A DNA stretch of 64,000 bases, taken from NCBI GenBank assembly GCA_947073545.1, contig CAMTMP010000002.1, forward strand, positions 62,001 to 126,000, in the 5' to 3' direction. Shown here piece after piece: positions 1 to 64,000 of this stretch (the stretch's first letter is position 1; the number at the start of each line of letters is the position of its first letter). The stretch is from an uncultured bacterium. Its GTDB lineage: Bacteria > Bacillota > Clostridia > Lachnospirales > Lachnospiraceae. The notes beneath the pieces were generated by a model. It was not told the origin of the DNA and ran no database searches. It saw nothing but the letters and a program-made list of their open reading frames with translations. The translations under genes and the position numbers were made by a program.

Positions 1-444
1 TTGTATGCCAAGCAGGGTTTCCAGCGTTTTCTGCTTGCAGTTTGGCACATGCAGAAAGGCCTTGTAGGGGGAAATGCGTTTGTACAGGTCGATTCCTTCA
101 AAATTGTCAAAGTAATGCGGCAGCTTGTGCTGTTCGCATTTTTGCAGCAGGTAGGGCAGATCGAAATTGTTGCCGTTAAAGTGAATCAGATGGGTGAAGG
201 CGGCGGCAAAGTCGAAGAAAGCATCAAGCAATGATGCCTCTTCTGTGGGGTTATCGCAAAACCACTGTCGGATCTGCCAGTTTCCGTCCGCGTAAAAAGC
301 TGTTCCGATGAGATAGAGAGAGGAACTTTTCGCGGTAAATCCTGTGGTTTCAATATCTATAAACAAAAACTGATCCGGAGGGGCGATGCGCTCTAAGGGA
401 TAGTTGATTGTAAAAGATTCCAGGGTATGATTTTCTATTTGCAT
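1..444 (-). CDS. Ribonuclease H-like (YprB-type) 3'-5' exonuclease, partial
   Basis: The minus strand reads open from an ATG at 444 to the window edge, giving the first 148 residues; the C-terminus is missing. A GGAGGAA ribosome site lies just upstream of the ATG. The motif IDIETTG near residue 28 is the first acidic motif of DEDD exonucleases, and HFNGNNFDLPYL near residue 88 fits their second motif, as in YprB-like RNase H-fold proteins. The expected activity is metal-dependent 3'-5' nucleolysis; the substrate is unknown. The gene diverges from the rnf operon. The family assignment comes from the two motifs only, since the third acidic motif lies outside the window. Confidence 0.8.
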   Translation of the reverse strand, partial: MQIENHTLESFTINYPLERIAPPDQFLFIDIETTGFTAKSSSLYLIGTAFYADGNWQIRQWFCDNPTEEASLLDAFFDFAAAFTHLIHFNGNNFDLPYLLQKCEQHKLPHYFDNFEGIDLYKRISPYKAFLHVPNCKQKTLETLLGIQ

Positions 445-517
445 GAATTTCCTCCGCATAAAAGTCTGACATGTATCTGAGGATAGTTTAGCATATTTTT
501 TGAATTAGCAGTAGTTT

Positions 518-546
518 TTTTCGTCGAAAAATAGTATATTTATAAT
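518..546 (+). promoter_or_regulatory. Candidate promoter of the rnf operon
   Basis: A consensus -10 TATAAT at 541-546 sits about 60 bases before rnfC. The -35 region (TTTTCG at 518-523, 17-base spacer) is weak, so only the -10 is convincing. Confidence 0.4.
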
Positions 547-603
547 AGCGGTTCCACCGAATCTAAGGTGCGGACTGAATGTGAAAGGAGCAGGGTTACA
601 GGT

Positions 604-1920
604 ATGGCTAAATTATCATTTAACGGCGGCATACATCCCTACGACGGAAAGGATCTGTCAAAGGATAAGCCCATTAAGGCAGTACTGCCCAAGGGAGATC
701 TGGTTTACCCGTTGTCCCAGCATATCGGTGCGCCTGCAAAACCTATTGTGGAGAAGGGTGACAGGGTTTTGACGGGGCAGAAGATTGCGGAGGCGGGAGG
801 TTTTGTTTCCGCGCCTGTTTATGCCACGGTATCGGGCACGGTGAAAGCGATTGAGCCGAGACGTGTGGTCACGGGTGACAGCGTGATGAGCATCATCATC
901 GAAAATGACGGACTCTATGAGGAAGTGGAGTATCCGAAACGGAAACCGCTCGAGGAGATGACGAGAGAGGAGATTATCGAGTGTGTGAAGGAGGCGGGTA
1001 TCGTCGGCATGGGCGGTGCGGGTTTCCCCACGTTCATAAAACTTTCGCCCAAGGAGCCGGAGAAGATTGATTACGTGATCGCAAACTGCGCGGAGTGCGA
1101 ACCCTATCTGACATCCGATTACCGCAGGATGCTGGAAGAGCCGGAGAAACTGGTGGGAGGCTTAAAGGTTTCTTTGAAGCTGTTTGAGAATGCAAGAGGT
1201 ATTCTGGCGGTGGAGGACAACAAGCCGGATTGTATAGAACTTTTGAAAAACCTGACAAAAGACGAGCCGCGTATCAGTGTGAAGGCGCTGAAAACCAAGT
1301 ATCCGCAGGGCGCGGAGCGGCAGATTATTTATGCGGCCACGGGAAGAGCCATCAATTCTTCGATGCTTCCCGCAGATGCGGGCTGTGTGGTAAACAATGT
1401 AGATACGGTGGTGGCGATCTATCATGCGGTGGTGGAAGGGAAACCACTGATGAACCGTATCGTTACGGTGACCGGTGACGCTATTGCAGACCCGCGTAAC
1501 TTTATCGTGCGGATTGGCACGAATTATCATGAACTTGTGGAGGAGGCGGGCGGATTTAAGCAGGAGCCTGTAAAAATTGTATCCGGCGGCCCGATGATGG
1601 GATTTGCCCTCTTTGGACTGGATGTGCCAACGACCAAGACGGCCTCCGCGCTTCTTTGTCTCACGGAGGATGAAGTGTCACGCATGGAGCCTTCCGCCTG
1701 TATCAACTGCGGCCGCTGCGTGGAGGTCTGTCCGGGACGCGTAGTTCCAAGGCTCTTGGCGGACTATGCGGAACACTATGATGAGGAGGCGTTTTTGTCC
1801 CACGAAGGCATGGAGTGCTGTGAGTGCGGCTGCTGCAGCTTCGTGTGTCCGGCGAAGAGACCGCTTACGCAGACTATCAAATCCATGCGTAAGATGCAGC
1901 TTGCAAAGAAGAAGAAATAG
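604..1920 (+). CDS. rnfC: Rnf complex subunit RnfC (NADH/Fe-S subunit)
   Basis: This 438-residue protein is the peripheral NAD(H)-binding, FMN- and Fe-S-bearing subunit of the Rnf ferredoxin:NAD+ oxidoreductase. The glycine-rich GMGGAGFPT stretch (about residues 134-142) and NCAECEPY match the NuoF-like fold. Two C-terminal 4Fe-4S motifs are visible: CINCGRCVEVCP near residue 367 and CCECGCCSFVCP near 403. The ATG at 604 is preferred to an upstream in-frame codon at 568 because AAAGGAG lies before it and the protein then begins at the usual RnfC N-terminus. It is the first gene of rnfCDGEAB. Confidence 0.96.
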   Translation: MAKLSFNGGIHPYDGKDLSKDKPIKAVLPKGDLVYPLSQHIGAPAKPIVEKGDRVLTGQKIAEAGGFVSAPVYATVSGTVKAIEPRRVVTGDSVMSIIIENDGLYEEVEYPKRKPLEEMTREEIIECVKEAGIVGMGGAGFPTFIKLSPKEPEKIDYVIANCAECEPYLTSDYRRMLEEPEKLVGGLKVSLKLFENARGILAVEDNKPDCIELLKNLTKDEPRISVKALKTKYPQGAERQIIYAATGRAINSSMLPADAGCVVNNVDTVVAIYHAVVEGKPLMNRIVTVTGDAIADPRNFIVRIGTNYHELVEEAGGFKQEPVKIVSGGPMMGFALFGLDVPTTKTASALLCLTEDEVSRMEPSACINCGRCVEVCPGRVVPRLLADYAEHYDEEAFLSHEGMECCECGCCSFVCPAKRPLTQTIKSMRKMQLAKKKK

Positions 1921-2003
1921 CGGAAATAAGAATATATACAAAATGGAAATAGAATCTTTTTCGGAACTGAAAAGTTCCGAAGAAAGGAGCATAGACTGAA
2001 GAA

Positions 2004-2936
2004 ATGAGTGAATTAATGAAAGTGTCGTCCAACCCTCATGTCAGATCGAAGTCCACCACAAGCAGTATCATGCTGACTGTGGCGATCGCCCTTCTTCCGG
2101 CGGCTGGATTTGGCATTTATAACTTCGGGCCAAAGGCTCTGCTGCTGATTCTGGTAACGGTGGCATCCACGGTGGCGACGGAGTTTGTGTTTGAGAAGAT
2201 ATGCAGGAAAAAAATAACCATTGGAGACTATTCCGCGGTGGTGACGGGACTGCTTCTGGCTTTGAATCTGCCTGTGTCCGCGCCGTGGTGGATCGGCGCA
2301 GTGGGCGGTGTGTTCGCCATTCTGGTGGTGAAGATGCTCTTTGGCGGTCTGGGACAGAACTTTATGAACCCGGCTCTCGGCGCGCGGTGTTTTCTGCTGA
2401 TTTCCTTTACGTCCATCATGACAAATTTTGACTGCGACGCGTATACGGGGGCGACGCCCCTTGCCGCTTTAAAGAGCGGAGAGTCCGTTAATATTCTGGA
2501 TATGGTGATCGGCCGCACGGCGGGTACCATCGGCGAGACGTCCATGATAGCCATTGTGGTCGGGGCCTGTATTCTGATTTTATTTGGAATCATCGATCTT
2601 CGGATACCTGGTACATATATTGTGACGCTGGCAGTCTTTGTGGCGCTGTTCGGCGGCAGAGGATTTGACTGGCCATACATATCCGCCCATCTTTCCGGCG
2701 GCGGTCTGATGCTCGGCGCGTTCTTTATGGCGACGGACTATGTGACAAGGCCGATTACGAAACGGGGACAGTATGTGTTCGGCTTTTTGCTGGGTGTACT
2801 GACAGGTATTTTCCGTATTTTCGGGCCCTCCGCAGAGGGAGTGTCTTACGCGATCATTATCGGCAACCTCCTGGTGCCGCTGATTGAGAAGGTCACTCTT
2901 CCGAAAGCATTTGGTAAAGGAGGAGAGAAGGCATGA
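2004..2936 (+). CDS. rnfD: Rnf complex subunit RnfD
   Basis: A 310-residue multi-pass membrane protein of the NqrB/RnfD family, part of the ion-translocating core. The segment YTGATPLAALKSGE near residue 146 holds the Thr expected to carry FMN in phosphoester linkage, which an ApbE enzyme attaches. Hydrophobic helices run through most of the sequence (for example residues 22-45, 65-110 and 180-215). AAAGGAG lies 15 bases before the ATG. The stop codon overlaps the rnfG start (ATGA, 2933-2936), indicating translational coupling. Confidence 0.96.
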   Translation: MSELMKVSSNPHVRSKSTTSSIMLTVAIALLPAAGFGIYNFGPKALLLILVTVASTVATEFVFEKICRKKITIGDYSAVVTGLLLALNLPVSAPWWIGAVGGVFAILVVKMLFGGLGQNFMNPALGARCFLLISFTSIMTNFDCDAYTGATPLAALKSGESVNILDMVIGRTAGTIGETSMIAIVVGACILILFGIIDLRIPGTYIVTLAVFVALFGGRGFDWPYISAHLSGGGLMLGAFFMATDYVTRPITKRGQYVFGFLLGVLTGIFRIFGPSAEGVSYAIIIGNLLVPLIEKVTLPKAFGKGGEKA

Positions 2937-3541
2937 AAGAGATGATGAAAAATACGGGGATTCTGCTGGCGATCACACTGATTGCAGGCCTCCTTCTCGG
3001 ACTGGTTTATCAGGTGACGAAGAACCCCATTGCCGAACAGGAGGCGCTGGCAAAACAGAAGGCGTGTCAGGAAGTGTTTGCGGACGCGGCTTCCTTTGGC
3101 ATGATAGGCGTAGAAGCTGTGGCAGATGTGGGTTGGAGTGAAGCGGGGTATGCACAGGAGAGCATTGATGAGGTGATGGAGGCGAAGGACGCTTCCGGTG
3201 AACTGCTTGGCTATGTGATCACGGTGACGACGAAGGAAGGCTATGGCGGCGATATCCAGTTTTCGATTGGCGTGCGTCTGGACGGGACGGTAAACGGTAT
3301 GTCGATGCTTTCCATTTCGGAGACGGCGGGGCTTGGCATGCGTGCCGAAGAAGTGCTGAAACCGCAGTTTGCGGGAAAGAACGTGGAAAAATTTGCGTAC
3401 AGCAAGAGCGGTGCGGCAGCGGACAATGAAATTGACGCCATTTCCGGCGCAACCATAACAACAAACGCGGTGACCAACGGAGTCAATGCGGGATTATACT
3501 ATTTCCAGACGGTATTGGGAGGAGGTAGTGCAAATGAATAG
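2933..3541 (+). CDS. rnfG: Rnf complex subunit RnfG
   Basis: A 202-residue protein with one N-terminal membrane anchor (residues 8-27) followed by an extracytoplasmic FMN-binding domain. The flavinylation motif SGATITT is present near residue 168; its Thr is the expected FMN attachment site. Length and architecture match RnfG/NqrC. It overlaps rnfD by four bases and rnfE by eight bases, consistent with one tightly coupled operon. An ApbE flavin transferase is encoded at 18914-19963. Confidence 0.96.
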   Translation: MKEMMKNTGILLAITLIAGLLLGLVYQVTKNPIAEQEALAKQKACQEVFADAASFGMIGVEAVADVGWSEAGYAQESIDEVMEAKDASGELLGYVITVTTKEGYGGDIQFSIGVRLDGTVNGMSMLSISETAGLGMRAEEVLKPQFAGKNVEKFAYSKSGAAADNEIDAISGATITTNAVTNGVNAGLYYFQTVLGGGSANE

Positions 3542-4265
3542 TGCAAAGGAACGTCTTGTAAACGGTATTGTAAAGGAGAATCCCACCTTTGTCCTGATGC
3601 TGGGTATGTGTCCCACGCTTGCGGTGACAACTTCGGCGGTCAACGGTCTGGGCATGGGGCTGACAACGATGGTGGTGCTTGCACTGAGCAACGTTTTCAT
3701 CTCCCTTTTGCGGAATATCATACCTGATAAGGTAAGGATTCCGGCGTTTATTGTCATTATCGCCTCTTTTGTGACGATGGTAGAGCTGCTTTTGCAGGGG
3801 TTTATTCCCTTCCTCTACGACGCGCTCGGCATTTACATTCCGCTGATTGTGGTAAACTGTATTATCCTCGGGCGCGCGGAGGCGTATGCTTACAAAAATC
3901 CTGTGATTCCGTCGCTGTTTGACGGCATCGGTATGGGACTCGGATTTTCCGTGGCGCTGACCTGCATCGGTGCGGTGAGAGAGCTTCTCGGAGCGGGAGA
4001 GATCTTCGGCTTTCATGTGATGCCGGAAAGCTTCGTGCCGGTGAGCATCTTTATCATGGCGCCGGGTGCATTTTTCGTGCTGGCACTTTTGACGGCGGTT
4101 CAGAATAAGGTGAAGATCGCCGGAGAGCGGAAAGGAAAAGATATGTCAAAGATTCAGTCCGGCTGCGGAAGCGACTGCATGAACTGTGCGGATACGGGCT
4201 GTGCCAAGCGTCTGATCGACGATAAAAAAGAAACAGCGGGAGAGGAGGTAAAGAAGAATGATTAA
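3534..4265 (+). CDS. rnfE: Rnf complex subunit RnfE with Cys-rich C-terminal tail
   Basis: A 243-residue multi-pass membrane protein of the RnfE/NqrD family (core about residues 1-200), part of the Rnf core. The ATG at 3534 follows GGAGG at 3520-3524 and overlaps the end of rnfG. The last 40 or so residues (nt 4141-4262) form a hydrophilic tail containing CGSDCMNCADTGC; four Cys lie within 14 residues. I do not know this tail as part of classical RnfE; it could bind Fe-S or zinc, which is inference. It overlaps rnfA by eight bases. Confidence 0.95.
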   Translation: MNSAKERLVNGIVKENPTFVLMLGMCPTLAVTTSAVNGLGMGLTTMVVLALSNVFISLLRNIIPDKVRIPAFIVIIASFVTMVELLLQGFIPFLYDALGIYIPLIVVNCIILGRAEAYAYKNPVIPSLFDGIGMGLGFSVALTCIGAVRELLGAGEIFGFHVMPESFVPVSIFIMAPGAFFVLALLTAVQNKVKIAGERKGKDMSKIQSGCGSDCMNCADTGCAKRLIDDKKETAGEEVKKND

Positions 4266-4836
4266 AGAATTATTGGTAATTTTGATTGCATCCTCTCTGG
4301 TCAATAATGTGGTTTTAAGCCAGTTTCTGGGGCTGTGTCCCTTCCTTGGCGTGTCCAAGAAGACAGAGACGGCAACGGGCATGGGCGTGGCGGTTATCTT
4401 TGTCATCACGTTAGCCTCGGCGGTGGCGGGAGCGATCTATCAGTTTATCCTGCTTCCTTTCGATATCGCCTATTTGCAGACCATTGTGTTTATTCTGGTT
4501 ATAGCGGCGCTGGTGCAGTTTGTGGAAATGTTTTTAAAGAAATTTATTCCGGGGCTGTATCAGTCGCTTGGCGTGTACCTGCCTTTGATCACGACCAACT
4601 GCGCGGTGCTCGGTGTGGCTCTTACCAACGTGCAGAAGAACTATGGGATACTGACTGGCGTAGTTAACGGATTTGCGACGGCGGCAGGATTCACCATTTC
4701 CATTATTATTCTGGCGGGAATCCGGGAGAAGATGGCTTACAATGATATACCGGAATCTTTTCAGGGGATGCCGATTGTGCTGGTGACGGCGGGACTGATG
4801 GCGATTGCGTTCTGCGGATTTTCCGGATTACTCTAA
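4258..4836 (+). CDS. rnfA: Rnf complex subunit RnfA
   Basis: A 192-residue, six-helix membrane protein of the RnfA/NqrE family. The N-terminal NNVVLSQFLGLCPFLG segment (about residues 18-33) and TTNCAVLGV (about 116-124) carry the Cys residues that in this family help hold the intramembrane 2Fe-2S cluster shared with RnfE. The start is translationally coupled to rnfE (overlap of eight bases) and the stop lies 13 bases before the rnfB ATG. Confidence 0.96.
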   Translation: MIKELLVILIASSLVNNVVLSQFLGLCPFLGVSKKTETATGMGVAVIFVITLASAVAGAIYQFILLPFDIAYLQTIVFILVIAALVQFVEMFLKKFIPGLYQSLGVYLPLITTNCAVLGVALTNVQKNYGILTGVVNGFATAAGFTISIIILAGIREKMAYNDIPESFQGMPIVLVTAGLMAIAFCGFSGLL

Positions 4837-4849
4837 GGGGGTCGAAGGT

Positions 4850-5641
4850 ATGGACATAGCGGGAATTTTGATGGCTACGGGGATCGTGGGAGCGGTGGGC
4901 CTGTTTGTGGGTCTGTTCCTTGGCGTGGCCGGTATCAAGTTTAAGGTAGATGTGGATGAGAGGGAGGAGGCCATTTTAGGCGTGCTTCCCGGCAATAACT
5001 GCGGTGGCTGCGGCTATGCGGGCTGTTCCGGTCTGGCGGCCGCCATTGTGAAGGGGGAGGCGCCGACAAACGCCTGCCCTGTGGGCGGCGAAAAGGTAGG
5101 CGCGCAGGTGTCGCAGATCATGGGCGTGGAGGCAGGTGAGAGCGTGCGCATGACGGCCTTTGTAAAATGCCGCGGCGATAAGGAGCGCACACGTGTGGAT
5201 TACGATTACACGGGTATCGAGGACTGCGCTATGGTGGCTTTCGTGCCAAACGGCGGGCCGAAATCCTGTAATGACGGGTGTCTCGGGTTCGGAAGCTGTG
5301 TGAAAGCGTGTCCCTTTGACGCCATTCATGTGGTAAACGGTGTGGCTGTGGTAGACAAGGAAGCATGTAAGGCATGTGGCAAGTGTGTGGCTGCCTGCCC
5401 GAAGCATCTGATCGAGCTGATTCCCTATGACGCGAAGCATGTGGTGGCCTGCAGTTCCAAGGAGAAGGGGCCTGTGACCATGAAAGCCTGTGACGTAGGC
5501 TGTATCGCATGCCAGCTTTGTAAGAGGAACTGTCCGGCGGACGCGATCGTGATTGAGGATTTCCATGCGATTATCGATCAGGAGAAATGTACCGGATGTG
5601 GGATATGTAAGGAGAAGTGTCCGAAGAAAGTAATTGTATAA
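4850..5641 (+). CDS. rnfB: Rnf complex subunit RnfB (polyferredoxin)
   Basis: A 263-residue protein that accepts electrons from ferredoxin. An N-terminal membrane helix (about residues 4-26) is followed by the CNGG-type cluster motif NNCGGCGYAGCSG near residue 46 and then several CxxCxxCxxxCP ferredoxin motifs, including CKACGKCVAACP, CIACQLCKRNCP and CTGCGICKEKCP. The ATG at 4850 follows an AAGGGGG stretch; an upstream in-frame codon at 4805 would run back into rnfA and lacks a ribosome site. It closes the rnf operon; the inverted-repeat element at 5645 follows immediately. Confidence 0.96.
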   Translation: MDIAGILMATGIVGAVGLFVGLFLGVAGIKFKVDVDEREEAILGVLPGNNCGGCGYAGCSGLAAAIVKGEAPTNACPVGGEKVGAQVSQIMGVEAGESVRMTAFVKCRGDKERTRVDYDYTGIEDCAMVAFVPNGGPKSCNDGCLGFGSCVKACPFDAIHVVNGVAVVDKEACKACGKCVAACPKHLIELIPYDAKHVVACSSKEKGPVTMKACDVGCIACQLCKRNCPADAIVIEDFHAIIDQEKCTGCGICKEKCPKKVIV

Positions 5642-5644
5642 AAA

Positions 5645-5741
5645 CGCGAAAAGTACTTCTAAAGCTCAGCAGCAAAGGCTGCTTCGCCAAGAAGTACTAA
5701 GTTTCGCGTAGGAGAATGCCCCGAGTGCGGGCATTCTCCGC
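5645..5741 (+). repeat. Nested inverted-repeat element, copy 1
   Basis: Outer arms CGCGAAA (5645-5651) and TTTCGCG (5702-5708) enclose AGTACTTCT (5652-5660) paired with AGAAGTACT (5690-5698), which encloses an inner hairpin GCAGC-AAAG-GCTGC (5669-5682). A second hairpin follows, GGAGAATGCC (5711-5720) with GGCATTCTCC (5730-5739). A second copy with the same invariant blocks lies at 9003-9117. It sits between rnfB and the kinase gene and lacks a U-run, so it is not an ordinary terminator. Confidence 0.85.
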
Positions 5742-5771
5742 ATGGAATTAAAAAACAGGGAGAACGGTAAC

Positions 5772-7079
5772 ATGGAAGGACAGTTGAAGAGCGGAACGGT
5801 TCTCACTTCCGAGAGCGGAAGCCGGTATACGGTGAAACAACTGCTTGGGGCCGGCGGGCAGGGGGAAGTGTATTCGGTGGAGTCCGAAAATAAGCTGCAT
5901 GCTTTGAAATGGTATTATAAAAATACCGCCACCAAAACCCAGAAGGATATTCTGGATAATCTCATTCAGAGCGGTCCGCCGGATGCGTCTTTCCTGTGGC
6001 CGCAGGATATGATTTTCAGGGCATACGGGGAATCCTTCGGATATGTTATGCCGCTTCGACCGAAGAATTACAGAAGCATTGTGGATATGATGAAAAGAAA
6101 GGCGGAGCCTTCCTTTTACTGTCTGTGCAGGGCCGCTTACCACCTGACCAGAGGATACCGCGCGCTGCACGCAAAGGGTTACAGCTATCGCGATATTTCC
6201 TTCGGCAATGTCTTTTTTGATCCCGACACGGGTGATGTGCTGATCTGCGATAACGATAACGTTTCTTATAACGGGGCGAAAACCGGTGTGTACGGCACGC
6301 CCCGGTTTATGGCGCCTGAGATTGTGACGGGAAAAGAGAAGCCTTCACGGAACACGGATCTCTTTTCCCTCGCGGTGCTGCTCTTTTACATGTTTATGTT
6401 AAACCACCCTTTAGAGGGCAGGAGAGAGGCACGGATCAAATGCATGGATATTCATGCCATGAATATGCTGTACGGGACTGATCCGCTGTTTATCTTTGAC
6501 CCGGACAACAAGGAAAACAGACCGCTTGCCGGGTATCAGGACAATGCCCTGATTTTTTGGAATCTGTATCCGCAGCAGCTTCGGGATCTGTTTACCACAT
6601 CATTCACCGTGGGCCTTGGACAGCCTAACCGACGGATTACCGAGGGGAAATGGATGGAGGTCTTTGCAAACCTCATGTCCGGCATTATGCTCTGTCAAAA
6701 CTGCGGCTGCGAGGTCTTTTATGATGCGCAGAAGGAAGAAAACGGTGTCGCGCATACGTGCTGGGGCTGTCAGAAGGCAGTGGCCGTTCCGCCTAAAATT
6801 GTGATCGGCAAAAGCGCCGTACTGCTGATGTCCAACACAAAATTGTATAAACACCATATCGAGGGAAATTATGATATGGAGACGAAGGTGGGTGAGGTGG
6901 TGCCAAATCCCAACAACCCGAAACTGTGGGGGATAAAAAATTTGTCCGGAGATAACTGGACATACATCAAGGCGGACGGCACGCAAGTTCTTGTACCGCA
7001 GGGACGTTCGGCGGCGATTGTCAGGGATTCGAAAATCGACTTCGGACAATTGACGGGAGAATTTCATGGAGGAGCATGA
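5772..7079 (+). CDS. Divergent Ser/Thr protein kinase with C-terminal zinc ribbon (YegI/TerY-P type)
   Basis: A 435-residue protein with a Hanks-type kinase fold. The glycine loop LLGAGGQGEV spans about residues 24-33 and the ATP-binding Lys is in ALKWYY near 46. The catalytic loop reads YRDISFGN (D141, N146) and the metal site is D160-N-D162 instead of DFG. A zinc-ribbon-like CQNCGC...CWGC follows at about residues 308-338, then a C-terminal region of about 95 residues I cannot assign. There is no membrane segment. The ATG at 5772 has AGGGAG upstream; the ATG at 5742 abuts a hairpin and has none. Its stop overlaps the next gene. The neighbouring VWA and PP2C genes match YegI/YegL/YegK and TerY-P triads. 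Confidence 0.88.
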   Translation: MEGQLKSGTVLTSESGSRYTVKQLLGAGGQGEVYSVESENKLHALKWYYKNTATKTQKDILDNLIQSGPPDASFLWPQDMIFRAYGESFGYVMPLRPKNYRSIVDMMKRKAEPSFYCLCRAAYHLTRGYRALHAKGYSYRDISFGNVFFDPDTGDVLICDNDNVSYNGAKTGVYGTPRFMAPEIVTGKEKPSRNTDLFSLAVLLFYMFMLNHPLEGRREARIKCMDIHAMNMLYGTDPLFIFDPDNKENRPLAGYQDNALIFWNLYPQQLRDLFTTSFTVGLGQPNRRITEGKWMEVFANLMSGIMLCQNCGCEVFYDAQKEENGVAHTCWGCQKAVAVPPKIVIGKSAVLLMSNTKLYKHHIEGNYDMETKVGEVVPNPNNPKLWGIKNLSGDNWTYIKADGTQVLVPQGRSAAIVRDSKIDFGQLTGEFHGGA

Positions 7080-8269
7080 CGACGGGTATGGAAGACGATA
7101 AGGTTTTGGCGGGCTTGGTGCAGGATTATCCCGACGCACTTTCCGACAGAAAAAGGCTGCAGGCGCTTCTTATGGATTTGTTTCCGCAGGACAGGCGAAA
7201 AAGGAACCTATTGCTGATTGCATATGACGACGGCATTGTGGGTGAACTTCGAGGCCTTGCGCAGATAGACAAAATGACGCTGCACCGGTTTGTCCGATCC
7301 GTTGAGCTGGGGTATGATATCAGGACGAAAAGCGCTGAGGCCGCTGTTATGGCTTGGGTAAGGGCGTTTGGGCTGTCCATGGAAGAGAAAGAGGAACAAA
7401 AGGAGGAAACCGATCGATCTGTCGGCGGACAGGAATCGTTTCCGTTCGTGAAAAAAGAGTGGGAGCCATGTGAGAGCGACAGTCTGTATGAATATGAGGA
7501 AACCGCAAGAGGGCTTCGGATTCTGAAATATGCTGATTTCGATGAGCCTGTTGTGGTGATTCCCAATATCATAGAAGGGAAAAAGGTAATCGCGGTCGGC
7601 AATTATGCCTTTAAGGGCTGTGTCGGCATCCAGAAGGTCATTGTTTCCGAGGGAATTGAGATTCTGGGAAACGGCGTATTTTTAAACTGCCGGGGCTTAC
7701 AGGAAGTATCTCTTCCCACATCGCTGCGGGGGATTGGCAGCACGGATACAACAGGCTGTCCCAAGATTTTAGGCAGCGAAATCAAATATGAAGGCGCTTT
7801 TGAGTACAGCGGGCTTAAGTCCGTTACAGTGCCGGACAGTGTAAAATATATCGGAGAAAACAGCTTTGCCGGTTGTGGCCAATTGAAACGAGCGGTGCTG
7901 CCGGACAAGCTGAGGGAAATAAAAAAGAATACATTCCGCTGGTGTAAAAGCCTGTGGGAAGTGACATTTCCGAGGGAGCTGAACGCAGTCCGGATATCAG
8001 CTTTTGAGGGCTGCAGCGTCTTGCGGACAGTGGATCTCCCGGAAGGGGTGGAAAGTATTGAAGAGGGCGCTTTTGCAGGCTGCAAAGGGCTGGAAAGCAT
8101 TTATATACCGGATTCCGTTACAGAAATCGGCGGCGGAAAGGGGACGGGCTTTTTAAAGACATTCGGGGAACCGGAGGAGCGGCATGAGAATTTTACGATT
8201 CGCTGTCACAGCGGGTCTTATGCGATGAAGTATGCCAGAACATGGCAGATCAGATGCGAGCGCGCGTAA
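7076..8269 (+). CDS. BspA-type leucine-rich-repeat protein with unknown N-terminal domain
   Basis: A 397-residue protein without signal peptide or membrane segment. Residues from about 140 on contain LRR_5/BspA-type repeats recognisable as AFxGCxxLxxVxLPxxVxxIxxxAF (for example NYAFKGCVGIQKVIV, FAGCGQLKRAVLP, FEGCSVLRTVDLP, FAGCKGLESIYIP). The first 105 residues form a charged, probably helical domain I do not recognise, followed by a Glu/Lys-rich linker. The start overlaps the kinase stop by four bases; an in-frame ATG at 7088 is an alternative. Being cytosolic and embedded in a kinase/VWA/PP2C operon, it may be a scaffold or substrate of the signalling module, which is inference. Confidence 0.85.
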   Translation: MTTGMEDDKVLAGLVQDYPDALSDRKRLQALLMDLFPQDRRKRNLLLIAYDDGIVGELRGLAQIDKMTLHRFVRSVELGYDIRTKSAEAAVMAWVRAFGLSMEEKEEQKEETDRSVGGQESFPFVKKEWEPCESDSLYEYEETARGLRILKYADFDEPVVVIPNIIEGKKVIAVGNYAFKGCVGIQKVIVSEGIEILGNGVFLNCRGLQEVSLPTSLRGIGSTDTTGCPKILGSEIKYEGAFEYSGLKSVTVPDSVKYIGENSFAGCGQLKRAVLPDKLREIKKNTFRWCKSLWEVTFPRELNAVRISAFEGCSVLRTVDLPEGVESIEEGAFAGCKGLESIYIPDSVTEIGGGKGTGFLKTFGEPEERHENFTIRCHSGSYAMKYARTWQIRCERA

Positions 8270-8286
8270 ATTAAGGAGGAGCGATT

Positions 8287-9000
8287 ATGGGAGAAATGAA
8301 AAGACCGGGAGGAGAGCTGGCGAGCAGGCCGCTGCATTTTTTTTGGATTGTGGACTGTTCCGGCTCCATGTACGGGGAGAAGATCGGCACGGTGAATCAT
8401 GCCATCCAGTCCACCATACCGGAGATGGTATCTGCCGCGGAAAATAATCCGAACGCGCAGTTGATGATCCGGACTCTGAAATTTTCTACCGGGGCTTCTT
8501 GGGTGACAAGCAATCCTGTCAAAGTGGAAGATTTTGCGTGGGACGATTTGGAGGCCGGAGGCGTGACGGATTTAGGAAAGGCATTTGAACTTCTGGCAGC
8601 GCAGCTTACGATTCCGCCAATGTCAGACAGGGCGCTTCCGCCCGTACTTGTTCTTTTGTCCGACGGACAGCCTACAGACGACTATAAAAAGGCGCTTTCG
8701 GAGTTAAAGAAACTGCCTTGGGGAAAGAAGGCGGTCAAGATCGCCATTTCCATCGGACAGGATGCGGACGACGCCGTTTTGGAAGAATTTGCGGGAAATA
8801 AGGAACTGGTGCTGCAGGCAAACAATGCGGCTGCGCTCACCAAAATGATTAAATGGGCGTCCACAGCCGCGTCACTGGTTTCCGCGCCTGCAAGCATTGC
8901 TGCGGATGCAGCGGGACAGGACGGGGACGCGCCGGTTATTGTGGACATGGGTGGCAGGCTGCCTGATCTGGATGATATTCAGGAAGGGGATGTCTGGTAG
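8287..9000 (+). CDS. VWA-domain protein, TerY/YegL-like
   Basis: A 237-residue soluble protein made almost entirely of one von Willebrand A domain. The metal-ion-dependent adhesion site is complete: DCSGS at residues 23-27, a TDLGK motif near residue 97 and a LSDGQPTDD motif near 125. AAGGAGG lies nine bases before the ATG. TerY/YegL proteins share this fold and partner a kinase and a PP2C phosphatase. The C-terminal zinc ribbon often fused to TerY is absent here, but a similar domain is encoded separately at 10088-10435. Confidence 0.9.
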   Translation: MGEMKRPGGELASRPLHFFWIVDCSGSMYGEKIGTVNHAIQSTIPEMVSAAENNPNAQLMIRTLKFSTGASWVTSNPVKVEDFAWDDLEAGGVTDLGKAFELLAAQLTIPPMSDRALPPVLVLLSDGQPTDDYKKALSELKKLPWGKKAVKIAISIGQDADDAVLEEFAGNKELVLQANNAAALTKMIKWASTAASLVSAPASIAADAAGQDGDAPVIVDMGGRLPDLDDIQEGDVW

Positions 9001-9002
9001 CA

Positions 9003-9117
9003 GTGTGAGAAGTACTTCTAAAGACGTCTCGCCATAGGACGAGACGCCAAGAAGTACTATGTCTGCTGCGCAGACTTTTCTCATACGGGAGAAGGCCTGA
9101 AAAGCGGCATTCTCCGC
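9003..9117 (+). repeat. Nested inverted-repeat element, copy 2
   Basis: Outer arms GTGTGAGA (9003-9010) and TCTCATAC (9079-9086) enclose two stems: AGTACTTCT (9011-9019) with AGAAGTACT (9050-9058), itself enclosing CGTCTCG/CGAGACG (9025-9046), and GTCTG/CAGAC (9061-9075). It is followed by a GGAGAA...TTCTCC hairpin ending in GGCATTCTCCGC (9106-9117). The blocks AGTACTTCTAAAG and CGCCAAGAAGTACTA and the final 12-mer are identical to copy 1 at 5645-5741, while paired inner and outer arms differ but still pair. Confidence 0.85.
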
Positions 9118-9156
9118 GCTGACCGGGATTTGTACTTGATGGAAAGGGTGCGGCAT

Positions 9157-10011
9157 ATGATACGAAGCGTATTCGGCGCGTCCGTACAGGGCGCATCCCA
9201 TATACGAAACGGCAGGGAATGCCAAGACAGCCTGAAAAAGGTGGTAAAAGATTCCGGCGCGGTGATTCTTTCGGTGGCGGACGGACACGGCAGTGAATCC
9301 TGCCCTTATAGCAAGGCAGGTTCCTATGCGGCTGTTAATGTATTTTGTAAAATCATGGGAGATTATCTGGACACCTATGCCGGACAGCCGGAAATGCTCT
9401 TTACTTTTTTGAAGCGGGAGGGCGATACCAAGATCGCGCAGGAGATTGACGCAGAGTGGAAACGGAGAATCCTGCGGCTTCACGCCAGATGTAAGCGGAA
9501 AATGCCTCTCGACGAAAACCGGAACAAGGACAAGGGAGCGGTTTATAAGCTCTATGGGAGCACGCTGCTTGGACTTGTCATGACGGGGGATTTTCTCTTT
9601 GCTTTCCAGCTCGGTGACGGGGATATCGTGAAGGTGTCGGAAAACGGGGTGTACCCTGTTATAGAGGCGGATAAAATTCTCGGAACGGAAACCCACTCGC
9701 TCGGCAAGCAGGAATCGTGGAAGAAAGCCATCACACGGATTAGGAGACGGGAAGAAAACGAACAATTGCCCGCTATGTACATGCTTTCCTCGGACGGGCT
9801 TTCCAACAGTTATAAAAATGATGAGGAATTTCAGAAGACTTGTATGGATTACTATGCTCTTCTGAAAGAGCACGGTGTGAAAGCCGTGTCTGACCAGTTG
9901 AAAACATGGCTGCAGGAGACGAGCGAAATGGGAAGCGGCGACGATATCACGGCGTTGTTTGCCTATGAGACGTCGCAGGTCTTGCAGTCCGGGGCTTCTG
10001 ACGGGTCCTGA
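9157..10011 (+). CDS. PP2C-type protein phosphatase (YegK/PphC-like)
   Basis: A 284-residue soluble PP2C-family protein expected to remove phosphate from Ser/Thr. Metal-binding motifs are visible: VADGHGSE near residue 44, a QLGDGDIV motif near 153, SSDGLSN near 212 and GDDIT near 262. The ATG at 9157 has AAAGGG eight bases upstream and starts just before the conserved GASVQGASH region; the TTG at 9130 and ATG at 9139 are less well placed. It follows the VWA gene and the second repeat element and probably opposes the kinase at 5772. Confidence 0.88.
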   Translation: MIRSVFGASVQGASHIRNGRECQDSLKKVVKDSGAVILSVADGHGSESCPYSKAGSYAAVNVFCKIMGDYLDTYAGQPEMLFTFLKREGDTKIAQEIDAEWKRRILRLHARCKRKMPLDENRNKDKGAVYKLYGSTLLGLVMTGDFLFAFQLGDGDIVKVSENGVYPVIEADKILGTETHSLGKQESWKKAITRIRRREENEQLPAMYMLSSDGLSNSYKNDEEFQKTCMDYYALLKEHGVKAVSDQLKTWLQETSEMGSGDDITALFAYETSQVLQSGASDGS

Positions 10012-10087
10012 CTGACGGGAGAGGAAATGATGCAGGCATCCCGGTTTGGATGCTTTAAGACTTGGGAAAGGAGCGGAGGCTGTAGAG

Positions 10088-10435
10088 ATGGAAGCGCGAA
10101 TTGCCCTTTGTAAATGTAGAGAAGGAAAAAACATATACGGCGTTCGTTTCGAGAAACTGGAGCACGGATGGAAGTATACATGGGCGTTTCCCGTAAAGGA
10201 GGCGTCTGCGAAAAGGGAGCATTACGATGAGACAAAGATTGTCGGGCAGATATTTCCCGACAACGGGTATCCCGGCTGTCCCTATTGCAGGACGAAGGAT
10301 TTCGTGGTCTGTAACTGTGGGAAACTGAACTGCCATAACGGGAATGACACCCATTTTACCTGTAACTGGTGCGGGCTGTCCGGGACGCTTGGCAGCTATG
10401 ATGGGTCCGGGTTTGGGTCCGGCGGGGATATTTAA
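10088..10435 (+). CDS. TerY-C-like zinc-ribbon protein
   Basis: A 115-residue protein. The first 60 residues look like a small beta-rich domain (CKCREGKNIYGVRFEKL and a WAFPVKEA segment). The second half has a double zinc-ribbon pattern GCPYC...CNCGKLNC...CNWCG typical of the TerY-C domain usually fused to TerY VWA proteins. The ATG at 10088 follows GGAG at 10075-10078. The C-terminus ends in a Gly/Ser-rich tail. It lies 76 bases after the PP2C gene. The split of this domain from its usual VWA partner suggests it docks onto the 8287-9000 protein, which is inference. Confidence 0.75.
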   Translation: MEARIALCKCREGKNIYGVRFEKLEHGWKYTWAFPVKEASAKREHYDETKIVGQIFPDNGYPGCPYCRTKDFVVCNCGKLNCHNGNDTHFTCNWCGLSGTLGSYDGSGFGSGGDI

Positions 10436-10488
10436 TTTTTGCAGGATGCAAGTGACACGGGGGATTTGTGGATGGTGCTTGGGGAAAA

Positions 10489-10710
10489 ATGGTAGGAAAA
10501 TATAAAGTAGTTACATTATGTGGAAGCACAAGGTTTAAAGAAGAATTTTTAGAGTAGCAGAAATTATCAACTTTACAGGGATACATCGTCATGTCTGTTG
10601 GATTATTCGGTCATTCAGGGGACGAAGAAGTCTGGGCAGAAGGCATAAAAGAAATGCCAATTACTTATATGGAAATGTCCAATGGGATGATACTACATAA
10701 AACAAATTAA
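10489..10710 (+). pseudogene. Decayed DUF4406/deoxyribosyltransferase-like gene
   Basis: The frame from the ATG at 10489 reads YKVVTLCGSTRFKEEF, then an in-frame TAG at 10555-10557, then QKLSTLQGYIVMSVGLFGHSGDEEVWAEGIKEM before the similarity ends and a TAA follows at 10708. CGSTRF and SVGLFGHSGD are the characteristic segments of a family of nucleoside 2-deoxyribosyltransferase-like (DUF4406-type) proteins about 100-120 residues long. The premature stop and the missing C-terminal half (with its MAD...VIN region) mark it as a relic. The stop may be an isolated substitution. Confidence 0.7.
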
Positions 10711-10726
10711 AGGAGAATAGAACAGG

Positions 10727-11752
10727 ATGCAGACAATTAAACTCGGAAAGACAGGAATTGAGACAAATAAGAACGCCTTTGGCGCGCTGCCAATCCAGCG
10801 CATTTCGGATGATGAGGCGGTAATGCTTTTGCGGAAGGCGTATGAGAACGGTATGACTTTTTTTGACACGGCGCGGGCGTATTCGGACAGCGAGCACAAG
10901 GTAGGACTTGCCTTTGAAGGAATGCGGGAAAAGATAATTATCGCCACCAAAACGGCGGCCCAGAACGCAGAAGGGTTTTGGAAGGATTTGGAGACCAGCC
11001 TTACCAACCTGAAAACGGATTATATTGATATTTATCAGTTCCACAATCCGTCTTTCTGCCCAAAACCCGGGGATGAGAGCGGATTGTATGACGCGGCTTT
11101 GCAGGCGAAAGCGCAGGGCAAGATCCGGCATATCGGTATCACGAACCATCGCCTCACAGTGGCGCATGAGGCTATTGTCAGCGGACTCTACGAGACTTTG
11201 CAATTCCCCTTCTGTTATCTGGCTACGGATAAAGATATCGAACTGGTGGAAAAGTGTAAGGCGGCGGACATGGGCTTTATCGCCATGAAAGCCCTTTCGG
11301 GTGGGCTGATCACAAACTCGGCGGCGGCTTACGCGTATCTGGCGCAGTATGACAATGTGCTGCCCATCTGGGGCGTGCAGAGGGAGGCAGAGCTTGACGA
11401 ATTTCTCACTTACATAGACAATCCGCCGGCCATGACGGAAGAGATCAAGGCGTTGATTGACAAGGACAGGGCGGAACTTTTAGGTGAGTTTTGCCGGGGC
11501 TGTGGTTACTGTATGCCGTGTCCGGCGGGGATTGAGATCAGCATGTGTGCAAGGATGTCCCTGATGATCCGACGTGCGCCCTCAGCAGACTATCTGGGGG
11601 AGGTATGGCAGGAGAAAATGGGAAAGATCGAAGAATGCCTGCACTGCGGGCAGTGTAAGGGCAGATGCCCCTACAGTCTGGACACGCCATCACTTCTTGC
11701 GAAAAATCTGGAGGATTACAAGAACGTGCTGGCGGGGAAAGTCAGTGTATAA
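10727..11752 (+). CDS. Aldo/keto reductase with C-terminal ferredoxin domain
   Basis: A 341-residue protein: an AKR TIM barrel (about residues 1-250) followed by two 4Fe-4S-type motifs, CRGCGYCMPCP near residue 255 and CLHCGQCKGRCP near 305. The AKR catalytic set is visible as FDTARAYSDSE (Asp, Tyr), IATKTA (Lys) and YQFHNP (His). Such fusions are common in clostridia and are expected to reduce a carbonyl or unsaturated substrate; the actual substrate is unknown. AAAGGAG lies 12 bases before the ATG. Confidence 0.93.
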   Translation: MQTIKLGKTGIETNKNAFGALPIQRISDDEAVMLLRKAYENGMTFFDTARAYSDSEHKVGLAFEGMREKIIIATKTAAQNAEGFWKDLETSLTNLKTDYIDIYQFHNPSFCPKPGDESGLYDAALQAKAQGKIRHIGITNHRLTVAHEAIVSGLYETLQFPFCYLATDKDIELVEKCKAADMGFIAMKALSGGLITNSAAAYAYLAQYDNVLPIWGVQREAELDEFLTYIDNPPAMTEEIKALIDKDRAELLGEFCRGCGYCMPCPAGIEISMCARMSLMIRRAPSADYLGEVWQEKMGKIEECLHCGQCKGRCPYSLDTPSLLAKNLEDYKNVLAGKVSV

Positions 11753-11770
11753 GAGACGGCAGATCGAAAA

Positions 11771-11796
11771 GATACTCGGCACAATGGCCGAGTATC
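11771..11796 (+). terminator. Hairpin after the aldo/keto reductase
   Basis: A perfect 10-bp stem GATACTCGGC/GCCGAGTATC with a six-base loop lies 19 bases after the stop codon. There is no U-run, so it is either a processing/stability hairpin or a weak terminator. Confidence 0.5.
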
Positions 11797-11879
11797 GCTA
11801 TTACCGCGTGATTGCCATGGAAGACGGGACATGGTACACGGTTTATGCCGGGTACAGGGAGTGGTTCCGGGTGTATTAG
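11784..11879 (+). CDS. Possible 31-residue peptide
   Basis: An ATG in the loop of the hairpin at 11771 opens a 31-residue frame rich in Tyr and Trp (begins MAEYRYYRVIAMEDG, ends EWFRVY). There is no clear ribosome site and no recognised family. Coding status is doubtful; if translated, the hairpin could control it. Confidence 0.25.
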   Translation: MAEYRYYRVIAMEDGTWYTVYAGYREWFRVY

Positions 11880-11936
11880 GAGGAAGAATGATATAGGTGT
11901 AATTATTTGCAGGAAAGTAGATGTGGGGGAGTAGAG

Positions 11937-12104
11937 ATGGACTTTCGTAAGACATTTGACAGGTACAAAAGGAGACTGCCCGTACTTTGGTATCTAATGT
12001 GGATCACGCCATGGAGAGTTTTCATGTGGATCTGGCAGGGGCCTGCGAGGGGCTCGGGACGACAGAGGAAGGCTTATCAGGCGGCAAGGAAGCTGCTGGA
12101 GTAA
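11937..12104 (+). CDS. Small basic hypothetical protein
   Basis: A 55-residue frame beginning with ATG 11 bases after GGGGGAG. The product is Arg/Lys- and Trp-rich with a hydrophobic centre (LWYLMWITPWRVFMWIW), so it may sit at the membrane. I recognise no family. It stands alone between the aldo/keto reductase and the CD3324-like gene; the good ribosome site is the main argument for coding. Confidence 0.5.
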   Translation: MDFRKTFDRYKRRLPVLWYLMWITPWRVFMWIWQGPARGSGRQRKAYQAARKLLE

Positions 12105-12230
12105 AAATTTTTACAACTTTTTATGAGGTTGCATTTTCCCACAGAGGCATGTAATATTAAGAGCGTAAAAAGAGATAAAGCGCCAGAAAGTAAAGGAGTG
12201 AACTGTTTGTTGAAAAAGACCACGGTATCA

Positions 12231-12274
12231 TAGCGATGGCTATGACATATGAAATTACATTGTGATAGCCATTG
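12231..12274 (+). repeat. Stem-loop upstream of the CD3324-like gene
   Basis: GCGATGGCTAT and ATAGCCATTGC form an 11-bp stem (one G-U pair) around an approximately 20-base loop, about 35 bases before the next start codon. No U-run follows. Function unknown; it could shape the leader of the gene at 12308. Confidence 0.5.
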
Positions 12275-12307
12275 CGTTTCCTAAGTAAAAATAATTAGGA
12301 GGCGGCT

Positions 12308-12607
12308 ATGAGCTATAAACGGGCGGATGATATTCTGCCGGAAGATATTCTTGAGATCCTGCAGATGTATGTGAGCGGCGAGGCGATCTATGTGCCTAAG
12401 AAGAAAGAATGCAGAAAAAGATGGGGTTCTTCCACGGGCGTGAATGAGACACTGCGTATCAGGAACGAACAGATTCTGGAACAGCATCGGATGGGAACAT
12501 CGACAAAAGACTTAGCGCTGCAATATTATCTGACAGAAAAGAGTATACAGAGGATTCTCAGGGAAATGCAAATGAAACCTCCTATGGAGCAATGTGGATT
12601 TGAGTAG
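12308..12607 (+). CDS. CD3324-family helix-turn-helix protein
   Basis: A 99-residue protein resembling the small CD3324 family of clostridial HTH proteins: an N-terminal segment DILPEDILEILQMYVSGEAIYVP, a basic KKECRKRWGSSTG stretch, and a C-terminal helix-turn-helix (about residues 58-90, STKDLALQYYLTEKSIQRIL). It is probably a DNA-binding regulator; its targets are unknown. AGGAGG lies six bases before the ATG. It is followed 12 bases later by the RNHCP gene. Confidence 0.75.
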   Translation: MSYKRADDILPEDILEILQMYVSGEAIYVPKKKECRKRWGSSTGVNETLRIRNEQILEQHRMGTSTKDLALQYYLTEKSIQRILREMQMKPPMEQCGFE

Positions 12608-12619
12608 GAGGAAAGAAAA

Positions 12620-13045
12620 TTGAATAGGGAAAATAAAAGAAAGACATTTGAAAAGGGGTATTACAAAAATCATGCCTGCGATGAGAGTTTTGTATGCAAA
12701 GTATGCGGGCGGCAGGTGATACCAGACGGCGCGGGCAGTAAGCACAGAAACCACTGTCCGAATTGTCTGACAAGCCTGCATGTGGATGTGGAGCCGGGTG
12801 ACCGTGCCTCGGACTGCGGCGGCTATATGGAGCCTGTGGCGGTCTGGGTCAGGAAAAACGGGGAGTGGGCGATCATACATCGGTGCCGACAGTGCGGGCA
12901 GATGAGCTCGAACCGGATAGCGGCGGACGATAATCCCATGAAGCTGATGTCCATTGCAATGAAACCGCTTACGTCATCGCCGTTTCCGATTGAACGGATC
13001 GAGGAGATGACGAGGCTGATGGGCGGTGCAGGAAGTATATCTTGA
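12620..13045 (+). CDS. RNHCP-domain zinc-ribbon protein
   Basis: A 141-residue protein starting at TTG (AGGAGGAAAG precedes it by a good distance). It carries CxxC pairs at CKVCG (residues 27-31) and HRNHCPNCL (about 48-56), the latter matching the RNHCP motif that names the family, plus HRCRQCG near 94. The zinc-binding fold is clear from the Cys/His pattern; the role of the family is not known to me. A good terminator follows at 13052. Confidence 0.85.
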   Translation: MNRENKRKTFEKGYYKNHACDESFVCKVCGRQVIPDGAGSKHRNHCPNCLTSLHVDVEPGDRASDCGGYMEPVAVWVRKNGEWAIIHRCRQCGQMSSNRIAADDNPMKLMSIAMKPLTSSPFPIERIEEMTRLMGGAGSIS

Positions 13046-13051
13046 GATATG

Positions 13052-13085
13052 GGGCGTGTGGCAGTTCATACGCCCTTTTTCTTTT
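13052..13085 (+). terminator. Rho-independent terminator after the RNHCP gene
   Basis: GGGCGTGTG (13052-13060) pairs with CATACGCCC (13067-13075) around a six-base loop and is followed directly by TTTTTCTTTT. Confidence 0.9.
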
Positions 13086-13154
13086 CCCGGGAATTGCAGG
13101 AACGGAAAGAAAGAGGTATCATTATTTGAAAGATAAAAGTAACAGTCCCGCCCG

Positions 13155-13282
13155 GGACTTTGCACTTGATACAAAGTCCGTGAGAATGTGTAAAGGTCCC
13201 GAAGAATCCGGCCTCTTTGCCGAAGGCAGACTGGAATAGGATGGATTCAGTAACTATGAAGTCGAAGGCTGAATAGTTACTG
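13155..13282 (+). repeat. Two hairpins in the 13.1-13.4 kb intergenic region
   Basis: GGACTTTG/CAAAGTCC (13155-13179) and CAGTAACTAT/ATAGTTACTG (13248-13282) form perfect stems. No U-run follows either one and I recognise no RNA family. Together with the terminator at 13052 and a possible short reading frame at 13319, this is all I see between 13046 and 13463. Confidence 0.55.
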
Positions 13283-13318
13283 TCAAAAGAGTGGAATTGA
13301 GGGGCAGGATATTCCTGT

Positions 13319-13477
13319 ATGAAATATACAAACGAAGCTTCCTATCGGACGGCTGTGGCAAATCGCATGAGAAAAGTGAAGGAGTATCCCGATGAAAAGA
13401 ATGGTATTTCTTATACCTATGCGATTACGCGTTCGGAGTGGGAAGAAATAAGGAGAGAACATCATGCCGATTATTAA
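13319..13477 (+). CDS. Possible 52-residue protein or gene fragment
   Basis: A frame from ATG 13319 runs to a TAA that overlaps the start of the methyltransferase by 14 bases. The product is charged and soluble (SYRTAVANRMRKVKEYPDEK, ending EWEEIRREHHADY). A GCAGG stretch ten bases upstream is a weak ribosome site. It could be a small gene coupled to the methyltransferase or the 3' end of a lost gene. Confidence 0.3.
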   Translation: MKYTNEASYRTAVANRMRKVKEYPDEKNGISYTYAITRSEWEEIRREHHADY

Positions 13478-14246
13478 GGGATTGGAATGGACTTTTGACA
13501 CAGTGGCAGCACAATATGAAAAACTGCGCCCGGCATATGTGCCGGAATTATATGAAGATATCTTTCGGTACAAACAGCTGGATCAGACAAGCCGTGCCAT
13601 GGAGGTGGGGATTGGCGGCGGGCAGGCGACCCTTCCGATTTTAATGACGGGGTGTGACGTGACTGCGGTGGAATACGGAGAGAATTTTTCACAGCTGTGC
13701 CGCCAAAAGTTCATCGGATTTCCCGGCTTTTCGGTGGCGACGTCCAAATTCGAGGATTTTGCAGGAGAGAGTGATTCCTATGACTTGATTTATTCGGCGT
13801 CAGCATTCCACTGGGTGCCGGAGGAAATCGGTTATCCGAAAGTATTTGATTTACTGAAAAGCGGCGGTGTCTTTGCGCGCTTTGCAAACCATCCGTACAA
13901 AGACAAGGGCAGAGAGGAACTGAGTCAGGCTATTCAAAAAATATATGATGTATATATGCCAAATGCCGGGGAAGGCAGCGAGTACGGGGAAAGAGAGGCG
14001 GAGGAAAGGGCGGAGATTGCACGAGAGTACGGGTTTACGGATTTCTGTTACAAACTTTACCACAGGACAAGAACTTTTACAGCAAAGGAGTATACCGCTC
14101 TTCTGGGTACCTATTCCGATCACATGGTGATTGCGGAGGAGACGAGGAAAGTCTTCTTCTCGGAAATGGAACGGACAATTGATCAGCATGGAGGGCGGAT
14201 TACCATATATGATACGATTGATCTGGAGCTTGCGCGGAAACCGTAG
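13464..14246 (+). CDS. Class I SAM-dependent methyltransferase
   Basis: A 260-residue protein with a Rossmann methyltransferase fold. Motif I is AMEVGIGGGQAT near residue 48, the acidic motif II is VTAVEYG near 73, and YDLIYSASAFHWVPEE near 108 resembles motif IV of the methyltransferase type 11 group. The substrate cannot be inferred. AAGGAGAG lies eight bases before the ATG. It precedes a lipoprotein gene. Confidence 0.88.
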   Translation: MPIIKGLEWTFDTVAAQYEKLRPAYVPELYEDIFRYKQLDQTSRAMEVGIGGGQATLPILMTGCDVTAVEYGENFSQLCRQKFIGFPGFSVATSKFEDFAGESDSYDLIYSASAFHWVPEEIGYPKVFDLLKSGGVFARFANHPYKDKGREELSQAIQKIYDVYMPNAGEGSEYGEREAEERAEIAREYGFTDFCYKLYHRTRTFTAKEYTALLGTYSDHMVIAEETRKVFFSEMERTIDQHGGRITIYDTIDLELARKP

Positions 14247-14311
14247 GGCGGAGAGTTATTATGGCAGCAGTAAAGCAAATGGCGGTTTTAGAAGAAGGGA
14301 AGAAATAACTT

Positions 14312-15109
14312 ATGAAAAAACAACAAATGGCAATGGCGGCAGGCGTGGTCATCCTTGTGCTATCCGCGTGCGGTCAGACAGAGAGTGCGGAAGAGAAGCA
14401 GAAGGAGCGCCTTATCATTGAAAGGATTGATGACGCTGGTGAGGTGCAGGAAACGGAAACTGCGGATCCGGCAGATCTGGATTCGGCAGAAAGCGCTGGG
14501 GAAGAGCAGTCGGCAACCCCAAAAGACGATGCGCCGGAAAAGAGGGAAAACAGCGGTTCGACAGAGAGTGCGGAAAAGGAAAGGCAGGAAGCATCCGATG
14601 ATCAGGAAATGATACCAGATTCGCAGGAACAGACAGAGGGTGTGTCAGATACCGGAAATCCACTGTATGAAGCTTTTCTAAAGAATGAGATCAGCGTGGC
14701 AAACCCATACGTGGAAGGCATGGAACTGACTGTTATGGATGATGAAGGGTATGAAAGCGAATTTGAAAATGCGTGGAAGGAGTATGCTTATGTGGATGTG
14801 AACGACGATGAAAAGCCGGAGCTTATTTTCAAAATAAGTTCCAACCTAAGCGAACTGATGTATATTGTGGGGATATGTGATAATGAACTGGTCTGTTTCG
14901 ATGTATTTGAGACACATACCAAAAATATCGCGTTCGGCGTGTACGATTATGGTATGGTCTGGGAGGTTCGGAATGATGACGGCTTTGTAAAGACATTTTA
15001 TAGTTATACGACAGATGGACAGCCTGTGGCAGCCAGACGTTTTACGGAAGAGGACGGGGCGGATATTGCGGCTTACGAGGGGGAAGATGTGGAATGGATT
15101 GATTGGTAA
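14312..15109 (+). CDS. Lipoprotein with acidic Ser/Glu-rich linker
   Basis: A 265-residue protein with a type II signal peptide (VVILVLSAC, lipobox Cys near residue 21), so it should be membrane-anchored outside the cell. Residues 25-115 are a low-complexity Glu/Ser/Asp linker; the remainder is a compact domain with YVDVNDDEKPELIF near residue 168, similar to calcium-like D-x-N-x-D loops of VCBS/FG-GAP-type modules. No enzyme motif is seen. AAGGGAAG precedes the ATG by nine bases; a terminator follows at 15199. Confidence 0.75.
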   Translation: MKKQQMAMAAGVVILVLSACGQTESAEEKQKERLIIERIDDAGEVQETETADPADLDSAESAGEEQSATPKDDAPEKRENSGSTESAEKERQEASDDQEMIPDSQEQTEGVSDTGNPLYEAFLKNEISVANPYVEGMELTVMDDEGYESEFENAWKEYAYVDVNDDEKPELIFKISSNLSELMYIVGICDNELVCFDVFETHTKNIAFGVYDYGMVWEVRNDDGFVKTFYSYTTDGQPVAARRFTEEDGADIAAYEGEDVEWIDW

Positions 15110-15198
15110 TAGAAACAATTGCATATTTAAGATCCAAAGTGGAGGAATGGAAAGAATATCAGACCGCGTCCGGCATGGAAACTGACGGCAAAGCTTGA

Positions 15199-15237
15199 GA
15201 AAAGGTAGAGGAAAATCCTTTGCCTTTTCTTTTTTTG
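15199..15237 (+). terminator. Rho-independent terminator after the lipoprotein gene
   Basis: AGAAAAGG (15199-15206) pairs with CCTTTTCT (15223-15230), with an inner AGGA/TCCT pairing, and runs into seven to eight T residues. Confidence 0.85.
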
Positions 15238-15369
15238 GAATTTTTGATCCTTTTATAAACTTGTACCGTTATAATATACAGATGTGGATTTCGGCAGGCT
15301 GCATCGCAGGAATTACAGTTCCGTAAAATGAGATACGGATCAATCTGACTGGAGGGGAGGCGGGGCAGT

Positions 15370-15882
15370 GTGAGCGACGATGAGCTGGTAGAAAAAATCA
15401 AATGCGGCGACGAAGCAGCGGCGAAAGAGTTGATTGACCGCTATTACGGCGTTATCTTGCGATACTGCGGCTGGCATTGTTCCGCACCGGAAAGGGCGGA
15501 GGATCTGACGCAGGAGACCTTTTTGAAACTGTTTCGGAGTCTGCCCAAATACTGTGGCAGAAATAAATTCAAAGCCTATCTGTATACCATCGCAAACCGC
15601 CTGTGTATTGATGAGAGCAGAAAATTGTCCTTCTATTCGCTGGAGGCGGTGGGAGATATCGCAGACGGACGAAGCGGGATTGCGCAGGCAGAGCATCGGG
15701 AGGATATCAGGCGTTTGCTTGGCGTTTTGTCTGCGGAGCAGAGGGAGGCGGTTATCCTCCGTTTTGGACAGGAGCTCGGATTTGCGGAAATTGCGAAAGT
15801 GATGGGGTGCAGTATGCGCACGGCGCAGAGCCGGGTCAGGAACGGACTGCGGCTGATGAGGAGGGAGATTGGGGATGAATAG
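15370..15882 (+). CDS. ECF-type RNA polymerase sigma factor
   Basis: A 170-residue sigma-70 family protein. Region 2 (about residues 20-85) includes AEDLTQETFLKLFRSLPKY; region 4 (about 110-165) ends with the helix-turn-helix FAEIAKVMGCSMRTAQSRV. It starts at GTG 15370 after a GGAGGGGAGG stretch. Eight bases of its end overlap the next gene. The next three genes (membrane protein, ABC ATPase, permease) read the same way, suggesting a stress or antimicrobial-peptide response module. A -10-like TATAAT lies at 15270-15275. Confidence 0.93.
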   Translation: MSDDELVEKIKCGDEAAAKELIDRYYGVILRYCGWHCSAPERAEDLTQETFLKLFRSLPKYCGRNKFKAYLYTIANRLCIDESRKLSFYSLEAVGDIADGRSGIAQAEHREDIRRLLGVLSAEQREAVILRFGQELGFAEIAKVMGCSMRTAQSRVRNGLRLMRREIGDE

Positions 15883-16642
15883 CAGGGAATTGGAAAGATA
15901 TCTGCGGGATTCTTTTGGACGGGGTGAAGAAATAAAACCCGAAAAAGAGGCGGAAACCGTGGCGCGCTGTATGGAAGCGATGCGTCGGTATGGGGATTGC
16001 AGGGAGGAAGAGAGGACGGGCTTCTGGCAGTTTTTGTCGGATGTTTTCCGGTTTGAAGGGCTTTTGATTTTCGGACTGCAGGCGGGGGTATTATTTCTGA
16101 TCTGTATGCAGATTGGCGCAATAGAGGATGTAATGCATTACGTTCCGGCATTTACACCGCTGTTTGCGCTGGCTGTTATGCCGGTGCTGCTTCGCAGCCA
16201 GTTTTACAAAATGGGTGAAATGGAGGCGGTGACAAGGGCTTCCGGCGCGGAGATCATACTTGCAAAACTGATTCTTGCGGGCGCGGTGAATCTGATAGGG
16301 ATTACAGTGGTTTTAGCCCTGGTTATGTACAGGCAGCAATCGGGTGAGGAAATCGGGCAGATCATTTTGTACGGTCTGGTGCCGTACCTGGTCTGCATGA
16401 CGACCATCCTGCGGCTGATCAGACTGCGGCGGAAAGACAGACTGCCGGTATGCGCTGTGGCGACGATATGCTATTGTCTGGTCTGGGGGATATCGGCAAA
16501 TAAGATGCCGCAGGTCTATGAAACATCCGCGGTGGGCGTGTGGATTGTGCTGTTTATTGCCTTTGCCGGATTTTTTTGGAGGGAAATAAGATTTATTATC
16601 GAGAACAAGAGGGAGGGAAAATTATATGGAATTATCGGTTGA
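15875..16642 (+). CDS. Six-helix membrane protein, possible anti-sigma or ABC accessory
   Basis: A 255-residue protein with about 65 cytosolic N-terminal residues followed by six hydrophobic segments (starting near residues 62, 88, 122, 153, 185 and 212). The cytosolic N-terminus and coupling to an ECF sigma gene (start inside the sigma gene's last codons, GGAGGGAG upstream) suggest an anti-sigma or membrane partner role. I see no zinc-type anti-sigma HxxxCxxC motif. The end overlaps the ABC ATPase gene by 17 bases. Confidence 0.7.
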   Translation: MNSRELERYLRDSFGRGEEIKPEKEAETVARCMEAMRRYGDCREEERTGFWQFLSDVFRFEGLLIFGLQAGVLFLICMQIGAIEDVMHYVPAFTPLFALAVMPVLLRSQFYKMGEMEAVTRASGAEIILAKLILAGAVNLIGITVVLALVMYRQQSGEEIGQIILYGLVPYLVCMTTILRLIRLRRKDRLPVCAVATICYCLVWGISANKMPQVYETSAVGVWIVLFIAFAGFFWREIRFIIENKREGKLYGIIG

Positions 16643-17495
16643 TCGTCTGACGAAACAGTATGGCAGGAAAATAGCGGTGGACTGTGTAAGCACGGTTCTG
16701 AAACCGGGAGTATACGGTCTGCTTGGCGAAAACGGCGCGGGAAAGACAACGTTTATGCGTATGCTGTGCGCCATTCTGGAATCCACATCAGGGGAGGTGT
16801 TTCTGGATGGCAGGGAGATCGTCTCCATGGGTGCCGAATACAGGGATATCCTTGGATATCTGCCGCAGGAGTCCGGCTATTATCCGAACTATACGGCAAA
16901 GGAGTTTTTGTTATATATGGCGGCGCTCAAAGGCATTCCAGGGGATGTGGCCCAAAAGCGCGTGCAGGAGCTTCTGGAAGTCGTTGGTCTGAGTGATGCG
17001 GCCGGAAAGAAAATGAAAACTTTTTCGGGTGGCATGAAGCAGCGGGTGGGGATCGCGCAGGCGCTTCTGAATTATCCGAAGCTGCTGATTCTGGACGAGC
17101 CGACGGCAGGGCTTGATCCAAAAGAAAGGGTGCGTTTCCGCAATCTGATCTCTGACTATGCAGGGGATCGGATCGTCCTTCTCTCCACCCATATCGTGTC
17201 GGATATCGAAGCCATCGCGGACGAGGTGCTGGTGATGAAAAGGGGAAAGGTGCTGACACAGGGGACGGTTTCGGAACTGACGAAAAAAGCGGCAGGGAAG
17301 GTGTGGGAACTGACCGTATCCCCGGCGGAAGCAAAAATCTGGCAGGAGAAGGCGGCGGTCGCCAATCTGCGGCATGAGGGGGAGCAGGTGGTGCTGCGCA
17401 TACTGTCGGATGATAAGCCTACAGAGGAGGCGGTGTCTTGTGAAGCGGGGCTGGAGGATTTGTACCTGTATTCTATGCGTGAATATTTGAGATAA
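16626..17495 (+). CDS. ABC transporter ATP-binding protein
   Basis: A 289-residue ATPase of the CcmA/bacitracin-exporter-like class. Walker A is GENGAGKTT near residue 35, the signature is SGGMKQR near 134, Walker B is LLILDEPTAGLDP near 152 and the H-loop is STHIVSD near 188. A C-terminal extension of about 70 residues follows the core. AGGGAGGG precedes the ATG, which lies inside the previous gene. It should energise the permease at 17589. Confidence 0.95.
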   Translation: MELSVDRLTKQYGRKIAVDCVSTVLKPGVYGLLGENGAGKTTFMRMLCAILESTSGEVFLDGREIVSMGAEYRDILGYLPQESGYYPNYTAKEFLLYMAALKGIPGDVAQKRVQELLEVVGLSDAAGKKMKTFSGGMKQRVGIAQALLNYPKLLILDEPTAGLDPKERVRFRNLISDYAGDRIVLLSTHIVSDIEAIADEVLVMKRGKVLTQGTVSELTKKAAGKVWELTVSPAEAKIWQEKAAVANLRHEGEQVVLRILSDDKPTEEAVSCEAGLEDLYLYSMREYLR

Positions 17496-17588
17496 GAAGA
17501 CAGGGGTGGAGTAAAAAACGCAGGCGGAAATAAAAAGCGCCTCGAGCCGCTTGTGAAGACAGATACAGAAAAACGGGAGGAATTGGGG

Positions 17589-18839
17589 ATGGAATTATTC
17601 AAACTGGAACATAAAAAACTATGGCGGAAAAACAGCACCCGGGTCTGTGTCCTGTTATGTTTTTTCTACTGCGTGATATTCGGGAGCGTTCTGGTCTGTC
17701 AGTGGCTCACTTTCGGAAGCAGAAAAGATTATGGGACGGGCAGCAGAGACTTTGACGGGTATGAGAATATAAAGGACTGTCAGGCTTATTTTCATAAATA
17801 CGGAGAACTGACAGACGAGACATTGCAGGAATGGGTCAGGGATTATCAGCGTCTCAATGCGGCGGTGGTGGAAGAAGAAAGTAAGCAGGGGGTTAAAAAC
17901 AGGGAACTACTGAAACAATACCAGAACACGGGATGGGAGACGGTAAACAGTATGCTTAAGACACTTTATCCGGAGTTGGAGAGACCGGACATGTTTGCCG
18001 TTAGGATTATGAGCTGCTATGTGGAGCCGGAAAAACTTACGGGGATTTATGAGAGAAGGGAACAGGCGATAGAGACCTTTCTCGATATCAGCGGACAGAC
18101 AGGGGCGGAGCGGGACTATTTACTGCGTATCAACGAAAAGGTGAAGACGCCTTTTTCATGGAAATGGGTGGAAGGGTGGTCGAACCTTCTGGGAAATGCG
18201 GTATCCGGTCTGGGAAGCGTGATAGCGTTGTTTCTGGCAATCGTTCTTTCCTCCCTGTTTGCCGGAGAGTGGCATGACAATACAAGCCCGCTTCTTTTGA
18301 CGACAAAATACGGATGGCGGAAACTTGCGTGTGCAAAGGTGTTCACAGGGCTTTCGTTTACGTTGGAATTATTTGCCCTGACAGCCGCGGGGATGATCGG
18401 TTCACAGCTTGTATTTCTGGGGACGGAAGGGTGGGATATGCCCATACAGACGGTTAAAATGATCGCAATTGCACCCATGAATATGCTGCAGGCGGAAATT
18501 TACGAGTATGCCTTCACCCTGCTCGGTGCATGGGGCTTTGCGGGCGTTTCGATGCTGTTCTCGGCGCGCTGTAAGAATCATGTGCTGGCGCTTCTCCTCA
18601 GTCTTTCGGTGGTATATGTGCCTATGGCGCTCAGAAACCGTGTGCCTTTCCTGTTAGAAAAGGTATTTGATCTGCTGCCTTTGGTGGGAAGCGGGGCAGA
18701 TATTTTCCGGACAAATACATTTCGGATATTTGGACAGTATATCTGGTCGCCCTATCTGCTGATCTGGGTGCCGCTTGCGATCGGGATTTTGTGTATGCCG
18801 CCTGCTGTGAGAGGGTGGTCGAGGCGGATGCGCAGGTGA
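17589..18839 (+). CDS. ABC transporter permease-like membrane protein
   Basis: A 416-residue protein with one N-terminal membrane helix (about residues 20-40), a long charged extracytoplasmic stretch of about 180 residues, and a block of five or so helices at the C-terminal half (starting near 210, 255, 305, 340 and 385). This matches ABC-2 permeases paired with single ATPases. GGGAGG lies before the ATG at 17589; the in-frame ATG at 17553 has no ribosome site. It closes the ECF/ABC operon and converges on apbE. Confidence 0.82.
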   Translation: MELFKLEHKKLWRKNSTRVCVLLCFFYCVIFGSVLVCQWLTFGSRKDYGTGSRDFDGYENIKDCQAYFHKYGELTDETLQEWVRDYQRLNAAVVEEESKQGVKNRELLKQYQNTGWETVNSMLKTLYPELERPDMFAVRIMSCYVEPEKLTGIYERREQAIETFLDISGQTGAERDYLLRINEKVKTPFSWKWVEGWSNLLGNAVSGLGSVIALFLAIVLSSLFAGEWHDNTSPLLLTTKYGWRKLACAKVFTGLSFTLELFALTAAGMIGSQLVFLGTEGWDMPIQTVKMIAIAPMNMLQAEIYEYAFTLLGAWGFAGVSMLFSARCKNHVLALLLSLSVVYVPMALRNRVPFLLEKVFDLLPLVGSGADIFRTNTFRIFGQYIWSPYLLIWVPLAIGILCMPPAVRGWSRRMRR

Positions 18840-18913
18840 GGCCGTCTGAGCGTCTGGGTATCATTTGTCCTGCATTCAGCCGCAGTATGCTGCAAAGAGC
18901 AAGTGCAGCAGGT

Positions 18914-19963
18914 TCAAGGGAAATTTTCCGAGCGGTACTGTGCGCCGTCCCTCGTAACCAAAAGATAGGCCACGTCCTTTTCTCCGTCGAGAAACTGCCG
19001 CCCTTTTTCCAGCCCGAGACAAAGGCAGGCGGTGGAAAGGGCGTCCGCCTTTACGGAGGAAGGACATATAATGGTCACTCCGGCCAGCTCGTTCTCCACA
19101 GGATAGCCGGTGGCGGTGTCAAGAACGTGGTGGTAGAGCACGTCGTTCTCGTAGAAACACCTCTCGTAGATGCCGGATGTTACCACGGAGGTATCTTTGA
19201 TTTCTATAGTCTCCAGGGACTTACCGGATGCAGCGAATGGCTCCTGTATGCCGACGCGGAAAGGAGAGCCGTCCGGCTTTTCGCCGATGGCCAGCACATT
19301 GCCGCCCAGACTGATGCAGGCGCTTTTTACGTTCTGTGCGAGCAGATATTCCTTCATCTTGTCCGCGATATAGCCCTTGGCGATGAAGCCGAGATCGACG
19401 GCGGCTCCCGGGTCAGTCAGGGTGACGGTACGGTAGACGGACTCGCCTGTTTCCTCTGAGGGAGCAGTGTCGAAGCGGATATTGTCGCAGGAGACGTGGG
19501 AGAGCGCTTCTTTGATCTTGTTATCCTCCGGTACATGCGCTTCGCCGTCGGAACCGAAGCCCCAAAGTGCGCTGACCGGGTGGATGGTGGGGTCGATAAC
19601 GCCCTCTGTCGTATTGGCATAGTCTGCCGCTGTCACAAGAAGGGCAGCCGTCTCTTCCGATACGGTGACGGTCTTACCGCCAGCGTGATTGATGTTCCAC
19701 ACATCCGAGCCTTCCTTTGTTGCGCTGAAAAGATTCTCATATTTTTCCGCAAGCGCAAAACAGCCGTCCAGAATAGTTCCGTCTTCTGTGTCGTATAAAG
19801 TAATCTGAATTACCGTATCGAAATAAAAGCCGGTTCGCGAGATCGGCTCAATGTTCCGGGTACAACCGGACAGGATGAGGGGGATTACGGCAAGGATCAT
19901 GGTGAAGGTGGTTGTGCGTTTTATTATATGCTTCTTTTTACTTGTTCTGTGAAATAATTTCAT
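18914..19963 (-). CDS. apbE: FAD:protein FMN transferase ApbE
   Basis: A 349-residue lipoprotein (signal ending LILSGC) of the ApbE family, which transfers FMN from FAD to Thr in SGAT-type motifs. Family segments visible are DPTIHPVSALWGFG, GAAVDLGFIAKGYIAD and HHVLDTATGYPV (His/Asp of the metal site) followed by KADALSTACLCLG. The ATG at 19963 follows AGGAAAAAGG; the upstream frame is less likely. It is the natural partner of RnfD and RnfG at 2004-3541, which carry flavinylation motifs. Confidence 0.93.
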   Translation of the reverse strand: MKLFHRTSKKKHIIKRTTTFTMILAVIPLILSGCTRNIEPISRTGFYFDTVIQITLYDTEDGTILDGCFALAEKYENLFSATKEGSDVWNINHAGGKTVTVSEETAALLVTAADYANTTEGVIDPTIHPVSALWGFGSDGEAHVPEDNKIKEALSHVSCDNIRFDTAPSEETGESVYRTVTLTDPGAAVDLGFIAKGYIADKMKEYLLAQNVKSACISLGGNVLAIGEKPDGSPFRVGIQEPFAASGKSLETIEIKDTSVVTSGIYERCFYENDVLYHHVLDTATGYPVENELAGVTIICPSSVKADALSTACLCLGLEKGRQFLDGEKDVAYLLVTRDGAQYRSENFP

Positions 19964-20063
19964 ATGCCTTTTTCCTGTCATATTCAGAGAGCTCTGTGCC
20001 GCTTGCAAAACGCTTCACAATATTACAATAACTGCGCAAATAGCATAATCATAAGCAGATTGA

Positions 20064-20897
20064 TTATATATTCTCAATCCACGTAAAAAACTGATCCAGT
20101 CCCTGATTCGTCTCCCGTGTTTCCAGAAACATTCCCGCCGTATACCATGAGTGCGTGTTGTGCTTATCTGTCACAGAACAGAGGTCGCATGGAATTTCAA
20201 GGCTTATGGTTTTTTCATAAAAATATTCTGCACAGGAATAGGAGATCAGTCCGTCGTGTCTGCTTTGGATTAACAGCATCGGAATATCACTTTTTTCTAT
20301 AAGAGAATAGGGTTCTCCCTGCGCCCTGTCATATCCTTTTGCAAACAACTGATTCAGAAGAAGCCTTACGGATAGAGAATCTTTTCCTGAGAAACGGTAG
20401 GGGCCGCCCACACCGATAAACCCGATCACAGGGGAGATATCAATGTCATAGGTTTCCTGTATTTTCTTACTATAACAGAGGATGGAGGACAAATGCGCAC
20501 CGGCGGAAGAGCCGGAGATCACGATCTTTGAGGCGCTGATTCCTTTTTGGTTTAAAAAAGTGATAGCTGCCTGATAGCCGTGGCACACGTCTTCGATCTG
20601 GCAGGGATATTTGTTTTTAGGTGATAGTCTGTATCCGAGAGAAACGAAACGGCAGCCGTTTTTGGCGACGCACTGTCCGACGAAATCAAACAGCTTCGGA
20701 GATCCGGCATTCCATCCGCCGCCGTGTACCCAGATGATCACTTTATCCGTAGTTCTGGTCTGCGGTTCATAGTATAAGAAATATTGATGGCTGTCACGGC
20801 CAAATGATACGGCCTGCGGTTTGATTTCTTTTTTTACGTGAAGCATTTTCATGTATAAGCCCCAATAGCTGAGACTTTCGCGAATGGAATCTTTCAT
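20064..20897 (-). CDS. Alpha/beta hydrolase (HSL/carboxylesterase-like)
   Basis: A 277-residue soluble protein. The oxyanion-hole motif HGGGW is near residue 75 and the nucleophile elbow GSSAG near 150, as in hormone-sensitive-lipase-type esterases. The acid and His are likely in SRHDG and the HNTHSW segment near the C-terminus. Natural substrate unknown. GGGAGG precedes the ATG at 20897; it lies about 100 bases upstream of apbE on the same strand. Confidence 0.85.
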   Translation of the reverse strand: MKDSIRESLSYWGLYMKMLHVKKEIKPQAVSFGRDSHQYFLYYEPQTRTTDKVIIWVHGGGWNAGSPKLFDFVGQCVAKNGCRFVSLGYRLSPKNKYPCQIEDVCHGYQAAITFLNQKGISASKIVISGSSAGAHLSSILCYSKKIQETYDIDISPVIGFIGVGGPYRFSGKDSLSVRLLLNQLFAKGYDRAQGEPYSLIEKSDIPMLLIQSRHDGLISYSCAEYFYEKTISLEIPCDLCSVTDKHNTHSWYTAGMFLETRETNQGLDQFFTWIENI

Positions 20898-20967
20898 GGG
20901 CTGGTACCTCCGGGAACCGGGTTTTATGACTGCGGCTATCAAAGTATCGAAGAAGAATGCAGGTAAG

Positions 20968-20996
20968 TTGCCATTTCCCAGATATCATGGTATCAT
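20968..20996 (+). promoter_or_regulatory. Sigma-A-like promoter of the GH25-like gene
   Basis: TTGCCA at 20968 and TATCAT at 20991 are separated by 17 bases and lie about 55 bases before the start codon at 21052. Confidence 0.55.
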
Positions 20997-21051
20997 ATCT
21001 TCGGAAGAAAATACAGTAGTGTTTCTATGCTTAGAAAGGAATGAAGGATAT

Positions 21052-22221
21052 ATGAAGTTACCGGGTGAAGAGGAAGTACGGGGCGGCGCAGGCCCCTCCA
21101 TGATTTATATGGTGATCGGTGTGTCCGCCTTCGTCCTGATTGTTCTGTTTGCCGTGTTCAAAGGAAACGACAACAAGCGCAGTGGCAGCGAGTATCTGCA
21201 GGAGGTACGGGAACAGAAAGAGGAAGAGATAAGGCAGGAGGAGCTTGCGGCGGCGCAGGCGGAGGAAATGAAGCCGAAACTTCGCGCGGAGGATTTGGAT
21301 TTTTGGGATATGTATCCGGAAGAGACGGAGGAAGAGGAGTCTGCAGCGGACGAAACGGGTAATGTGTCGTCTAAAAATCCTTATACTGAGAAGGCGGAAC
21401 GGGAAAAAGAGAATGAAAGGCAGAAGGAAGAGGAACTGTTAAACGATCCGGCCACGGACGGGAAGCATACTCTGATCACAAACAGGGACGGCACGGAGGA
21501 ATGGGTGCTGATCAGTCCTTATCTGACGAAAAATACGTATGATTTTACGAAGATGGAGGATAAAGCCGGTCTCAAGCGGTATATGGAGAACGGCAGAAAA
21601 ACTTCCTATGTAGGCGTAGATATTTCCAAGCATACGGGGAAGGTTTATTTTCCGAGCCTGAAAGCGGCCGGGGTGGATTATGTGATGATCCGTCTGGGCA
21701 GCCGCGGCTACACGACCGGACAGATCACGCTGGATGAAAATTTTAAGGAGAATATCGAGGGGGCGATCGAAGCCCAGCTCGATGTGGGAATCTATTTCTA
21801 TTCGCAGGCTGTCTCTCAGGACGAGGCAGTCCAGGAGGCGAATTTCGTGGTGCAGAATCTGGAGCCTTACAGGGCTCATGTGAAGTATCCGGTCGCTTTT
21901 AATATGGGGTTTGTATCAAACGATAAGTCGAGGATTGAGGGGCTTGGCAGGGAGGATAAGACAGCGGTCACGGTGAGCTTTTTGGACGCGGTCAGGGCGG
22001 CGGGTTACGTGCCCATGATTTATGGGGATAAGGAGTGGCTGATCAAAGAAGTGGATCTGACAAAGCTGCAGGATTATGACGTGTGGCTTTCTCAGGAGGA
22101 GGAGATTCCGGATTATCCTTACCGCTATGCCATGTGGCAGTATAATACGGACGGCGTGCTGAACGGCATAGACGGCGGCGCGGATTTAAATATCTGTTTC
22201 GTCAGTTATTCGGAGCGGTAG
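21052..22221 (+). CDS. GH25-like membrane-anchored protein with altered catalytic acids
   Basis: A 389-residue protein with one membrane helix (about residues 14-35), a long charged coiled-coil-like linker (40-130) and a GH25 muramidase-type barrel (about 185-388). The first catalytic-face Asp is present in VGVDISKHTG (D190). The position where GH25 enzymes have a DxE pair reads N284-M-G286 (CPVAF-like context YPVAFNMGF), so both acids appear replaced. WLSQ and MWQY segments near the end fit the family. AAAGGA precedes the ATG. Its last 16 bases overlap the convergent AP2-like gene. It may be a non-catalytic cell-wall binding relative. Confidence 0.88.
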   Translation: MKLPGEEEVRGGAGPSMIYMVIGVSAFVLIVLFAVFKGNDNKRSGSEYLQEVREQKEEEIRQEELAAAQAEEMKPKLRAEDLDFWDMYPEETEEEESAADETGNVSSKNPYTEKAEREKENERQKEEELLNDPATDGKHTLITNRDGTEEWVLISPYLTKNTYDFTKMEDKAGLKRYMENGRKTSYVGVDISKHTGKVYFPSLKAAGVDYVMIRLGSRGYTTGQITLDENFKENIEGAIEAQLDVGIYFYSQAVSQDEAVQEANFVVQNLEPYRAHVKYPVAFNMGFVSNDKSRIEGLGREDKTAVTVSFLDAVRAAGYVPMIYGDKEWLIKEVDLTKLQDYDVWLSQEEEIPDYPYRYAMWQYNTDGVLNGIDGGADLNICFVSYSER

Positions 22222-23009
22222 CAGTAATTGAGGAGGCTTTGAGAAACCTGAACGGAATGGTATAAGTCGGTGTAGACATCGGGAGACATTCCCTCCATGT
22301 AGTTGGGGGAATAGGCTTTGTCTATACCGGCTTTTTTTAGCAGGTCGATGGCTTTGTTGTAGGCGACGGCGGCTTCAATCTCCGTGTCGTAAGTGCCTAC
22401 CGTCACATTGCCCTTCACATGGATCTTCACAAGGTATTTGGTGCGGCCCTTTTCCTGTACGGCATTAACGCCGTGAAACCGATTTATAATTTCAATGTTT
22501 TCATAGCGCAGATCATTCTGATTGCCGTTTATGAAACGGTAGTCCCGTCCTTCCACGGCGTAGTTTTTGATGCCGTAGCGGCTCATAATGTTGATCTGCA
22601 TGCCGTAGTCGGCCACGAAACAGTGACCGCCCCGCCTGGAAATTCTGCGGGAAGAATAATAGAACAGATCGTCTTTGTCGAAGATAAAAAATTCTGTGGG
22701 AGAAAAATAGTAGTAAAAAAAGCGGGGACGGATGTAAATGGGCGAGGAAAAATAAAGCCCGTTGTCCCGGAAATTAATCAGACAGACCCATTTGGCGAAA
22801 GCGAGAGGAGAGTCTTCGCGATAGTCCTCAAGCCGGATGGAAGAATCATTTAAGAGTGCAGAGCCTGCGCAGTAGATCTCATGCGCTTTTTTCATATCGT
22901 TGTGGCTGCCGAGGCTGATATGTTTATTGCGATAAGTTAAGGAAGCGCGATAGTATTGGCTTCCGTCCTTCTTTTTTGCCGTATATACGCCCTGTAATGG
23001 CTGATTCAT
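22206..23009 (-). CDS. AP2/ERF-like and HNH-like DNA-binding protein
   Basis: A 267-residue protein without membrane segments. Residues 5-55 (GVYTAKKKDGSQYYRASLTY, KKAHEIY) and 180-225 (RFHGVNAVQEKGRTKYLVKI, EIEAAVAYNKA) look like AP2-type DNA-binding modules. Between them, FINGNQNDLRYENIEIINR resembles the tail of HNH/homing-endonuclease domains. The catalytic HNH histidines are not clear. GGAGG precedes the ATG. It is probably a domesticated or regulatory DNA-binding protein; function unknown. Confidence 0.7.
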   Translation of the reverse strand: MNQPLQGVYTAKKKDGSQYYRASLTYRNKHISLGSHNDMKKAHEIYCAGSALLNDSSIRLEDYREDSPLAFAKWVCLINFRDNGLYFSSPIYIRPRFFYYYFSPTEFFIFDKDDLFYYSSRRISRRGGHCFVADYGMQINIMSRYGIKNYAVEGRDYRFINGNQNDLRYENIEIINRFHGVNAVQEKGRTKYLVKIHVKGNVTVGTYDTEIEAAVAYNKAIDLLKKAGIDKAYSPNYMEGMSPDVYTDLYHSVQVSQSLLNYCYRSE

Positions 23010-23158
23010 GGGTCGCGCCTCCTTTTAAGTAATTGTACCATTTTTGAGAAAAAAAACAAATTCAGAAATATTTTTCCTGTTTTCTGCATAGAATATGATA
23101 GCAGCCAAATGAGTCACAGTGTTTCAAACAGTAAACCGCTTTGACTATGGAGGAAAAG

Positions 23159-23779
23159 ATGTACAGGAAATATATTACCGGCTTCTTTTTGGCGGGGATG
23201 ACCATACTATCGTCATGGCTCTGCGTCAGGGAGCTGAAGATTGACCGGATATCGGCCAAGCCTGCTTTCCGCATGGAATATCTGGACACGTCGATGGAGG
23301 AAGATAAGAAAAGTTTTGTAGAGATGCTTGAGAGCGTGTCTTCCGGACAGCGAGTGGTAGATTACGAAGTATTGGAACAGACGAAGAAGTATCAATTGTC
23401 GGACAAGGACTATGATGCGCTTCTTCGGATTGTGGAGGCGGAGGCAGGCGGAGAGGATCAGAACGGCAAACTTCTGGTGGCCAATGTGGTTTTAAACAGA
23501 GTGAACAGCGAAGTGTTCCCGGATACGGTATTTCAGGTGGTCATGCAGAAGGAGCAGGGGATCGCCCAGTTTTCCCCCACCGTGGACGGCAGATATCAGA
23601 ATGTCCGCGTCAGCGAAGACACGGTGGCGGCGGTGGAGCGCGCCCTGTACGGAGAAGACATTTCTCAGGGAGCGTTGTATTTCTGCGCCCGCGAAAAGGC
23701 CGATTCCGACAAGCTCAAATGGTTTGACAGAAAACTGACCAGACTTTTTTCCTACGGACACCATGAATTCTTCCAGTAA
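23159..23779 (+). CDS. SleB-type cell wall hydrolase
   Basis: A 206-residue protein with a short N-terminal membrane/signal segment (about residues 4-25) and a C-terminal hydrolase-2 (SleB/CwlJ) domain from about residue 85: LLRIVEAEAGGED, ANVVLNRVNSEVFPDTVFQVV, QFSPTVDGRY and GALYFCARE. This family cleaves peptidoglycan, classically in spore cortex. GGAGG precedes the ATG at 23159; an in-frame TTG at 23141 is less likely. It lies upstream of thrC with a structured spacer. Confidence 0.9.
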   Translation: MYRKYITGFFLAGMTILSSWLCVRELKIDRISAKPAFRMEYLDTSMEEDKKSFVEMLESVSSGQRVVDYEVLEQTKKYQLSDKDYDALLRIVEAEAGGEDQNGKLLVANVVLNRVNSEVFPDTVFQVVMQKEQGIAQFSPTVDGRYQNVRVSEDTVAAVERALYGEDISQGALYFCAREKADSDKLKWFDRKLTRLFSYGHHEFFQ

Positions 23780-23850
23780 GGATTGTTGCGCAGAACTTGA
23801 AAGTGTGATAACATTCAAGGTGGCAATGAGCGGTGCGCAGACAGAGGGGA

Positions 23851-23940
23851 AACGGTGAGGGGAGCTTGCTCACCGAAGCGTTTAACCGAATGGATGCATG
23901 GGGCGAAGCCCGTGAGCGAGGAAAACCGAAGGTTTTTCGA
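23851..23940 (+). ncRNA. Structured leader region before thrC
   Basis: Between the SleB-like gene and thrC are three consecutive hairpins: GGTGAG/CTCACC (about 23851-23873), GGGCGAAGCCC (about 23900-23910) and GAGGAAAACC/GGTTTTTC (about 23917-23938). No T-box motif or known riboswitch core is visible. It may be an unassigned cis-regulatory leader of threonine synthase or only incidental structure. Confidence 0.35.
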
Positions 23941-23979
23941 GCAGAGCACCGTACCTTAAAGAAGAAAGGTATGGAAAAA

Positions 23980-25470
23980 ATGGAAGTATTATATAGCAGC
24001 ACCAGAGACGGCAGGGAAAAAATTACGGCGTCACAGGCGATTTTAAAAGGTCTGTCTGAGGACGGTGGATTGTTTGTGCCGGATCATATCCCGGCGCTTT
24101 CCTGCACTATGAGGGAGCTTGCGGACAAAAGCTATCAGGAGACGGCCTATGAGGTGATGAAGCTTTTTCTGACGGATTTTACGGAGGAAGAACTCAAAAC
24201 CTGTATTGCCCGTGCATACGACTCGAAGTTTGACACGGAAGTGATTGCGCCTCTTGTGGAGGCGGAGGGCGCTTATTATCTGGAATTGTTCCACGGTGCG
24301 ACCATCGCGTTTAAGGATATGGCGCTGTCGATTCTGCCCCATCTGATGATCGCTTCCGCCAAGAAGAATCATGTGGAGAATGAGATCGTGATTTTGACGG
24401 CCACCTCGGGCGATACGGGAAAGGCGGCTCTGGCGGGGTTTGCAGATGTGGCGGGTACGAAGATCATCGTGTTTTATCCGAAGAACGGGGTCAGCCCGAT
24501 TCAGGAGAAACAGATGGTGACCCAGAAGGGGGACAACACCTTTGTGGTAGGTATCCACGGCAATTTTGACGATGCCCAGACAGGCGTGAAAATGCTTTTT
24601 AACGATAAGGAGCTGGCGGAAGAGATGGCCGGACACGGCTTACAGTTTTCCTCAGCCAATTCCATCAATATTGGCCGTCTGGTGCCGCAGGTGGTCTATT
24701 ATGTGTATGCGTATGCACAGCTCTTAAAAGAAGAAAAGATTCAGGACGGGGAACAGATCAATGTGGTGGTCCCCACAGGCAATTTCGGAAACATTCTGGC
24801 GGCCTTTTACGCGAAGCATATGGGCGTGCCGATTCACAAGCTGATCTGCGCCTCCAATGAAAATAAAGTGCTCTATGATTTCTTCCAGACGGGAGACTAC
24901 GACAGGAACCGGGAGTTTAAACTGACCAGTTCCCCCTCCATGGATATTCTGATTTCCAGCAATTTAGAGAGACTGATCTACCGTATCGCCGGGGGCGACC
25001 CGGAAAAGAATGCGCGGTTGATGAAGAGCCTGTCCGAGCAGGGCAGTTATCAGATCACGGCGGAAATGAGAGAACAGCTTGCCGACTTTTACGGTAATTT
25101 TGCGGATGAAGCGGAGACGGCGGGCAGAATCAGGGCCATGTATGAGAATACAGGCTATGTGCTCGATACCCATACGGCGGTTGCTAGCGCGGTCTATAAG
25201 AAGTATGCGTCCGACACGCAGGACGGGACGAAGACAGTGATCGCTTCCACGGCGAGCCCCTTCAAGTTCACCAGAAGCGTTATGAACGCCATCGACCCGA
25301 AGTATGACGCAATGGGTGATTTTGATCTGGTGGATGAGCTGTCTAAAATCGGAAATGTGGCTGTGCCGAAGGCCATTGATGAGATACGCACCGCCCCGGT
25401 TCTGCACGATCATGTCTGCGACAAGACGGAGATGAAAGCGGTTGTGAAACAATTTCTCGGGATCGAGTAG
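23980..25470 (+). CDS. thrC: Threonine synthase
   Basis: A 496-residue PLP enzyme that converts O-phosphohomoserine to threonine. Family marks: N-terminal YSSTRD, SEDGGLFVPD, the PLP-binding Lys in HGATIAFKDMALS (K112), ATSGDTGKAAL and the phosphate loop VPTGNFGN. Length matches the longer class of threonine synthases. AAAGG lies ten bases before the ATG at 23980; the ATG at 23971 would be too close to it. A hairpin terminator follows at 25530. Confidence 0.96.
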   Translation: MEVLYSSTRDGREKITASQAILKGLSEDGGLFVPDHIPALSCTMRELADKSYQETAYEVMKLFLTDFTEEELKTCIARAYDSKFDTEVIAPLVEAEGAYYLELFHGATIAFKDMALSILPHLMIASAKKNHVENEIVILTATSGDTGKAALAGFADVAGTKIIVFYPKNGVSPIQEKQMVTQKGDNTFVVGIHGNFDDAQTGVKMLFNDKELAEEMAGHGLQFSSANSINIGRLVPQVVYYVYAYAQLLKEEKIQDGEQINVVVPTGNFGNILAAFYAKHMGVPIHKLICASNENKVLYDFFQTGDYDRNREFKLTSSPSMDILISSNLERLIYRIAGGDPEKNARLMKSLSEQGSYQITAEMREQLADFYGNFADEAETAGRIRAMYENTGYVLDTHTAVASAVYKKYASDTQDGTKTVIASTASPFKFTRSVMNAIDPKYDAMGDFDLVDELSKIGNVAVPKAIDEIRTAPVLHDHVCDKTEMKAVVKQFLGIE

Positions 25471-25529
25471 GGCATTCTACAGGGAAAGCATAAGAAATAT
25501 AAAAAGAAGAATAAGCGAAAGAATAAAAA

Positions 25530-25572
25530 GTAAGGGAAACATTGTTTGATGCAGTGCCTCCCTTACTCTTCT
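25530..25572 (+). terminator. Terminator after thrC
   Basis: GTAAGGGA (25530-25537) pairs with TCCCTTAC (25559-25566), with an inner CATTG/CAGTG pairing, and is followed by TCTTCTATT, a modest U-rich tract. Confidence 0.65.
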
Positions 25573-25604
25573 ATTATACAGCAAAATTCCCATTTTTTCA
25601 AGAC

Positions 25605-25633
25605 TTGTAAAGCCGTCCGCCGTCTCCTATACT
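25605..25633 (+). promoter_or_regulatory. Sigma-A-like promoter of the DUF6323/DUF6179 pair
   Basis: TTGTAA at 25605 and TATACT at 25628 with a 17-base spacer lie 48 bases before the start codon at 25681. Confidence 0.6.
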
Positions 25634-25680
25634 TAGGCAGTATACGGGAGCGATGGGATTTGCAGGGAAGGAGATGGCGC

Positions 25681-26211
25681 ATGGATCATAAGAACTGGAT
25701 GGAAGAAATGGCAAAACAGGCACTAACGACGCAGGTTCTCGAAACGAACCAGTATACGCAGAAATATGGTCTGGTCTTGCGGGAGGAGGACGCGGCGCTT
25801 CTTGCGGAAGTGAGGGCTGATGTGCTGAGAGAGGAGAAACGGGTTGAGTTCGGGCCGGGTATTCTGCCAAAGATTATTTACGCGTTCTGTGACTCGTCCT
25901 ATATCTATCAGGACAATTACTGTGAAAGCATGGCCCGTCTGCAGGAGATCTTTTTTCAGTATAAGAATGAAATGCTGGATGAGATCACCGATGACGAGCT
26001 TCTGGAGTTTATGCGGGAACAGTTTGAAAATGTGTGCCGAGGTGACTTTGACTATCTGGCGGGAACCTGCTTGGATCTCTTTGCGCAGGCCATTCGCGCC
26101 GGATATGCCGACTATCAGGAGAAGGAGGGACGGGGATCGTTCGAGGAGGTAGATTTCGTCAAGAGATGGGACAGAGGGCTGTATCTGGAAGCGTTGATGA
26201 ATTTGTTTTAA
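25681..26211 (+). CDS. DUF6323-like protein
   Basis: A 176-residue soluble, mostly helical protein resembling the DUF6323 family found next to DUF6179 genes in clostridia. Recognisable segments are YGLVLREEDAALLAEVR, YAFCDSSYIYQDNY and LEEFM-like ELLEFMREQFENVCRGD. No catalytic motif is seen. AAGGAG precedes the ATG by ten bases. The next gene starts 52 bases later. Function unknown. Confidence 0.75.
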   Translation: MDHKNWMEEMAKQALTTQVLETNQYTQKYGLVLREEDAALLAEVRADVLREEKRVEFGPGILPKIIYAFCDSSYIYQDNYCESMARLQEIFFQYKNEMLDEITDDELLEFMREQFENVCRGDFDYLAGTCLDLFAQAIRAGYADYQEKEGRGSFEEVDFVKRWDRGLYLEALMNLF

Positions 26212-26263
26212 GGTTTGACGTCAGTCATGAGAGGCTGTTTGCAGTTTTAGTCTGGAGGTGGGT

Positions 26264-27112
26264 CTGATAGAGAAATACAATTATCCGATGGAAGAGATTA
26301 TGCCGATTGTATCAGAACTTGCGTGGAAATATACCGGCTGTGACCACTCATCCGTCACTTATGAAAAGGCGCAGATGCTTCTGGAGGCGGTCATGTACTG
26401 TATCAATGAAGACGGACGGCAGGAGAGCAATGCGCTTGCGGCAAAGAAGATTCCTGCGAGGGAGGCGTATGAACACGGCAGGAAAGTCGTTAAGGATAAG
26501 CTCATGGAATTGCAGAAACTATATAACGGGCTTATTCCGGATTTCAGGGATTATGGATCTATGTGTCTGAAGGACACGGTTAGAAAGGGAATCCCTGCGT
26601 TTCTTCAAAGATATGATTTTAAGTATGCGCCGCAGGAGACACTGTTGACCCTTGACTATCCGATCCTGCGAAATTACGGCAGTTTATCAGGTGTCGATCT
26701 TGTGCTCTGCTATATGCGGGACATCCGGCTGGAACAGAAATTTCTGCAAAGGATGGATGATAAGTATGTTGTGAAAATCCTTCGGAAATACAATAGGGAT
26801 TATGAATATCTGTTAGAAAATATATGTGAGATCGTCTTACAGAATATGATGGGACATATGATGCTGGACAAGCCGCTTCAGGAGACGGGATTTGGTCAGG
26901 AGGAGCTGGAAAGTCTGGAAGAGATTTTGTCAGATAAGACAGAAGAGCAGATCATGTCATATCTGCTGAAAACATTGGAACGGCTGATCGCAGCATATTA
27001 TGACAATGACGATTGCCTGCTGGCGTATCTGGGCGGCGGATTGTCGGACATCGCGGTCAGAATAAAGTGTAACATGGAGAACCATTGTCTGGGGCAGTTG
27101 TTTGTGCTTTGA
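26264..27112 (+). CDS. DUF6179-like protein, non-ATG start
   Basis: A soluble helical protein of about 280 residues resembling DUF6179 (WKYTGCDHSSVTYEKAQMLLEAVMYCI-like region, GRKVVKDKLMELQKLYNG, and a C-terminal LLAYLGGGLSDIAVR stretch). No ATG lies near the 5' end: the only good ribosome site, GGAGG at 26254-26258, points to CTG at 26264 or ATA at 26267; GTG at 26258 overlaps the site itself. Full-length relatives seem longer at the N-terminus, so it could also be 5'-truncated. It pairs with the preceding DUF6323-like gene. A bidirectional terminator follows. Confidence 0.65.
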   Translation: MIEKYNYPMEEIMPIVSELAWKYTGCDHSSVTYEKAQMLLEAVMYCINEDGRQESNALAAKKIPAREAYEHGRKVVKDKLMELQKLYNGLIPDFRDYGSMCLKDTVRKGIPAFLQRYDFKYAPQETLLTLDYPILRNYGSLSGVDLVLCYMRDIRLEQKFLQRMDDKYVVKILRKYNRDYEYLLENICEIVLQNMMGHMMLDKPLQETGFGQEELESLEEILSDKTEEQIMSYLLKTLERLIAAYYDNDDCLLAYLGGGLSDIAVRIKCNMENHCLGQLFVL

Positions 27113-27130
27113 TCCGTTAAATTAATACAA

Positions 27131-27174
27131 AAGAGCATTGTGCGGTTTTGGGTTTTGCACAATGCTCTTTTTTT
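27131..27174. terminator. Bidirectional terminator between the DUF6179-like and citrate synthase genes
   Basis: A 13-bp perfect stem AAGAGCATTGTGC (27131-27143) with GCACAATGCTCTT (27157-27169) has T residues on the + side and A residues before it, so it can serve both convergent genes. Confidence 0.9.
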
Positions 27175-28545
27175 TCAGGCGTTTCTATCAAGCAGATTCT
27201 GGTAATCTCTGTCCACGCAGATGGTCTTGTAGGCGGGACGGATGATCTTTCCGTTGTTGGCAAGTTCCTCCATGCGGTGGGCGCTCCAGCCAACGATTCT
27301 GGCGATGGCGAAGATCGGTGTATATAATTCCATCGGCAGATTCAGCATACTGTACACGAAGCCGGAATAAAAGTCCACGTTGACATTGACACCCTTGTAG
27401 ATGGGGCGTTCTTCCGCAATCAGTTCAGGGGACAGACGCTCTACCAGATTATAGAGGGCAAATTCGTCGTGTAATCCCTTTTCATTGGAAAGCCGTTCCA
27501 CAAAGGACTTGAATATCACTGCACGGGGATCGGACTTTGAGTATACCGCATGTCCTACGCCGTAGATGAGGCCTGCATGGTCAAAGGCTTCTTTGTGCAG
27601 CAGTTTTTTCAAATAGTCCGCTACCTGTCCTTCATTGCTCCAGTCGGAGACCTCCCGCTTCATCTCTTCAAACATTTTCACCACTTTGATATTGGCGCCG
27701 CCGTGACGGGGGCCTTTCAAAGAGCCGATGGCCGCTGCGATGACAGAGTATGTATCGGTCAGAGAGGAGGTAACCACATGGGTGGTGAAAGAAGAGTTGT
27801 TACCGCCGCCGTGCTCCATATGCAGGATCAGGGCGATATCCAGAACCCTTGCCTCCAGAGGCGTGTATTTATTGTCCGGACGAAGAATATGCAAAATGTT
27901 CTCCGCATTGGAAAGATGCGGCTGGGGCTGGTGGATGTAGAGACTTTCTCCGTTGTGGTAATGGTTGTAGGCTTGATAGCCGTAGATGGAAAGCATCGGG
28001 AAAAGTGCGATCAACTGCAGGCACTGTCTGAGCACATTGGGAAGGGAGGTGTCATCGGCTCTGTCGTCGTAGGAGTAGAGTGTCAGTACACATCTGGCCA
28101 ACGTATTCATCATATCGTTGCTGGGCGCTTTCATAATGATATCGCGCACGAAACTGGTGGGCAGGGAACGGTAGCTGTTTAATAGTTTTGTAAATTCTGC
28201 CAGTTCCTCCGCGTTTGGCAGTTTATCAAACAGAAGAAGATAAGTGATTTCCTCGAAGCCGAACCGGCCGTCCGTGGAAAATCCGTTTACCAAATCCTGC
28301 ACATTATATCCCCGATAAAAGAGCTTGCCGCGTGTGGGTACCTGCACGCCGTCCACGATTTTGTTGGCGCGCACATCGGATATGTTTGTCAAACCGGCCA
28401 GCACACCCTTACCGTTCAAATCTCTCAAGCCGCGCTTTACGTCATATTTTGTGAAAAGTTCCGTATCGATAATGCCGGCCTGTTCGCTCATATTGGCAAG
28501 CCGCACAATTTCAGGGGTAATTTCAGAAAAGCTGTTCTGTTCCAT
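27175..28545 (-). CDS. gltA: Citrate synthase
   Basis: A 456-residue citrate synthase family protein condensing oxaloacetate and acetyl-CoA. Catalytic regions are visible in MEHGGGNNSSF (His), YGVGHAVYSKSDPRA (His) and NVNVDFYSGFVY (Asp). An N-terminal extension of about 60 residues precedes the core, as in the larger clostridial enzymes. GGAGG precedes the ATG at 28545. With Rnf and PEPCK nearby it fits a partial TCA branch for glutamate synthesis; a 2-methylcitrate synthase activity cannot be excluded. Confidence 0.92.
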   Translation of the reverse strand: MEQNSFSEITPEIVRLANMSEQAGIIDTELFTKYDVKRGLRDLNGKGVLAGLTNISDVRANKIVDGVQVPTRGKLFYRGYNVQDLVNGFSTDGRFGFEEITYLLLFDKLPNAEELAEFTKLLNSYRSLPTSFVRDIIMKAPSNDMMNTLARCVLTLYSYDDRADDTSLPNVLRQCLQLIALFPMLSIYGYQAYNHYHNGESLYIHQPQPHLSNAENILHILRPDNKYTPLEARVLDIALILHMEHGGGNNSSFTTHVVTSSLTDTYSVIAAAIGSLKGPRHGGANIKVVKMFEEMKREVSDWSNEGQVADYLKKLLHKEAFDHAGLIYGVGHAVYSKSDPRAVIFKSFVERLSNEKGLHDEFALYNLVERLSPELIAEERPIYKGVNVNVDFYSGFVYSMLNLPMELYTPIFAIARIVGWSAHRMEELANNGKIIRPAYKTICVDRDYQNLLDRNA

Positions 28546-28592
28546 TTATGTACCTCCTTCTTCAAAAACTGATGTAACTTTGTGACAAAAAT

Positions 28593-28621
28593 GGTGCAGG
28601 GGGACGGTTCACCCTTGCACC
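28593..28621. repeat. REP-like hairpin
   Basis: GGTGCA (28593-28598) pairs with TGCACC (28616-28621) around a GGGGACGGTTC core. GGGGACGGTTC hairpins are familiar to me as dispersed repeats in clostridial genomes; only one copy is seen here. It lies in the 333-base gap between citrate synthase and the flagellin-like gene, which otherwise holds only AT-rich sequence and a promoter. Confidence 0.45.
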
Positions 28622-28808
28622 GACTTTATTATCATATCATGAAAAATGTGGTAGAAACAAGAAAAATTAGTAATTTAACAAATATTTAATATTATGTTAA
28701 CAAAATTTGCGTACGAAATAGTAAAATAGTACCAGACAACAATGCGTACTTTTCCTTTTCGGGGCGTGTGAAATTTAATCAGTAAGGGAAATTTTTCCTA
28801 TTTTCTGT

Positions 28809-28837
28809 TTGTTTTTTCGGGCTGTAAGAAGTATAAT
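28809..28837 (+). promoter_or_regulatory. Sigma-A promoter of the flagellin-like gene
   Basis: TTGTTT at 28809 and TATAAT at 28832 with a 17-base spacer lie 41 bases before the ATG at 28879. I see no sigma-D (TAAA...GCCGATA) promoter, which flagellin genes usually have. Confidence 0.65.
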
Positions 28838-28878
28838 ATAAGAAACATGGGCAGTTTTTTAGAGAAAGGAGCGTGTAT

Positions 28879-29646
28879 ATGAACGTAGGTGCGGTATCAT
28901 CTCAAAAAGATCTTTTTAAGTCATATACCCGTCTTTCCAGCGGAAAGCGGATCAATTCGGCGAAGGATGACCCGGCGGGATATGCCATTGCGAAGCGGAT
29001 GAAAACGCAGGAAACCGGGTATCAGGTTGGCGCGGATAATGCGGGAATGGCGATCGGCGCGTCCAACGTGGCTGAGAGCGCTCTAGGCGGTATGTCGGAT
29101 TATTTACAGAGAATCAGGGAGCTTGCCGTGAAATCCATGAATGGCATCAATTCCGACGCGGATAAACAGATTTATCAGAAGGAGATCGACCAGCTCAAGC
29201 AGGGGATAGAAGGACTGGCAAGAGATACCAGCTTTAACGAGCAGAAACTTTTAGACGGCAGTATGGCGGACATGACGGTTGCCACTTCGCCAAACGGCGG
29301 CAGTATGCATATCCAGATGGAAAATTCTACGCTGGAAGCGCTTGGCATCGCCGGTCTGGATGTCACTTCGAAGGATTTCAGCCTGGATGCCATAGATAAG
29401 GCTCTGGATATGGTTTCCCAGCGCAGGAGTAATCTGGGAGCGGCCACAAACGCCCTAGAGTATACGCGCAATTTTAATCATTCTGCGGCGCTCAACCAGC
29501 TTTCTGCCAGAAGCCGTCTGGAGGATCTGGATTTTCCGAAAGCGATTTCTAAGAAAAAGCAGGATGATGTATTCGGACAGTACCGTATGGCTATGCTGAG
29601 ACGGCAGATGGATGAGAAGAAAAAGTCCACGATGGCGTTATTCTGA
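28879..29646 (+). CDS. Orphan flagellin-like protein
   Basis: A 255-residue protein with a clear flagellin N-terminal D1 region: LSSGKRINSAKDDPAGYAIAKRM, an ADNAGMAIGASNVAESAL segment and RIRELAVKSMNG. The usual first 20 residues (the MxINxNIxAL helix of D0) are missing, and the C-terminus reads SRLEDLDFPKAISKKKQDDVF...MAMLRRQMDEKK rather than the standard polymerisation helix ending LLR. AAAGGAG precedes the ATG. No flagellar gene is nearby. It may be an alternative secreted filament-like protein or a derived relic. Confidence 0.85.
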   Translation: MNVGAVSSQKDLFKSYTRLSSGKRINSAKDDPAGYAIAKRMKTQETGYQVGADNAGMAIGASNVAESALGGMSDYLQRIRELAVKSMNGINSDADKQIYQKEIDQLKQGIEGLARDTSFNEQKLLDGSMADMTVATSPNGGSMHIQMENSTLEALGIAGLDVTSKDFSLDAIDKALDMVSQRRSNLGAATNALEYTRNFNHSAALNQLSARSRLEDLDFPKAISKKKQDDVFGQYRMAMLRRQMDEKKKSTMALF

Positions 29647-29685
29647 TTTTCAGTGAAAAGGCGTGTGGAGCTCAATTTTGCTCTA

Positions 29686-29714
29686 TTGACTTTTTAAAGG
29701 CGGTCTGAGATAAT
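29686..29714 (+). promoter_or_regulatory. Sigma-A promoter of pckA
   Basis: TTGACT at 29686 and GATAAT at 29709 with a 17-base spacer. The approximately 100-base leader that follows contains the tandem 9-mers GAGGTACAT (29732 and 29743 region) and a TCGAAGA/TTCTTCGG hairpin. Confidence 0.75.
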
Positions 29715-29822
29715 GTTAAAGGTGTACGGACTGAGGTACATGCGAGGTACATTCGGGATTTCGAAGAGCCATTCTTCGGACATTCCGTGAACCAATACAA
29801 TTTTTAAGGAGGAGAACGTAAA

Positions 29823-31538
29823 ATGGCAACAAAAGCGTATTATCCCATTTCCGAGATTGGCGCCGGCAAGGTTGGTTTTTCTAAGACCCGTTCCATTATT
29901 GAGGCGGCATTTTACGGAAACAACGTAGTTAAGGTCAGCACTCTGAGAGAGGCTTATGAGCTGGCAAAAAATTCACCCGGTACCGTGGTGACTGATATGC
30001 CGGTTAAGGATGGCGAAACCTTTGGCCTTCCTGCAGATGCAAAAGTTCTGTTATTCAACGACGGCGCTGTAACCGGCCGTTATGCGGGAGCACGCCGTAT
30101 CAAAGGCGAGCCCGGCGTGGATGAGGCGAAGTTAGATAAAGTGGTTATGGATGCGGTTTACGAGACACGCTGGAAAACCATGTACCATGCAGAGTGCTTC
30201 GTAGGTCTTGACCCCGAGTTTATGGCTAAGGCACATCTCCTGATTCCGGAAGGAGAGGAGAACCTTCTGTATAACTGGATGATCAACTTCCAGTATATGT
30301 CTGACGAGTATATTAAGATGTACAGAAATTCCAAGCCTGTCGGCGACGGCAAGGAGCCTGATATTTACATCTTCTCCGATCCCCAGTGGGCGCCCCACGA
30401 GGCTCCCGATGTGGATTATAGCTGCTTAAGCGATCCTCTGACACTTTGCTACTTCGATACAAACGAGAACTGTGCAGCAATCCTTGGCATGAAGTATTTC
30501 GGTGAGCACAAGAAGGGCACACTGACCATGGCTTGGGCGCTTGCAAACAGAAACGGATATGCTTCCTGCCACGGCGGTCAGAAAGAGTACTCCTTAGAGG
30601 GCGGCAAAAAGTTCGTTGCTTCCGTTTACGGTCTGTCAGGTTCCGGTAAGTCCACTCTGACACATGCGAAGCATGACGGCAAGTACGATGCGTTTGGCGG
30701 TATCAAGGTTCTTCACGATGATGCATTCATCATCAACAGTGATACCTGCGCATCCATCGCTCTGGAGCCTACCTATTTCGATAAGACGGCAGATTACCCG
30801 ACTGGCTGCCCGGACAACGAGTATCTGTTATCCGCACAGAACTGCTCCTGCACCATGGACAGCGAGGGCAAGATCCAGCTCGTAACCGAGGATATCAGAA
30901 ACGGTAACGGCCGTGCGATCAAGTCCAAACTGTGGTCTCCTAACCGCGTGGATAAGATCGACGCACCTGTAAACGCAATCTTCTGGATCATGAAAGATCC
31001 TACGATCCCGCCGATCGTTAAGCTGAAAGGTTCCGCGCTTGCATCCGTTATGGGAGCTACGCTGGCTACCAAGACCTCTTCCGCAGAGCGTGTTGCTGCA
31101 GGTACCGATATGAATGCAATCCGTATCGTTCCCTATGCTAACCCTTTCAGAACTTATCCTCTGGTTAACGACTATGAGAAGTTCAAGAAGCTGGTTGAGG
31201 AGAAGAACGTAGACTGCTATATCGTGAATACCGGTGACTTTATGGGTCATAAGTGCCAGAAGGAAGATACCCTTGGCATCCTTGAGACCATCGTTGAGGG
31301 CAAGGCGAAATTCGAGCAGTGGGGTCCTTTCGAGGATATCGAGATCATGAACGACTGGAGCGGCAAGACAGGCGACTTCACACCTGATTTCAATGACGCT
31401 GATTACAAGGCTCAGTTAAAGAGCGCTCTTGAGACCCGTGTGGACGCGGTTAAGGGCTTCGCTGAGAAGAAGGAAGGTTACGACAAGCTTCCTGACGAGG
31501 CGCTGGAAGCTCTTGAGAAGCTGGTTAACGCTCTGTAA
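29823..31538 (+). CDS. pckA: Phosphoenolpyruvate carboxykinase (ATP)
   Basis: A 571-residue enzyme interconverting oxaloacetate and PEP with ATP/ADP; in fermenters it can also carboxylate PEP. The kinase-1a P-loop GLSGSGKST is near residue 271, and LHDDAFIIN and the downstream RNGNGRAIKSKLW segment fit the metal and substrate sites. The length exceeds the usual 530-540, with extra residues at the N-terminus. GGAGGAG precedes the ATG. Codon use is strongly biased (many CTG, AAG, GTT), consistent with high expression. A strong promoter precedes it and a terminator follows. Confidence 0.95.
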   Translation: MATKAYYPISEIGAGKVGFSKTRSIIEAAFYGNNVVKVSTLREAYELAKNSPGTVVTDMPVKDGETFGLPADAKVLLFNDGAVTGRYAGARRIKGEPGVDEAKLDKVVMDAVYETRWKTMYHAECFVGLDPEFMAKAHLLIPEGEENLLYNWMINFQYMSDEYIKMYRNSKPVGDGKEPDIYIFSDPQWAPHEAPDVDYSCLSDPLTLCYFDTNENCAAILGMKYFGEHKKGTLTMAWALANRNGYASCHGGQKEYSLEGGKKFVASVYGLSGSGKSTLTHAKHDGKYDAFGGIKVLHDDAFIINSDTCASIALEPTYFDKTADYPTGCPDNEYLLSAQNCSCTMDSEGKIQLVTEDIRNGNGRAIKSKLWSPNRVDKIDAPVNAIFWIMKDPTIPPIVKLKGSALASVMGATLATKTSSAERVAAGTDMNAIRIVPYANPFRTYPLVNDYEKFKKLVEEKNVDCYIVNTGDFMGHKCQKEDTLGILETIVEGKAKFEQWGPFEDIEIMNDWSGKTGDFTPDFNDADYKAQLKSALETRVDAVKGFAEKKEGYDKLPDEALEALEKLVNAL

Positions 31539-31572
31539 TCCTCTGCAATTTGTATAAATAGTGAAACAAAAA

Positions 31573-31612
31573 GTGTATCCGGGAATCGGTTGATTTTCGG
31601 ATACATTTTTTA
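31573..31612 (+). terminator. Rho-independent terminator after pckA
   Basis: GTGTATCCG (31573-31581) pairs with CGGATACAT (31598-31606) and is followed by a T tract. Confidence 0.85.
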
Positions 31613-31671
31613 ATAACGGTAAAACGGTATATGATATATGACGGCTGCGATTTTGCGGCGTGGAGGGCAGC

Positions 31672-34600
31672 TTGAAATACTTAAGGAAATTTACGGGGAT
31701 CATTTTTGTTTTCATTGCAGTATTTATGGTAGTTTCGGTGTTTTCACACCATTCTGAGGAGGATACTGCTTCGACGCAGAGGCATATCGGATATAGTCTG
31801 AGTGAAGGCTGGACACTGACTGCTGCGGACAGTTCGGTGCAGGAGGAGATCGATCTACCGTATGCGGAAAAACTTACCGATTCCGATACGGTTGTGTTTC
31901 AGAATAGTATCCCGCAGGAGTTTGCAGGTATGACAATGGCATTTTCCTGTGAAAATGCGGATGTGCGGGTATTTTTAGACGGAGAGGAGCTTGGGAGGCA
32001 GGGGCCGGCGGATGCCGGTACGGACAATGAGCAGTATGTGACGATTCCGGAGGCTGGACAGGAAAAGGAAGCATGGGGAGAACTGTGCATGGAGCTGACC
32101 GTTATGAATCGGGATAAGGAGATTGTCTTTGAGGATGTCATTGTTGGGGCTGGTGATACCGTGATGGTCGGATTGGTCGGCAACAATCTGGCGGATATTG
32201 CCTGCTGTCTATTGATTGTGATTTCGGCGGTCATTCTGTTTGTGCTCGCTGTAATACGCTGGTATACCAGCCAGCCAAGTCAGGGAGGCCTGTTTTTAGG
32301 CTTGTTTGGCCTGACTGCGGGTATTTACTGCTTTATCGGTACAGACACCATGAATCTCTTCTTTGACATGCAGGGGATCCATGTACTGCAGGAGTATCTG
32401 ATGTTGATGCTGCCGCTGTTTCTGGCGCTCTATTTTGAGAAGAATCTGGGGCATATGTTTCCCCGCCGCTTTGGGGGATTGCTCTTTATCGTAAGCTGCA
32501 ATGCGGTGGTTCAGATCATACTGGAACTGCTTGGCGTGCGGGATCTGCTGGCAATGGCGGATGTGTCTGCGACCATGCTTGGTCTGGTCTGTGTGGTGGC
32601 GATTGCGAGTCTCATACAGCTGGGAAGTAAAAACCGCGGCAGGCAGATTCTTCTGCCGATTTTGGCTGTGTTAGTCCTGCTTGCAGGGGAAGTGGCGGAG
32701 GTGATTTTAAATTACTTTTCCCTGTATGCTTATGCGAGGGTGGCAACATTGTATGGCATGGCGCTGTTTGGGCTGCTTTTGGCGATTCTGCATATTTTAC
32801 ATATTTCAAAGGAGTACCGGCGTGACGCAGAGGAAAAAGTAAAGGAGACAGAGCTGCAGAACAGGCAGCTTGCGCAGGCGAAAAGGGAAGCCTTTGCTGC
32901 GAACGAGGCCAAGGGAAAGTTTCTGGCGCAGATGTCCCATGAGATCCGCACGCCCATCAATGTGATTCTCGGTATGGATGAAATGATTCTGCGGGAATCG
33001 ACGGAGCCGAATGTCAGAGAGTACGCGATGGATATTCATACGGCAGGACAGTCTCTCCTGTCGCTGATAAACGATATTTTGGATTTTTCCAAGATTGATT
33101 CCGGAAAAATGGAGATTGTGCCTGTTAACTATGAGGTAAGCAGCATGATTCACGATCTCGTCAATATGACATTGCAGCGGGCGATAGACAAAGGGCTACG
33201 GCTGGAAGTGGAGGTTGACCCGGACATCCCTTCGCGCCTTTTCGGGGATGATGTAAGGATCCGGCAGGTATTGATCAATATTCTGACTAATGCGGTCAAA
33301 TATACGGAAAAGGGTACGATCTGGCTGCGGGTCCGCAACCATGTGTCAGAGGGCAAGGCTGCGCTTCGCTTTGAGGTGGAGGATACGGGCATCGGCATCA
33401 AGGAGGAGGATCTGCCAAAGCTGTCGGCGGAGTTCGAGCGGATTGAGGAGAACAGAAACCGAAACATTGAGGGTACAGGGCTTGGCATGAGCATTACGAT
33501 CCGCCTGTTAAAACTGCTGAACAGCGCGCTCCATGTGGAGAGCAGATACGGGGAAGGCTCCAAGTTTTCCTTTGAGCTGGAACAAAAGATTATGGATGAA
33601 ACGCCGATCGGTGATTTCGGGTCAAAAGTAAAGCAGATGGCGGAAAATTACACCTATGAGTCGGCCCTTTACGCGCCGGATGCAAAGATTTTGGTGGTGG
33701 ATGACAATGCGACCAACCGCAAAGTGCTGCGCAACCTGTTAAAAGAGACAAAAATTCAGGTGACGGAAGCGGGAGGCGGGGAGGAATGTCTGAGTCTGGT
33801 GCAGGAAAACAGGTATGACCTCATTTTTCTGGATCACATGATGCCCGGGATGGACGGTGTGGAAACCCTGCACCACATGAAAGCGTTGCCGGAGTTTCCC
33901 AATAAGGACACGCCGGTCGTCGTGCTGACCGCGAATGCAGTGTCGGGGGCGAAAGAGGCTTATCTGGAGGAAGGGTTTGACGATTTCTTGTCGAAGCCGG
34001 TTGTGCCGGATAAGCTGGAGGGCATGATTTTACAAATGCTGCCAAAAGAACTGCTGCAAAAAGCGGGGAAGGCGGAACGGAAGCCTTCGGCGAAAGTTCC
34101 GGCGGCAGAATTTCAATTGGAAGAGCTGCCCGTGGTGGAGGGACTTGATTGGAATTATGCATGGCTGCATCTGCCCGATCCGGAGCTGCTCGCATACACG
34201 GTGAGAGAGTTTTATGAGCAGATTGAACCGGCGGCGGATGCGCTGGAGCGGGCATACGGCGGCATTGCGGACGCGGCATATCTGGAGCAGTACCGCATTC
34301 AGGTGCATGCGATGAAAAGCCTTGCGGCGACGATCGGCATCATAGTGCTTTCGGGAATGGCGATGGTATTGGAAGCTGCGGCGAGAGCCGGTAACACAGA
34401 CACCATCACGTCCATGACAGATGTATTTTTAGCAGAATGGCGCAGTTATCTGCAGAAATTGCAGGGGGTTTTTGATATAGAAGCCGGAGCGGAAAAGGAG
34501 GTGACCGATTATTCCGTGATGCAGGCGCTTGTGGAGATGGTGCGCATCAGTATGCAGGAAATGGACATTGACCGGGCGGACGAGTGTATGAAACAACTGC

Positions 34601-34737
34601 GTGAGTTTGATTTTCCGGAAGAAATCAGACAGAATATGCAGAAACTGGCGGAGGCGGTGACGAATCTCGATGCGGAGGAGTCGGAACGCCTTGCAGATCT
34701 GCTGTGTGGACAAATGGCCGGACAAAGAGTAGAATAG
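31672..34737 (+). CDS. Hybrid sensor histidine kinase with receiver and HPt domains
   Basis: A membrane protein of about 1021 residues. An N-terminal anchor (about residues 8-26) and an extracytoplasmic beta-rich domain are followed by seven hydrophobic segments (about 180-380), like 7TMR-DISM sensors. Then come HisKA (MSHEIRTP, H423), the HATPase domain (NAVKYT, EDTGIGI, GTGLGMSI), a receiver (FLDHMMPGMDG, D721) and a C-terminal HPt domain (VHAMKS, H879). The TTG at 31672 follows GGAGGG; a GTG at 31660 is the other option. It probably phosphorylates the regulator encoded next. The signal is unknown. Confidence 0.92.
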   Translation: MKYLRKFTGIIFVFIAVFMVVSVFSHHSEEDTASTQRHIGYSLSEGWTLTAADSSVQEEIDLPYAEKLTDSDTVVFQNSIPQEFAGMTMAFSCENADVRVFLDGEELGRQGPADAGTDNEQYVTIPEAGQEKEAWGELCMELTVMNRDKEIVFEDVIVGAGDTVMVGLVGNNLADIACCLLIVISAVILFVLAVIRWYTSQPSQGGLFLGLFGLTAGIYCFIGTDTMNLFFDMQGIHVLQEYLMLMLPLFLALYFEKNLGHMFPRRFGGLLFIVSCNAVVQIILELLGVRDLLAMADVSATMLGLVCVVAIASLIQLGSKNRGRQILLPILAVLVLLAGEVAEVILNYFSLYAYARVATLYGMALFGLLLAILHILHISKEYRRDAEEKVKETELQNRQLAQAKREAFAANEAKGKFLAQMSHEIRTPINVILGMDEMILRESTEPNVREYAMDIHTAGQSLLSLINDILDFSKIDSGKMEIVPVNYEVSSMIHDLVNMTLQRAIDKGLRLEVEVDPDIPSRLFGDDVRIRQVLINILTNAVKYTEKGTIWLRVRNHVSEGKAALRFEVEDTGIGIKEEDLPKLSAEFERIEENRNRNIEGTGLGMSITIRLLKLLNSALHVESRYGEGSKFSFELEQKIMDETPIGDFGSKVKQMAENYTYESALYAPDAKILVVDDNATNRKVLRNLLKETKIQVTEAGGGEECLSLVQENRYDLIFLDHMMPGMDGVETLHHMKALPEFPNKDTPVVVLTANAVSGAKEAYLEEGFDDFLSKPVVPDKLEGMILQMLPKELLQKAGKAERKPSAKVPAAEFQLEELPVVEGLDWNYAWLHLPDPELLAYTVREFYEQIEPAADALERAYGGIADAAYLEQYRIQVHAMKSLAATIGIIVLSGMAMVLEAAARAGNTDTITSMTDVFLAEWRSYLQKLQGVFDIEAGAEKEVTDYSVMQALVEMVRISMQEMDIDRADECMKQLREFDFPEEIRQNMQKLAEAVTNLDAEESERLADLLCGQMAGQRVE

Positions 34738-34765
34738 AGTCATATAGCTGTGATCGGAGGAAGAA

Positions 34766-35542
34766 ATGAAAAAGATACTATTGATCGGAAAGTTTAACAC
34801 GGTGGTGAACGAGACGAATCATTTTTTGTCCCAGTATTTTCATGTGCAGCTCTGCTCGGAGAACGCAGGCGTTTTGGAGGGGATGTTAAAAATCGTAAGC
34901 CCGGATCTGGTAGTGATCAGTCTGATTGGCGCGTATGACATTGACACGTCCATCTTTTTTATGTTGAGTGACCAGTATACGCAGATTCCTGTTCTGACCA
35001 TCGGTACGAAGGAAGAGAGCGAAAGGTTTTTTAAATACTATGAGGAGGAGCAGTTTGAAAATCTGATCCGCCCGGTGGAGAACTCGGTGATTATGGAAGC
35101 CGTGTGCAGAAGGCTTGCACTGGATCAGGAGATGGTCAAACGTGAGGCACAGGAAGAAAGCAAGGGAGGCAGCGGAAAAAAGCGGATTCTCGTTGTGGAT
35201 GACAACGGAACGGCGCTTCGGACGATTAAGGCGATGCTGGAGGATACCTATGAGGTTACCCTCGCAATTTCCGGAGCACAGGCGATGACTTCCATTGGCA
35301 AAAAGCGGCCGGATCTGATTTTGCTGGACTATGAAATGCCTGTCTGCGATGGGCGGATGACGCTTGAAATGATACGCGCGGACGAGGATCTGACGAGTAT
35401 TCCCGTGGTGTTTCTGACAGCCATCAACAACCGGGAAAATATAGAGGCGGTGCTTAAATTAAAGCCGGCAGCGTATATGTTAAAGCCGCCCGTGAAAGAC
35501 AAACTGCTTGCGGAAATTGAAAAAATTTTGAATGCCGGGTAA
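34766..35542 (+). CDS. Response regulator with degenerate and intact receiver domains
   Basis: A 258-residue protein with two receiver-like domains. The first (about residues 1-120) lacks the acidic pair and the central phosphorylatable Asp context (VVISLIGAYD) and looks like a pseudo-receiver. The second (about 138-256) is complete, with VVDDN, LLDYEMP (D188), FLTA and KPP. No DNA-binding or enzymatic output domain is present. It follows the hybrid kinase by 28 bases, with GGAGG before the ATG, and precedes a GGDEF gene, so it may relay to that protein. Confidence 0.9.
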   Translation: MKKILLIGKFNTVVNETNHFLSQYFHVQLCSENAGVLEGMLKIVSPDLVVISLIGAYDIDTSIFFMLSDQYTQIPVLTIGTKEESERFFKYYEEEQFENLIRPVENSVIMEAVCRRLALDQEMVKREAQEESKGGSGKKRILVVDDNGTALRTIKAMLEDTYEVTLAISGAQAMTSIGKKRPDLILLDYEMPVCDGRMTLEMIRADEDLTSIPVVFLTAINNRENIEAVLKLKPAAYMLKPPVKDKLLAEIEKILNAG

Positions 35543-35601
35543 GTGTTAAGTGAATATGAAACAGTGGATTTAGGAAATTGTTTGGGAGATGGAGGAAGGA
35601 T

Positions 35602-36837
35602 ATGTATCATTGTGAAATTTGTTTTTATATGATAACGGAACAGAATGAGTTATTTGAAATCTTGAAACAGATGCCACAGTTTCTTCGTTTTTCACATGAA
35701 TATCAGAGGAGCGTCCGCGCGGAAGCAGAGCTGACCGGCAGAGCGGATGTGATATTGGCGGATATGCGTCAGACGGATGCAGTGGAGACGCTTGCATTCC
35801 TGCTCTCCCATAAGCGCAGCGACGCGGAGCTGATTGTGCTGGCGGATCAGGAGCAGACGGCGCTTTTGACCACAAAAGACGATGCAGAGGAAATTACGGA
35901 TATCTGGGTGACGCCTTTGACGGAGGCGGAGTTCCAGTTTCGCCTAATCCGCTGGCAGAAGACTTATAAAATGGGCAAAGACTTTTGGCAGACACGGAGT
36001 TATCTTGACACAACGATCAACAGCGTTCCCCACCTGATCTGGTATAAGGACAAAGAGGGGGCGCACATGAAAGTCAATGATGCGTTCTGCAAGGCGGTTA
36101 ATAAGACGATGGGGCAGATTGAGGGCCGCGGTCACTATTATATCTGGGATATCGATCCGGACGAATACGCCAAAGGCGAATTTATCTGTATGGAGTCGGA
36201 GTACGAGGTGATGGAAAAGAGAGAGACTTGTATTTTCGATGAAACGGTCAAGATCGGGGATAGTATGCGTGAGCTGAAAACCTACAAGTCGCCGCTGTTT
36301 GATCTGGACGGAAGCGTTATGGGAACCGTGGGCGTTGCCATAGATGTGACGCAGGAGCGGCTTTATGAGCAAATGATGATCAAAGCCGCGAATACGGATT
36401 TCCTTACCGGATTGTATAACAGACGGTATGTGTATGAGTTTATCGATAAACAAGAGGATGGTCAAATGGCCGTGTTCTGCATTGACTTGGATCATTTTAA
36501 GAGCGTTAACGATATCTATGGCCATCATGAGGGCGACAAGGCGCTGGTCCTCACGGCAAAGACGCTTCAGGACCGCATACCGGAAGGTATGATCGCACGC
36601 ATGGGCGGCGATGAGTTCTTGGTGGTGATAATGGGGGTACGCACGGAGGATGAGGTAGAGCGGACGAGGAAAATGATCAAGGAACAGCTTGACGGGGAAT
36701 ATTCGAAATATGAAAAGTTAAGAAAAATTTCCGCCAGCGTGGGTGCCGCTTACTCCCAGACGAGCAAGGAAAGTTTCCATCACTTATTTCATAGAGCCGA
36801 TGAAATGATGTATCGGGAGAAGGAAAGCAGCAGATAA
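35602..36837 (+). CDS. Diguanylate cyclase with receiver-like and PAS domains
   Basis: A 411-residue soluble protein: an N-terminal receiver-like domain (about 1-120, with VILADMR), a PAS domain (about 135-245, SVPHLIWYKDKEG and VNDAFCKAVN) and a GGDEF domain with an intact GGDEF signature at 335-339. The inhibitory RxxD site usually five residues before GGDEF is absent. It should make cyclic di-GMP. GGAGGAAGG precedes the ATG at 35602. It forms a unit with the histidine kinase and regulator upstream; a PilZ protein is encoded at 55870. Confidence 0.92.
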   Translation: MYHCEICFYMITEQNELFEILKQMPQFLRFSHEYQRSVRAEAELTGRADVILADMRQTDAVETLAFLLSHKRSDAELIVLADQEQTALLTTKDDAEEITDIWVTPLTEAEFQFRLIRWQKTYKMGKDFWQTRSYLDTTINSVPHLIWYKDKEGAHMKVNDAFCKAVNKTMGQIEGRGHYYIWDIDPDEYAKGEFICMESEYEVMEKRETCIFDETVKIGDSMRELKTYKSPLFDLDGSVMGTVGVAIDVTQERLYEQMMIKAANTDFLTGLYNRRYVYEFIDKQEDGQMAVFCIDLDHFKSVNDIYGHHEGDKALVLTAKTLQDRIPEGMIARMGGDEFLVVIMGVRTEDEVERTRKMIKEQLDGEYSKYEKLRKISASVGAAYSQTSKESFHHLFHRADEMMYREKESSR

Positions 36838-36885
36838 AAACGGGAAATAGTAAATGGCATATAGTTGTTCTGGCAAAAAATTCTG

Positions 36886-36914
36886 TTGTATTTCGCGGTC
36901 AATTCGGATATAAT
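36886..36914 (+). promoter_or_regulatory. Sigma-A promoter of the 6S RNA
   Basis: TTGTAT at 36886 and TATAAT at 36909 with a 17-base spacer; a start around 36920 would coincide with the 5' end of the predicted RNA. Confidence 0.75.
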
Positions 36915-36919
36915 AGATG

Positions 36920-37112
36920 TAACCTGAAATGCACGATAAGTCTTGTTATTTTGAACCTACAGATACTTTAAACGGGATTCCTACATTGTCATATAGATGT
37001 CAGGCCTCCAGCCTTTGGGCATTACGCAGTGGAAGACAGAAGTATGGTTGCGGTTACCCACCTAGCGTTGCTAGGAGTCAAAATACAAGATCCGGCATTT
37101 TGGGGGAATATA
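36920..37112 (+). ncRNA. ssrS: 6S RNA (ssrS)
   Basis: An approximately 190-base RNA between the GGDEF gene and ddh. Its ends pair (CCTGAAATGC near 36923 with GCATTTTGGGG near 37095). The interior has the long irregular hairpin layout of 6S RNA, including the segments GAACCTAC, GCCTCCAGCCTTTGGGCA and CGCAGTGGAAGACAGAAG that I associate with clostridial 6S RNA. It has its own consensus promoter. 6S RNA binds the sigma-A RNA polymerase. I considered a lysine riboswitch for ddh but the required core elements are absent. Confidence 0.72.
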
Positions 37113-37122
37113 CAAAAGATGG

Positions 37123-37151
37123 AAAAGCAGTCGTCATGTGCGGCTGCTTTT
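37123..37151 (+). terminator. Hairpin between 6S RNA and ddh
   Basis: AAAAGCAG (37123-37130) pairs with CTGCTTTT (37144-37151). It may end or shape the 6S transcript; the T tract is part of the stem only. Confidence 0.5.
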
Positions 37152-37174
37152 GCAAGTATGGAGGTATGAGTAGA

Positions 37175-38161
37175 ATGAGTATAAAAATCGGAATCTTAGG
37201 TTATGGAAATCTGGGACGCGGGGTTGAGTGCGCCGTCAGACAGAATCCGGATATGGAACTTGTGGCAGTATTTACGAGAAGAGAGCCGGGACAGGTGTCC
37301 ATTCTTACGAAGCATGCGGCGGTCTGTCATGTGTCGGAGGCGGCGGAGTGGAAGGATAAAATTGACGTGCTGATCCTCTGCGGCGGCAGTGCAACGGATC
37401 TGCCGGAGCAGACTCCGGCATTTGCGAAACTGTTTAATGTGGTGGACAGTTTCGATACCCATGCCAACATACCGAAGCATTTTGAGAACGTGGACGCAGC
37501 CGCGAAAGAGTCAGGGAAGGTAGGCATTATTTCCGTGGGTTGGGACCCGGGGATGTTTTCTTTAAACCGAATGTATGCGTCTGCCATTTTGCCAAGCGGA
37601 AAAGATTATACGTTCTGGGGGAAGGGTGTCAGTCAGGGACATTCCGACGCGATCCGCAGAATAGAGGGCGTGAAAAATGCCAAGCAGTATACAATCCCGG
37701 TGGAGGCTGCGCTTGAGGCAGTGAGAGAAGGAAAAAATCCCGAGCTGTCCACAAGGGAAAAACATACAAGAGAGTGTTTTGTCGTTCTGGAAGAGGGAGC
37801 GGATGCCGCGAAAGTGGAGCAGGAGATTAAGACCATGCCAAATTATTTCGCGGACTATGACACAACCGTACATTTTATCAGCGAGGAGGAACTTCTCAGG
37901 GAGCATGGCGGCATCCCGCATGGCGGTTTTGTGCTGCGCAGCGGGAAAACCGGCTGGGAGGAGGAGAACAGCCACCTGATCGAGTACAGTCTGAAGCTGG
38001 ACTCTAATCCGGAGTTTACTTCCAGCGTGATTATTGCTTACGCGAGGGCGGCTTACCGGCTGAATAAGGAAGGCCAGACTGGAGCGAAGACCGTATTTGA
38101 CATTCCGCCTGCTTATCTGAGTGCGAAGAGCGGGGAGGAACTGCGGGCGGCTATGCTGTAA
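37175..38161 (+). CDS. ddh: meso-Diaminopimelate dehydrogenase
   Basis: A 328-residue NADPH enzyme making meso-diaminopimelate for lysine and peptidoglycan in one step. The Rossmann motif GILGYGNLGRGVE is at residues 5-17; CGGSATDLPEQ, DSFDTHANIP and SVGWDPGMFSLNR match the Ddh family. Length fits (about 326). TGGAGG at 37159-37164 is ten bases before the ATG at 37175 and too close to the ATG at 37166. It follows the 6S RNA, and a very strong hairpin terminator follows it. Confidence 0.95.
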   Translation: MSIKIGILGYGNLGRGVECAVRQNPDMELVAVFTRREPGQVSILTKHAAVCHVSEAAEWKDKIDVLILCGGSATDLPEQTPAFAKLFNVVDSFDTHANIPKHFENVDAAAKESGKVGIISVGWDPGMFSLNRMYASAILPSGKDYTFWGKGVSQGHSDAIRRIEGVKNAKQYTIPVEAALEAVREGKNPELSTREKHTRECFVVLEEGADAAKVEQEIKTMPNYFADYDTTVHFISEEELLREHGGIPHGGFVLRSGKTGWEEENSHLIEYSLKLDSNPEFTSSVIIAYARAAYRLNKEGQTGAKTVFDIPPAYLSAKSGEELRAAML

Positions 38162-38230
38162 GCGGCGGGTTTGTACCGCTTGTCCGGCAATGAATCCTGT
38201 TGATACAGACTAACGATCAGAGAAAAGACA

Positions 38231-38269
38231 AACAACGCAGTATATGCTGTATGCATATACTGCGTTGTT
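38231..38269 (+). terminator. Long terminator hairpin after ddh
   Basis: A perfect 17-bp stem (38231-38247 with 38253-38269, begins AACAACGCAG) has a five-base loop; the 3' arm ends in GTTGTTTTGG. Confidence 0.8.
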
Positions 38270-38361
38270 TTGGCTATGTATATATTCTTTTGGTATATTC
38301 AATTGTATGATGTACTGTATGACAAAAGCATGATACTATTGAAAAAAGGAGGGTGAAAAAT

Positions 38362-39318
38362 ATGAATAGTTTTAACATTGAGAACGAGAAAACAGGTGCT
38401 TTTGTTTCAAGACTGATCGAAGAGAGGTTTGGCTCTGCACGAAAGTTTTGTATTGCATATCTTGAGGAACAGGGATCGCAGGAAGTAACCGAAGACAAGA
38501 TTCAAAATATGGCGAACCGCTTATCACAGATCAAAAAAGGGACAAAGTCAATCCAGATTTATGATCTGCCTGTTTTCTCTAAACTGCTGGATGTTTCTTT
38601 TGAACAGATATTAAGTGCAGGCAGATATGGGGTCCCTAAAAATAATCGGATGACGAATTATACCGTTGCACAGTCCCATAATAAAGAGGAATGGATCGCT
38701 TATATTGAAATAGAAAGCAGACCGATCCTTAATCCTGATGAATATGGAAAAACGGTGCTGGATTATGCGATAGAGTTTGGAAACTATGATTTTTGAAGTT
38801 TTTGGTAGATAAAAATTATATTTGGTATTTCGTTTGCGTCGGATCATAATGATTTGAAAATGTTGGAAAAATTAAGGGCAAGAGAGATACCGGAATTGTA
38901 TTATAAAGCACATTATTTGTCCTCTGCGCATTCTGATTTTAACGCACATTATAATAAAGATATGGTTACACACATATCAAAATCCAAGAATAGTAGCCCG
39001 TTTTTGAAAACAGCTTTGGAGAAGGCGATAGAACATAACGAAACAACATTGGAGAAGCTGCGTGTACTGATAGAGGAGTCTGTAAAAAATGGATGTTATA
39101 GAGGTGATAATTGGATGAGAGAACTTTATTTTTCGGAGAACGGAAATATTGTCAGTTTTCGTGATATCCTTGCGGTTACAGGAATGATTACAAATATAGT
39201 GAATGTATCAAAAAAGTCGCCAGATGCGCAAGCGAGTGAACTGATTGAAAGGTTAAATGTATCTTATAATAATATCCGTAATATGAAAATTGAAGGGGTA
39301 TATTATCAAAATAATTAG
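38362..39318 (+). pseudogene. Frameshifted HTH/ankyrin-like gene
   Basis: The 5' frame from ATG 38362 (AAAGGAGG upstream) runs to a TGA at 38794-38796 and encodes an HTH-like N-terminus (FVSRLIEERFGSARKFCIAYLE, RLSQIKKGTKSI) and an ankyrin-like GKTVLDYAIEFGNYDF. Reading continues in another frame as LKFLVDKNYIW, then returns near 38830 to the original frame as FASDHNDLKMLEKLR and on to 39318. One base seems lost near 38791 and one gained near 38830. The region is AT-richer than its neighbours. It is either a decayed acquired gene or two sequencing errors in T runs. Confidence 0.7.
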
Positions 39319-39406
39319 CCCATGAAACCGGTCATACATAGGAACAACAGAATAATTGTGATTTCATGTGCATAGAAATAGAGGAGGAAATGGGAAGGAT
39401 CGGGAT

Positions 39407-41773
39407 ATGCAGTTTGACGGGAAACAGCTTGCGAAGCTGGCGGTTATCTTTTTCGGGCTTCTATTTATCGTTTGTCTTTTTATGGGGAGAAGGCAGGCGC
39501 AGGCGCCTTTGCAGCCGGAGGGAGAGCAGATTACAGTTGAGGATGTGTCGATTTTATTAGATGCGCTTGGCGTGAATTTTCCGATCACATCGTCAGGCGG
39601 TGAAGGGCAGACGCAGACCGGAATGGAAACGGCAGGGGAAGAGAAAGATACATATTTTACATATGGACAGTATTTGGCTTTGTGTGAAAGTCTTGCGGCA
39701 TCGGAATGGGGCCTTCCCTCTTACAGTGGCAAATATAAGGCGGAGCAGGCGCTCTTAAAATCAGACTGGTATGAAGCGTTTCGTATTTTTTTGGCGTATC
39801 TGGACATGGAGTCTTCCATCTGGGAGACAACGGTTTTTGTACTTAAGGTGGATGAAGAGAAACAGGAGGCATATACGGAGAACGGGGCTATGCAGGGTGC
39901 AAGCCGCTATTGCTCAACAGCCTTTGCGGAGAATGAACTGCAGGAGATGCGGGTTTATATCAAGGGGGATACGCTTTTAACCATTGTGGAGATACTGCCG
40001 GAGGATCACTATCTGGGGAGTGTATGGGTGATGGAGAATGAGGACGGTACACTGGACTGTTTTTATCGTCAGACCGCGTTTAGCGGAGTGCTTTCCGAAA
40101 ATGCACGAAAAAGTCCGCCAGAGCGGGAACAGGTGGCGGATTTGACTTTCCGGGACGGGCGTATTGTGGAGGCAAAAGAGCGCAGGGAAAAAATTCACGG
40201 CAGGCTGCTGCGCGCTTCGGCGCAGGAATTGGAGATTGAAGATTACGGCGTTTATCAGATTGCGGATGAGATGGAGATTTATAAGCTGTATGGGAGCCTG
40301 AAAACGCTGGAGCAGGCCGCGCTTCGGGTAGGCTGTGCGGATACGGACTTCGTTGTCGATAAGGGGAAGGTGTATGCCTGTCTGGTTTCGGAGGAAGCAG
40401 GGGCGGATCAGATCCGGGTATTGTTAAAGAATACGGCGGTTGGCACCAATTTTCACGAGCGCGTAGGGATTACGGTAGATGGGAAGGAGACAGGAATACG
40501 GGCTGACCAGATGACTGTTGGGGAGCGCAGAATTTATCGCAGTGAAAATCTCACGGACAAGGTCACGGTAGAGATGGATGGCAGTACAAGGGCGGATCAT
40601 GACTACAGGGGCGTTATTGAGTGTCTGCGGACAGAGCAGGGGATTGTTTTGGTTAATGAGCTTCCGCTGGAGGAATATCTCTACGCGGTGGTGCCAAGCG
40701 AGATGCCGGCGTCCTATCCGCAGGAGGCGCTTAAGGCGCAGGCGGTGTGCGCCAGAACCTACGCATACCGCTACATTCTACGGGCGGGTATCCCAGAGCT
40801 TGGCGCCCACGTGGACGATACCACGGCCTATCAGGTGTACCATAATATTGAGGAACATGCGGACTCTACCACGGCGGTCAAAGAGACGGACGGAGTACTT
40901 CTCACCTATGACGGTGAGGCGGCGGGAAATTATTATTATTCGACCTCCTGCGGGACAGGGACGGATGTTGTGAGCTGGCAGGGAGGAAACAGCGAGGAAG
41001 TGCCTTATCTGCGGGGCGTGCGCGTGAGTATGGCTGGCGGGGAGGACAGGGTGGAAGGAACAGAACAGGAAACGGAAGATGCACAGCGGACTGGAGTCGA
41101 AGCGGTATCGGTGCAGGAAGATGTGCTCGAAGGACTTGACGCGGAAGATTTACGGGACGAGGAGGCTTTCCGACAGTTTATTACCACGGTACACGAAGCG
41201 GACTTTGAGAAGGATGAACCTTGGTATCGGTGGAGTTACCATGTGGAAGAGTTGGATGAAAAAGGTCTGTTTGCCCGTTTGAAGGAACGGTATGCAAGCG
41301 CGCCGGCTTTTGTGCTGACGAAGGCGGAAGGGGATTATTATGTGTCGGAGCCGATTGGGAAACCGGGGAAAATAAGGAAGATAGAGATCGCTAAAAGGGG
41401 CGCTGGCGGGATTGCGCAGGAGTTGAACATTGAGACAGAAAAAGCGACGTATAAAGTGCTTTCTGAATACAATATCCGCTATGTCCTGTGTGACGAAAAA
41501 AGCGCCATAAGGAAACAAGACGGGAGTGAAACCGTGCCGAAAACACTTCTTCCCAGCGGCTTTTTTGTGCTGGATACCGTCAGCGGGGCTGGAAAAGACG
41601 GGGAAAATGTGGTAGGATATACGTTGAACGGGGGCGGTTACGGACACGGCGTCGGCATGTCCCAGAACGGGGCGAAGGCGATGGGAGTGCAGGGGGCTGA
41701 CTACGGGCAGATCCTCTCGATGTTTTATCCCGGCTGTGAGGTGACGGACGCCGAAGAACTGAGAGAGCAGTAA
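39407..41773 (+). CDS. SpoIID/LytB-domain membrane-anchored protein
   Basis: A 788-residue protein with an N-terminal membrane anchor (about residues 10-28), a large extracytoplasmic region (30-390) and a SpoIID domain (about 395-780). The catalytic-type Glu is in VVPSEMPASYP (E432), followed by ALKAQAVCARTYA; the C-terminal GGGYGHGVGMSQNGAKAMG is the family's closing motif. SpoIID enzymes are peptidoglycan lytic transglycosylases; this long version, with an insertion of about 130 residues inside the domain, may act in vegetative cells. GAAGG precedes the ATG at 39407. Confidence 0.92.
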   Translation: MQFDGKQLAKLAVIFFGLLFIVCLFMGRRQAQAPLQPEGEQITVEDVSILLDALGVNFPITSSGGEGQTQTGMETAGEEKDTYFTYGQYLALCESLAASEWGLPSYSGKYKAEQALLKSDWYEAFRIFLAYLDMESSIWETTVFVLKVDEEKQEAYTENGAMQGASRYCSTAFAENELQEMRVYIKGDTLLTIVEILPEDHYLGSVWVMENEDGTLDCFYRQTAFSGVLSENARKSPPEREQVADLTFRDGRIVEAKERREKIHGRLLRASAQELEIEDYGVYQIADEMEIYKLYGSLKTLEQAALRVGCADTDFVVDKGKVYACLVSEEAGADQIRVLLKNTAVGTNFHERVGITVDGKETGIRADQMTVGERRIYRSENLTDKVTVEMDGSTRADHDYRGVIECLRTEQGIVLVNELPLEEYLYAVVPSEMPASYPQEALKAQAVCARTYAYRYILRAGIPELGAHVDDTTAYQVYHNIEEHADSTTAVKETDGVLLTYDGEAAGNYYYSTSCGTGTDVVSWQGGNSEEVPYLRGVRVSMAGGEDRVEGTEQETEDAQRTGVEAVSVQEDVLEGLDAEDLRDEEAFRQFITTVHEADFEKDEPWYRWSYHVEELDEKGLFARLKERYASAPAFVLTKAEGDYYVSEPIGKPGKIRKIEIAKRGAGGIAQELNIETEKATYKVLSEYNIRYVLCDEKSAIRKQDGSETVPKTLLPSGFFVLDTVSGAGKDGENVVGYTLNGGGYGHGVGMSQNGAKAMGVQGADYGQILSMFYPGCEVTDAEELREQ

Positions 41774-41792
41774 TGCAGGATAAGAGAAGCAT

Positions 41793-42497
41793 ATGATTGA
41801 TAAAGATAAAGTGAAAGAAATTATGTTCTCGCTAGGTGCGGATCTGTGCGGCGTAGCGGGTATGGACAGATTTGACGACGCACCAGAAGGGTATCATCCG
41901 CTGGACGTTTTGCCGACCTGTAAGTCTGTCATTTCTTTTGGCTGCAGATTTCCAGTGGGGACGCTTGTGTGTAAATCGGATATTCCTTACACGAGAGTAA
42001 GAAACTCCATTACACCGAAAATGGATGCGATTGCGATTGACTTTTGTATCGAGATGGAGAAGCATGGAATCGTGTGCGTGCCGATCCCCACAAATGAAAG
42101 CCAGTGGGATAAAAATACAGAAAGATGGCGGTCGATTGTCTCTTTGAAACACGCGGCCCAGGCGGCGGGGCTTGGTACAATAGGCAGGCATTCTCTGCTG
42201 ACTACGCCGGAATTTGGCAGTATGGTCTGGCTGGGAGCCATTTTGTGCGAGCAGGTGTGGGAACCTGACAGGAGGAAAAAGCCGCTTTGTGACAACTGCA
42301 ATTTATGTGTGGAGGCATGTCCTGTACATGCGCTGGATGATTTGGAATTGAAACAGCAGACCTGCTGGGATTTTGCCTTTGGGGATGACGCGGAAACGCA
42401 AGTTTGGCGGATTTCATGTCATAAATGCAGGGATGTGTGCCCGTATAATCTGGGAAGTGAAAATGCCGTTTTAGGCAGAAAACAACCGGGAGTATAG
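41793..42497 (+). CDS. QueG-like 4Fe-4S protein (short form)
   Basis: A 234-residue protein related to epoxyqueuosine reductase. KSVISFGCRFP and LKHAAQAAGLGTIGRHSLLTTPEFG match the N-terminal region of that family, and CDNCNLCVEACPVHAL plus CHKCRDVCP form its ferredoxin part. At 234 residues it lacks the HEAT-like tail of full QueG, and clostridia often have such shorter paralogues of unknown substrate. It is adjacent to the YihY gene (stop followed directly by its ATG). Confidence 0.82.
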   Translation: MIDKDKVKEIMFSLGADLCGVAGMDRFDDAPEGYHPLDVLPTCKSVISFGCRFPVGTLVCKSDIPYTRVRNSITPKMDAIAIDFCIEMEKHGIVCVPIPTNESQWDKNTERWRSIVSLKHAAQAAGLGTIGRHSLLTTPEFGSMVWLGAILCEQVWEPDRRKKPLCDNCNLCVEACPVHALDDLELKQQTCWDFAFGDDAETQVWRISCHKCRDVCPYNLGSENAVLGRKQPGV

Positions 42498-43355
42498 ATG
42501 AGAACGATTTACAGACTTTTTTTTATCCTGCGGGACTTTAATTGGCAGATGACGAAAAAGAATATCAGCGCCTTCGCGGCAAGCACGGCGTTTTTTCTTT
42601 TTCTCTCCATGATTCCGCTTCTGATGGCGCTGTGCGCGATTTTGCCGTACACGAGGCTGACGGAGGTAGATTTAATCAATGCCATCACACAGTTTACGCC
42701 GGATGCGGTGGACGGCATGGTGATACGCATCGTGTCGGACGTCTATGCCAGATCGGCGGGGACGATTACGGTGTTTGCACTGGTAACGATCTGGTCGGCG
42801 GCAAAGGCAATGCTGGCGCTGATCCACGGGCTGAACGCGGTCAACGATGTGGAGGAGAAGCGTAATTATTTTGTGCTGCGCGCCATCGCCTGCTTCTATA
42901 CGGTGATCATTCTGGCGGCAACGCTGGTGGCGCTTTTCGTGATGGTGTTCGGCAATGTGATTGTGGATATTCTTCTCAGGGATATCCCGCCGCTTCATCT
43001 GGTGGTGCACGTGATTATGCGTTTCCGCTTTCTCGTTTCGTGGGTGATTCTGACATTTATTTTTGCCATGATCTATGCTTTCGTGCCGAGCTGCAAGCTG
43101 CGGTTTAAGGCACAGATTCCGGGTGCGGCTTTTGCAGCGGTTTTGTGGAGCGTTGCCTCCTTTGCATTTTCCGTCTACGTGGATCACTACAATGACTTCG
43201 GCACTTATGGAAGCTTGACCACTGTGGTCATTTTGATGCTCTGGTTTTATATGCTGATGTATATTCTGATGATCGGGGCACATATTAACAGGTATTTCGG
43301 GCCTGTTTATAAATTTCTCTTCGGGTGGCTTGACAAGTCGAAGGAAAGACACTAA
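42498..43355 (+). CDS. YihY/virulence factor BrkB family membrane protein
   Basis: A 285-residue membrane protein with six hydrophobic segments (starting near residues 28, 84, 132, 175, 210 and 243). The N-terminal NISAFAASTAFFLFLSMIPLL and the AFVPSCKLRFKAQIPGAAFAA loop are typical of the YihY/BrkB family. Its role is uncertain; some members were once proposed as RNase BN but the family looks like a transporter or membrane protein. The 3' end contains the -35 of the pheS promoter. Confidence 0.9.
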   Translation: MRTIYRLFFILRDFNWQMTKKNISAFAASTAFFLFLSMIPLLMALCAILPYTRLTEVDLINAITQFTPDAVDGMVIRIVSDVYARSAGTITVFALVTIWSAAKAMLALIHGLNAVNDVEEKRNYFVLRAIACFYTVIILAATLVALFVMVFGNVIVDILLRDIPPLHLVVHVIMRFRFLVSWVILTFIFAMIYAFVPSCKLRFKAQIPGAAFAAVLWSVASFAFSVYVDHYNDFGTYGSLTTVVILMLWFYMLMYILMIGAHINRYFGPVYKFLFGWLDKSKERH

Positions 43356-43358
43356 AAT
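43330..43358 (+). promoter_or_regulatory. Sigma-A promoter of the T-box/pheS transcript
   Basis: TTGACA at 43330 and TAAAAT at 43353 with a 17-base spacer; the -35 lies inside the YihY gene. A CGGACA-TAAT-TGTCCG dyad follows at 43376-43391. Confidence 0.85.
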
Positions 43359-43429
43359 AGCAGATAGGCTTGTTGCGGACATAATTGTCCGGGGCAGAAA
43401 GTAAGGAATGAAATAGTACGAAAGGCTAA

Positions 43430-43710
43430 GAAGGTGTCAGTAGGAGAGTTTTTTCCGCCAGAGAGAGGGAATCGTCGGCTGTGAGTTCCCTTCGGTTCAG
43501 AAATGATCTGAATTTCCCACCAGAGCTTTCCGGGTGAACCGATTGACTGCTTTTGCGGGTTGGTCGTATTAGTTCGGAACGTATCGGCACGTTACGCCAA
43601 AGGAAGCGTCCGTTTACGGGACTGCTATGAAGCAGATTCCGGGAGCGGGAAACTGGGTGGTACCGCGGATTTGATTCGTCCCATGTGTGTTGCATGTGGG
43701 GCGTTTTTTG
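43430..43710 (+). promoter_or_regulatory. T-box leader, phenylalanine-specific
   Basis: The 3' half contains the T-box signature GGTGGTACCGCG (43657-43667), which pairs with the uncharged tRNA acceptor end. The 5' half has the GAGAGAGGG K-turn-like segment (43461-43469) and a Stem I whose 3' side carries a candidate Phe codon TTC (about 43528-43530). It ends in a terminator: CGTCCCATGT paired with the GCATGTGGGGCG stretch (43677-43703), then TTTTTT at 43704-43709. Low charged tRNA-Phe should favour antitermination and pheS expression. The following 180 bases to the pheS ATG hold small hairpins only. Confidence 0.92.
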
Positions 43711-43892
43711 CGCGCATAAGCAGAGACAAAAGGCGGCAGAGACAGGCCGCATGCTTGCATGCGGATCTGGCTATGCTGGTTTATGGCGAGCAACGCGAAC
43801 TTGGAACGCGAAGCATTTCAAGTCTGCTTATTCGCAAGGCAGCAGAGCCAATTGTAATCTTACAGTAAGAAATATAAAAAAGGAGAACAGAT

Positions 43893-44912
43893 ATGAAAGA
43901 AAAATTGGAACAGATTAAAGCCGAGGCGCTGCGTCAGATCGAGGCAAGTGACGCTCTGGAAAAGCTGAATGAAGTGAAGATTAACTTCCTTGGAAAAAGG
44001 GGCGAGCTGACGGCGGTGTTAAAGAGCATGAAGGACGTGGCTCCTGAAGACCGTCCGAAGGTGGGACAGCTTGTCAACGATACGAGAGCGGAGATTGAAA
44101 AGGTGCTGGAGACTTCCGTCAAAAAGATGGAGAGAGCCGTCAGGGAAGCGAAGTTAAAGACGGAGGTCATCGACGTGACCCTGCCTTCCAAAAAGAATAA
44201 GATGGGGCATCGCCATCCCAATACCATCGCATTGGAAGAGGTGGAGAGAATCTTTATCGGTATGGGCTATGAGGTAGTGGAAGGTCCCGATGTGGAAAAA
44301 GATTATTATAACTTTGAGGCGCTCAATATTCCTGCGGACCATCCGGCAAAGGATGAGCAGGACACTTTCTATATTACAGGGGATATCCTGCTGCGGACGC
44401 AGACTTCCTCCACGCAGGTGCATGAGATGGAGAAGGGGAAACTGCCGATCCGCATGATCGCGCCGGGCAGGGTATTCCGTTCCGACGAGGTGGACGCGAC
44501 CCATTCCCCGTCCTTCCATCAGATCGAAGGGCTGGTGATCGATAAGCATATCACCTTTGCGGACTTGAAGGGGACGCTTGCCGAATTTGCGAGGGAGTTG
44601 TTCGGGGAGAACACAAAGGTGAAGTTCAGACCCCACCATTTCCCGTTCACAGAGCCCAGCGCGGAGATGGATGTATCCTGCTTTAAGTGCGGCGGCAAGG
44701 GCTGCCGGTTCTGCAAAGGCGAGGGCTGGATTGAAATTCTCGGCTGCGGCATGGTGCACCCCCATGTGCTGGAGATGAGCGGCATCGACCCGGAGGAATA
44801 CACGGGATTTGCTTTCGGCGTGGGACTGGAGCGTATCGCATTGCTGAAATATGAAATTGATGATATGAGACTGTTGTATGAAAACGATATCCGTTTCCTG
44901 AAGCAGTTTTAA
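43893..44912 (+). CDS. pheS: Phenylalanyl-tRNA synthetase alpha subunit
   Basis: A 339-residue class II synthetase subunit. The N-terminal coiled-coil (about residues 1-85) is followed by the catalytic core with GHRHPNT-like HRHPN, motif 2 (FRSDEVDATHSPSFHQIEG) and motif 3 (FGVGLERIALL). Length matches bacterial PheS. AAAGGAG precedes the ATG. It is controlled by the T-box at 43430. A small tautomerase gene separates it from pheT. Confidence 0.97.
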   Translation: MKEKLEQIKAEALRQIEASDALEKLNEVKINFLGKRGELTAVLKSMKDVAPEDRPKVGQLVNDTRAEIEKVLETSVKKMERAVREAKLKTEVIDVTLPSKKNKMGHRHPNTIALEEVERIFIGMGYEVVEGPDVEKDYYNFEALNIPADHPAKDEQDTFYITGDILLRTQTSSTQVHEMEKGKLPIRMIAPGRVFRSDEVDATHSPSFHQIEGLVIDKHITFADLKGTLAEFARELFGENTKVKFRPHHFPFTEPSAEMDVSCFKCGGKGCRFCKGEGWIEILGCGMVHPHVLEMSGIDPEEYTGFAFGVGLERIALLKYEIDDMRLLYENDIRFLKQF

Positions 44913-44968
44913 TGGATAAAGGCTGTTAAACTGTTTTGACAGGGAAGTAATTGTGAAAGGAAATAAAT

Positions 44969-45199
44969 ATGCCACATGTAAAAATCAAATGTTTTTCCGG
45001 CAGGACGGAGGAGCAGAAGAAAAAATGTGCAGAAAAGATTGCGGAAGACATTTCTGAAATACTTGGATGCGATATGGAAAGTGTCTCTGTTGCGATTGAA
45101 GATGTTGCGCAGGAGGACTGGAAAGAGAAAGTCTGGGATAAAGATTTGGCTGCCGATCAGGATTTGCTATATAAAAAACCGGGATACACATACGATTAA
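44969..45199 (+). CDS. 4-oxalocrotonate tautomerase-like protein
   Basis: A 76-residue protein of the 4-OT fold. The mature protein would begin with Pro (PHVKIKCFSGRTEEQKK), the general base of this superfamily, and SVSVAIEDV plus a late Trp (EDWKEKVW) match family positions. Substrate unknown. AAAGGA precedes the ATG. Its position between pheS and pheT is unusual. It is followed by 170 bases without further genes. Confidence 0.9.
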   Translation: MPHVKIKCFSGRTEEQKKKCAEKIAEDISEILGCDMESVSVAIEDVAQEDWKEKVWDKDLAADQDLLYKKPGYTYD

Positions 45200-45371
45200 A
45201 TATTATTCCGAGTGTTTATCATATTTTGAAATAAGTGGTTTTGTAAAATTACACGATTGTGAATTGCTTGCATGGTTATCAAAATTGTTCAAAATATACC
45301 CAGTTTATAACGCTGTGAAGAGTTTCGCAATCAGCATAGACTTTTAGAAAAGAAAGGGAAAGGTTTACAGC

Positions 45372-47792
45372 ATGAATACAGCATTGTCATGGATTAAAGC
45401 ATATGTGCCGGAACTTACGTGCACGGATCAGGAGTATATGGACGCGATGACCCTCTCCGGGACGAAGGTGGAGGGCTACGCCAGACTGGACAAAAATCTG
45501 GAAAAGATCGTGGTGGGACAGATCAAGAAGATCGAGAAGCATCCCGACGCGGATAAGCTGATCGTCTGTCAGGTGGATATCGGCGGCGAGGAAATTCAGA
45601 TCGTCACCGGCGCGCCTAACGTGAAGGAGGGTGACAAGGTTCCCGTAGTGTTGGACGGCGGCAAGGTTGCCGGAGGGCACGACGGCGGGCCGTTGCCGGA
45701 GGACGGTATCTCGATTAAGGCGGGAAAGCTGCGCGGTGTACCCTCAAACGGCATGATGTGCTCCATCGAGGAGCTTGGTTCCGACAGGAATTTTTACCCG
45801 GATGCGCCGGAAATGGGCATCTATATTTTCGGGGATGATGTACAGGTTGGCGCGGACGCGGTGGAAGAACTGGGACTTAGGGATACGGTTTTTGAGTATG
45901 AAGTGACCTCAAACCGTGTAGACTGTTACAGTGTGATCGGTATTGCGAGAGAGGCGGCGGCTACGTTCAGAAAGCCTTTTGTGCTGCCGGAAGTGACAGC
46001 AAAGGGAAACGACGAGAAAGTGGAGGACTATGTATCCGTGGAGGTGCAGGATCAGGAGCTCTGCCCGAGATACTGCGCGAGAGTGTGCAAGAACATTAAG
46101 ATTGCGCCTTCGCCGAAGTGGATGCAGAGACGCCTTGCGGCAAGCGGTATCCGCCCCATCAACAATCTGGTGGACATTACCAACTATGTGATGGAGGAGT
46201 ACGGCCAGCCCATGCACGCCTTTGACCTAGACACCATTGCGGGGCATAAGATTATCGTCCGCAGGGCGAAGGACGGCGACGTTTTCCGCACGCTGGACGG
46301 GCAGGACAGGAATCTGGATTCGGATGTGCTGATGATCTGCGACGCGGAGAAGGAAGTAGGCATCGCCGGAATCATGGGCGGCGAAAATTCCATGATTACG
46401 GACAGCGTGACGACCGTGCTCTTTGAGGCAGCGACTTTCAACGGCGCGAACATCCGCAAGTCCGCAAAGCGCGTCGGACTGCGCACGGACGCGTCTGGCA
46501 AGTTTGAAAAGGGGCTTGATCCTTACAATGCGGAGGCGGCGATCAACCGTGCCTGCCAGCTCATTGAGGAGCTTGGCTGCGGCGAGGTGGTCGGCGGCAT
46601 GGTGGACGTGCACGGCGAGATGAAGGAGAAGGTGGTTCTTCCCTTTGAGCCGGAGCGTTATAACAGCCTTCTCGGTACAGACGTCTCCGAACAGGAAATG
46701 CTTAATATTTTCAAGATGATTGAAGTGGAATATGATGCCGAGAAGCGGACGCTTACGGTGCCGACTTTCCGCCAGGATATCCTTCGCCAGTGCGATATCG
46801 CGGAGGAAGTGGCAAGGTTTTACGGCTACGATAAGATTCCGACCACGCTGCCAAACGGCGAGGCGACTACGGGAAAACTCCCTTTCAAACTGCGCATTGA
46901 GCAGAAGGCTAGAGATATTGCGGAGTACTGCGGTTTTTCACAGGGGATGTGCTACTCCTTTGAAAGCCCGAAGGTGTTTGATAAATTATTGTTGTCCGCG
47001 GATGATCCGGCAAGGCAGGCGATCACGATTGCAAATCCTCTGGGAGAAGACTTTTCGATTATGCGGACGGTTCCTTTGCACGGGATGCTGACCAGCCTTG
47101 CAACAAACTACAACAGGCGCAACAAGGATGTGCGGCTCTACGAACTCGGCAATATTTATCTGCCCAAGGCGCTTCCCCTCACGGAGCTGCCCGAGGAGCG
47201 GATGCAGTTTACCCTCGGCATGTATGGGGATTGTGATTTCTTCGACATGAAGGGCGTGGTGGAAGAGTTCTTTGAGAGTGTCGGCATGCATAAAAAGGCG
47301 GTCTATGACCCGCAGGCGGGCAGAAACTATCTGCATCCGGGCAGACAGGCGAATATCGAATACGAAGGGACGCTTGTGGGATATCTCGGCGAGGTGCACC
47401 CGGAGGTATGCGACAACTATGATTTGAAGACAAGGGCTTATGTGGCGGTGCTTGACATTCCGGCGATTCTGTCCTTCGCGACGTTTGACCGCAAGTATGA
47501 GGGTATTGCGAAGTACCCGGCGGTTCTTCGGGATATCAGCATGGTTGTGCCGAAGACTGTGATGGCTGGTCAGATCGAGGCTGTCATTGCACAGCGCGGT
47601 GGAAAAATTCTGGAAGATTACCAGCTCTTTGACATCTACGAGGGCAGTCAGATCAAGGAAGGATTTAAGTCCATGGCGTATTCCATCACCTTCCGGGCAA
47701 AGGACAGAACTCTTGAGGAGGCGGATGTGGCCAGCGCCATGAAGAAGATTCTGAATGGCTTGGAAGGCATGGGTATCGAGCTGAGAAGCTAA
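45372..47792 (+). CDS. pheT: Phenylalanyl-tRNA synthetase beta subunit
   Basis: An 806-residue PheT with the EMAP-like tRNA-binding domain (about residues 40-150, KHPDADKLIVCQVDIG), the B3/B4 editing region (about 210-390), the B5 domain and a C-terminal ferredoxin-fold anticodon-binding domain (about 712-805, FDIYEGSQIKEGFKSMAYS). Length matches the family. It follows pheS and the tautomerase gene and is probably co-transcribed with them from the T-box promoter. Confidence 0.97.
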   Translation: MNTALSWIKAYVPELTCTDQEYMDAMTLSGTKVEGYARLDKNLEKIVVGQIKKIEKHPDADKLIVCQVDIGGEEIQIVTGAPNVKEGDKVPVVLDGGKVAGGHDGGPLPEDGISIKAGKLRGVPSNGMMCSIEELGSDRNFYPDAPEMGIYIFGDDVQVGADAVEELGLRDTVFEYEVTSNRVDCYSVIGIAREAAATFRKPFVLPEVTAKGNDEKVEDYVSVEVQDQELCPRYCARVCKNIKIAPSPKWMQRRLAASGIRPINNLVDITNYVMEEYGQPMHAFDLDTIAGHKIIVRRAKDGDVFRTLDGQDRNLDSDVLMICDAEKEVGIAGIMGGENSMITDSVTTVLFEAATFNGANIRKSAKRVGLRTDASGKFEKGLDPYNAEAAINRACQLIEELGCGEVVGGMVDVHGEMKEKVVLPFEPERYNSLLGTDVSEQEMLNIFKMIEVEYDAEKRTLTVPTFRQDILRQCDIAEEVARFYGYDKIPTTLPNGEATTGKLPFKLRIEQKARDIAEYCGFSQGMCYSFESPKVFDKLLLSADDPARQAITIANPLGEDFSIMRTVPLHGMLTSLATNYNRRNKDVRLYELGNIYLPKALPLTELPEERMQFTLGMYGDCDFFDMKGVVEEFFESVGMHKKAVYDPQAGRNYLHPGRQANIEYEGTLVGYLGEVHPEVCDNYDLKTRAYVAVLDIPAILSFATFDRKYEGIAKYPAVLRDISMVVPKTVMAGQIEAVIAQRGGKILEDYQLFDIYEGSQIKEGFKSMAYSITFRAKDRTLEEADVASAMKKILNGLEGMGIELRS

Positions 47793-47822
47793 AGAAACGC
47801 TATTTTTCAGAGGAATGAACGA

Positions 47823-47972
47823 ATGTATCTTTTCATGGGAATTTTTATTGTCGTTGCAGGTGTATGTCCTTTTGCATTTGCGAACCGAATGGCGAAGAAC
47901 GGCGCGGCGGAGAAAATAGTGGCAGAAAAGACAGATTTTGGAAGTACAATGTGCTGTAATGTGGTAGAATAA
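47823..47972 (+). CDS. Possible small membrane peptide
   Basis: A 49-residue frame starting at ATG 47823, nine bases after a GAGGA stretch. It begins with a hydrophobic helix (MGIFIVVAGVCPFAFA) followed by a charged tail containing CC near the end. I recognise no family. It sits in the gap between pheT and the aminopeptidase gene; the ribosome site and helix argue for coding, its small size against. Confidence 0.4.
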   Translation: MYLFMGIFIVVAGVCPFAFANRMAKNGAAEKIVAEKTDFGSTMCCNVVE

Positions 47973-48038
47973 GAATAAATTGCGGCACAGGTCAGTGTGG
48001 CACTGACCCAAAAACCGAAAAAGAGAGGAGTGACAGCC

Positions 48039-49463
48039 ATGGAGCAGAAAAACACATGGGAAACGTATGATGAGAAACAGCTTAAGGAAGTGGATGCGTT
48101 CGCAAAGGAATACATGGACTTTCTGGACAGGGGAAAGACCGAGCGGGAGTGCATCGACCAGATCGTAAATACGCTGGATGAGGCGGGATATCAGGAACTG
48201 GAGGCGCTGGTGAAGGACGGCAAAAAGCTGAAAGCCGGGGACAAGGTGTATTCCGTATGGATGAATAAATCCATTGTGATGTTTCAGATCGGCAAGGAGA
48301 AGATGGAGGGCGGCATCAATATTCTTGGGGCGCACATCGACTCTCCCCGTCTGGACGTGAAGCAGAATCCTATGTATGAGGACGGCGGTTTTGCCTATCT
48401 GGATACCCATTATTACGGCGGTGTGAAGAAGTATCAGTGGGTGACCATTCCCCTTTCCATTCACGGTGTTGTGGTGAAGAAGGACGGCAGCACCGTAGAA
48501 ATTAATGTGGGAGAGAACGAGGATGATCCGGTGTTTTTCGTGTCGGATCTGCTCATCCACCTTGCGCATGAGCAGCTTGAGAAGAAAGCCGACAAGGTGA
48601 TTGAGGGCGAGGCGCTCGACATCATTATCGGCAATAAGCCGCTTGTCATTGATAAGAAGGATAAAGAAGATAAGGACGCAGAGACCGGCGCACCGAAGGA
48701 CGCTGTGAAGAAGGGAATCCTTGAGATTCTGAAAAGGGATTACGATTTTGAGGAGGAGGACTTCATTTCCGCGGAGCTGGAAGTGGTGCCTGCCGGAAAA
48801 GCGAGGGAGGCCGGATTTGACCGCAGCATGATTCTTTCCTACGGGCAGGATGACCGTGTATGTGCATTCTCCTCTTTGAAGGCAATGCTGGAGATTGGAG
48901 AGACAGAGCGCACGGCTTGCTGTATTCTTGTGGACAAGGAAGAGATCGGCAGCGTGGGCGCCACCGGTATGCAGTCTAAATTCTTTGAGAACGCGGTGGC
49001 GGAGGTGATGAACCTTCTCGGTGAGTACAGTGAGCTTGGCCTGCGCAGATGCCTTGCACGCTCCTGTATGCTTTCCTCCGACGTGAGCAGCGCATATGAT
49101 CCGGCATATGCGTCCAGCTTTGACAAGAAGAACGTGGCTTACCTTGGCGGCGGCATGGTGTTTAACAAGTTTACGGGCAGGGGCGGCAAGTCCGGCTCCA
49201 ACGATGCCAATGCGGAGTATCTCGGTCACATCCGTGCGATCTTTGAGAAGGAGAAGGTGAACTTCCAGACGGCGGAGCTGGGCAAGGTAGACCTTGGCGG
49301 CGGCGGCACGATTGCTTATATTCTTGCGCTCTACGGCATGAACGTGATTGACAGCGGTGTGGCTGTGCTCAATATGCATGCGCCCTGGGAGGCTACAAGC
49401 AAGGCGGATGTGTACGAGACGAAACGCGGATATGTGGCGTTTTTGGAGAATGCCAGCCTGTAG
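48039..49463 (+). CDS. M18 family aminopeptidase
   Basis: A 474-residue cytosolic metallo-aminopeptidase. Metal and catalytic residues are visible: GAHIDSPRLDVK (His, Asp), DKEEIGSVG (Glu-Glu), SSDVSSAYDP and the late LNMHAPWE (His). GGAGTG precedes the ATG at 48039; the in-frame codon at 47997 is preceded by no ribosome site. It is expected to remove acidic or neutral N-terminal residues from peptides. Four consecutive Gly (DLGGGGTI) near residue 422 are typical. Confidence 0.94.
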   Translation: MEQKNTWETYDEKQLKEVDAFAKEYMDFLDRGKTERECIDQIVNTLDEAGYQELEALVKDGKKLKAGDKVYSVWMNKSIVMFQIGKEKMEGGINILGAHIDSPRLDVKQNPMYEDGGFAYLDTHYYGGVKKYQWVTIPLSIHGVVVKKDGSTVEINVGENEDDPVFFVSDLLIHLAHEQLEKKADKVIEGEALDIIIGNKPLVIDKKDKEDKDAETGAPKDAVKKGILEILKRDYDFEEEDFISAELEVVPAGKAREAGFDRSMILSYGQDDRVCAFSSLKAMLEIGETERTACCILVDKEEIGSVGATGMQSKFFENAVAEVMNLLGEYSELGLRRCLARSCMLSSDVSSAYDPAYASSFDKKNVAYLGGGMVFNKFTGRGGKSGSNDANAEYLGHIRAIFEKEKVNFQTAELGKVDLGGGGTIAYILALYGMNVIDSGVAVLNMHAPWEATSKADVYETKRGYVAFLENASL

Positions 49464-49533
49464 ATGTGCCAGACGGTGTGTCATGGAATGAGAGACTGAC
49501 TCAGTCAGTCGGTAAATTTGAATGAGGAAACGA

Positions 49534-50568
49534 ATGACAGAATTAAAGAAATCAGATTTTTATTTTGATCTGCCGCAGGAGCTGATCGCACAGGACCCCT
49601 TGGAGGACCGCTCCGCGTCGAGACTGCTTGTGCTGAACCGGGAAAACGGGGAAGCAGAGCACCATCATTTTAAAGAGATTACCAATTATTTAAGGCCAGG
49701 CGATTGTCTGGTCTTAAATGACACCAAAGTTATTCCTGCGAGGCTGTTGGGGACGAAGGATGATACCGGCGCGGCCATCGAGGTGCTTCTTTTAAAGAGA
49801 CGGGAAAACGATGTCTGGGAAACCCTCGTGAAGCCCGGAAAAAAGGCGCGGCCGGGAACCAGACTTTCCTTCGGGGACGGCATTCTCATGGCGGAGGTTT
49901 TGTATGTGGTGGAAGAGGGAAACCGCCTGATCCGCTTCGCATACGAGGGGATTTTTGAGGAAGTGCTGGACCGACTCGGAGAGATGCCGCTTCCCCCCTA
50001 TATCACCCACAAATTGCAGGACAAAAACCGTTACCAGACCGTATATGCCAAGTATGAGGGCTCTGCGGCCGCACCGACAGCGGGACTGCACTTTACGGAA
50101 GAACTGCTTGCGCAGATAGAGAAAATGGGGGTGAAAACCGCCTATGTGACCCTGCATGTGGGGCTTGGCACATTTCGTCCCGTGAAAGCGGAAAACCTCT
50201 TAGAGCATCATATGCACTCTGAATGGTATCAGGTGACGCCGGAGACGGCGGAACTGATCAACCGCACGAAGGAGAGCGGCGGTCGCGTGATCTGTGTGGG
50301 GACGACAAGCTGCCGCACGGTGGAGAGCGCGGCGGACGAAAGCGGTCGGGTGCAGCCGGGGTGCGGAGATACGGAGATCTTTATTTACCCGGGGTATCGG
50401 TTTAAGGTGCTGGACTGCCTGATCACGAATTTCCATCTGCCGGAATCCACGCTGGTAATGCTTGTTTCTGCGCTTGCGGGCAGAGAGAACGTGCTGGCGG
50501 CGTACCGGGAGGCGGTGGAGGAGAGGTATCGGTTTTTCTCTTTTGGGGATGCGATGCTTGTGATTTAA
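49534..50568 (+). CDS. queA: tRNA preQ1(34) S-adenosylmethionine ribosyltransferase-isomerase
   Basis: A 344-residue enzyme of queuosine synthesis that transfers the ribosyl part of SAM to preQ1 in tRNA. Family marks: [18 protein letters not shown] at the N-terminus, [12 protein letters not shown] near residue 65, and the [12 protein letters not shown] segment near 178. GAGGA precedes the ATG at 49534. It lies 71 bases after the aminopeptidase gene; a short QueG-like protein is encoded at 41793. Confidence 0.96.
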
Positions 50569-50595
50569 TATTATTTTGCTTTTCAAAGAGAACTG

Positions 50596-50631
50596 GAAGA
50601 TATTTGGGTTAGAATTAACCGAAATATCTTC
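50596..50631. repeat. Imperfect palindrome upstream of the CotH-like gene
   Basis: GAAGATATTT at 50596 pairs with AAATATCTTC at 50622; inside, GGTTA pairs with TAACC around loop GAAT. Only one G-G mismatch breaks a 16-bp stem. No U-run follows. It could be an operator, an RNA hairpin or a weak terminator for queA. Confidence 0.6.
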
Positions 50632-50672
50632 TGGTGCGTTTCGTTGGAATGATAAGAACGAAGGAGTAACCT

Positions 50673-52469
50673 GTGAGAATGAAATACAGAAGAGGGATTT
50701 TGCTCGGCTTTTTTCTGGTTCTGCTCTATACGGTCGGTCTCTATTCGGAGTCCGAGTTGGAAAACAGGATGGAAACGGCTGCAGGTGCGGTATCGGAGAC
50801 AAATACGGGAAAAAGTTATGTCAGCGTGGCGGGACATGAGATTGCACTGTGGCAGCAAGGCGGTCAGTTCTACGCCTTTCTTCCTTCCGCTTGCAGGGAG
50901 ATGGACTTGCAGCCGGAAATACCGGAGGAGACCGCTCCCGATTCTATCGTGTGGATGTATTCGGAAAATATTCCAGCCGTTTTTATTGATACAAAGTCCG
51001 GGAGCGCGGAACAAATTCATGCGGATAAAAACGTAAAAGAAGCAGGGGAAATTTCCGTTTTGGAAGCGGACGGCAGTATCCGCCTCCGCATGCCGCTTGC
51101 CTATATCAAGAGTAGGGGCAACACTTCTTTTACTTCTTTTGAAAAAAAGCCTTATCAGATTAAATTGACGGATGCAGTATCGCTTTTGGGTATGGATGCC
51201 GCGAAAAAATGGATTTTCATTTCCAATGCGCCGGACACGACGCTTCTTAGGAACGCGCTTTCCAGAAAGCTTGCAGGGCAGCTTGACTTGGCGCAGTCGA
51301 AGGACGGTGTCTTTGTGGATCTGTATTTAAATGGGGAATACGCAGGAAACTATTATGTCACGGAAAAGGTGGAAGTGCATAAAAACCGTCTTCCGATAAC
51401 GGACATGGAGAAGATGACGGAACTTACGAACAACAACGAAGAGTTCAACGTCTATGAGACTGCGTGGACGGATACGACAAAGGCAAAAGATGTGCCGAAA
51501 GACCCTGTGGATATCACAGGCGGTTATTTAATTGAGCGGGATTTTGGGGAGCGGTTTCTTTCCGAAGTCGAGATTAACGGCAGCTATTTTATAACTGAGG
51601 CGGAAGAATCGTTCATTGTTCGTTCACCAGAATATGCTTCGGAGAATCAGATTGCCTATATTAACAGCTATATTCAAAGTGTGGAAAACGCTATTTTGTC
51701 ACATGACGGCATCGATCATGAGAGCGGAAAGTCCTATCAGGATTTGATTGACGTGGATTCTTTTGCGCGAAAATATCTTTTGGAGGAAGTGACGGCTAAT
51801 TATGACGGCGGCGTGGCAAGTTCCTATTTTTACAAGGACAGGGATGCCGTCAGTGAAAAACTGTTTGCGGGACCGATATGGGATTATGACGTCACGTGGG
51901 GAAATACCCCGGCTTACATCGGATACCTTTCGGATTCGCCCAAGCGGCTGACAAGGCTGGATTTTCATCAGGACTCGTCCGTATGGTTTCCCGCCTTATA
52001 TGAAAAACCGGAATTTTATCAAGCGGTTATTTCCTGCTACCGGAGAGATATCAGTCCCTATTTGGAGACGATGGCTTTGCAGACGCTTCCGCAGCTGGCA
52101 GAGATGACCGCCGCGTCCGCGGCTATGGACAGGGTTCGGTGGTCGGCACAGTATGCGGAGAACAGTACATGGGAGAGCCGTGAAGAGGAGGTCGCTTTTT
52201 TGGCGGACTATATTTTAGAACGCAAAGCGTTTCTGGACAAGGCATGGATAGAGCAGACTGCGATACATGAAATTGAGTTATTCATCGAAGATGCGCCTTA
52301 TGATACGCTGTATGTTTTTTCGGGAGAGAAGATGCCGAAAATGCCGGATGCGGAAATATCTTATGCGGAGTTTCTGGGATGGACTTCAGAAAAGGATGGT
52401 CAGCCGCCCGATTTGCATATTCCTGTTTATGAAGATATGGTTTTCCACGCAGTGTTACAATATCCCTGA
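50673..52469 (+). CDS. CotH kinase-family secreted protein
   Basis: A 598-residue protein with an N-terminal signal/anchor (about residues 6-24) and a CotH-type atypical kinase domain (about 125-500). Recognisable parts are YIKSRGNTSF, KPYQIKLTD, WIFISNAPDTTLLRN, VDLYLNGEYAGNYYVTEKV and the acidic GPIWDYDVTWGN. CotH proteins phosphorylate spore-coat or surface proteins. A C-terminal region of about 100 residues is unassigned. The start is GTG 50673 after AAGGAG; ATG 50679 is an alternative. Confidence 0.9.
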   Translation: MRMKYRRGILLGFFLVLLYTVGLYSESELENRMETAAGAVSETNTGKSYVSVAGHEIALWQQGGQFYAFLPSACREMDLQPEIPEETAPDSIVWMYSENIPAVFIDTKSGSAEQIHADKNVKEAGEISVLEADGSIRLRMPLAYIKSRGNTSFTSFEKKPYQIKLTDAVSLLGMDAAKKWIFISNAPDTTLLRNALSRKLAGQLDLAQSKDGVFVDLYLNGEYAGNYYVTEKVEVHKNRLPITDMEKMTELTNNNEEFNVYETAWTDTTKAKDVPKDPVDITGGYLIERDFGERFLSEVEINGSYFITEAEESFIVRSPEYASENQIAYINSYIQSVENAILSHDGIDHESGKSYQDLIDVDSFARKYLLEEVTANYDGGVASSYFYKDRDAVSEKLFAGPIWDYDVTWGNTPAYIGYLSDSPKRLTRLDFHQDSSVWFPALYEKPEFYQAVISCYRRDISPYLETMALQTLPQLAEMTAASAAMDRVRWSAQYAENSTWESREEEVAFLADYILERKAFLDKAWIEQTAIHEIELFIEDAPYDTLYVFSGEKMPKMPDAEISYAEFLGWTSEKDGQPPDLHIPVYEDMVFHAVLQYP

Positions 52470-52482
52470 GCGGCTTCTTGTG

Positions 52483-52923
52483 TTATGATTCCTTCGCGGT
52501 GTCCAATACGGCAAATCCGTGGTCGAAAAGCATTTCGTTGGCATCCATGATGGTCATATGATTCATCAGGGCGAACAGAATCAGCGCGTCCCGCCCATCT
52601 CTGGCATACAATTCCCGATTGCCGGAAAGCTTCAGCATTTTTTGTGTTTCCTCCTCGGACAGTCTCAGCCCGAAAGAAAGGGCGATCAGCTTGTCACGCG
52701 AGGGAATTTTATCGCCCGCAAAAATCCGATAGACATAGGCGCGCCCAAGCAGAGAACCCCGGATCACGTCCGCACGCCGGAGGTTCTTTTGCGCCAGCAG
52801 CATGTGCAGATGATCTGCCAGACTTTCTTTCAGCATATGTGTTCTGTTTTTCTCCAGATAGTCTTCCATATCCGTTGCGGTTCTGATTTCATGCCGCAGT
52901 TCATCCGTTGACTTTTCATCCAT
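52483..52923 (-). CDS. XRE-like helix-turn-helix protein
   Basis: A 146-residue soluble protein. Residues 30-95 (LADHLHMLLAQKNLRRADVIRGSLLG...GDKIPSRDKLIALSFGLRLS) look like a lambda-repressor-type HTH. The rest is helical with no known effector domain. A GGAAGG lies about 13 bases before the ATG. It is convergent with the CotH-like gene and divergent from the acyltransferase gene, whose upstream region has a 17-base dyad it might bind; that link is inference. Confidence 0.75.
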   Translation of the reverse strand: MDEKSTDELRHEIRTATDMEDYLEKNRTHMLKESLADHLHMLLAQKNLRRADVIRGSLLGRAYVYRIFAGDKIPSRDKLIALSFGLRLSEEETQKMLKLSGNRELYARDGRDALILFALMNHMTIMDANEMLFDHGFAVLDTAKES

Positions 52924-53005
52924 TCTGCATCGAAGTCCTTCCTGTGTATTTCCTGTAAATCTTATTATATCTGTTTATGGTAAGCGTGACAACTGTGGAG
53001 GAAAT

Positions 53006-53022
53006 GTCTACTGCCGGTAGAC
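53006..53022. promoter_or_regulatory. Candidate operator upstream of the acyltransferase gene
   Basis: GTCTAC-TGCCG-GTAGAC is a perfect 6-bp dyad with a five-base spacer, 22 bases before a TATAAT (53044-53049) and 51 bases before the ATG at 53073. The divergent HTH gene at 52483-52923 is an obvious candidate regulator. Confidence 0.45.
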
Positions 53023-53072
53023 CAAAATCGACAAAATTTTCCCTATAATACCATCATGGGAGAGGGAAAAGC

Positions 53073-54176
53073 ATGAAATACACAGAGATATCTTTATCCG
53101 GGAAGGGAAAAGAGAAGCGCGTATATTACGAATGGATACGTCTGACTGCCTGTTTTTTTGTTATATTTAATCACCTGAAAGGCTATGTGCTGTTTCAGAA
53201 CGCGTCCGGCGCAAAGCAGTTGTTTTACATGGTTCTTTCTGTGATTACCAAAATCAATGTGCCGCTGTTTTTCATGGTTTCCGGCGCGCTGCTCTTGGGA
53301 AAGCGAGAGGATATTTTCACGGTTTTAAAAAAGCGGGTCAGCAGGATTTGTCTGGTTATCCTGCTTTTTTCTCTGGGCATTTACACGGAGTGCCGGCTAT
53401 ACGCGCTCGCGCAGGGCAGGGACTATGAATTTACGGTGAAGCGTTTCCTTTACGGGGTATTTGAAAGGAGTCTGGATGAGACGGGCGCCTACTGGTATCT
53501 CTATGCCTATCTTGGTTTCCTTTTATTATTGTCTCTGATGCAGAAAATAGCGGGACAGATGAGCCGGAGCGATTTTTACACGCTGTCTGCACTGCATTTT
53601 ATAATCTGGTCGATGTTTCCCATCTGCAATCTTTTCCTACGTCTGGCAGGGTGCGAAAGTCTTTCTCTGGCGGGGGAATTTTCTGTGCCGCTCGCCACGA
53701 CGGCGGCGTTTTTCTATCCCCTTACAGGCTATTATATCGACCGTAAAATAGAGATACGGGCGGTCTCCAAAAGAAAATGGGCTGGGCTTTGTGCGGCGGC
53801 TGCTGTGGCAATCTGCCTGTCCTGTCTTTGTGTGTATTTGGATGGGGCGGCGGATGAGACCTTTATTTCCCTGTTCGACTATGTGCTCGCCATCGCGGTA
53901 TTTCTGGCTGTCAAATATGCGGCGTCTGTCAAAATACCGGCATTGTCATCCGGAAAAACGGCGGAGGCGGTCTGTTTTATGGGTTCGCTCACCTTCGGCA
54001 TTTATCTGTTGGACCACTATTTTAAATTGGTTTTGTATGAGAATTACGAAGCCTTTGCAGAGCGGTTTATGCCGTCCCTTTTCGCCTCTTTCGGCTGGTG
54101 CGCGGTCAGTATGTTTTTGGGAGGAACTGTGACGTGGCTGTTAAAAAGGCTGCCGTTGTTTAAAAATATATTATGA
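53073..54176 (+). CDS. Acyltransferase-3 family membrane protein
   Basis: A 367-residue membrane protein with about ten hydrophobic segments. It begins with the family's YYEWIRLTACFFVIFNHL segment (usually RxxxxxxxxxxxxxH), and PLFFMVSGALLLGK near residue 70 is characteristic of acyltransferase-3 enzymes such as O-acetyltransferases of surface polysaccharide. The acceptor is unknown. AGAGGGAAAAG precedes the ATG. A TATAAT box is at 53044. Confidence 0.88.
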   Translation: MKYTEISLSGKGKEKRVYYEWIRLTACFFVIFNHLKGYVLFQNASGAKQLFYMVLSVITKINVPLFFMVSGALLLGKREDIFTVLKKRVSRICLVILLFSLGIYTECRLYALAQGRDYEFTVKRFLYGVFERSLDETGAYWYLYAYLGFLLLLSLMQKIAGQMSRSDFYTLSALHFIIWSMFPICNLFLRLAGCESLSLAGEFSVPLATTAAFFYPLTGYYIDRKIEIRAVSKRKWAGLCAAAAVAICLSCLCVYLDGAADETFISLFDYVLAIAVFLAVKYAASVKIPALSSGKTAEAVCFMGSLTFGIYLLDHYFKLVLYENYEAFAERFMPSLFASFGWCAVSMFLGGTVTWLLKRLPLFKNIL

Positions 54177-54261
54177 GTTTAAAAAAGAGATCCTGTTTTA
54201 TTGTTGGATAGGGATATGGTATAATAGAGAAGAATTTTACCTTTTGAGAGGGAAATCAGAT

Positions 54262-55740
54262 ATGGTTTACGATGAGATAAAGCTGCTGAGACAGAGTGAG
54301 AAAAGTACGGTGCAGCTTGTGAAAGAGCAGGGCAGTGAACGTCTTTTCGTGCGGAAAATTTTGCAGGGCAGACATCAGGTATACGCGGTTTTGCGGGAAT
54401 TGACTCACCCATATCTGCCGATGGTATATGAGGTTACTTTTGAGGGCGGCAGCACGATTGTTGTGGAGGAGTATATTGAGGGACGAACGGCGGGCAGCGC
54501 AGCGCTTACGGAAAAACAGTGTCTTGTGATTGTGAGGGAGCTTTGCGACGCGCTGATTTTCCTGCATGGACAGGGGATCATCCACCGGGATATCAAGCCC
54601 TCCAACATACTGATTGCACAGGACGGGCATATCCGTCTGATCGATTTTGACGCGGCGCGGATGCCGAAGGAAAATTCGGAACAGGACACCGTACAGCTTG
54701 GCACGAGAGGGTATGCGCCGCCCGAGCAGTACGGGTTTTCTCAGACGGACGAGCGGGCGGATATCTATGCGCTCGGTGTAACAGTAAAACAGCTTCTGGG
54801 CGGAAATGCGGGGAAACGGCGCTATCAAAGAGTCTTTTCCAAGTGCACGAATTTGGATCCGGATAAAAGATACCGATCCGTTCGTCAGGTAAAGAAAGCG
54901 TTTTCTGTTGTTTGGGATTGGCGGGCGGGGATTGCGTGCGCTGCGGCGGTTGTTTTGGCGGCAGTTATTTTGTGGAATCTCCTGCCGGACAGTATGCTGT
55001 CACAGGATAAGCCGCTTTCCGGGAGCACGGAACTGACTGTACTGCCGGCGCCGGCAAATCCGCACTGGGATGGGGAGACGGGAATCGCTCTGTGGGGGCA
55101 TGTGCCGGAGTCGGGAGTCGGCAGGGATCAGAGGTATGGCTGGAGATTGTACAGACGCGATACAGAGACGGCGCCCGATCCGGAGAAGGACGAATATGAC
55201 AGGGAAGGGGAGATGAGCGGAAATCTCCTCACGACCGATTATTTTGATATGAGTTTCTCGGAGGAACTTTGGGACAACGGCTTTTACTATTTTGCGGTGT
55301 GCGCATCCGGGGATGGCGTCACCTATGCGGACAGTCCCTATGTATTGTCGGATGGGTTTGCGTTCACGGGAGAGGACGCGCCGAGGCTGCCGACGCCGGA
55401 GGGGCTTTACTGGACTATGAAGCAGATTGGTGAGGAAAAATACTATTTTGCCGCCATTTCCAACTGGGATGACTATGAGGAGGAAGACAATTTTGACGCC
55501 TATGTTTACAATGAGGATGGAGAGTATGTCATGAACAACACGATAGAGATGGAGTTCATGATTGAGAATGGCTGGCCGGGGGTTCGGATCAGACCGGAGT
55601 TTGTGAATGAGCCCGGAAAGTCTTATCGTTTTGCCATTCAGGTGCTTTCCTCAAGACCGAACGAATACCGATCCAGTCTGCCCGTGGAACCGTGCCCCGG
55701 GGAGGATTACTTAAGCCCGCCGCTCAGGATTCCTGAATGA
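54262..55740 (+). CDS. Membrane Ser/Thr protein kinase with extracellular domain
   Basis: A 492-residue protein. The N-terminal kinase domain has HRDIKPSN (D110), a D128-F-D130 in place of DFG, and the APPEQYG activation segment; the ATP-binding Lys is probably in RLFVRKIL. One membrane helix (about residues 218-238) links it to an extracellular region of about 250 residues with beta-rich stretches (WRLYRRDTE, YYFAVCASGDG). No PASTA repeats are visible. GAGAGGG precedes the ATG at 54262. It is a second kinase separate from the island at 5.8 kb. Substrate unknown. Confidence 0.9.
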   Translation: MVYDEIKLLRQSEKSTVQLVKEQGSERLFVRKILQGRHQVYAVLRELTHPYLPMVYEVTFEGGSTIVVEEYIEGRTAGSAALTEKQCLVIVRELCDALIFLHGQGIIHRDIKPSNILIAQDGHIRLIDFDAARMPKENSEQDTVQLGTRGYAPPEQYGFSQTDERADIYALGVTVKQLLGGNAGKRRYQRVFSKCTNLDPDKRYRSVRQVKKAFSVVWDWRAGIACAAAVVLAAVILWNLLPDSMLSQDKPLSGSTELTVLPAPANPHWDGETGIALWGHVPESGVGRDQRYGWRLYRRDTETAPDPEKDEYDREGEMSGNLLTTDYFDMSFSEELWDNGFYYFAVCASGDGVTYADSPYVLSDGFAFTGEDAPRLPTPEGLYWTMKQIGEEKYYFAAISNWDDYEEEDNFDAYVYNEDGEYVMNNTIEMEFMIENGWPGVRIRPEFVNEPGKSYRFAIQVLSSRPNEYRSSLPVEPCPGEDYLSPPLRIPE

Positions 55741-55766
55741 TTTTCTGATTGATTGATACAAAGTAT

Positions 55767-55795
55767 TTGTAATTTACGCAAAAGCGTATTATAAT
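55767..55795 (+). promoter_or_regulatory. Sigma-A promoter of the PilZ gene
   Basis: TTGTAA at 55767 and TATAAT at 55790 with a 17-base spacer, 74 bases before the ATG. Confidence 0.8.
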
Positions 55796-55869
55796 CGTAG
55801 AAAGATATTAGAACAGAAGACATTTTTCGGGTAGTGTGATTACAGGATAAAACAGAAAGGCATAAAAAC

Positions 55870-56211
55870 ATGGAGGAACGCAGGAGAAACAAGAGGATAG
55901 AGCTGTCATCCAAGCTGTTGATCAAGAGGCTGGATGGGGAGGACGCAGCGAAAGAGGTAGACATAGACGTGGTGGATGTGTCTAAGACGGGCGTGGGTTT
56001 TTTGTGCAGTGAGGCTCTGGAGATCGGCGCGGTTTATGAGGCATCTTTGACGATCTGGACGAAGGAAGTGATTCACGCATTTCTTGAGATCGTACGCATT
56101 GAGAAGAAAGATGACAATATCTTTTCCTACGGTTCTATTTTTATAGGCATGTCGGAGATCGAGGCAAGCCGGATCGAGACGTACAGCACGATTGAGACGA
56201 TGGAAGTTTAG
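55870..56211 (+). CDS. PilZ-domain cyclic di-GMP binding protein
   Basis: A 113-residue protein consisting of one PilZ domain. The Arg motif is present as RRNKRIE near residue 4 and the second motif as DVSKTGVGF near residue 38, as expected for c-di-GMP binding. No output domain is fused. A strong promoter lies upstream. A diguanylate cyclase is encoded at 35602; the VanZ-like gene follows after 15 bases. Confidence 0.9.
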   Translation: MEERRRNKRIELSSKLLIKRLDGEDAAKEVDIDVVDVSKTGVGFLCSEALEIGAVYEASLTIWTKEVIHAFLEIVRIEKKDDNIFSYGSIFIGMSEIEASRIETYSTIETMEV

Positions 56212-56226
56212 AAAGAAAAAAACGGC

Positions 56227-56721
56227 ATGAACAAAAAAAGAAAAAGTCATATCCTTCTGGAACTCGGCGTGATCGCTATATCGTTTGCGGCACTCTTACT
56301 GCTCTTATATTTTGTGGTTGCGGTATCTTTCCAGAACGGGACAGTATCTTCTGACATAACGATGAAAATGGCAGGACAGATCGCGAGACGGATTTTTGAG
56401 AATCCCACGCAGGACCAGATTTCGACTACGGCGCTGATGATTCGTTATGGCGCGCATCTGGGTCTGTTCTTTGTGGTCGGTTTCGTAACCACCTTTGTGA
56501 GCATGGTTGTTTTCAGAAGATATTACAGAATACTCGGTGTGATCGGGGCGGGAGCGGTCTGCTATGTGCTTGCCTATTACACGGAATATTACAAGCAGTT
56601 TGTGGAGGGCAGGCATTTCCAACAGTCCGACGCGGCGCTCAACTGGTACGGGAGTCTGGCGGGTATTTTCTGTATGGTTGGGTCGTATTTTTTAAACCGT
56701 CTGTTGGTGAAGCTGTCATGA
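56227..56721 (+). CDS. VanZ-like membrane protein
   Basis: A 164-residue protein with four hydrophobic segments (starting near residues 10, 75, 100 and 140). EYYKQFVEGRHFQQSDAALNWYGSLAGI matches the conserved Glu-x-Gln/Gly-Arg...Asp...Asn core of VanZ-like proteins. VanZ itself gives low teicoplanin resistance, but most relatives are uncharacterised. It directly follows the PilZ gene, and the ribosome site is weak (GAAAGAAAA). Confidence 0.85.
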   Translation: MNKKRKSHILLELGVIAISFAALLLLLYFVVAVSFQNGTVSSDITMKMAGQIARRIFENPTQDQISTTALMIRYGAHLGLFFVVGFVTTFVSMVVFRRYYRILGVIGAGAVCYVLAYYTEYYKQFVEGRHFQQSDAALNWYGSLAGIFCMVGSYFLNRLLVKLS

Positions 56722-56735
56722 GGTAAAATAATGGT

Positions 56736-56936
56736 TTGCGTGAAGCGGAGGTTTTACAAAGATGTGTTGTGTTATGCAGACAATCATGGAATCTAATACC
56801 TTTTGAAGTGGCTGTGGATCTTTTTTATTCGCAGGAAAATATGATCAGGCTTAAAGAGTCGGTAGCGCAGATGGAAGCTACAGGCGGTACCATGACAGAA
56901 ACTGGTATGATGGAATCGGGAAATCGGAAAGGCTGA
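56736..56936 (+). pseudogene. RelB/DinJ-type antitoxin remnant
   Basis: An open stretch without ATG or ribosome site whose second half (from 56796) reads IPFEVAVDLFYSQENMIRL followed by KESVAQMEATGGTMTE. PFE...DPFYS..NM..L is the typical C-terminal region of RelB/DinJ antitoxins. The N-terminal ribbon-helix-helix part is lost and no RelE-type toxin follows. A fragment of a former toxin-antitoxin locus is the likeliest reading. Confidence 0.6.
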
Positions 56937-56963
56937 GTGGTGACTTGGCGGCTTAACTGACCG

Positions 56964-56990
56964 GGGAAATGCCTACTTAAGGCATTTCCC
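56964..56990. terminator. Hairpin between the antitoxin relic and aroA
   Basis: GGGGAAATGCCT pairs with AGGCATTTCCCC around a short loop, a strong stem located just past the aroA stop. No U-run follows on either strand in the canonical place, so termination is likely but unproven. Confidence 0.55.
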
Positions 56991-56998
56991 CGAAAAAT

Positions 56999-58276
56999 TT
57001 ACATAGCGCACAGTCGTGCAAGATCTTCAAAAAACCCGGGGTAGCTGATGGTGACCACATCGCTGCCCTTAATTGTTGTCTCGCCCTCCGCAACAAGCGA
57101 AGCCACGGCAAAACTCATGGCAATGCGGTGGTCGAGATGGGAGTCCACCTCGGTTCCGTGGAGGGGCTGTCCGCCGTGGATGATCATGCCGTCGTCGGTT
57201 CCCGTGATATCGCAGCCCATGGCGCTAAGATACTGCACCATCACGTCGATGCGGTTGGATTCCTTGACCTTTAACTCGGCGGCGTCCCGGATTATGGTAG
57301 TGCCCTCCGCACATGCCGCCATAATATTGATGACGGGCAGTTCGTCGATCAGTGTGGGAATGATATCGCCCTCAATGGTAATACCGTGGAGCACGCTGTG
57401 TTTTACCAGCAGGTCGGCGGTCGGTTCTCCGTCATGATTTTCGTTTAAAAGCGTAATGTTGCCGCCCATTTCTTTTGCCACTCTTAAAATACCGTCTCTG
57501 GTGGGATTGATTCCCACGTTTTTAATGAGGATTTCAGAGCCGGGAACGAGCAGTCCCGCGGCAATAAAGTAAGCGGCGGAGGAAATGTCGCCGGGCACGT
57601 CAATTTTTCGGCCTTCCAGACGTGGCTCGGGAAGGATGCGCGCCGTTTTTCCTTCCGACTGTAAATCTGCGCCAAAATAGCGCAGCATGATTTCTGTGTG
57701 GTTGCGGCTTAAGGTCGGTTCAGTCACAAGAGTTTCGCCGTCGGCGTAGAGTCCTGCAAGCAGGACGGCGGACTTCACCTGTGCGGAGGCAACTTTGGAG
57801 TGATAGTGGATGCCGTGCAGAGGCGCGCCTGTGATGCGAAGGGGCGCGCAGTCGTTGCCGTTTACGCTTTCGATTTTCCCGTCCATCATGGAAAGTGGCT
57901 CCATAATGCGCCGCATGGGACGTTTCCGGATGGAGGCGTCGCCCGTGAGGGTACTTGTAAAAGTCTGTCCGGCAAGGATGCCGCTGATCAGTCTGGTGGT
58001 GGTGCCGCTGTTGCCCATGTCAAGCACGGAAGAGGGCGCCTGCAGTCCGTGCAGCCCTTTGCCGTGAATCAGAATTTTATCCGGGGTATTTTCAATCTCA
58101 ATACCCATCTTCCGAAAGGCGTCGATGGTGGAGAGACAGTCCGCGCCCTGCAAAAAGTTGGTGACTTCGGTCGTGCCTTCGGACAGCGATCCGAACATCA
58201 CAGCCCGGTGGGAGATGGATTTATCGCCGGGGATCGTCACTTCCCCTCTCATTGTATGTGCTTTCTGAAATTTCAT
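56999..58276 (-). CDS. aroA: 3-phosphoshikimate 1-carboxyvinyltransferase (EPSP synthase)
   Basis: A 425-residue enzyme joining shikimate-3-phosphate and PEP. GDKSISHRAVM near residue 18, GNSGTTTRLISG near 90 and the LKVKESNRI motif near 335 (Lys, Glu, Arg) are diagnostic. GGAGT lies before the ATG at 58276. It is transcribed after tyrA, with a 190-base gap on the same strand. Length is normal for the family. Confidence 0.97.
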   Translation of the reverse strand: MKFQKAHTMRGEVTIPGDKSISHRAVMFGSLSEGTTEVTNFLQGADCLSTIDAFRKMGIEIENTPDKILIHGKGLHGLQAPSSVLDMGNSGTTTRLISGILAGQTFTSTLTGDASIRKRPMRRIMEPLSMMDGKIESVNGNDCAPLRITGAPLHGIHYHSKVASAQVKSAVLLAGLYADGETLVTEPTLSRNHTEIMLRYFGADLQSEGKTARILPEPRLEGRKIDVPGDISSAAYFIAAGLLVPGSEILIKNVGINPTRDGILRVAKEMGGNITLLNENHDGEPTADLLVKHSVLHGITIEGDIIPTLIDELPVINIMAACAEGTTIIRDAAELKVKESNRIDVMVQYLSAMGCDITGTDDGMIIHGGQPLHGTEVDSHLDHRIAMSFAVASLVAEGETTIKGSDVVTISYPGFFEDLARLCAM

Positions 58277-58467
58277 GGTTTACTCCATTCTGAAGCGCCC
58301 TCTGCAGAGCTTATGACGCTTCTGCCTCGTGTTGTTTTCTTTCATTGTGTACAATTGCTGTATTTTTTCAATCACTTACGCAATATGCAGTGCTTTTAAG
58401 TAAGCTTTGCTGTTTTGTTCCTGTCCTATGGCGTGAAGCTTTTAGAAGCGTTTTTCGCTTTTCTTTT

Positions 58468-59568
58468 TCAATGGGTATGTATTTTGTAGCCGTGCTCTGT
58501 CATAATTTCCATGGCACGGGAAAGCGTGTCCTGACTGTAAAACTCGATACGCAGCGTCCCTTCTGCCAGTTCCCTGTTGTGGTTGATGCCGATATTCTTG
58601 ATGCTCACGTCGTGCATTGCCAGAAGGGAGGCGATGGCAGCAATGGCGCCAGGTTTGTCGGCGATGTCCACGGTAAACACATACTCCGCCTTGATGGGAC
58701 CGCTTGGCGCGCTGATAAAGGATTCCCTGTAATTTCTTGCCGTATCAAAGAAACGGTAAAGGGTGTCTTTTTTATGTTTGTCTATATCATCTGCAATTGT
58801 CCTGAGGTACTGAATGTACGCCCGAAGCAGCTTGGAAATATTATCCGCGTTGGTCAGGCAGATCTGCTGCCACATTTCCGGGGAGGAGGAGGCGATTCTT
58901 GTAATATCCTTGAAACCGCCTGCGGCGATCATTTTCATCACCCCGTCCTCGGAGTCGCTGCTTTTCACCAGATTGACCAAAGAGGCGGCGATCACGTGAG
59001 GCAGATGGGAGATGGCGGCAGTCACATAGTCGTGTTCCCCGTAAGATAAAATAAGCGGAATCGCGCCTATGCTCTCCACAAGCGCACGGTATGTCTCCAC
59101 CTTTTCGGCAGGGGCTTCGGCGGAAGGCGTCAGAATGTAGTAGGCGTTTTCCAGAAGGGATGCATTGGCATTCTGGTAGCCGAAACGCTCGGAACCCGCC
59201 ATGGGGTGACCGCCGATAAACTGCTTTTGTAGTTGCAGTTCTTCAATCTGCTTATGAATGCCGGTCTTGACACTCCCCACGTCCGTCAGAATGGTGTCGG
59301 GGGAGAGGTGGGGTTTCAGTGCCAGCAGATTTTCCGCATTGCGGGAAACCGGCGCGCACAAAAAGATATAGTCGCAGTTTTCGAAGGAATCGTCAACGGC
59401 AGGACAGATTTGGTCGATCACCTGTTCCTTGACCGCGAGATTAAGAGACTCTGTATGGATATCGTAGGCGATAAGGCGGGCGTCCGGCAGATGGTGCCTG
59501 ATTGCTTTGGCGATGGAGCCGCCGATCAGCCCGAGCCCGATAAAACCGCAGGTGAGTGTGTTTATCAT
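58468..59568 (-). CDS. tyrA: Prephenate dehydrogenase with ACT domain
   Basis: A 366-residue enzyme of tyrosine synthesis. GFIGLGLIGGSIAKAIR at the N-terminus is the dinucleotide-binding motif, VGSVKTGIHKQIEEL and GGHPMAGSERFG (catalytic His) mark the prephenate dehydrogenase family. Residues from about 290 form an ACT domain (VFTVDIADKPGAIAAIASLL), suggesting feedback control by an aromatic amino acid. GAGGT precedes the ATG at 59568. It is followed by aroA. Confidence 0.95.
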   Translation of the reverse strand: MINTLTCGFIGLGLIGGSIAKAIRHHLPDARLIAYDIHTESLNLAVKEQVIDQICPAVDDSFENCDYIFLCAPVSRNAENLLALKPHLSPDTILTDVGSVKTGIHKQIEELQLQKQFIGGHPMAGSERFGYQNANASLLENAYYILTPSAEAPAEKVETYRALVESIGAIPLILSYGEHDYVTAAISHLPHVIAASLVNLVKSSDSEDGVMKMIAAGGFKDITRIASSSPEMWQQICLTNADNISKLLRAYIQYLRTIADDIDKHKKDTLYRFFDTARNYRESFISAPSGPIKAEYVFTVDIADKPGAIAAIASLLAMHDVSIKNIGINHNRELAEGTLRIEFYSQDTLSRAMEIMTEHGYKIHTH

Positions 59569-59625
59569 GTCAGTACCTCGTAAGTTTATTTTTCGTTTTT
59601 AAGATATCACAAAACGGGAGGGAAA

Positions 59626-60360
59626 TCAAACGGCATAATTTCTTTCACGGTATTTTCCTGGAGTGATGCCTGTAAATTTTCTAAAAGCATAGGTAAAAGC
59701 GCTTTGTGAAGAATATCCAAGCGACGCAGAGATTTCAAAATAACTCAGATTACTGTATTTTAACAGATTTTGCGCCGTATCCATTTTGGCGGCAGTGACA
59801 TAAGCTTTGATGGTTTGCCCGGTATCCTGCTTAAATAATTTGGACAGATAGGATACATTTAGATTTGTAAAATCAGCTAATCCTTTCGCAGATAAGTCTG
59901 CGTTTAGATCTTCATAAATATGATCGATACATTTTCTGACATGAATGGATATGATGTCGTCCTTTTTTATTTCGCCTATCCGTTTCGCAAAATCCAGACA
60001 CATATCCTCAAGCAAAAGCTGCAGATCATCACATGTGGAAGCAGCATCAGATTTTTGACTGTAGATATCTGCAATCATATAAGCTTCATCATGTCCCAGG
60101 CCGCTTCCCAAACCCGATTCTGCAAGGAGTGTTGCGATAATCACAAAATGATACTTCATATTGTGTAATTGATTTTCAGATAAAATTCTTCCTACGGCAG
60201 AAAGCTTTACCTCTCCAGAAGAAATAAAAGTGTTCAACTTTTCTGTATCGCCGCTCGTTATGGCTTCCAATATACCATCTTCCAAATAGTATGGTTTCTT
60301 TTGATATCCATGTACCTTTTGCAGATATAGCTGCCTGTTAAGTTCTATTCTTATTTTCAT
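59626..60360 (-). CDS. AraC-family transcriptional regulator
   Basis: A 244-residue regulator whose C-terminal 100 residues form the two AraC helix-turn-helix motifs (YLSKLFKQDTGQTIKAYVTAAKM and the following YFEISASLGYSSQSAFTYAFRKFTGITPGKYR). The N-terminal part is helical without the usual cupin signature, so the effector is unknown. It is divergent from the MATE gene and lies 57 bases upstream of tyrA on the same strand. Confidence 0.93.
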   Translation of the reverse strand: MKIRIELNRQLYLQKVHGYQKKPYYLEDGILEAITSGDTEKLNTFISSGEVKLSAVGRILSENQLHNMKYHFVIIATLLAESGLGSGLGHDEAYMIADIYSQKSDAASTCDDLQLLLEDMCLDFAKRIGEIKKDDIISIHVRKCIDHIYEDLNADLSAKGLADFTNLNVSYLSKLFKQDTGQTIKAYVTAAKMDTAQNLLKYSNLSYFEISASLGYSSQSAFTYAFRKFTGITPGKYRERNYAV

Positions 60361-60461
60361 AAGAGACTCCTTTATCTCATAATCATTGCTGCATTCCTAA
60401 AGCAGCATCATCTTAAGTATTTGTGATAATACCATAGTTTTGATAAAAAGGCGAGGGTTTC

Positions 60462-60478
60462 GATATAAATTTTATATC
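60462..60478. promoter_or_regulatory. Dyad in the araC/MATE divergent region
   Basis: GATATAAA-T-TTTATATC is a perfect 8-bp dyad around a single base, 46 bases before the MATE start codon. It may be the operator of the AraC-type regulator, or a fold in the leader. Confidence 0.4.
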
Positions 60479-60523
60479 AATGATGATAAAACGAAATAAA
60501 ATTGGTTTGAGGAAGGTGTCATC

Positions 60524-61855
60524 ATGGATCAAATAGATTTTACCAGAGGTTCCATAACAAAGTCATTCTGCAGGTTTTTCTTTCCAATGCTGTTGGCCAA
60601 TATATTACAACAGGTATATTCCTTTACGGACATGGTTATCATCGGGCAGGGCCTGGGAGACCGTTCCCTTGCCGCTGTCGGTAACTTTACAACTATTTCC
60701 TTTTTCTTAACAGGGTTTATTATGGGAATCACAAACGGCTTTTCTGTCAATATATCTCAAGCTTGTGGCGAAAAGGAGTCTGGTAAGCTGAAAAAAATAA
60801 TTGCATCTTCGCTAAAAATAACTGCTGTATTTGCGGTTCTTTTTTCGATGATAGGGTTGCTGCTTCTAAAACCAATGTTACAGATCATGCAGACAGACCA
60901 GGAACTTTTAAACGATTGTATGGCGTACGGCTGTATCATATTCGGCGGTTTGCCCATTCTGGCGGCATACCAGTTACTGTCCTCCGTTTTAAGGGGAGTT
61001 GGCGACAGTAAAACGCCCTTATTCGCAATCGGTGTTTCATCCGCATGCAACATAATATTAGATATATTGTTTCTTTATTTATTCCATTCCGGCATTTCTG
61101 GACCGGCTTATGCAACAGTCCTTTCACAATTACTCGCTGCAGGCATTTGTTATTTTCGATTACATAGGATGAAGGAACGAAAGATTACCAGAAGTGATTT
61201 CGTGTTCCATTTCAGATTGGATATGGAATTGTTGAAAAACGGCTTGCCAATGGCATTTATGCATGCAATGACTTCAGTCGGCTGCATATTTGTTCAAAGC
61301 TGTATTAACGGTTATGGTGTTGCTTATACATCGGCATATGCAGTCTGCAATAAATATCTGAATTTTTTTATGCTGCCGGGAATAACGATCGGCTTTACCA
61401 TATCTTCGTTTACAGGTCAGAATTTTGGCGGCAAGGAGTTTAAAAGAATTCGCGGCGGTACAAAAATGGCGTGCATAATGGCGGTTCTCTCAGCGCTGTT
61501 ACTTGGAATGGTACTGTTTTTCTTCTCCGATTTACTGGCAAAAATTATGCTTACCGGGCAGGAAGCGGCTGCCTGTGCTTCCATATATCTGAGATTTTTA
61601 GCATTATTTATGGTTCTTCTGAATGCATTGTTTGTTTTTCGAAGCTGTGTTCAGGGATTAGGGAAACCGGCTGTACCTATGTGTTCCGGCATCGTTGAAA
61701 TGCTGATTTGCATACCGGCTGTTTACTTCGGATTACCTGTATTTGGATTTGCGGCGGCCATATATGCTGAAGGCATAGCCTGGATAGGAGCATTGGCGCT
61801 CAATGGTATTTCATATATATGTTTTCTAAAAAAATACGAAAGGCATGGCTGCTGA
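60524..61855 (+). CDS. MATE family efflux transporter
   Basis: A 443-residue, twelve-helix cation-coupled exporter. MLLANILQQVYSFTDMVIIG near residue 20 and LRGVGDSKTPL near 155 are typical MATE segments, and the second half repeats the pattern (MYPGITIGF-like LPGITIGFTISSFTGQNFG). Substrate is unknown; multidrug or metabolite export is typical. GAGGAAGG precedes the ATG. The gene diverges from the AraC regulator, which probably controls it. Base composition is more AT-rich than in the housekeeping genes. Confidence 0.94.
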   Translation: MDQIDFTRGSITKSFCRFFFPMLLANILQQVYSFTDMVIIGQGLGDRSLAAVGNFTTISFFLTGFIMGITNGFSVNISQACGEKESGKLKKIIASSLKITAVFAVLFSMIGLLLLKPMLQIMQTDQELLNDCMAYGCIIFGGLPILAAYQLLSSVLRGVGDSKTPLFAIGVSSACNIILDILFLYLFHSGISGPAYATVLSQLLAAGICYFRLHRMKERKITRSDFVFHFRLDMELLKNGLPMAFMHAMTSVGCIFVQSCINGYGVAYTSAYAVCNKYLNFFMLPGITIGFTISSFTGQNFGGKEFKRIRGGTKMACIMAVLSALLLGMVLFFFSDLLAKIMLTGQEAAACASIYLRFLALFMVLLNALFVFRSCVQGLGKPAVPMCSGIVEMLICIPAVYFGLPVFGFAAAIYAEGIAWIGALALNGISYICFLKKYERHGC

Positions 61856-61899
61856 TAGAATCGTGTTTTCACAATCTGTGCAGAATGTATAAATAGTTG

Positions 61900-61928
61900 T
61901 TGAAATTGTTCTGAAAATTTAGTAAAAT
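61900..61928 (+). promoter_or_regulatory. Sigma-A promoter of the EF-G-like gene
   Basis: TTGAAA at 61900 and TAAAAT at 61923 with a 17-base spacer, giving a leader of about 75 bases. Confidence 0.7.
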
Positions 61929-62007
61929 GTATTTACAACTTAGCGCCATGATTTTGTTTGGCTTTGGGTGGTGAATAAAGAACAACAGAATTGGAGGGTT
62001 ACAAGGC

Positions 62008-64000
62008 ATGAATGTTTACACAACGGATAAGATTCGTAATGTGGTTTTGCTGGGACATGGGGGATGCGGCAAGACCAGTCTGGTGGAAGCGATGGCTTAC
62101 CTTTCCGGTATCACATCCAGAATGGGTAAGATAGACGATGGGAACACGGTGAGCGATTTCGGTAAGGAGGAACAGAAGCGCCATATTTCCATCGCCACGT
62201 CTGTTGTTCCGATTGAGTGGGAAGGCACGAAGATCAATGTGCTGGATTCCCCGGGCTTTTTTGATTTCGTAGGTGAAGTGGAAGAGGCAGTGAGCGCAGC
62301 GGATGCGGCGATCATCGTGGTGTCCGGTAAAGCCGGTGTGGAAGTGGGAACGGAGAAAGCGTGGGAGATCTGCGAGAAATATAAGCTGCCCCGTTTCGTG
62401 TTTGTGACGGATATGGATATCGACAACGCTTCCTTCAGACAGGTTGTGGAGGATATGACCGAAAAGTATGGGAAGAAAATCGCGCCCTTCCATCTGCCGA
62501 TCCGTGAAAATGAGAAATTCGTGGGTTATATCAATGTCATCACTGAGCAGGCATACCGCTGGGAAGGCAAGGAAGTGGTGGAGTGTGAGATGCCCGATTA
62601 CAGCAAGGCGAACCTGCAGCTTTGCCGCGATACGCTGATGGAAGCGGTAGCTGAGACAAGCGAGGACTTTATGGAGCGGTACTTTAACGGTGACACCTTC
62701 TCCGAGGCGGAGATCCGTGCGGCTCTTCGCACAAACGTGATGGACGGTAGCATTGTACCCATGTCCATGGGTTCCAACGTGCTCTGTCAGGGAATCTTCA
62801 CGCTGCTTGACGATATCGTAAAATATATGCCCAGCCCGGAAAACCGGGAGATTGCGGGCGTTGACTTAAAGACCAACGAAGTTTTTCAGGCGAACTTTGA
62901 CTTCTCCAAGGCGAAGTCGGCTTATATCTTTAAGACCATCGTGGATCCCTTTATCGGCAAATATTCGCTGATTAAGGTGTGCTCCGGCGTATTCAAGAGC
63001 GACGACATGATCTACAACGACGAGAAGGAAGTGGAGGAGAAGATTAGCAAGCTCTATGTGATGCAGGGCAGCAAGCCCATCGAGGTCAAGGAGCTTCATG
63101 CGGGTGATATCGGCGCGATTGCGAAGCTGACGGCGGCGCGGACCGGCAATACCCTTTCCACCAAGGCACGCATTATCCGTTACGGAAAGACAGAGATCTC
63201 CACACCTTATACATACAAACGGTATAAGGCAAAGAACAAGGGAGACGTGGATAAGGTTTCCCAGGCGCTGCAGAAGATGCGCCATGAGGACCAGACGCTT
63301 CAGGTGGTCAATGACGCGGAGAACAAACAGTCCCTGCTCTACGGCATGGGCGATCTGCATCTGGATGTGGTTGTCAGCCGCCTCCTCAATGAATATAAGG
63401 TGGAGATTGAGCTTACTGAGCCGAAGATTGCATACAAAGAGACGATCCGCAAGAAATCCGATGTGGAGCACAAGTATAAAAAGCAGTCCGGCGGTCATGG
63501 CCAGTACGGTCATGTAAAGATGCGCTTTGAGCCGTCGGGCGATCTGGAGACACCTTTCGAATTTACACAGGAAGTAGTGGGCGGCGCGGTGCCGAAGAAT
63601 TACTTCCCGGCAGTAGAGAAGGGCTTGCAGGATTCCGTTCAGGCGGGGCCTCTGGCAGCTTACCCCGTGGTGGGCGTGAAAGCGGTTCTCTACGACGGCT
63701 CCTATCACCCGGTAGACTCCTCCGAGATGGCGTTTAAGATGGCGACCATTCAGGCGTTCAAGAAAGGCTTTATGGAGGCTGGGCCGGTGCTCCTTGAGCC
63801 GATTGCAAACCTGCAGGTGACCGTACCCGAATCCTATACAGGCGACGTGATGGGCGACCTGAATAAGAGAAGGGGCAGGGTGCTCGGCATGAATCCCGCA
63901 GGGGACGGCAAGACCGTGGTTGAGGCGGATATTCCGGTGGCATGCTTAAGCGGTTACTGCACCGACCTCCGTTCCATGACCGGCGGACGCGGCACTTACA
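62008..64000 (+). CDS. Elongation factor G-like translational GTPase, partial
   Basis: The frame from ATG 62008 (GGAGGG upstream) runs open to the window edge, covering the first 664 residues. It has the EF-G-type G domain with G1 GHGGCGKTSL and G3 DSPGFFDF, domain II, the EF-G-like domain IV start (SGGHGQYGHVKM near 490) and domain V start (PESYTGDVMGDLNKRRGRVLGM). The G4 motif that is NKMD in EF-G reads T134-D-M-D137. It resembles the second, EF-G2-like group in Firmicutes rather than the str-operon fusA; its function is uncertain. Confidence 0.9.
   Translation, partial: MNVYTTDKIRNVVLLGHGGCGKTSLVEAMAYLSGITSRMGKIDDGNTVSDFGKEEQKRHISIATSVVPIEWEGTKINVLDSPGFFDFVGEVEEAVSAADAAIIVVSGKAGVEVGTEKAWEICEKYKLPRFVFVTDMDIDNASFRQVVEDMTEKYGKKIAPFHLPIRENEKFVGYINVITEQAYRWEGKEVVECEMPDYSKANLQLCRDTLMEAVAETSEDFMERYFNGDTFSEAEIRAALRTNVMDGSIVPMSMGSNVLCQGIFTLLDDIVKYMPSPENREIAGVDLKTNEVFQANFDFSKAKSAYIFKTIVDPFIGKYSLIKVCSGVFKSDDMIYNDEKEVEEKISKLYVMQGSKPIEVKELHAGDIGAIAKLTAARTGNTLSTKARIIRYGKTEISTPYTYKRYKAKNKGDVDKVSQALQKMRHEDQTLQVVNDAENKQSLLYGMGDLHLDVVVSRLLNEYKVEIELTEPKIAYKETIRKKSDVEHKYKKQSGGHGQYGHVKMRFEPSGDLETPFEFTQEVVGGAVPKNYFPAVEKGLQDSVQAGPLAAYPVVGVKAVLYDGSYHPVDSSEMAFKMATIQAFKKGFMEAGPVLLEPIANLQVTVPESYTGDVMGDLNKRRGRVLGMNPAGDGKTVVEADIPVACLSGYCTDLRSMTGGRGTY

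What the first reader, a model, noticed from the sequence alone, without database searches (positions are those of the whole stretch)
5772..10435. Kinase/LRR/VWA/PP2C/zinc-ribbon signalling island of the TerY-P or YegIKL type
Five co-directional genes encode a soluble divergent Ser/Thr kinase with a zinc ribbon, a BspA-type LRR protein, a VWA protein with intact MIDAS, a PP2C phosphatase and a TerY-C-like zinc ribbon. The kinase, VWA and PP2C combination is the known TerY-P triad (E. coli YegI/YegL/YegK), but a translationally coupled cytosolic LRR protein and a split-off TerY-C domain are additions I do not know from it. This is the best candidate for an undescribed variant system: phosphorylation controlled by a metal-dependent VWA adaptor with an LRR scaffold or sensor.
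Basis: partly seen in the sequence, partly recalled or inferred. Interest (0 to 1): 0.8.

Follow-up and report, generated by a model that had tools for sequence, protein, structure and literature searches.

The report
Kinase switch with plug-in sensor adaptors
Five neighbouring genes in a gut bacterium encode a protein-phosphorylation switch that works with a small adaptor domain; in other bacteria that adaptor carries many different sensor or effector parts and in some sits inside phage-defence gene clusters.

Summary
The five genes are real and correctly placed. All are under purifying selection, and in this genus they sit as one cassette between rnfB and an aldo/keto reductase gene that is simply absent in sister species. 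Kinase, VWA and PP2C are distant homologues of E. coli YegI/YegL/PphC, so the TerY-P reading of the triad holds. The unusual part is not the LRR but an unannotated ~100-residue helical domain ("ND") in front of it, without a Pfam family. In two genome samples (150 and 299) every genome with ND also had this kinase, within 4 kb. In relatives ND carries LRR, WD40, RCC1, ankyrin, TPR/Sel1, FGE, HIRAN or helicase domains, like an effector-associated adaptor. All 14 brxL genes found near this kinase are directly followed by an ND-LRR gene, so a sister form is built into BREX operons. Two further features: an FHA-like fold on the kinase tail and a near-invariant C-terminal tryptophan (usually D-V-W) on the VWA protein. 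Best reading: a TerY-P-like phospho-switch working through interchangeable ND adaptors, probably in phage defence; here stand-alone with an LRR arm. New variant of a known kind.

The parts
5772..7079 (+). KIN: Ser/Thr kinase (435 aa) = catalytic domain + zinc ribbon + FHA-like domain
   Evidence: PF00069 6e-19; K46 91/93, D141 93/93, N146 93/93, D160 92/93 in the kinase-labelled alignment
6693..6770 (+). four-cysteine zinc ribbon in the kinase (C308, C311, C330, C333)
   Evidence: C308 92/92, C311 93/93, C330 91/92, C333 92/92
6783..7076 (+). FHA-like beta-sandwich at the kinase C-terminus
7076..7387 (+). ND: N-terminal ~100-aa all-helical adaptor domain of the LRR protein
   Evidence: profile labels 93 ND ORFs in window region + 88 loci; AF2 pLDDT 90, 7 helices; no Pfam family
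7526..8269 (+). BspA-type LRR region of the same protein (gene 7076-8269)
   Evidence: PF13306 1.2e-40, two stretches, best at residues 239-352
8287..9000 (+). VWA protein with intact MIDAS
   Evidence: PF00092 4.8e-9; D23, S25, S27, T94, D126 in 81 of 81
8989..8997 (+). C-terminal D-V-W-COOH tail of the VWA protein
   Evidence: 63 of 65 complete kinase-nearest VWA ORFs end in W
9157..10011 (+). PP2C-type phosphatase
   Evidence: PF13672 5.2e-36
10088..10435 (+). stand-alone TerY-C zinc-binding protein (ORF can be read from TTG 10046)
   Evidence: PF15616 1.9e-9; only match in the genome
5651..5698 (.). hairpin element copy upstream of KIN (REP-like; not thought essential)
   Evidence: 6 copies in own genome; fold z -5.7
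9010..9058 (.). hairpin element copy between VWA and PP2C
   Evidence: fold z -5.4

Best explanation
It is a TerY-P-like phosphorylation switch run through an interchangeable adaptor. SHOWN by sequence: a cytosolic kinase with a zinc ribbon and FHA-like tail, a PP2C phosphatase, a MIDAS VWA protein with a near-invariant C-terminal aromatic tail, usually an ND-bearing protein, and often a stand-alone TerY-C protein travel together. In the samples searched ND occurs only near this kinase, while its fusion partner varies (repeat proteins such as LRR/WD40/RCC1/ANK/TPR; FGE; helicases). A sister form is placed directly after brxL in BREX operons. INFERRED: ND docks the variable arm onto the switch. 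Repeat or FGE arms act as ligand or invader sensors, helicase and nuclease-linked arms as effectors. Arm engagement shifts the kinase/PP2C balance, with VWA as a metal-dependent adaptor anchored to the kinase or PP2C by its DVW tail. In this genome the cassette is a stand-alone version with an LRR arm, and the output would be phosphorylation of host proteins (growth arrest or stress response), most likely against phage.
For: ND and kinase co-occur: family sample, ND in 5 of 150 genomes, all 5 among the 6 kinase-positive ones, all 6 ND places within 4 kb of the kinase (Fisher 1e-8, or 8e-6 without the own genus); phylum sample, ND in exactly the 3 of 299 genomes with the kinase, all 5 places within 4 kb (2e-5 without own). 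Partner variety. BREX: all 14 BrxL-cluster genes found in the kinase loci are followed on the same strand by an ND-LRR gene, gap -14 to 96 bp (BrxL confirmed by Pfam for L012 and L062, the rest by clustering); PglZ in L041, L062, L070; BrxC 15-17 kb upstream on the same contig and strand for L053, L061, L062, L070. Other restriction- or defence-like neighbours: MTES_1575 REase-helicases in L012 and L040, TIR in L115. Unit behaviour: all five genes in 18 of 20 rnf-site loci; rnfB is followed directly by the AKR gene in 8 of 8 kinase-negative genomes examined of 35.
Against: No experiment. The window's own cassette is not in a defence island and its genome has no BrxL; in the family sample only 1 of the 6 kinase genomes has BrxL. 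The LRR part is under purifying selection (dN/dS 0.08), not diversifying as an arms-race sensor might. No effector gene is in the cassette. 16 of 80 loci showed no ND within 7 kb, some because contigs end but others, such as L065, L083 and L090, with the neighbourhood held; of 52 loci with flanks, 6 lack it. The ND profile was seeded from kinase neighbours, so ND relatives elsewhere may be missed. PADLOC gave no hit for the VWA, PP2C, LRR or TerY-C proteins; its kinase hits (mad6, PD-T4-6) cover parts of the kinase domain only.
Confidence: 0.6

Rival explanations
1. A non-defence stress or metal-response signalling cassette (YegI/Ter-like) in which the LRR protein is a scaffold; the BREX links are by-standers of operon shuffling.
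For: Stable chromosomal sites (rnfB-AKR, and 6 loci beside ftsY), strong purifying selection on all parts, a TerD-like gene next to the kinase in L014 (by inspection), zinc-binding parts throughout; only 1 of 6 kinase genomes of the family sample has BrxL.
Against: Patchy presence, 42 of 77 genomes of the genus, two alternative sites, and the fixed brxL-ND-LRR order in divergent relatives look like a defence-type module.
Confidence: 0.27
2. A toxin-antitoxin-like pair: the kinase is toxic when unleashed and PP2C is its antidote; the other three are regulators.
For: PP2C is near the kinase in 65 of 80 loci (47 of 52 with flanks), and the whole cassette is absent from the site in 8 of 8 kinase-negative genomes examined.
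Against: The kinase is conserved like a signalling enzyme (dN/dS 0.05); PP2C is the usual antagonist of bacterial Hanks kinases (general knowledge).
Confidence: 0.08
3. A regulator of the Rnf complex encoded upstream.
For: Directly downstream of the rnf operon in the window and 20 rnf-site loci.
Against: Same cassette beside ftsY in 6 loci; rnf operons without it (8 of 8 empty sites examined).
Confidence: 0.05

Closest known systems
TerY-P triad (as described in the CoCoNuT paper PMC11090510, passages read; original Anantharaman 2012 recalled, not seen)
   Same: VWA with MIDAS + PP2C + STK fused to a zinc ribbon; association with restriction systems. That abstract also names BREX as frequently in the same superoperons, and LRR elements occur there at the C-termini of SpoVK-like ATPases between TerY-type VWA genes
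   Different: FHA-like domain after the ribbon, stand-alone TerY-C, a separate ND adaptor protein, brxL-ND-LRR gene order; no ND described in the passages read
TerY-P antiphage system of Gao 2020 (seen only as cited in PMC11090510)
   Same: kinase/VWA/PP2C module acting in defence
   Different: there the kinase tail is said to be an OB-fold; here an FHA-like fold
E. coli YegI/YegL/PphC (YegK)
   Same: homologous kinase, VWA, PP2C
   Different: match to YegI limited to the kinase domain; YegL ends KGWTSV, not DVW; no ND or TerY-C profile hit in the three proteins
Effector-associated domains (EADs) of Kaur 2020/2021 (PMC7159879, PMC8195603, passages read)
   Same: small adaptor domain attached to many different sensor or effector domains in neighbouring genes
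   Different: core here is a kinase/phosphatase switch, not an NTPase; ND is not on a core protein; identity with published EADs not testable here
BREX type 1
   Same: brxL, pglZ, brxC upstream in a sister form
   Different: no BrxL in the window's genome
Kinase+ZnR+beta-rich domain with PP2C and stand-alone vWA beside GAP1-N2 GTPases (PMC7159879 passage)
   Same: same kinase architecture and partners, by that description
   Different: GAP1-N2 GTPases were not searched for here; ND partner not mentioned in that passage

Membership tests
TerY-P triad | VWA protein with DxSxS...T...D MIDAS | tested here: met
   81 of 81 aligned keep D23, S25, S27, T94, D126
TerY-P triad | PP2C phosphatase in the same operon | tested here: met
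   near the kinase in 65 of 80 loci
TerY-P triad | Ser/Thr kinase fused at the C-terminus to a zinc ribbon | tested here: met
   C308/C311/C330/C333
TerY-P triad | homology to YegI/YegL/PphC | tested here: met
   remote: BLAST 1e-10, 4e-6, 2e-4 pairwise; profile 74.4, 72.1, 47.0 bits
TerY-P triad | link to ter (tellurite) genes | tested here: inconclusive
   none noticed in the window segment; a TerD-like ORF beside the kinase in L014 by inspection
TerY-P of Gao 2020 | kinase tail is an OB-fold | tested here: not met
   tail model matches FHA domains
TerY_C-bearing TerY | TerY-C fused to the VWA | tested here: not met
   stand-alone ORF 10088-10435
FHA domain | FHA beta-sandwich fold | tested here: met
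   (fold comparison of a predicted model)
FHA domain | canonical phosphothreonine-binding residues | tested here: inconclusive
   inspection of residues 337-435 shows IGKS / LYKHH / NLSGDNW instead of the recalled GR / S-H / NG pattern
Effector-associated domain (EAD) | same small domain on several neighbouring proteins with different partners | tested here: met
   L008 five, L116 three, L070 three ND proteins
Effector-associated domain (EAD) | sequence membership in the published EADs or bDLDs | not testable with these tools
   those models were not at hand; no Pfam hit above noise
BREX | BrxL in the genome | tested here: not met
   no BrxL match in G000; met in sister loci only

The most novel reading that the evidence does not exclude
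ND defines a bacterial adaptor family that makes a kinase/phosphatase/VWA switch modular in the way Death-like adaptors make NLR systems modular: swapping ND-linked arms (LRR, WD40, FGE, helicase) retargets one phospho-switch, and BREX has absorbed this switch as a built-in control layer. The window holds a domesticated stand-alone form of it.
Probability: 0.35. Interest if true: 0.85.

Novelty: new variant of a known kind. Interest (0 to 1): 0.66.

Why it matters
To my knowledge the input of bacterial kinase/PP2C/VWA modules next to restriction systems is not known. A kinase-linked adaptor with swappable sensor and effector arms, and a fixed brxL-ND-LRR gene order, gives a testable route from invader sensing to phosphorylation and would tie BREX to reversible phosphorylation. 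The window's cassette, with empty sites in sister species, is a compact five-gene version for testing. The DVW tail and the FHA-like kinase tail are concrete docking hypotheses.

Tried and rejected

LRR as a fast-evolving antigen sensor in this clade: rejected, dN/dS 0.08. The kinase in plasmids: 3 of 72,556 records at E <= 1e-20. ND in plasmids, with the L008 domain as query: only the query record. A phage source: one weak kinase-like match in 50,697 phage records. No tRNA in the window. Promoter scan no better than shuffles, 5 against 4.7; terminator-like sites 14 against 4.7, not followed.

Counting notes. The BrxL count (12 of 80) uses a 7 kb limit; one search adds L063 (its BrxL fragment and ND-LRR lie further off) and the fetched L012. 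L054, L063 and L067 BrxL ORFs are cut by contig ends or incomplete. The pglZ cluster (6 loci, single linkage) was not trusted: Pfam confirms PglZ in the 3 shown (L041, L062, L070) and not in L053's 784-aa ORF. L011 and L025 are the same contig, so they are not independent. In one search, L080 and L089 were dropped from the rnf-site count (22 to 20) as chance cluster hits; of the 2 rnf-site loci without TerY-C, L036's contig ends inside PP2C, so only L034 truly lacks it. The L087 kinase in the tree is a wrong pick with a very long branch and sets the midpoint root. In one search two of 65 VWA ORFs do not end in W (L081, L087): the script picked another VWA ORF; one search shows a second VWA in each ending ADVW / PDIW; L058 and L085 were left out as cut by the contig end. 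Two further relatives end DVF (L115) and EAW (L116); Prevotella ends DDWG and Nostoc LSFD.

Literature: searched; titles and starts of abstracts seen. None named an ND-like partner of TerY-P or a brxL-ND-LRR order. Passages of PMC12839542 (BREX survey) show 0 uses of PP2C, TerY, LRR or transglutaminase. Results that lower the novelty: PMC11090510 says BREX is often in the same superoperons as CoCoNuTs, many of which bear TerY-P, and has LRR-bearing ATPases there. Anantharaman 2012 and Gao 2020 did not appear in the listings and were not read; they may show some of this. PMC10907252 and PMC9674922 were read in passages and add no such partner.

Full report
WHAT IS THERE. Five co-directional genes fill 5772-10435. 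Pfam-A assigns Pkinase, BspA LRR_5, VWA, PP2C_2 and TerY_C, all over cut-off. The kinase and LRR genes overlap by ATGA. In the 19 rnf-site loci measured, window included, most distances between called ORFs are under 50 bp or overlaps; the exceptions are VWA-PP2C in the window and L049 (129 and 132 bp), ND-VWA in L017 (120 bp) and PP2C-TerY-C in L017 and L020 (98 and 111 bp). In the window and L049 a hairpin element copy sits in the VWA-PP2C gap. The element occurs 6 times in the window's genome. Upstream is the rnf operon, downstream an aldo/keto reductase (AKR) gene (by sequence inspection).

A CASSETTE UNDER SELECTION. Nei-Gojobori dN/dS between the window and 18 rnf-site relatives has medians of 0.047 (kinase), 0.104 (ND-LRR), 0.032 (VWA), 0.080 (PP2C) and 0.051 (TerY-C) (median dS 1.0-1.6, near saturation, so rough). 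The kinase is in 42 of 77 genomes of the genus (own genome included, E <= 1e-40; 23 of 39 among the more complete). I fetched the rnfB-AKR junction from 8 of the 35 kinase-negative genomes: in 8 of 8 rnfB is followed by the AKR gene with 38-428 bp between and no match to any of the five genes. Of 20 rnf-site loci in the genome contigs set, 18 have all five genes; L034 lacks TerY-C and L036's contig ends inside PP2C. Six more loci have the cassette beside ftsY, with no TerY-C seen. So the genes behave as one unit with at least two sites.

THE HIDDEN ADAPTOR. The first ~100 residues of the LRR protein resemble parts of neighbouring proteins in other kinase loci whose remaining domains differ. 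A profile (iterated) labels 93 ND ORFs in the window region plus 88 loci (L008-L095); 49 of 93 carry BspA LRRs. Pfam on a selection of the others shows Sel1, Clp_N and FGE (a ClpX-like zinc-binding start in a further L008 protein by inspection only; one ND protein each of L012 and L008 had no real hit), DEAD helicase (L043, L073), DUF4261, ankyrin, UvrD, SNF2, YARHG, RCC1, WD40 and other LRRs, and FGE, WD40, TPR, RCC1, HIRAN and DUF7225 (two ND proteins of L116 had no hit). None of 45 ND sequences has a Pfam family above noise. AlphaFold2 gives a compact seven-helix domain, pLDDT 90, pTM 0.81.

ND GOES WITH THIS KINASE. In a family sample of 150 genomes the kinase is in 6 (E <= 1e-40) and ND in 5 (E <= 1e-5), all among those 6, with all 6 ND places within 4 kb of the kinase. 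In a phylum sample of 299 genomes ND is in exactly the 3 genomes with the kinase, all 5 places within 4 kb. Fisher values are 1e-8 and 2e-7, or 8e-6 and 2e-5 without the own genus or genome. Against this: the profile was seeded from kinase neighbours, so it may miss ND relatives elsewhere; 16 of 80 genome-contig loci show no ND within 7 kb, 6 of the 52 loci with at least 3 kb upstream and 3.5 kb downstream; and in G025 the kinase stands with VWA and PP2C only.

BREX AND RESTRICTION NEIGHBOURS. Near the kinase: VWA 67, PP2C 65, ND 64, ND-LRR 41, TerY-C 28, a 170-aa protein 22, a transglutaminase-like protein 14, BrxL 12 of 80. All 14 BrxL-cluster genes found, L012 and L063 included, are followed on the same strand by an ND-LRR gene at -14 to 96 bp. 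Pfam confirms BrxL at L012 and L062 and PglZ at L041, L062 and L070. BrxC is over its cut-off in 10 of 11 searchable genomes of these loci (L041 not held); for L053, L061, L062 and L070 it lies 15-17 kb upstream on the same contig and strand (contig identity checked). Background: BrxL in 18 of 150 family genomes, 17 over cut-off; only one of them (G130) has the kinase, so 5 of 6 kinase genomes of that sample are not BrxL-linked. Helicase-nucleases of the MTES_1575 kind stand beside L012 and L040, and a TIR protein about 1.3 kb from the ND gene of L115.

HISTORY. In a maximum-likelihood tree of 85 kinases the rnf- and ftsY-site versions form one group (100/100, 29 rows) whose nearest neighbour is L040, a locus with a REase-helicase gene (97/90). 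The brxL-linked versions lie mostly in another group (97/97), with L041 apart. So the stand-alone form of the window is a relative of, and perhaps derived from, restriction-linked forms. The direction is an inference; the root is by midpoint and some rows have long branches.

HOW IT PROBABLY WORKS. Shown: the parts, their intact active sites, their co-inheritance, the ND-kinase linkage in the samples, partner swapping and BREX linkage. Inferred: ND brings a variable arm to the switch; the arm senses a ligand (LRR here) or acts (helicases elsewhere); VWA, held by its tail and its metal site, couples arm state to kinase or phosphatase activity; TerY-C and the kinase ribbon bind zinc and perhaps nucleic acid. 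Defence is the most likely use because of BREX, helicase-nuclease and TIR neighbours and because TerY-P modules are reported in defence (PMC11090510 passages). Stress signalling remains a real rival.

KNOWN AND NEW. The triad itself is known (TerY-P; kinase+ZnR+beta-rich tail with PP2C and vWA is mentioned for GAP1-N2 loci in PMC7159879, passage). The principle of swappable adaptors is known from EADs. BREX in the same superoperons as CoCoNuTs, and LRR-bearing ATPases beside TerY-type VWA genes, are reported in PMC11090510. I found no description of ND, of its link to this kinase, of the brxL-ND-LRR order or of the DVW tail in searches, with the limit that the two founding TerY-P papers were not read. 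Hence: new variant of a known kind.

Noticed in passing
window 5651-5698 and 9010-9058: A 48-49 bp hairpin element (AAGTACTTCTAAAG...CCAAGAAGTACT) flanks KIN-LRR-VWA; 6 exact-pattern copies in the genome, with paired changes in the inner stem by inspection, 0 in the reversed-pattern control. Looks like a REP-type mobile or RNA element.
   Followed up: partly
window 10490-10700: Between the TerY-C gene and the AKR gene the DNA reads like a broken small gene (stop codon inside a KVVTLCGSTRF-like start), by inspection only.
   Followed up: no
VWA C-terminus, window 8989-8997 and relatives: Near-invariant C-terminal D-[VI]-W tail after an acidic linker, in several phyla.
   Followed up: partly
L062:9492-10001 and other loci (24 in the cluster): A ~170-aa protein without Pfam hit (PH/GRAM-like by eye) sits between ND-LRR and the kinase in BREX-linked forms.
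   Followed up: no
L008:10894-15430 (Methylomonas plasmid): Five ND proteins in a row, one fused to Clp_N and one to a ClpX-like zinc-binding start (the latter by inspection), as if feeding targets to Clp proteases.
   Followed up: partly
window ~59000-62000: Lowest GC stretch of the window (0.39-0.43); not examined.
   Followed up: no
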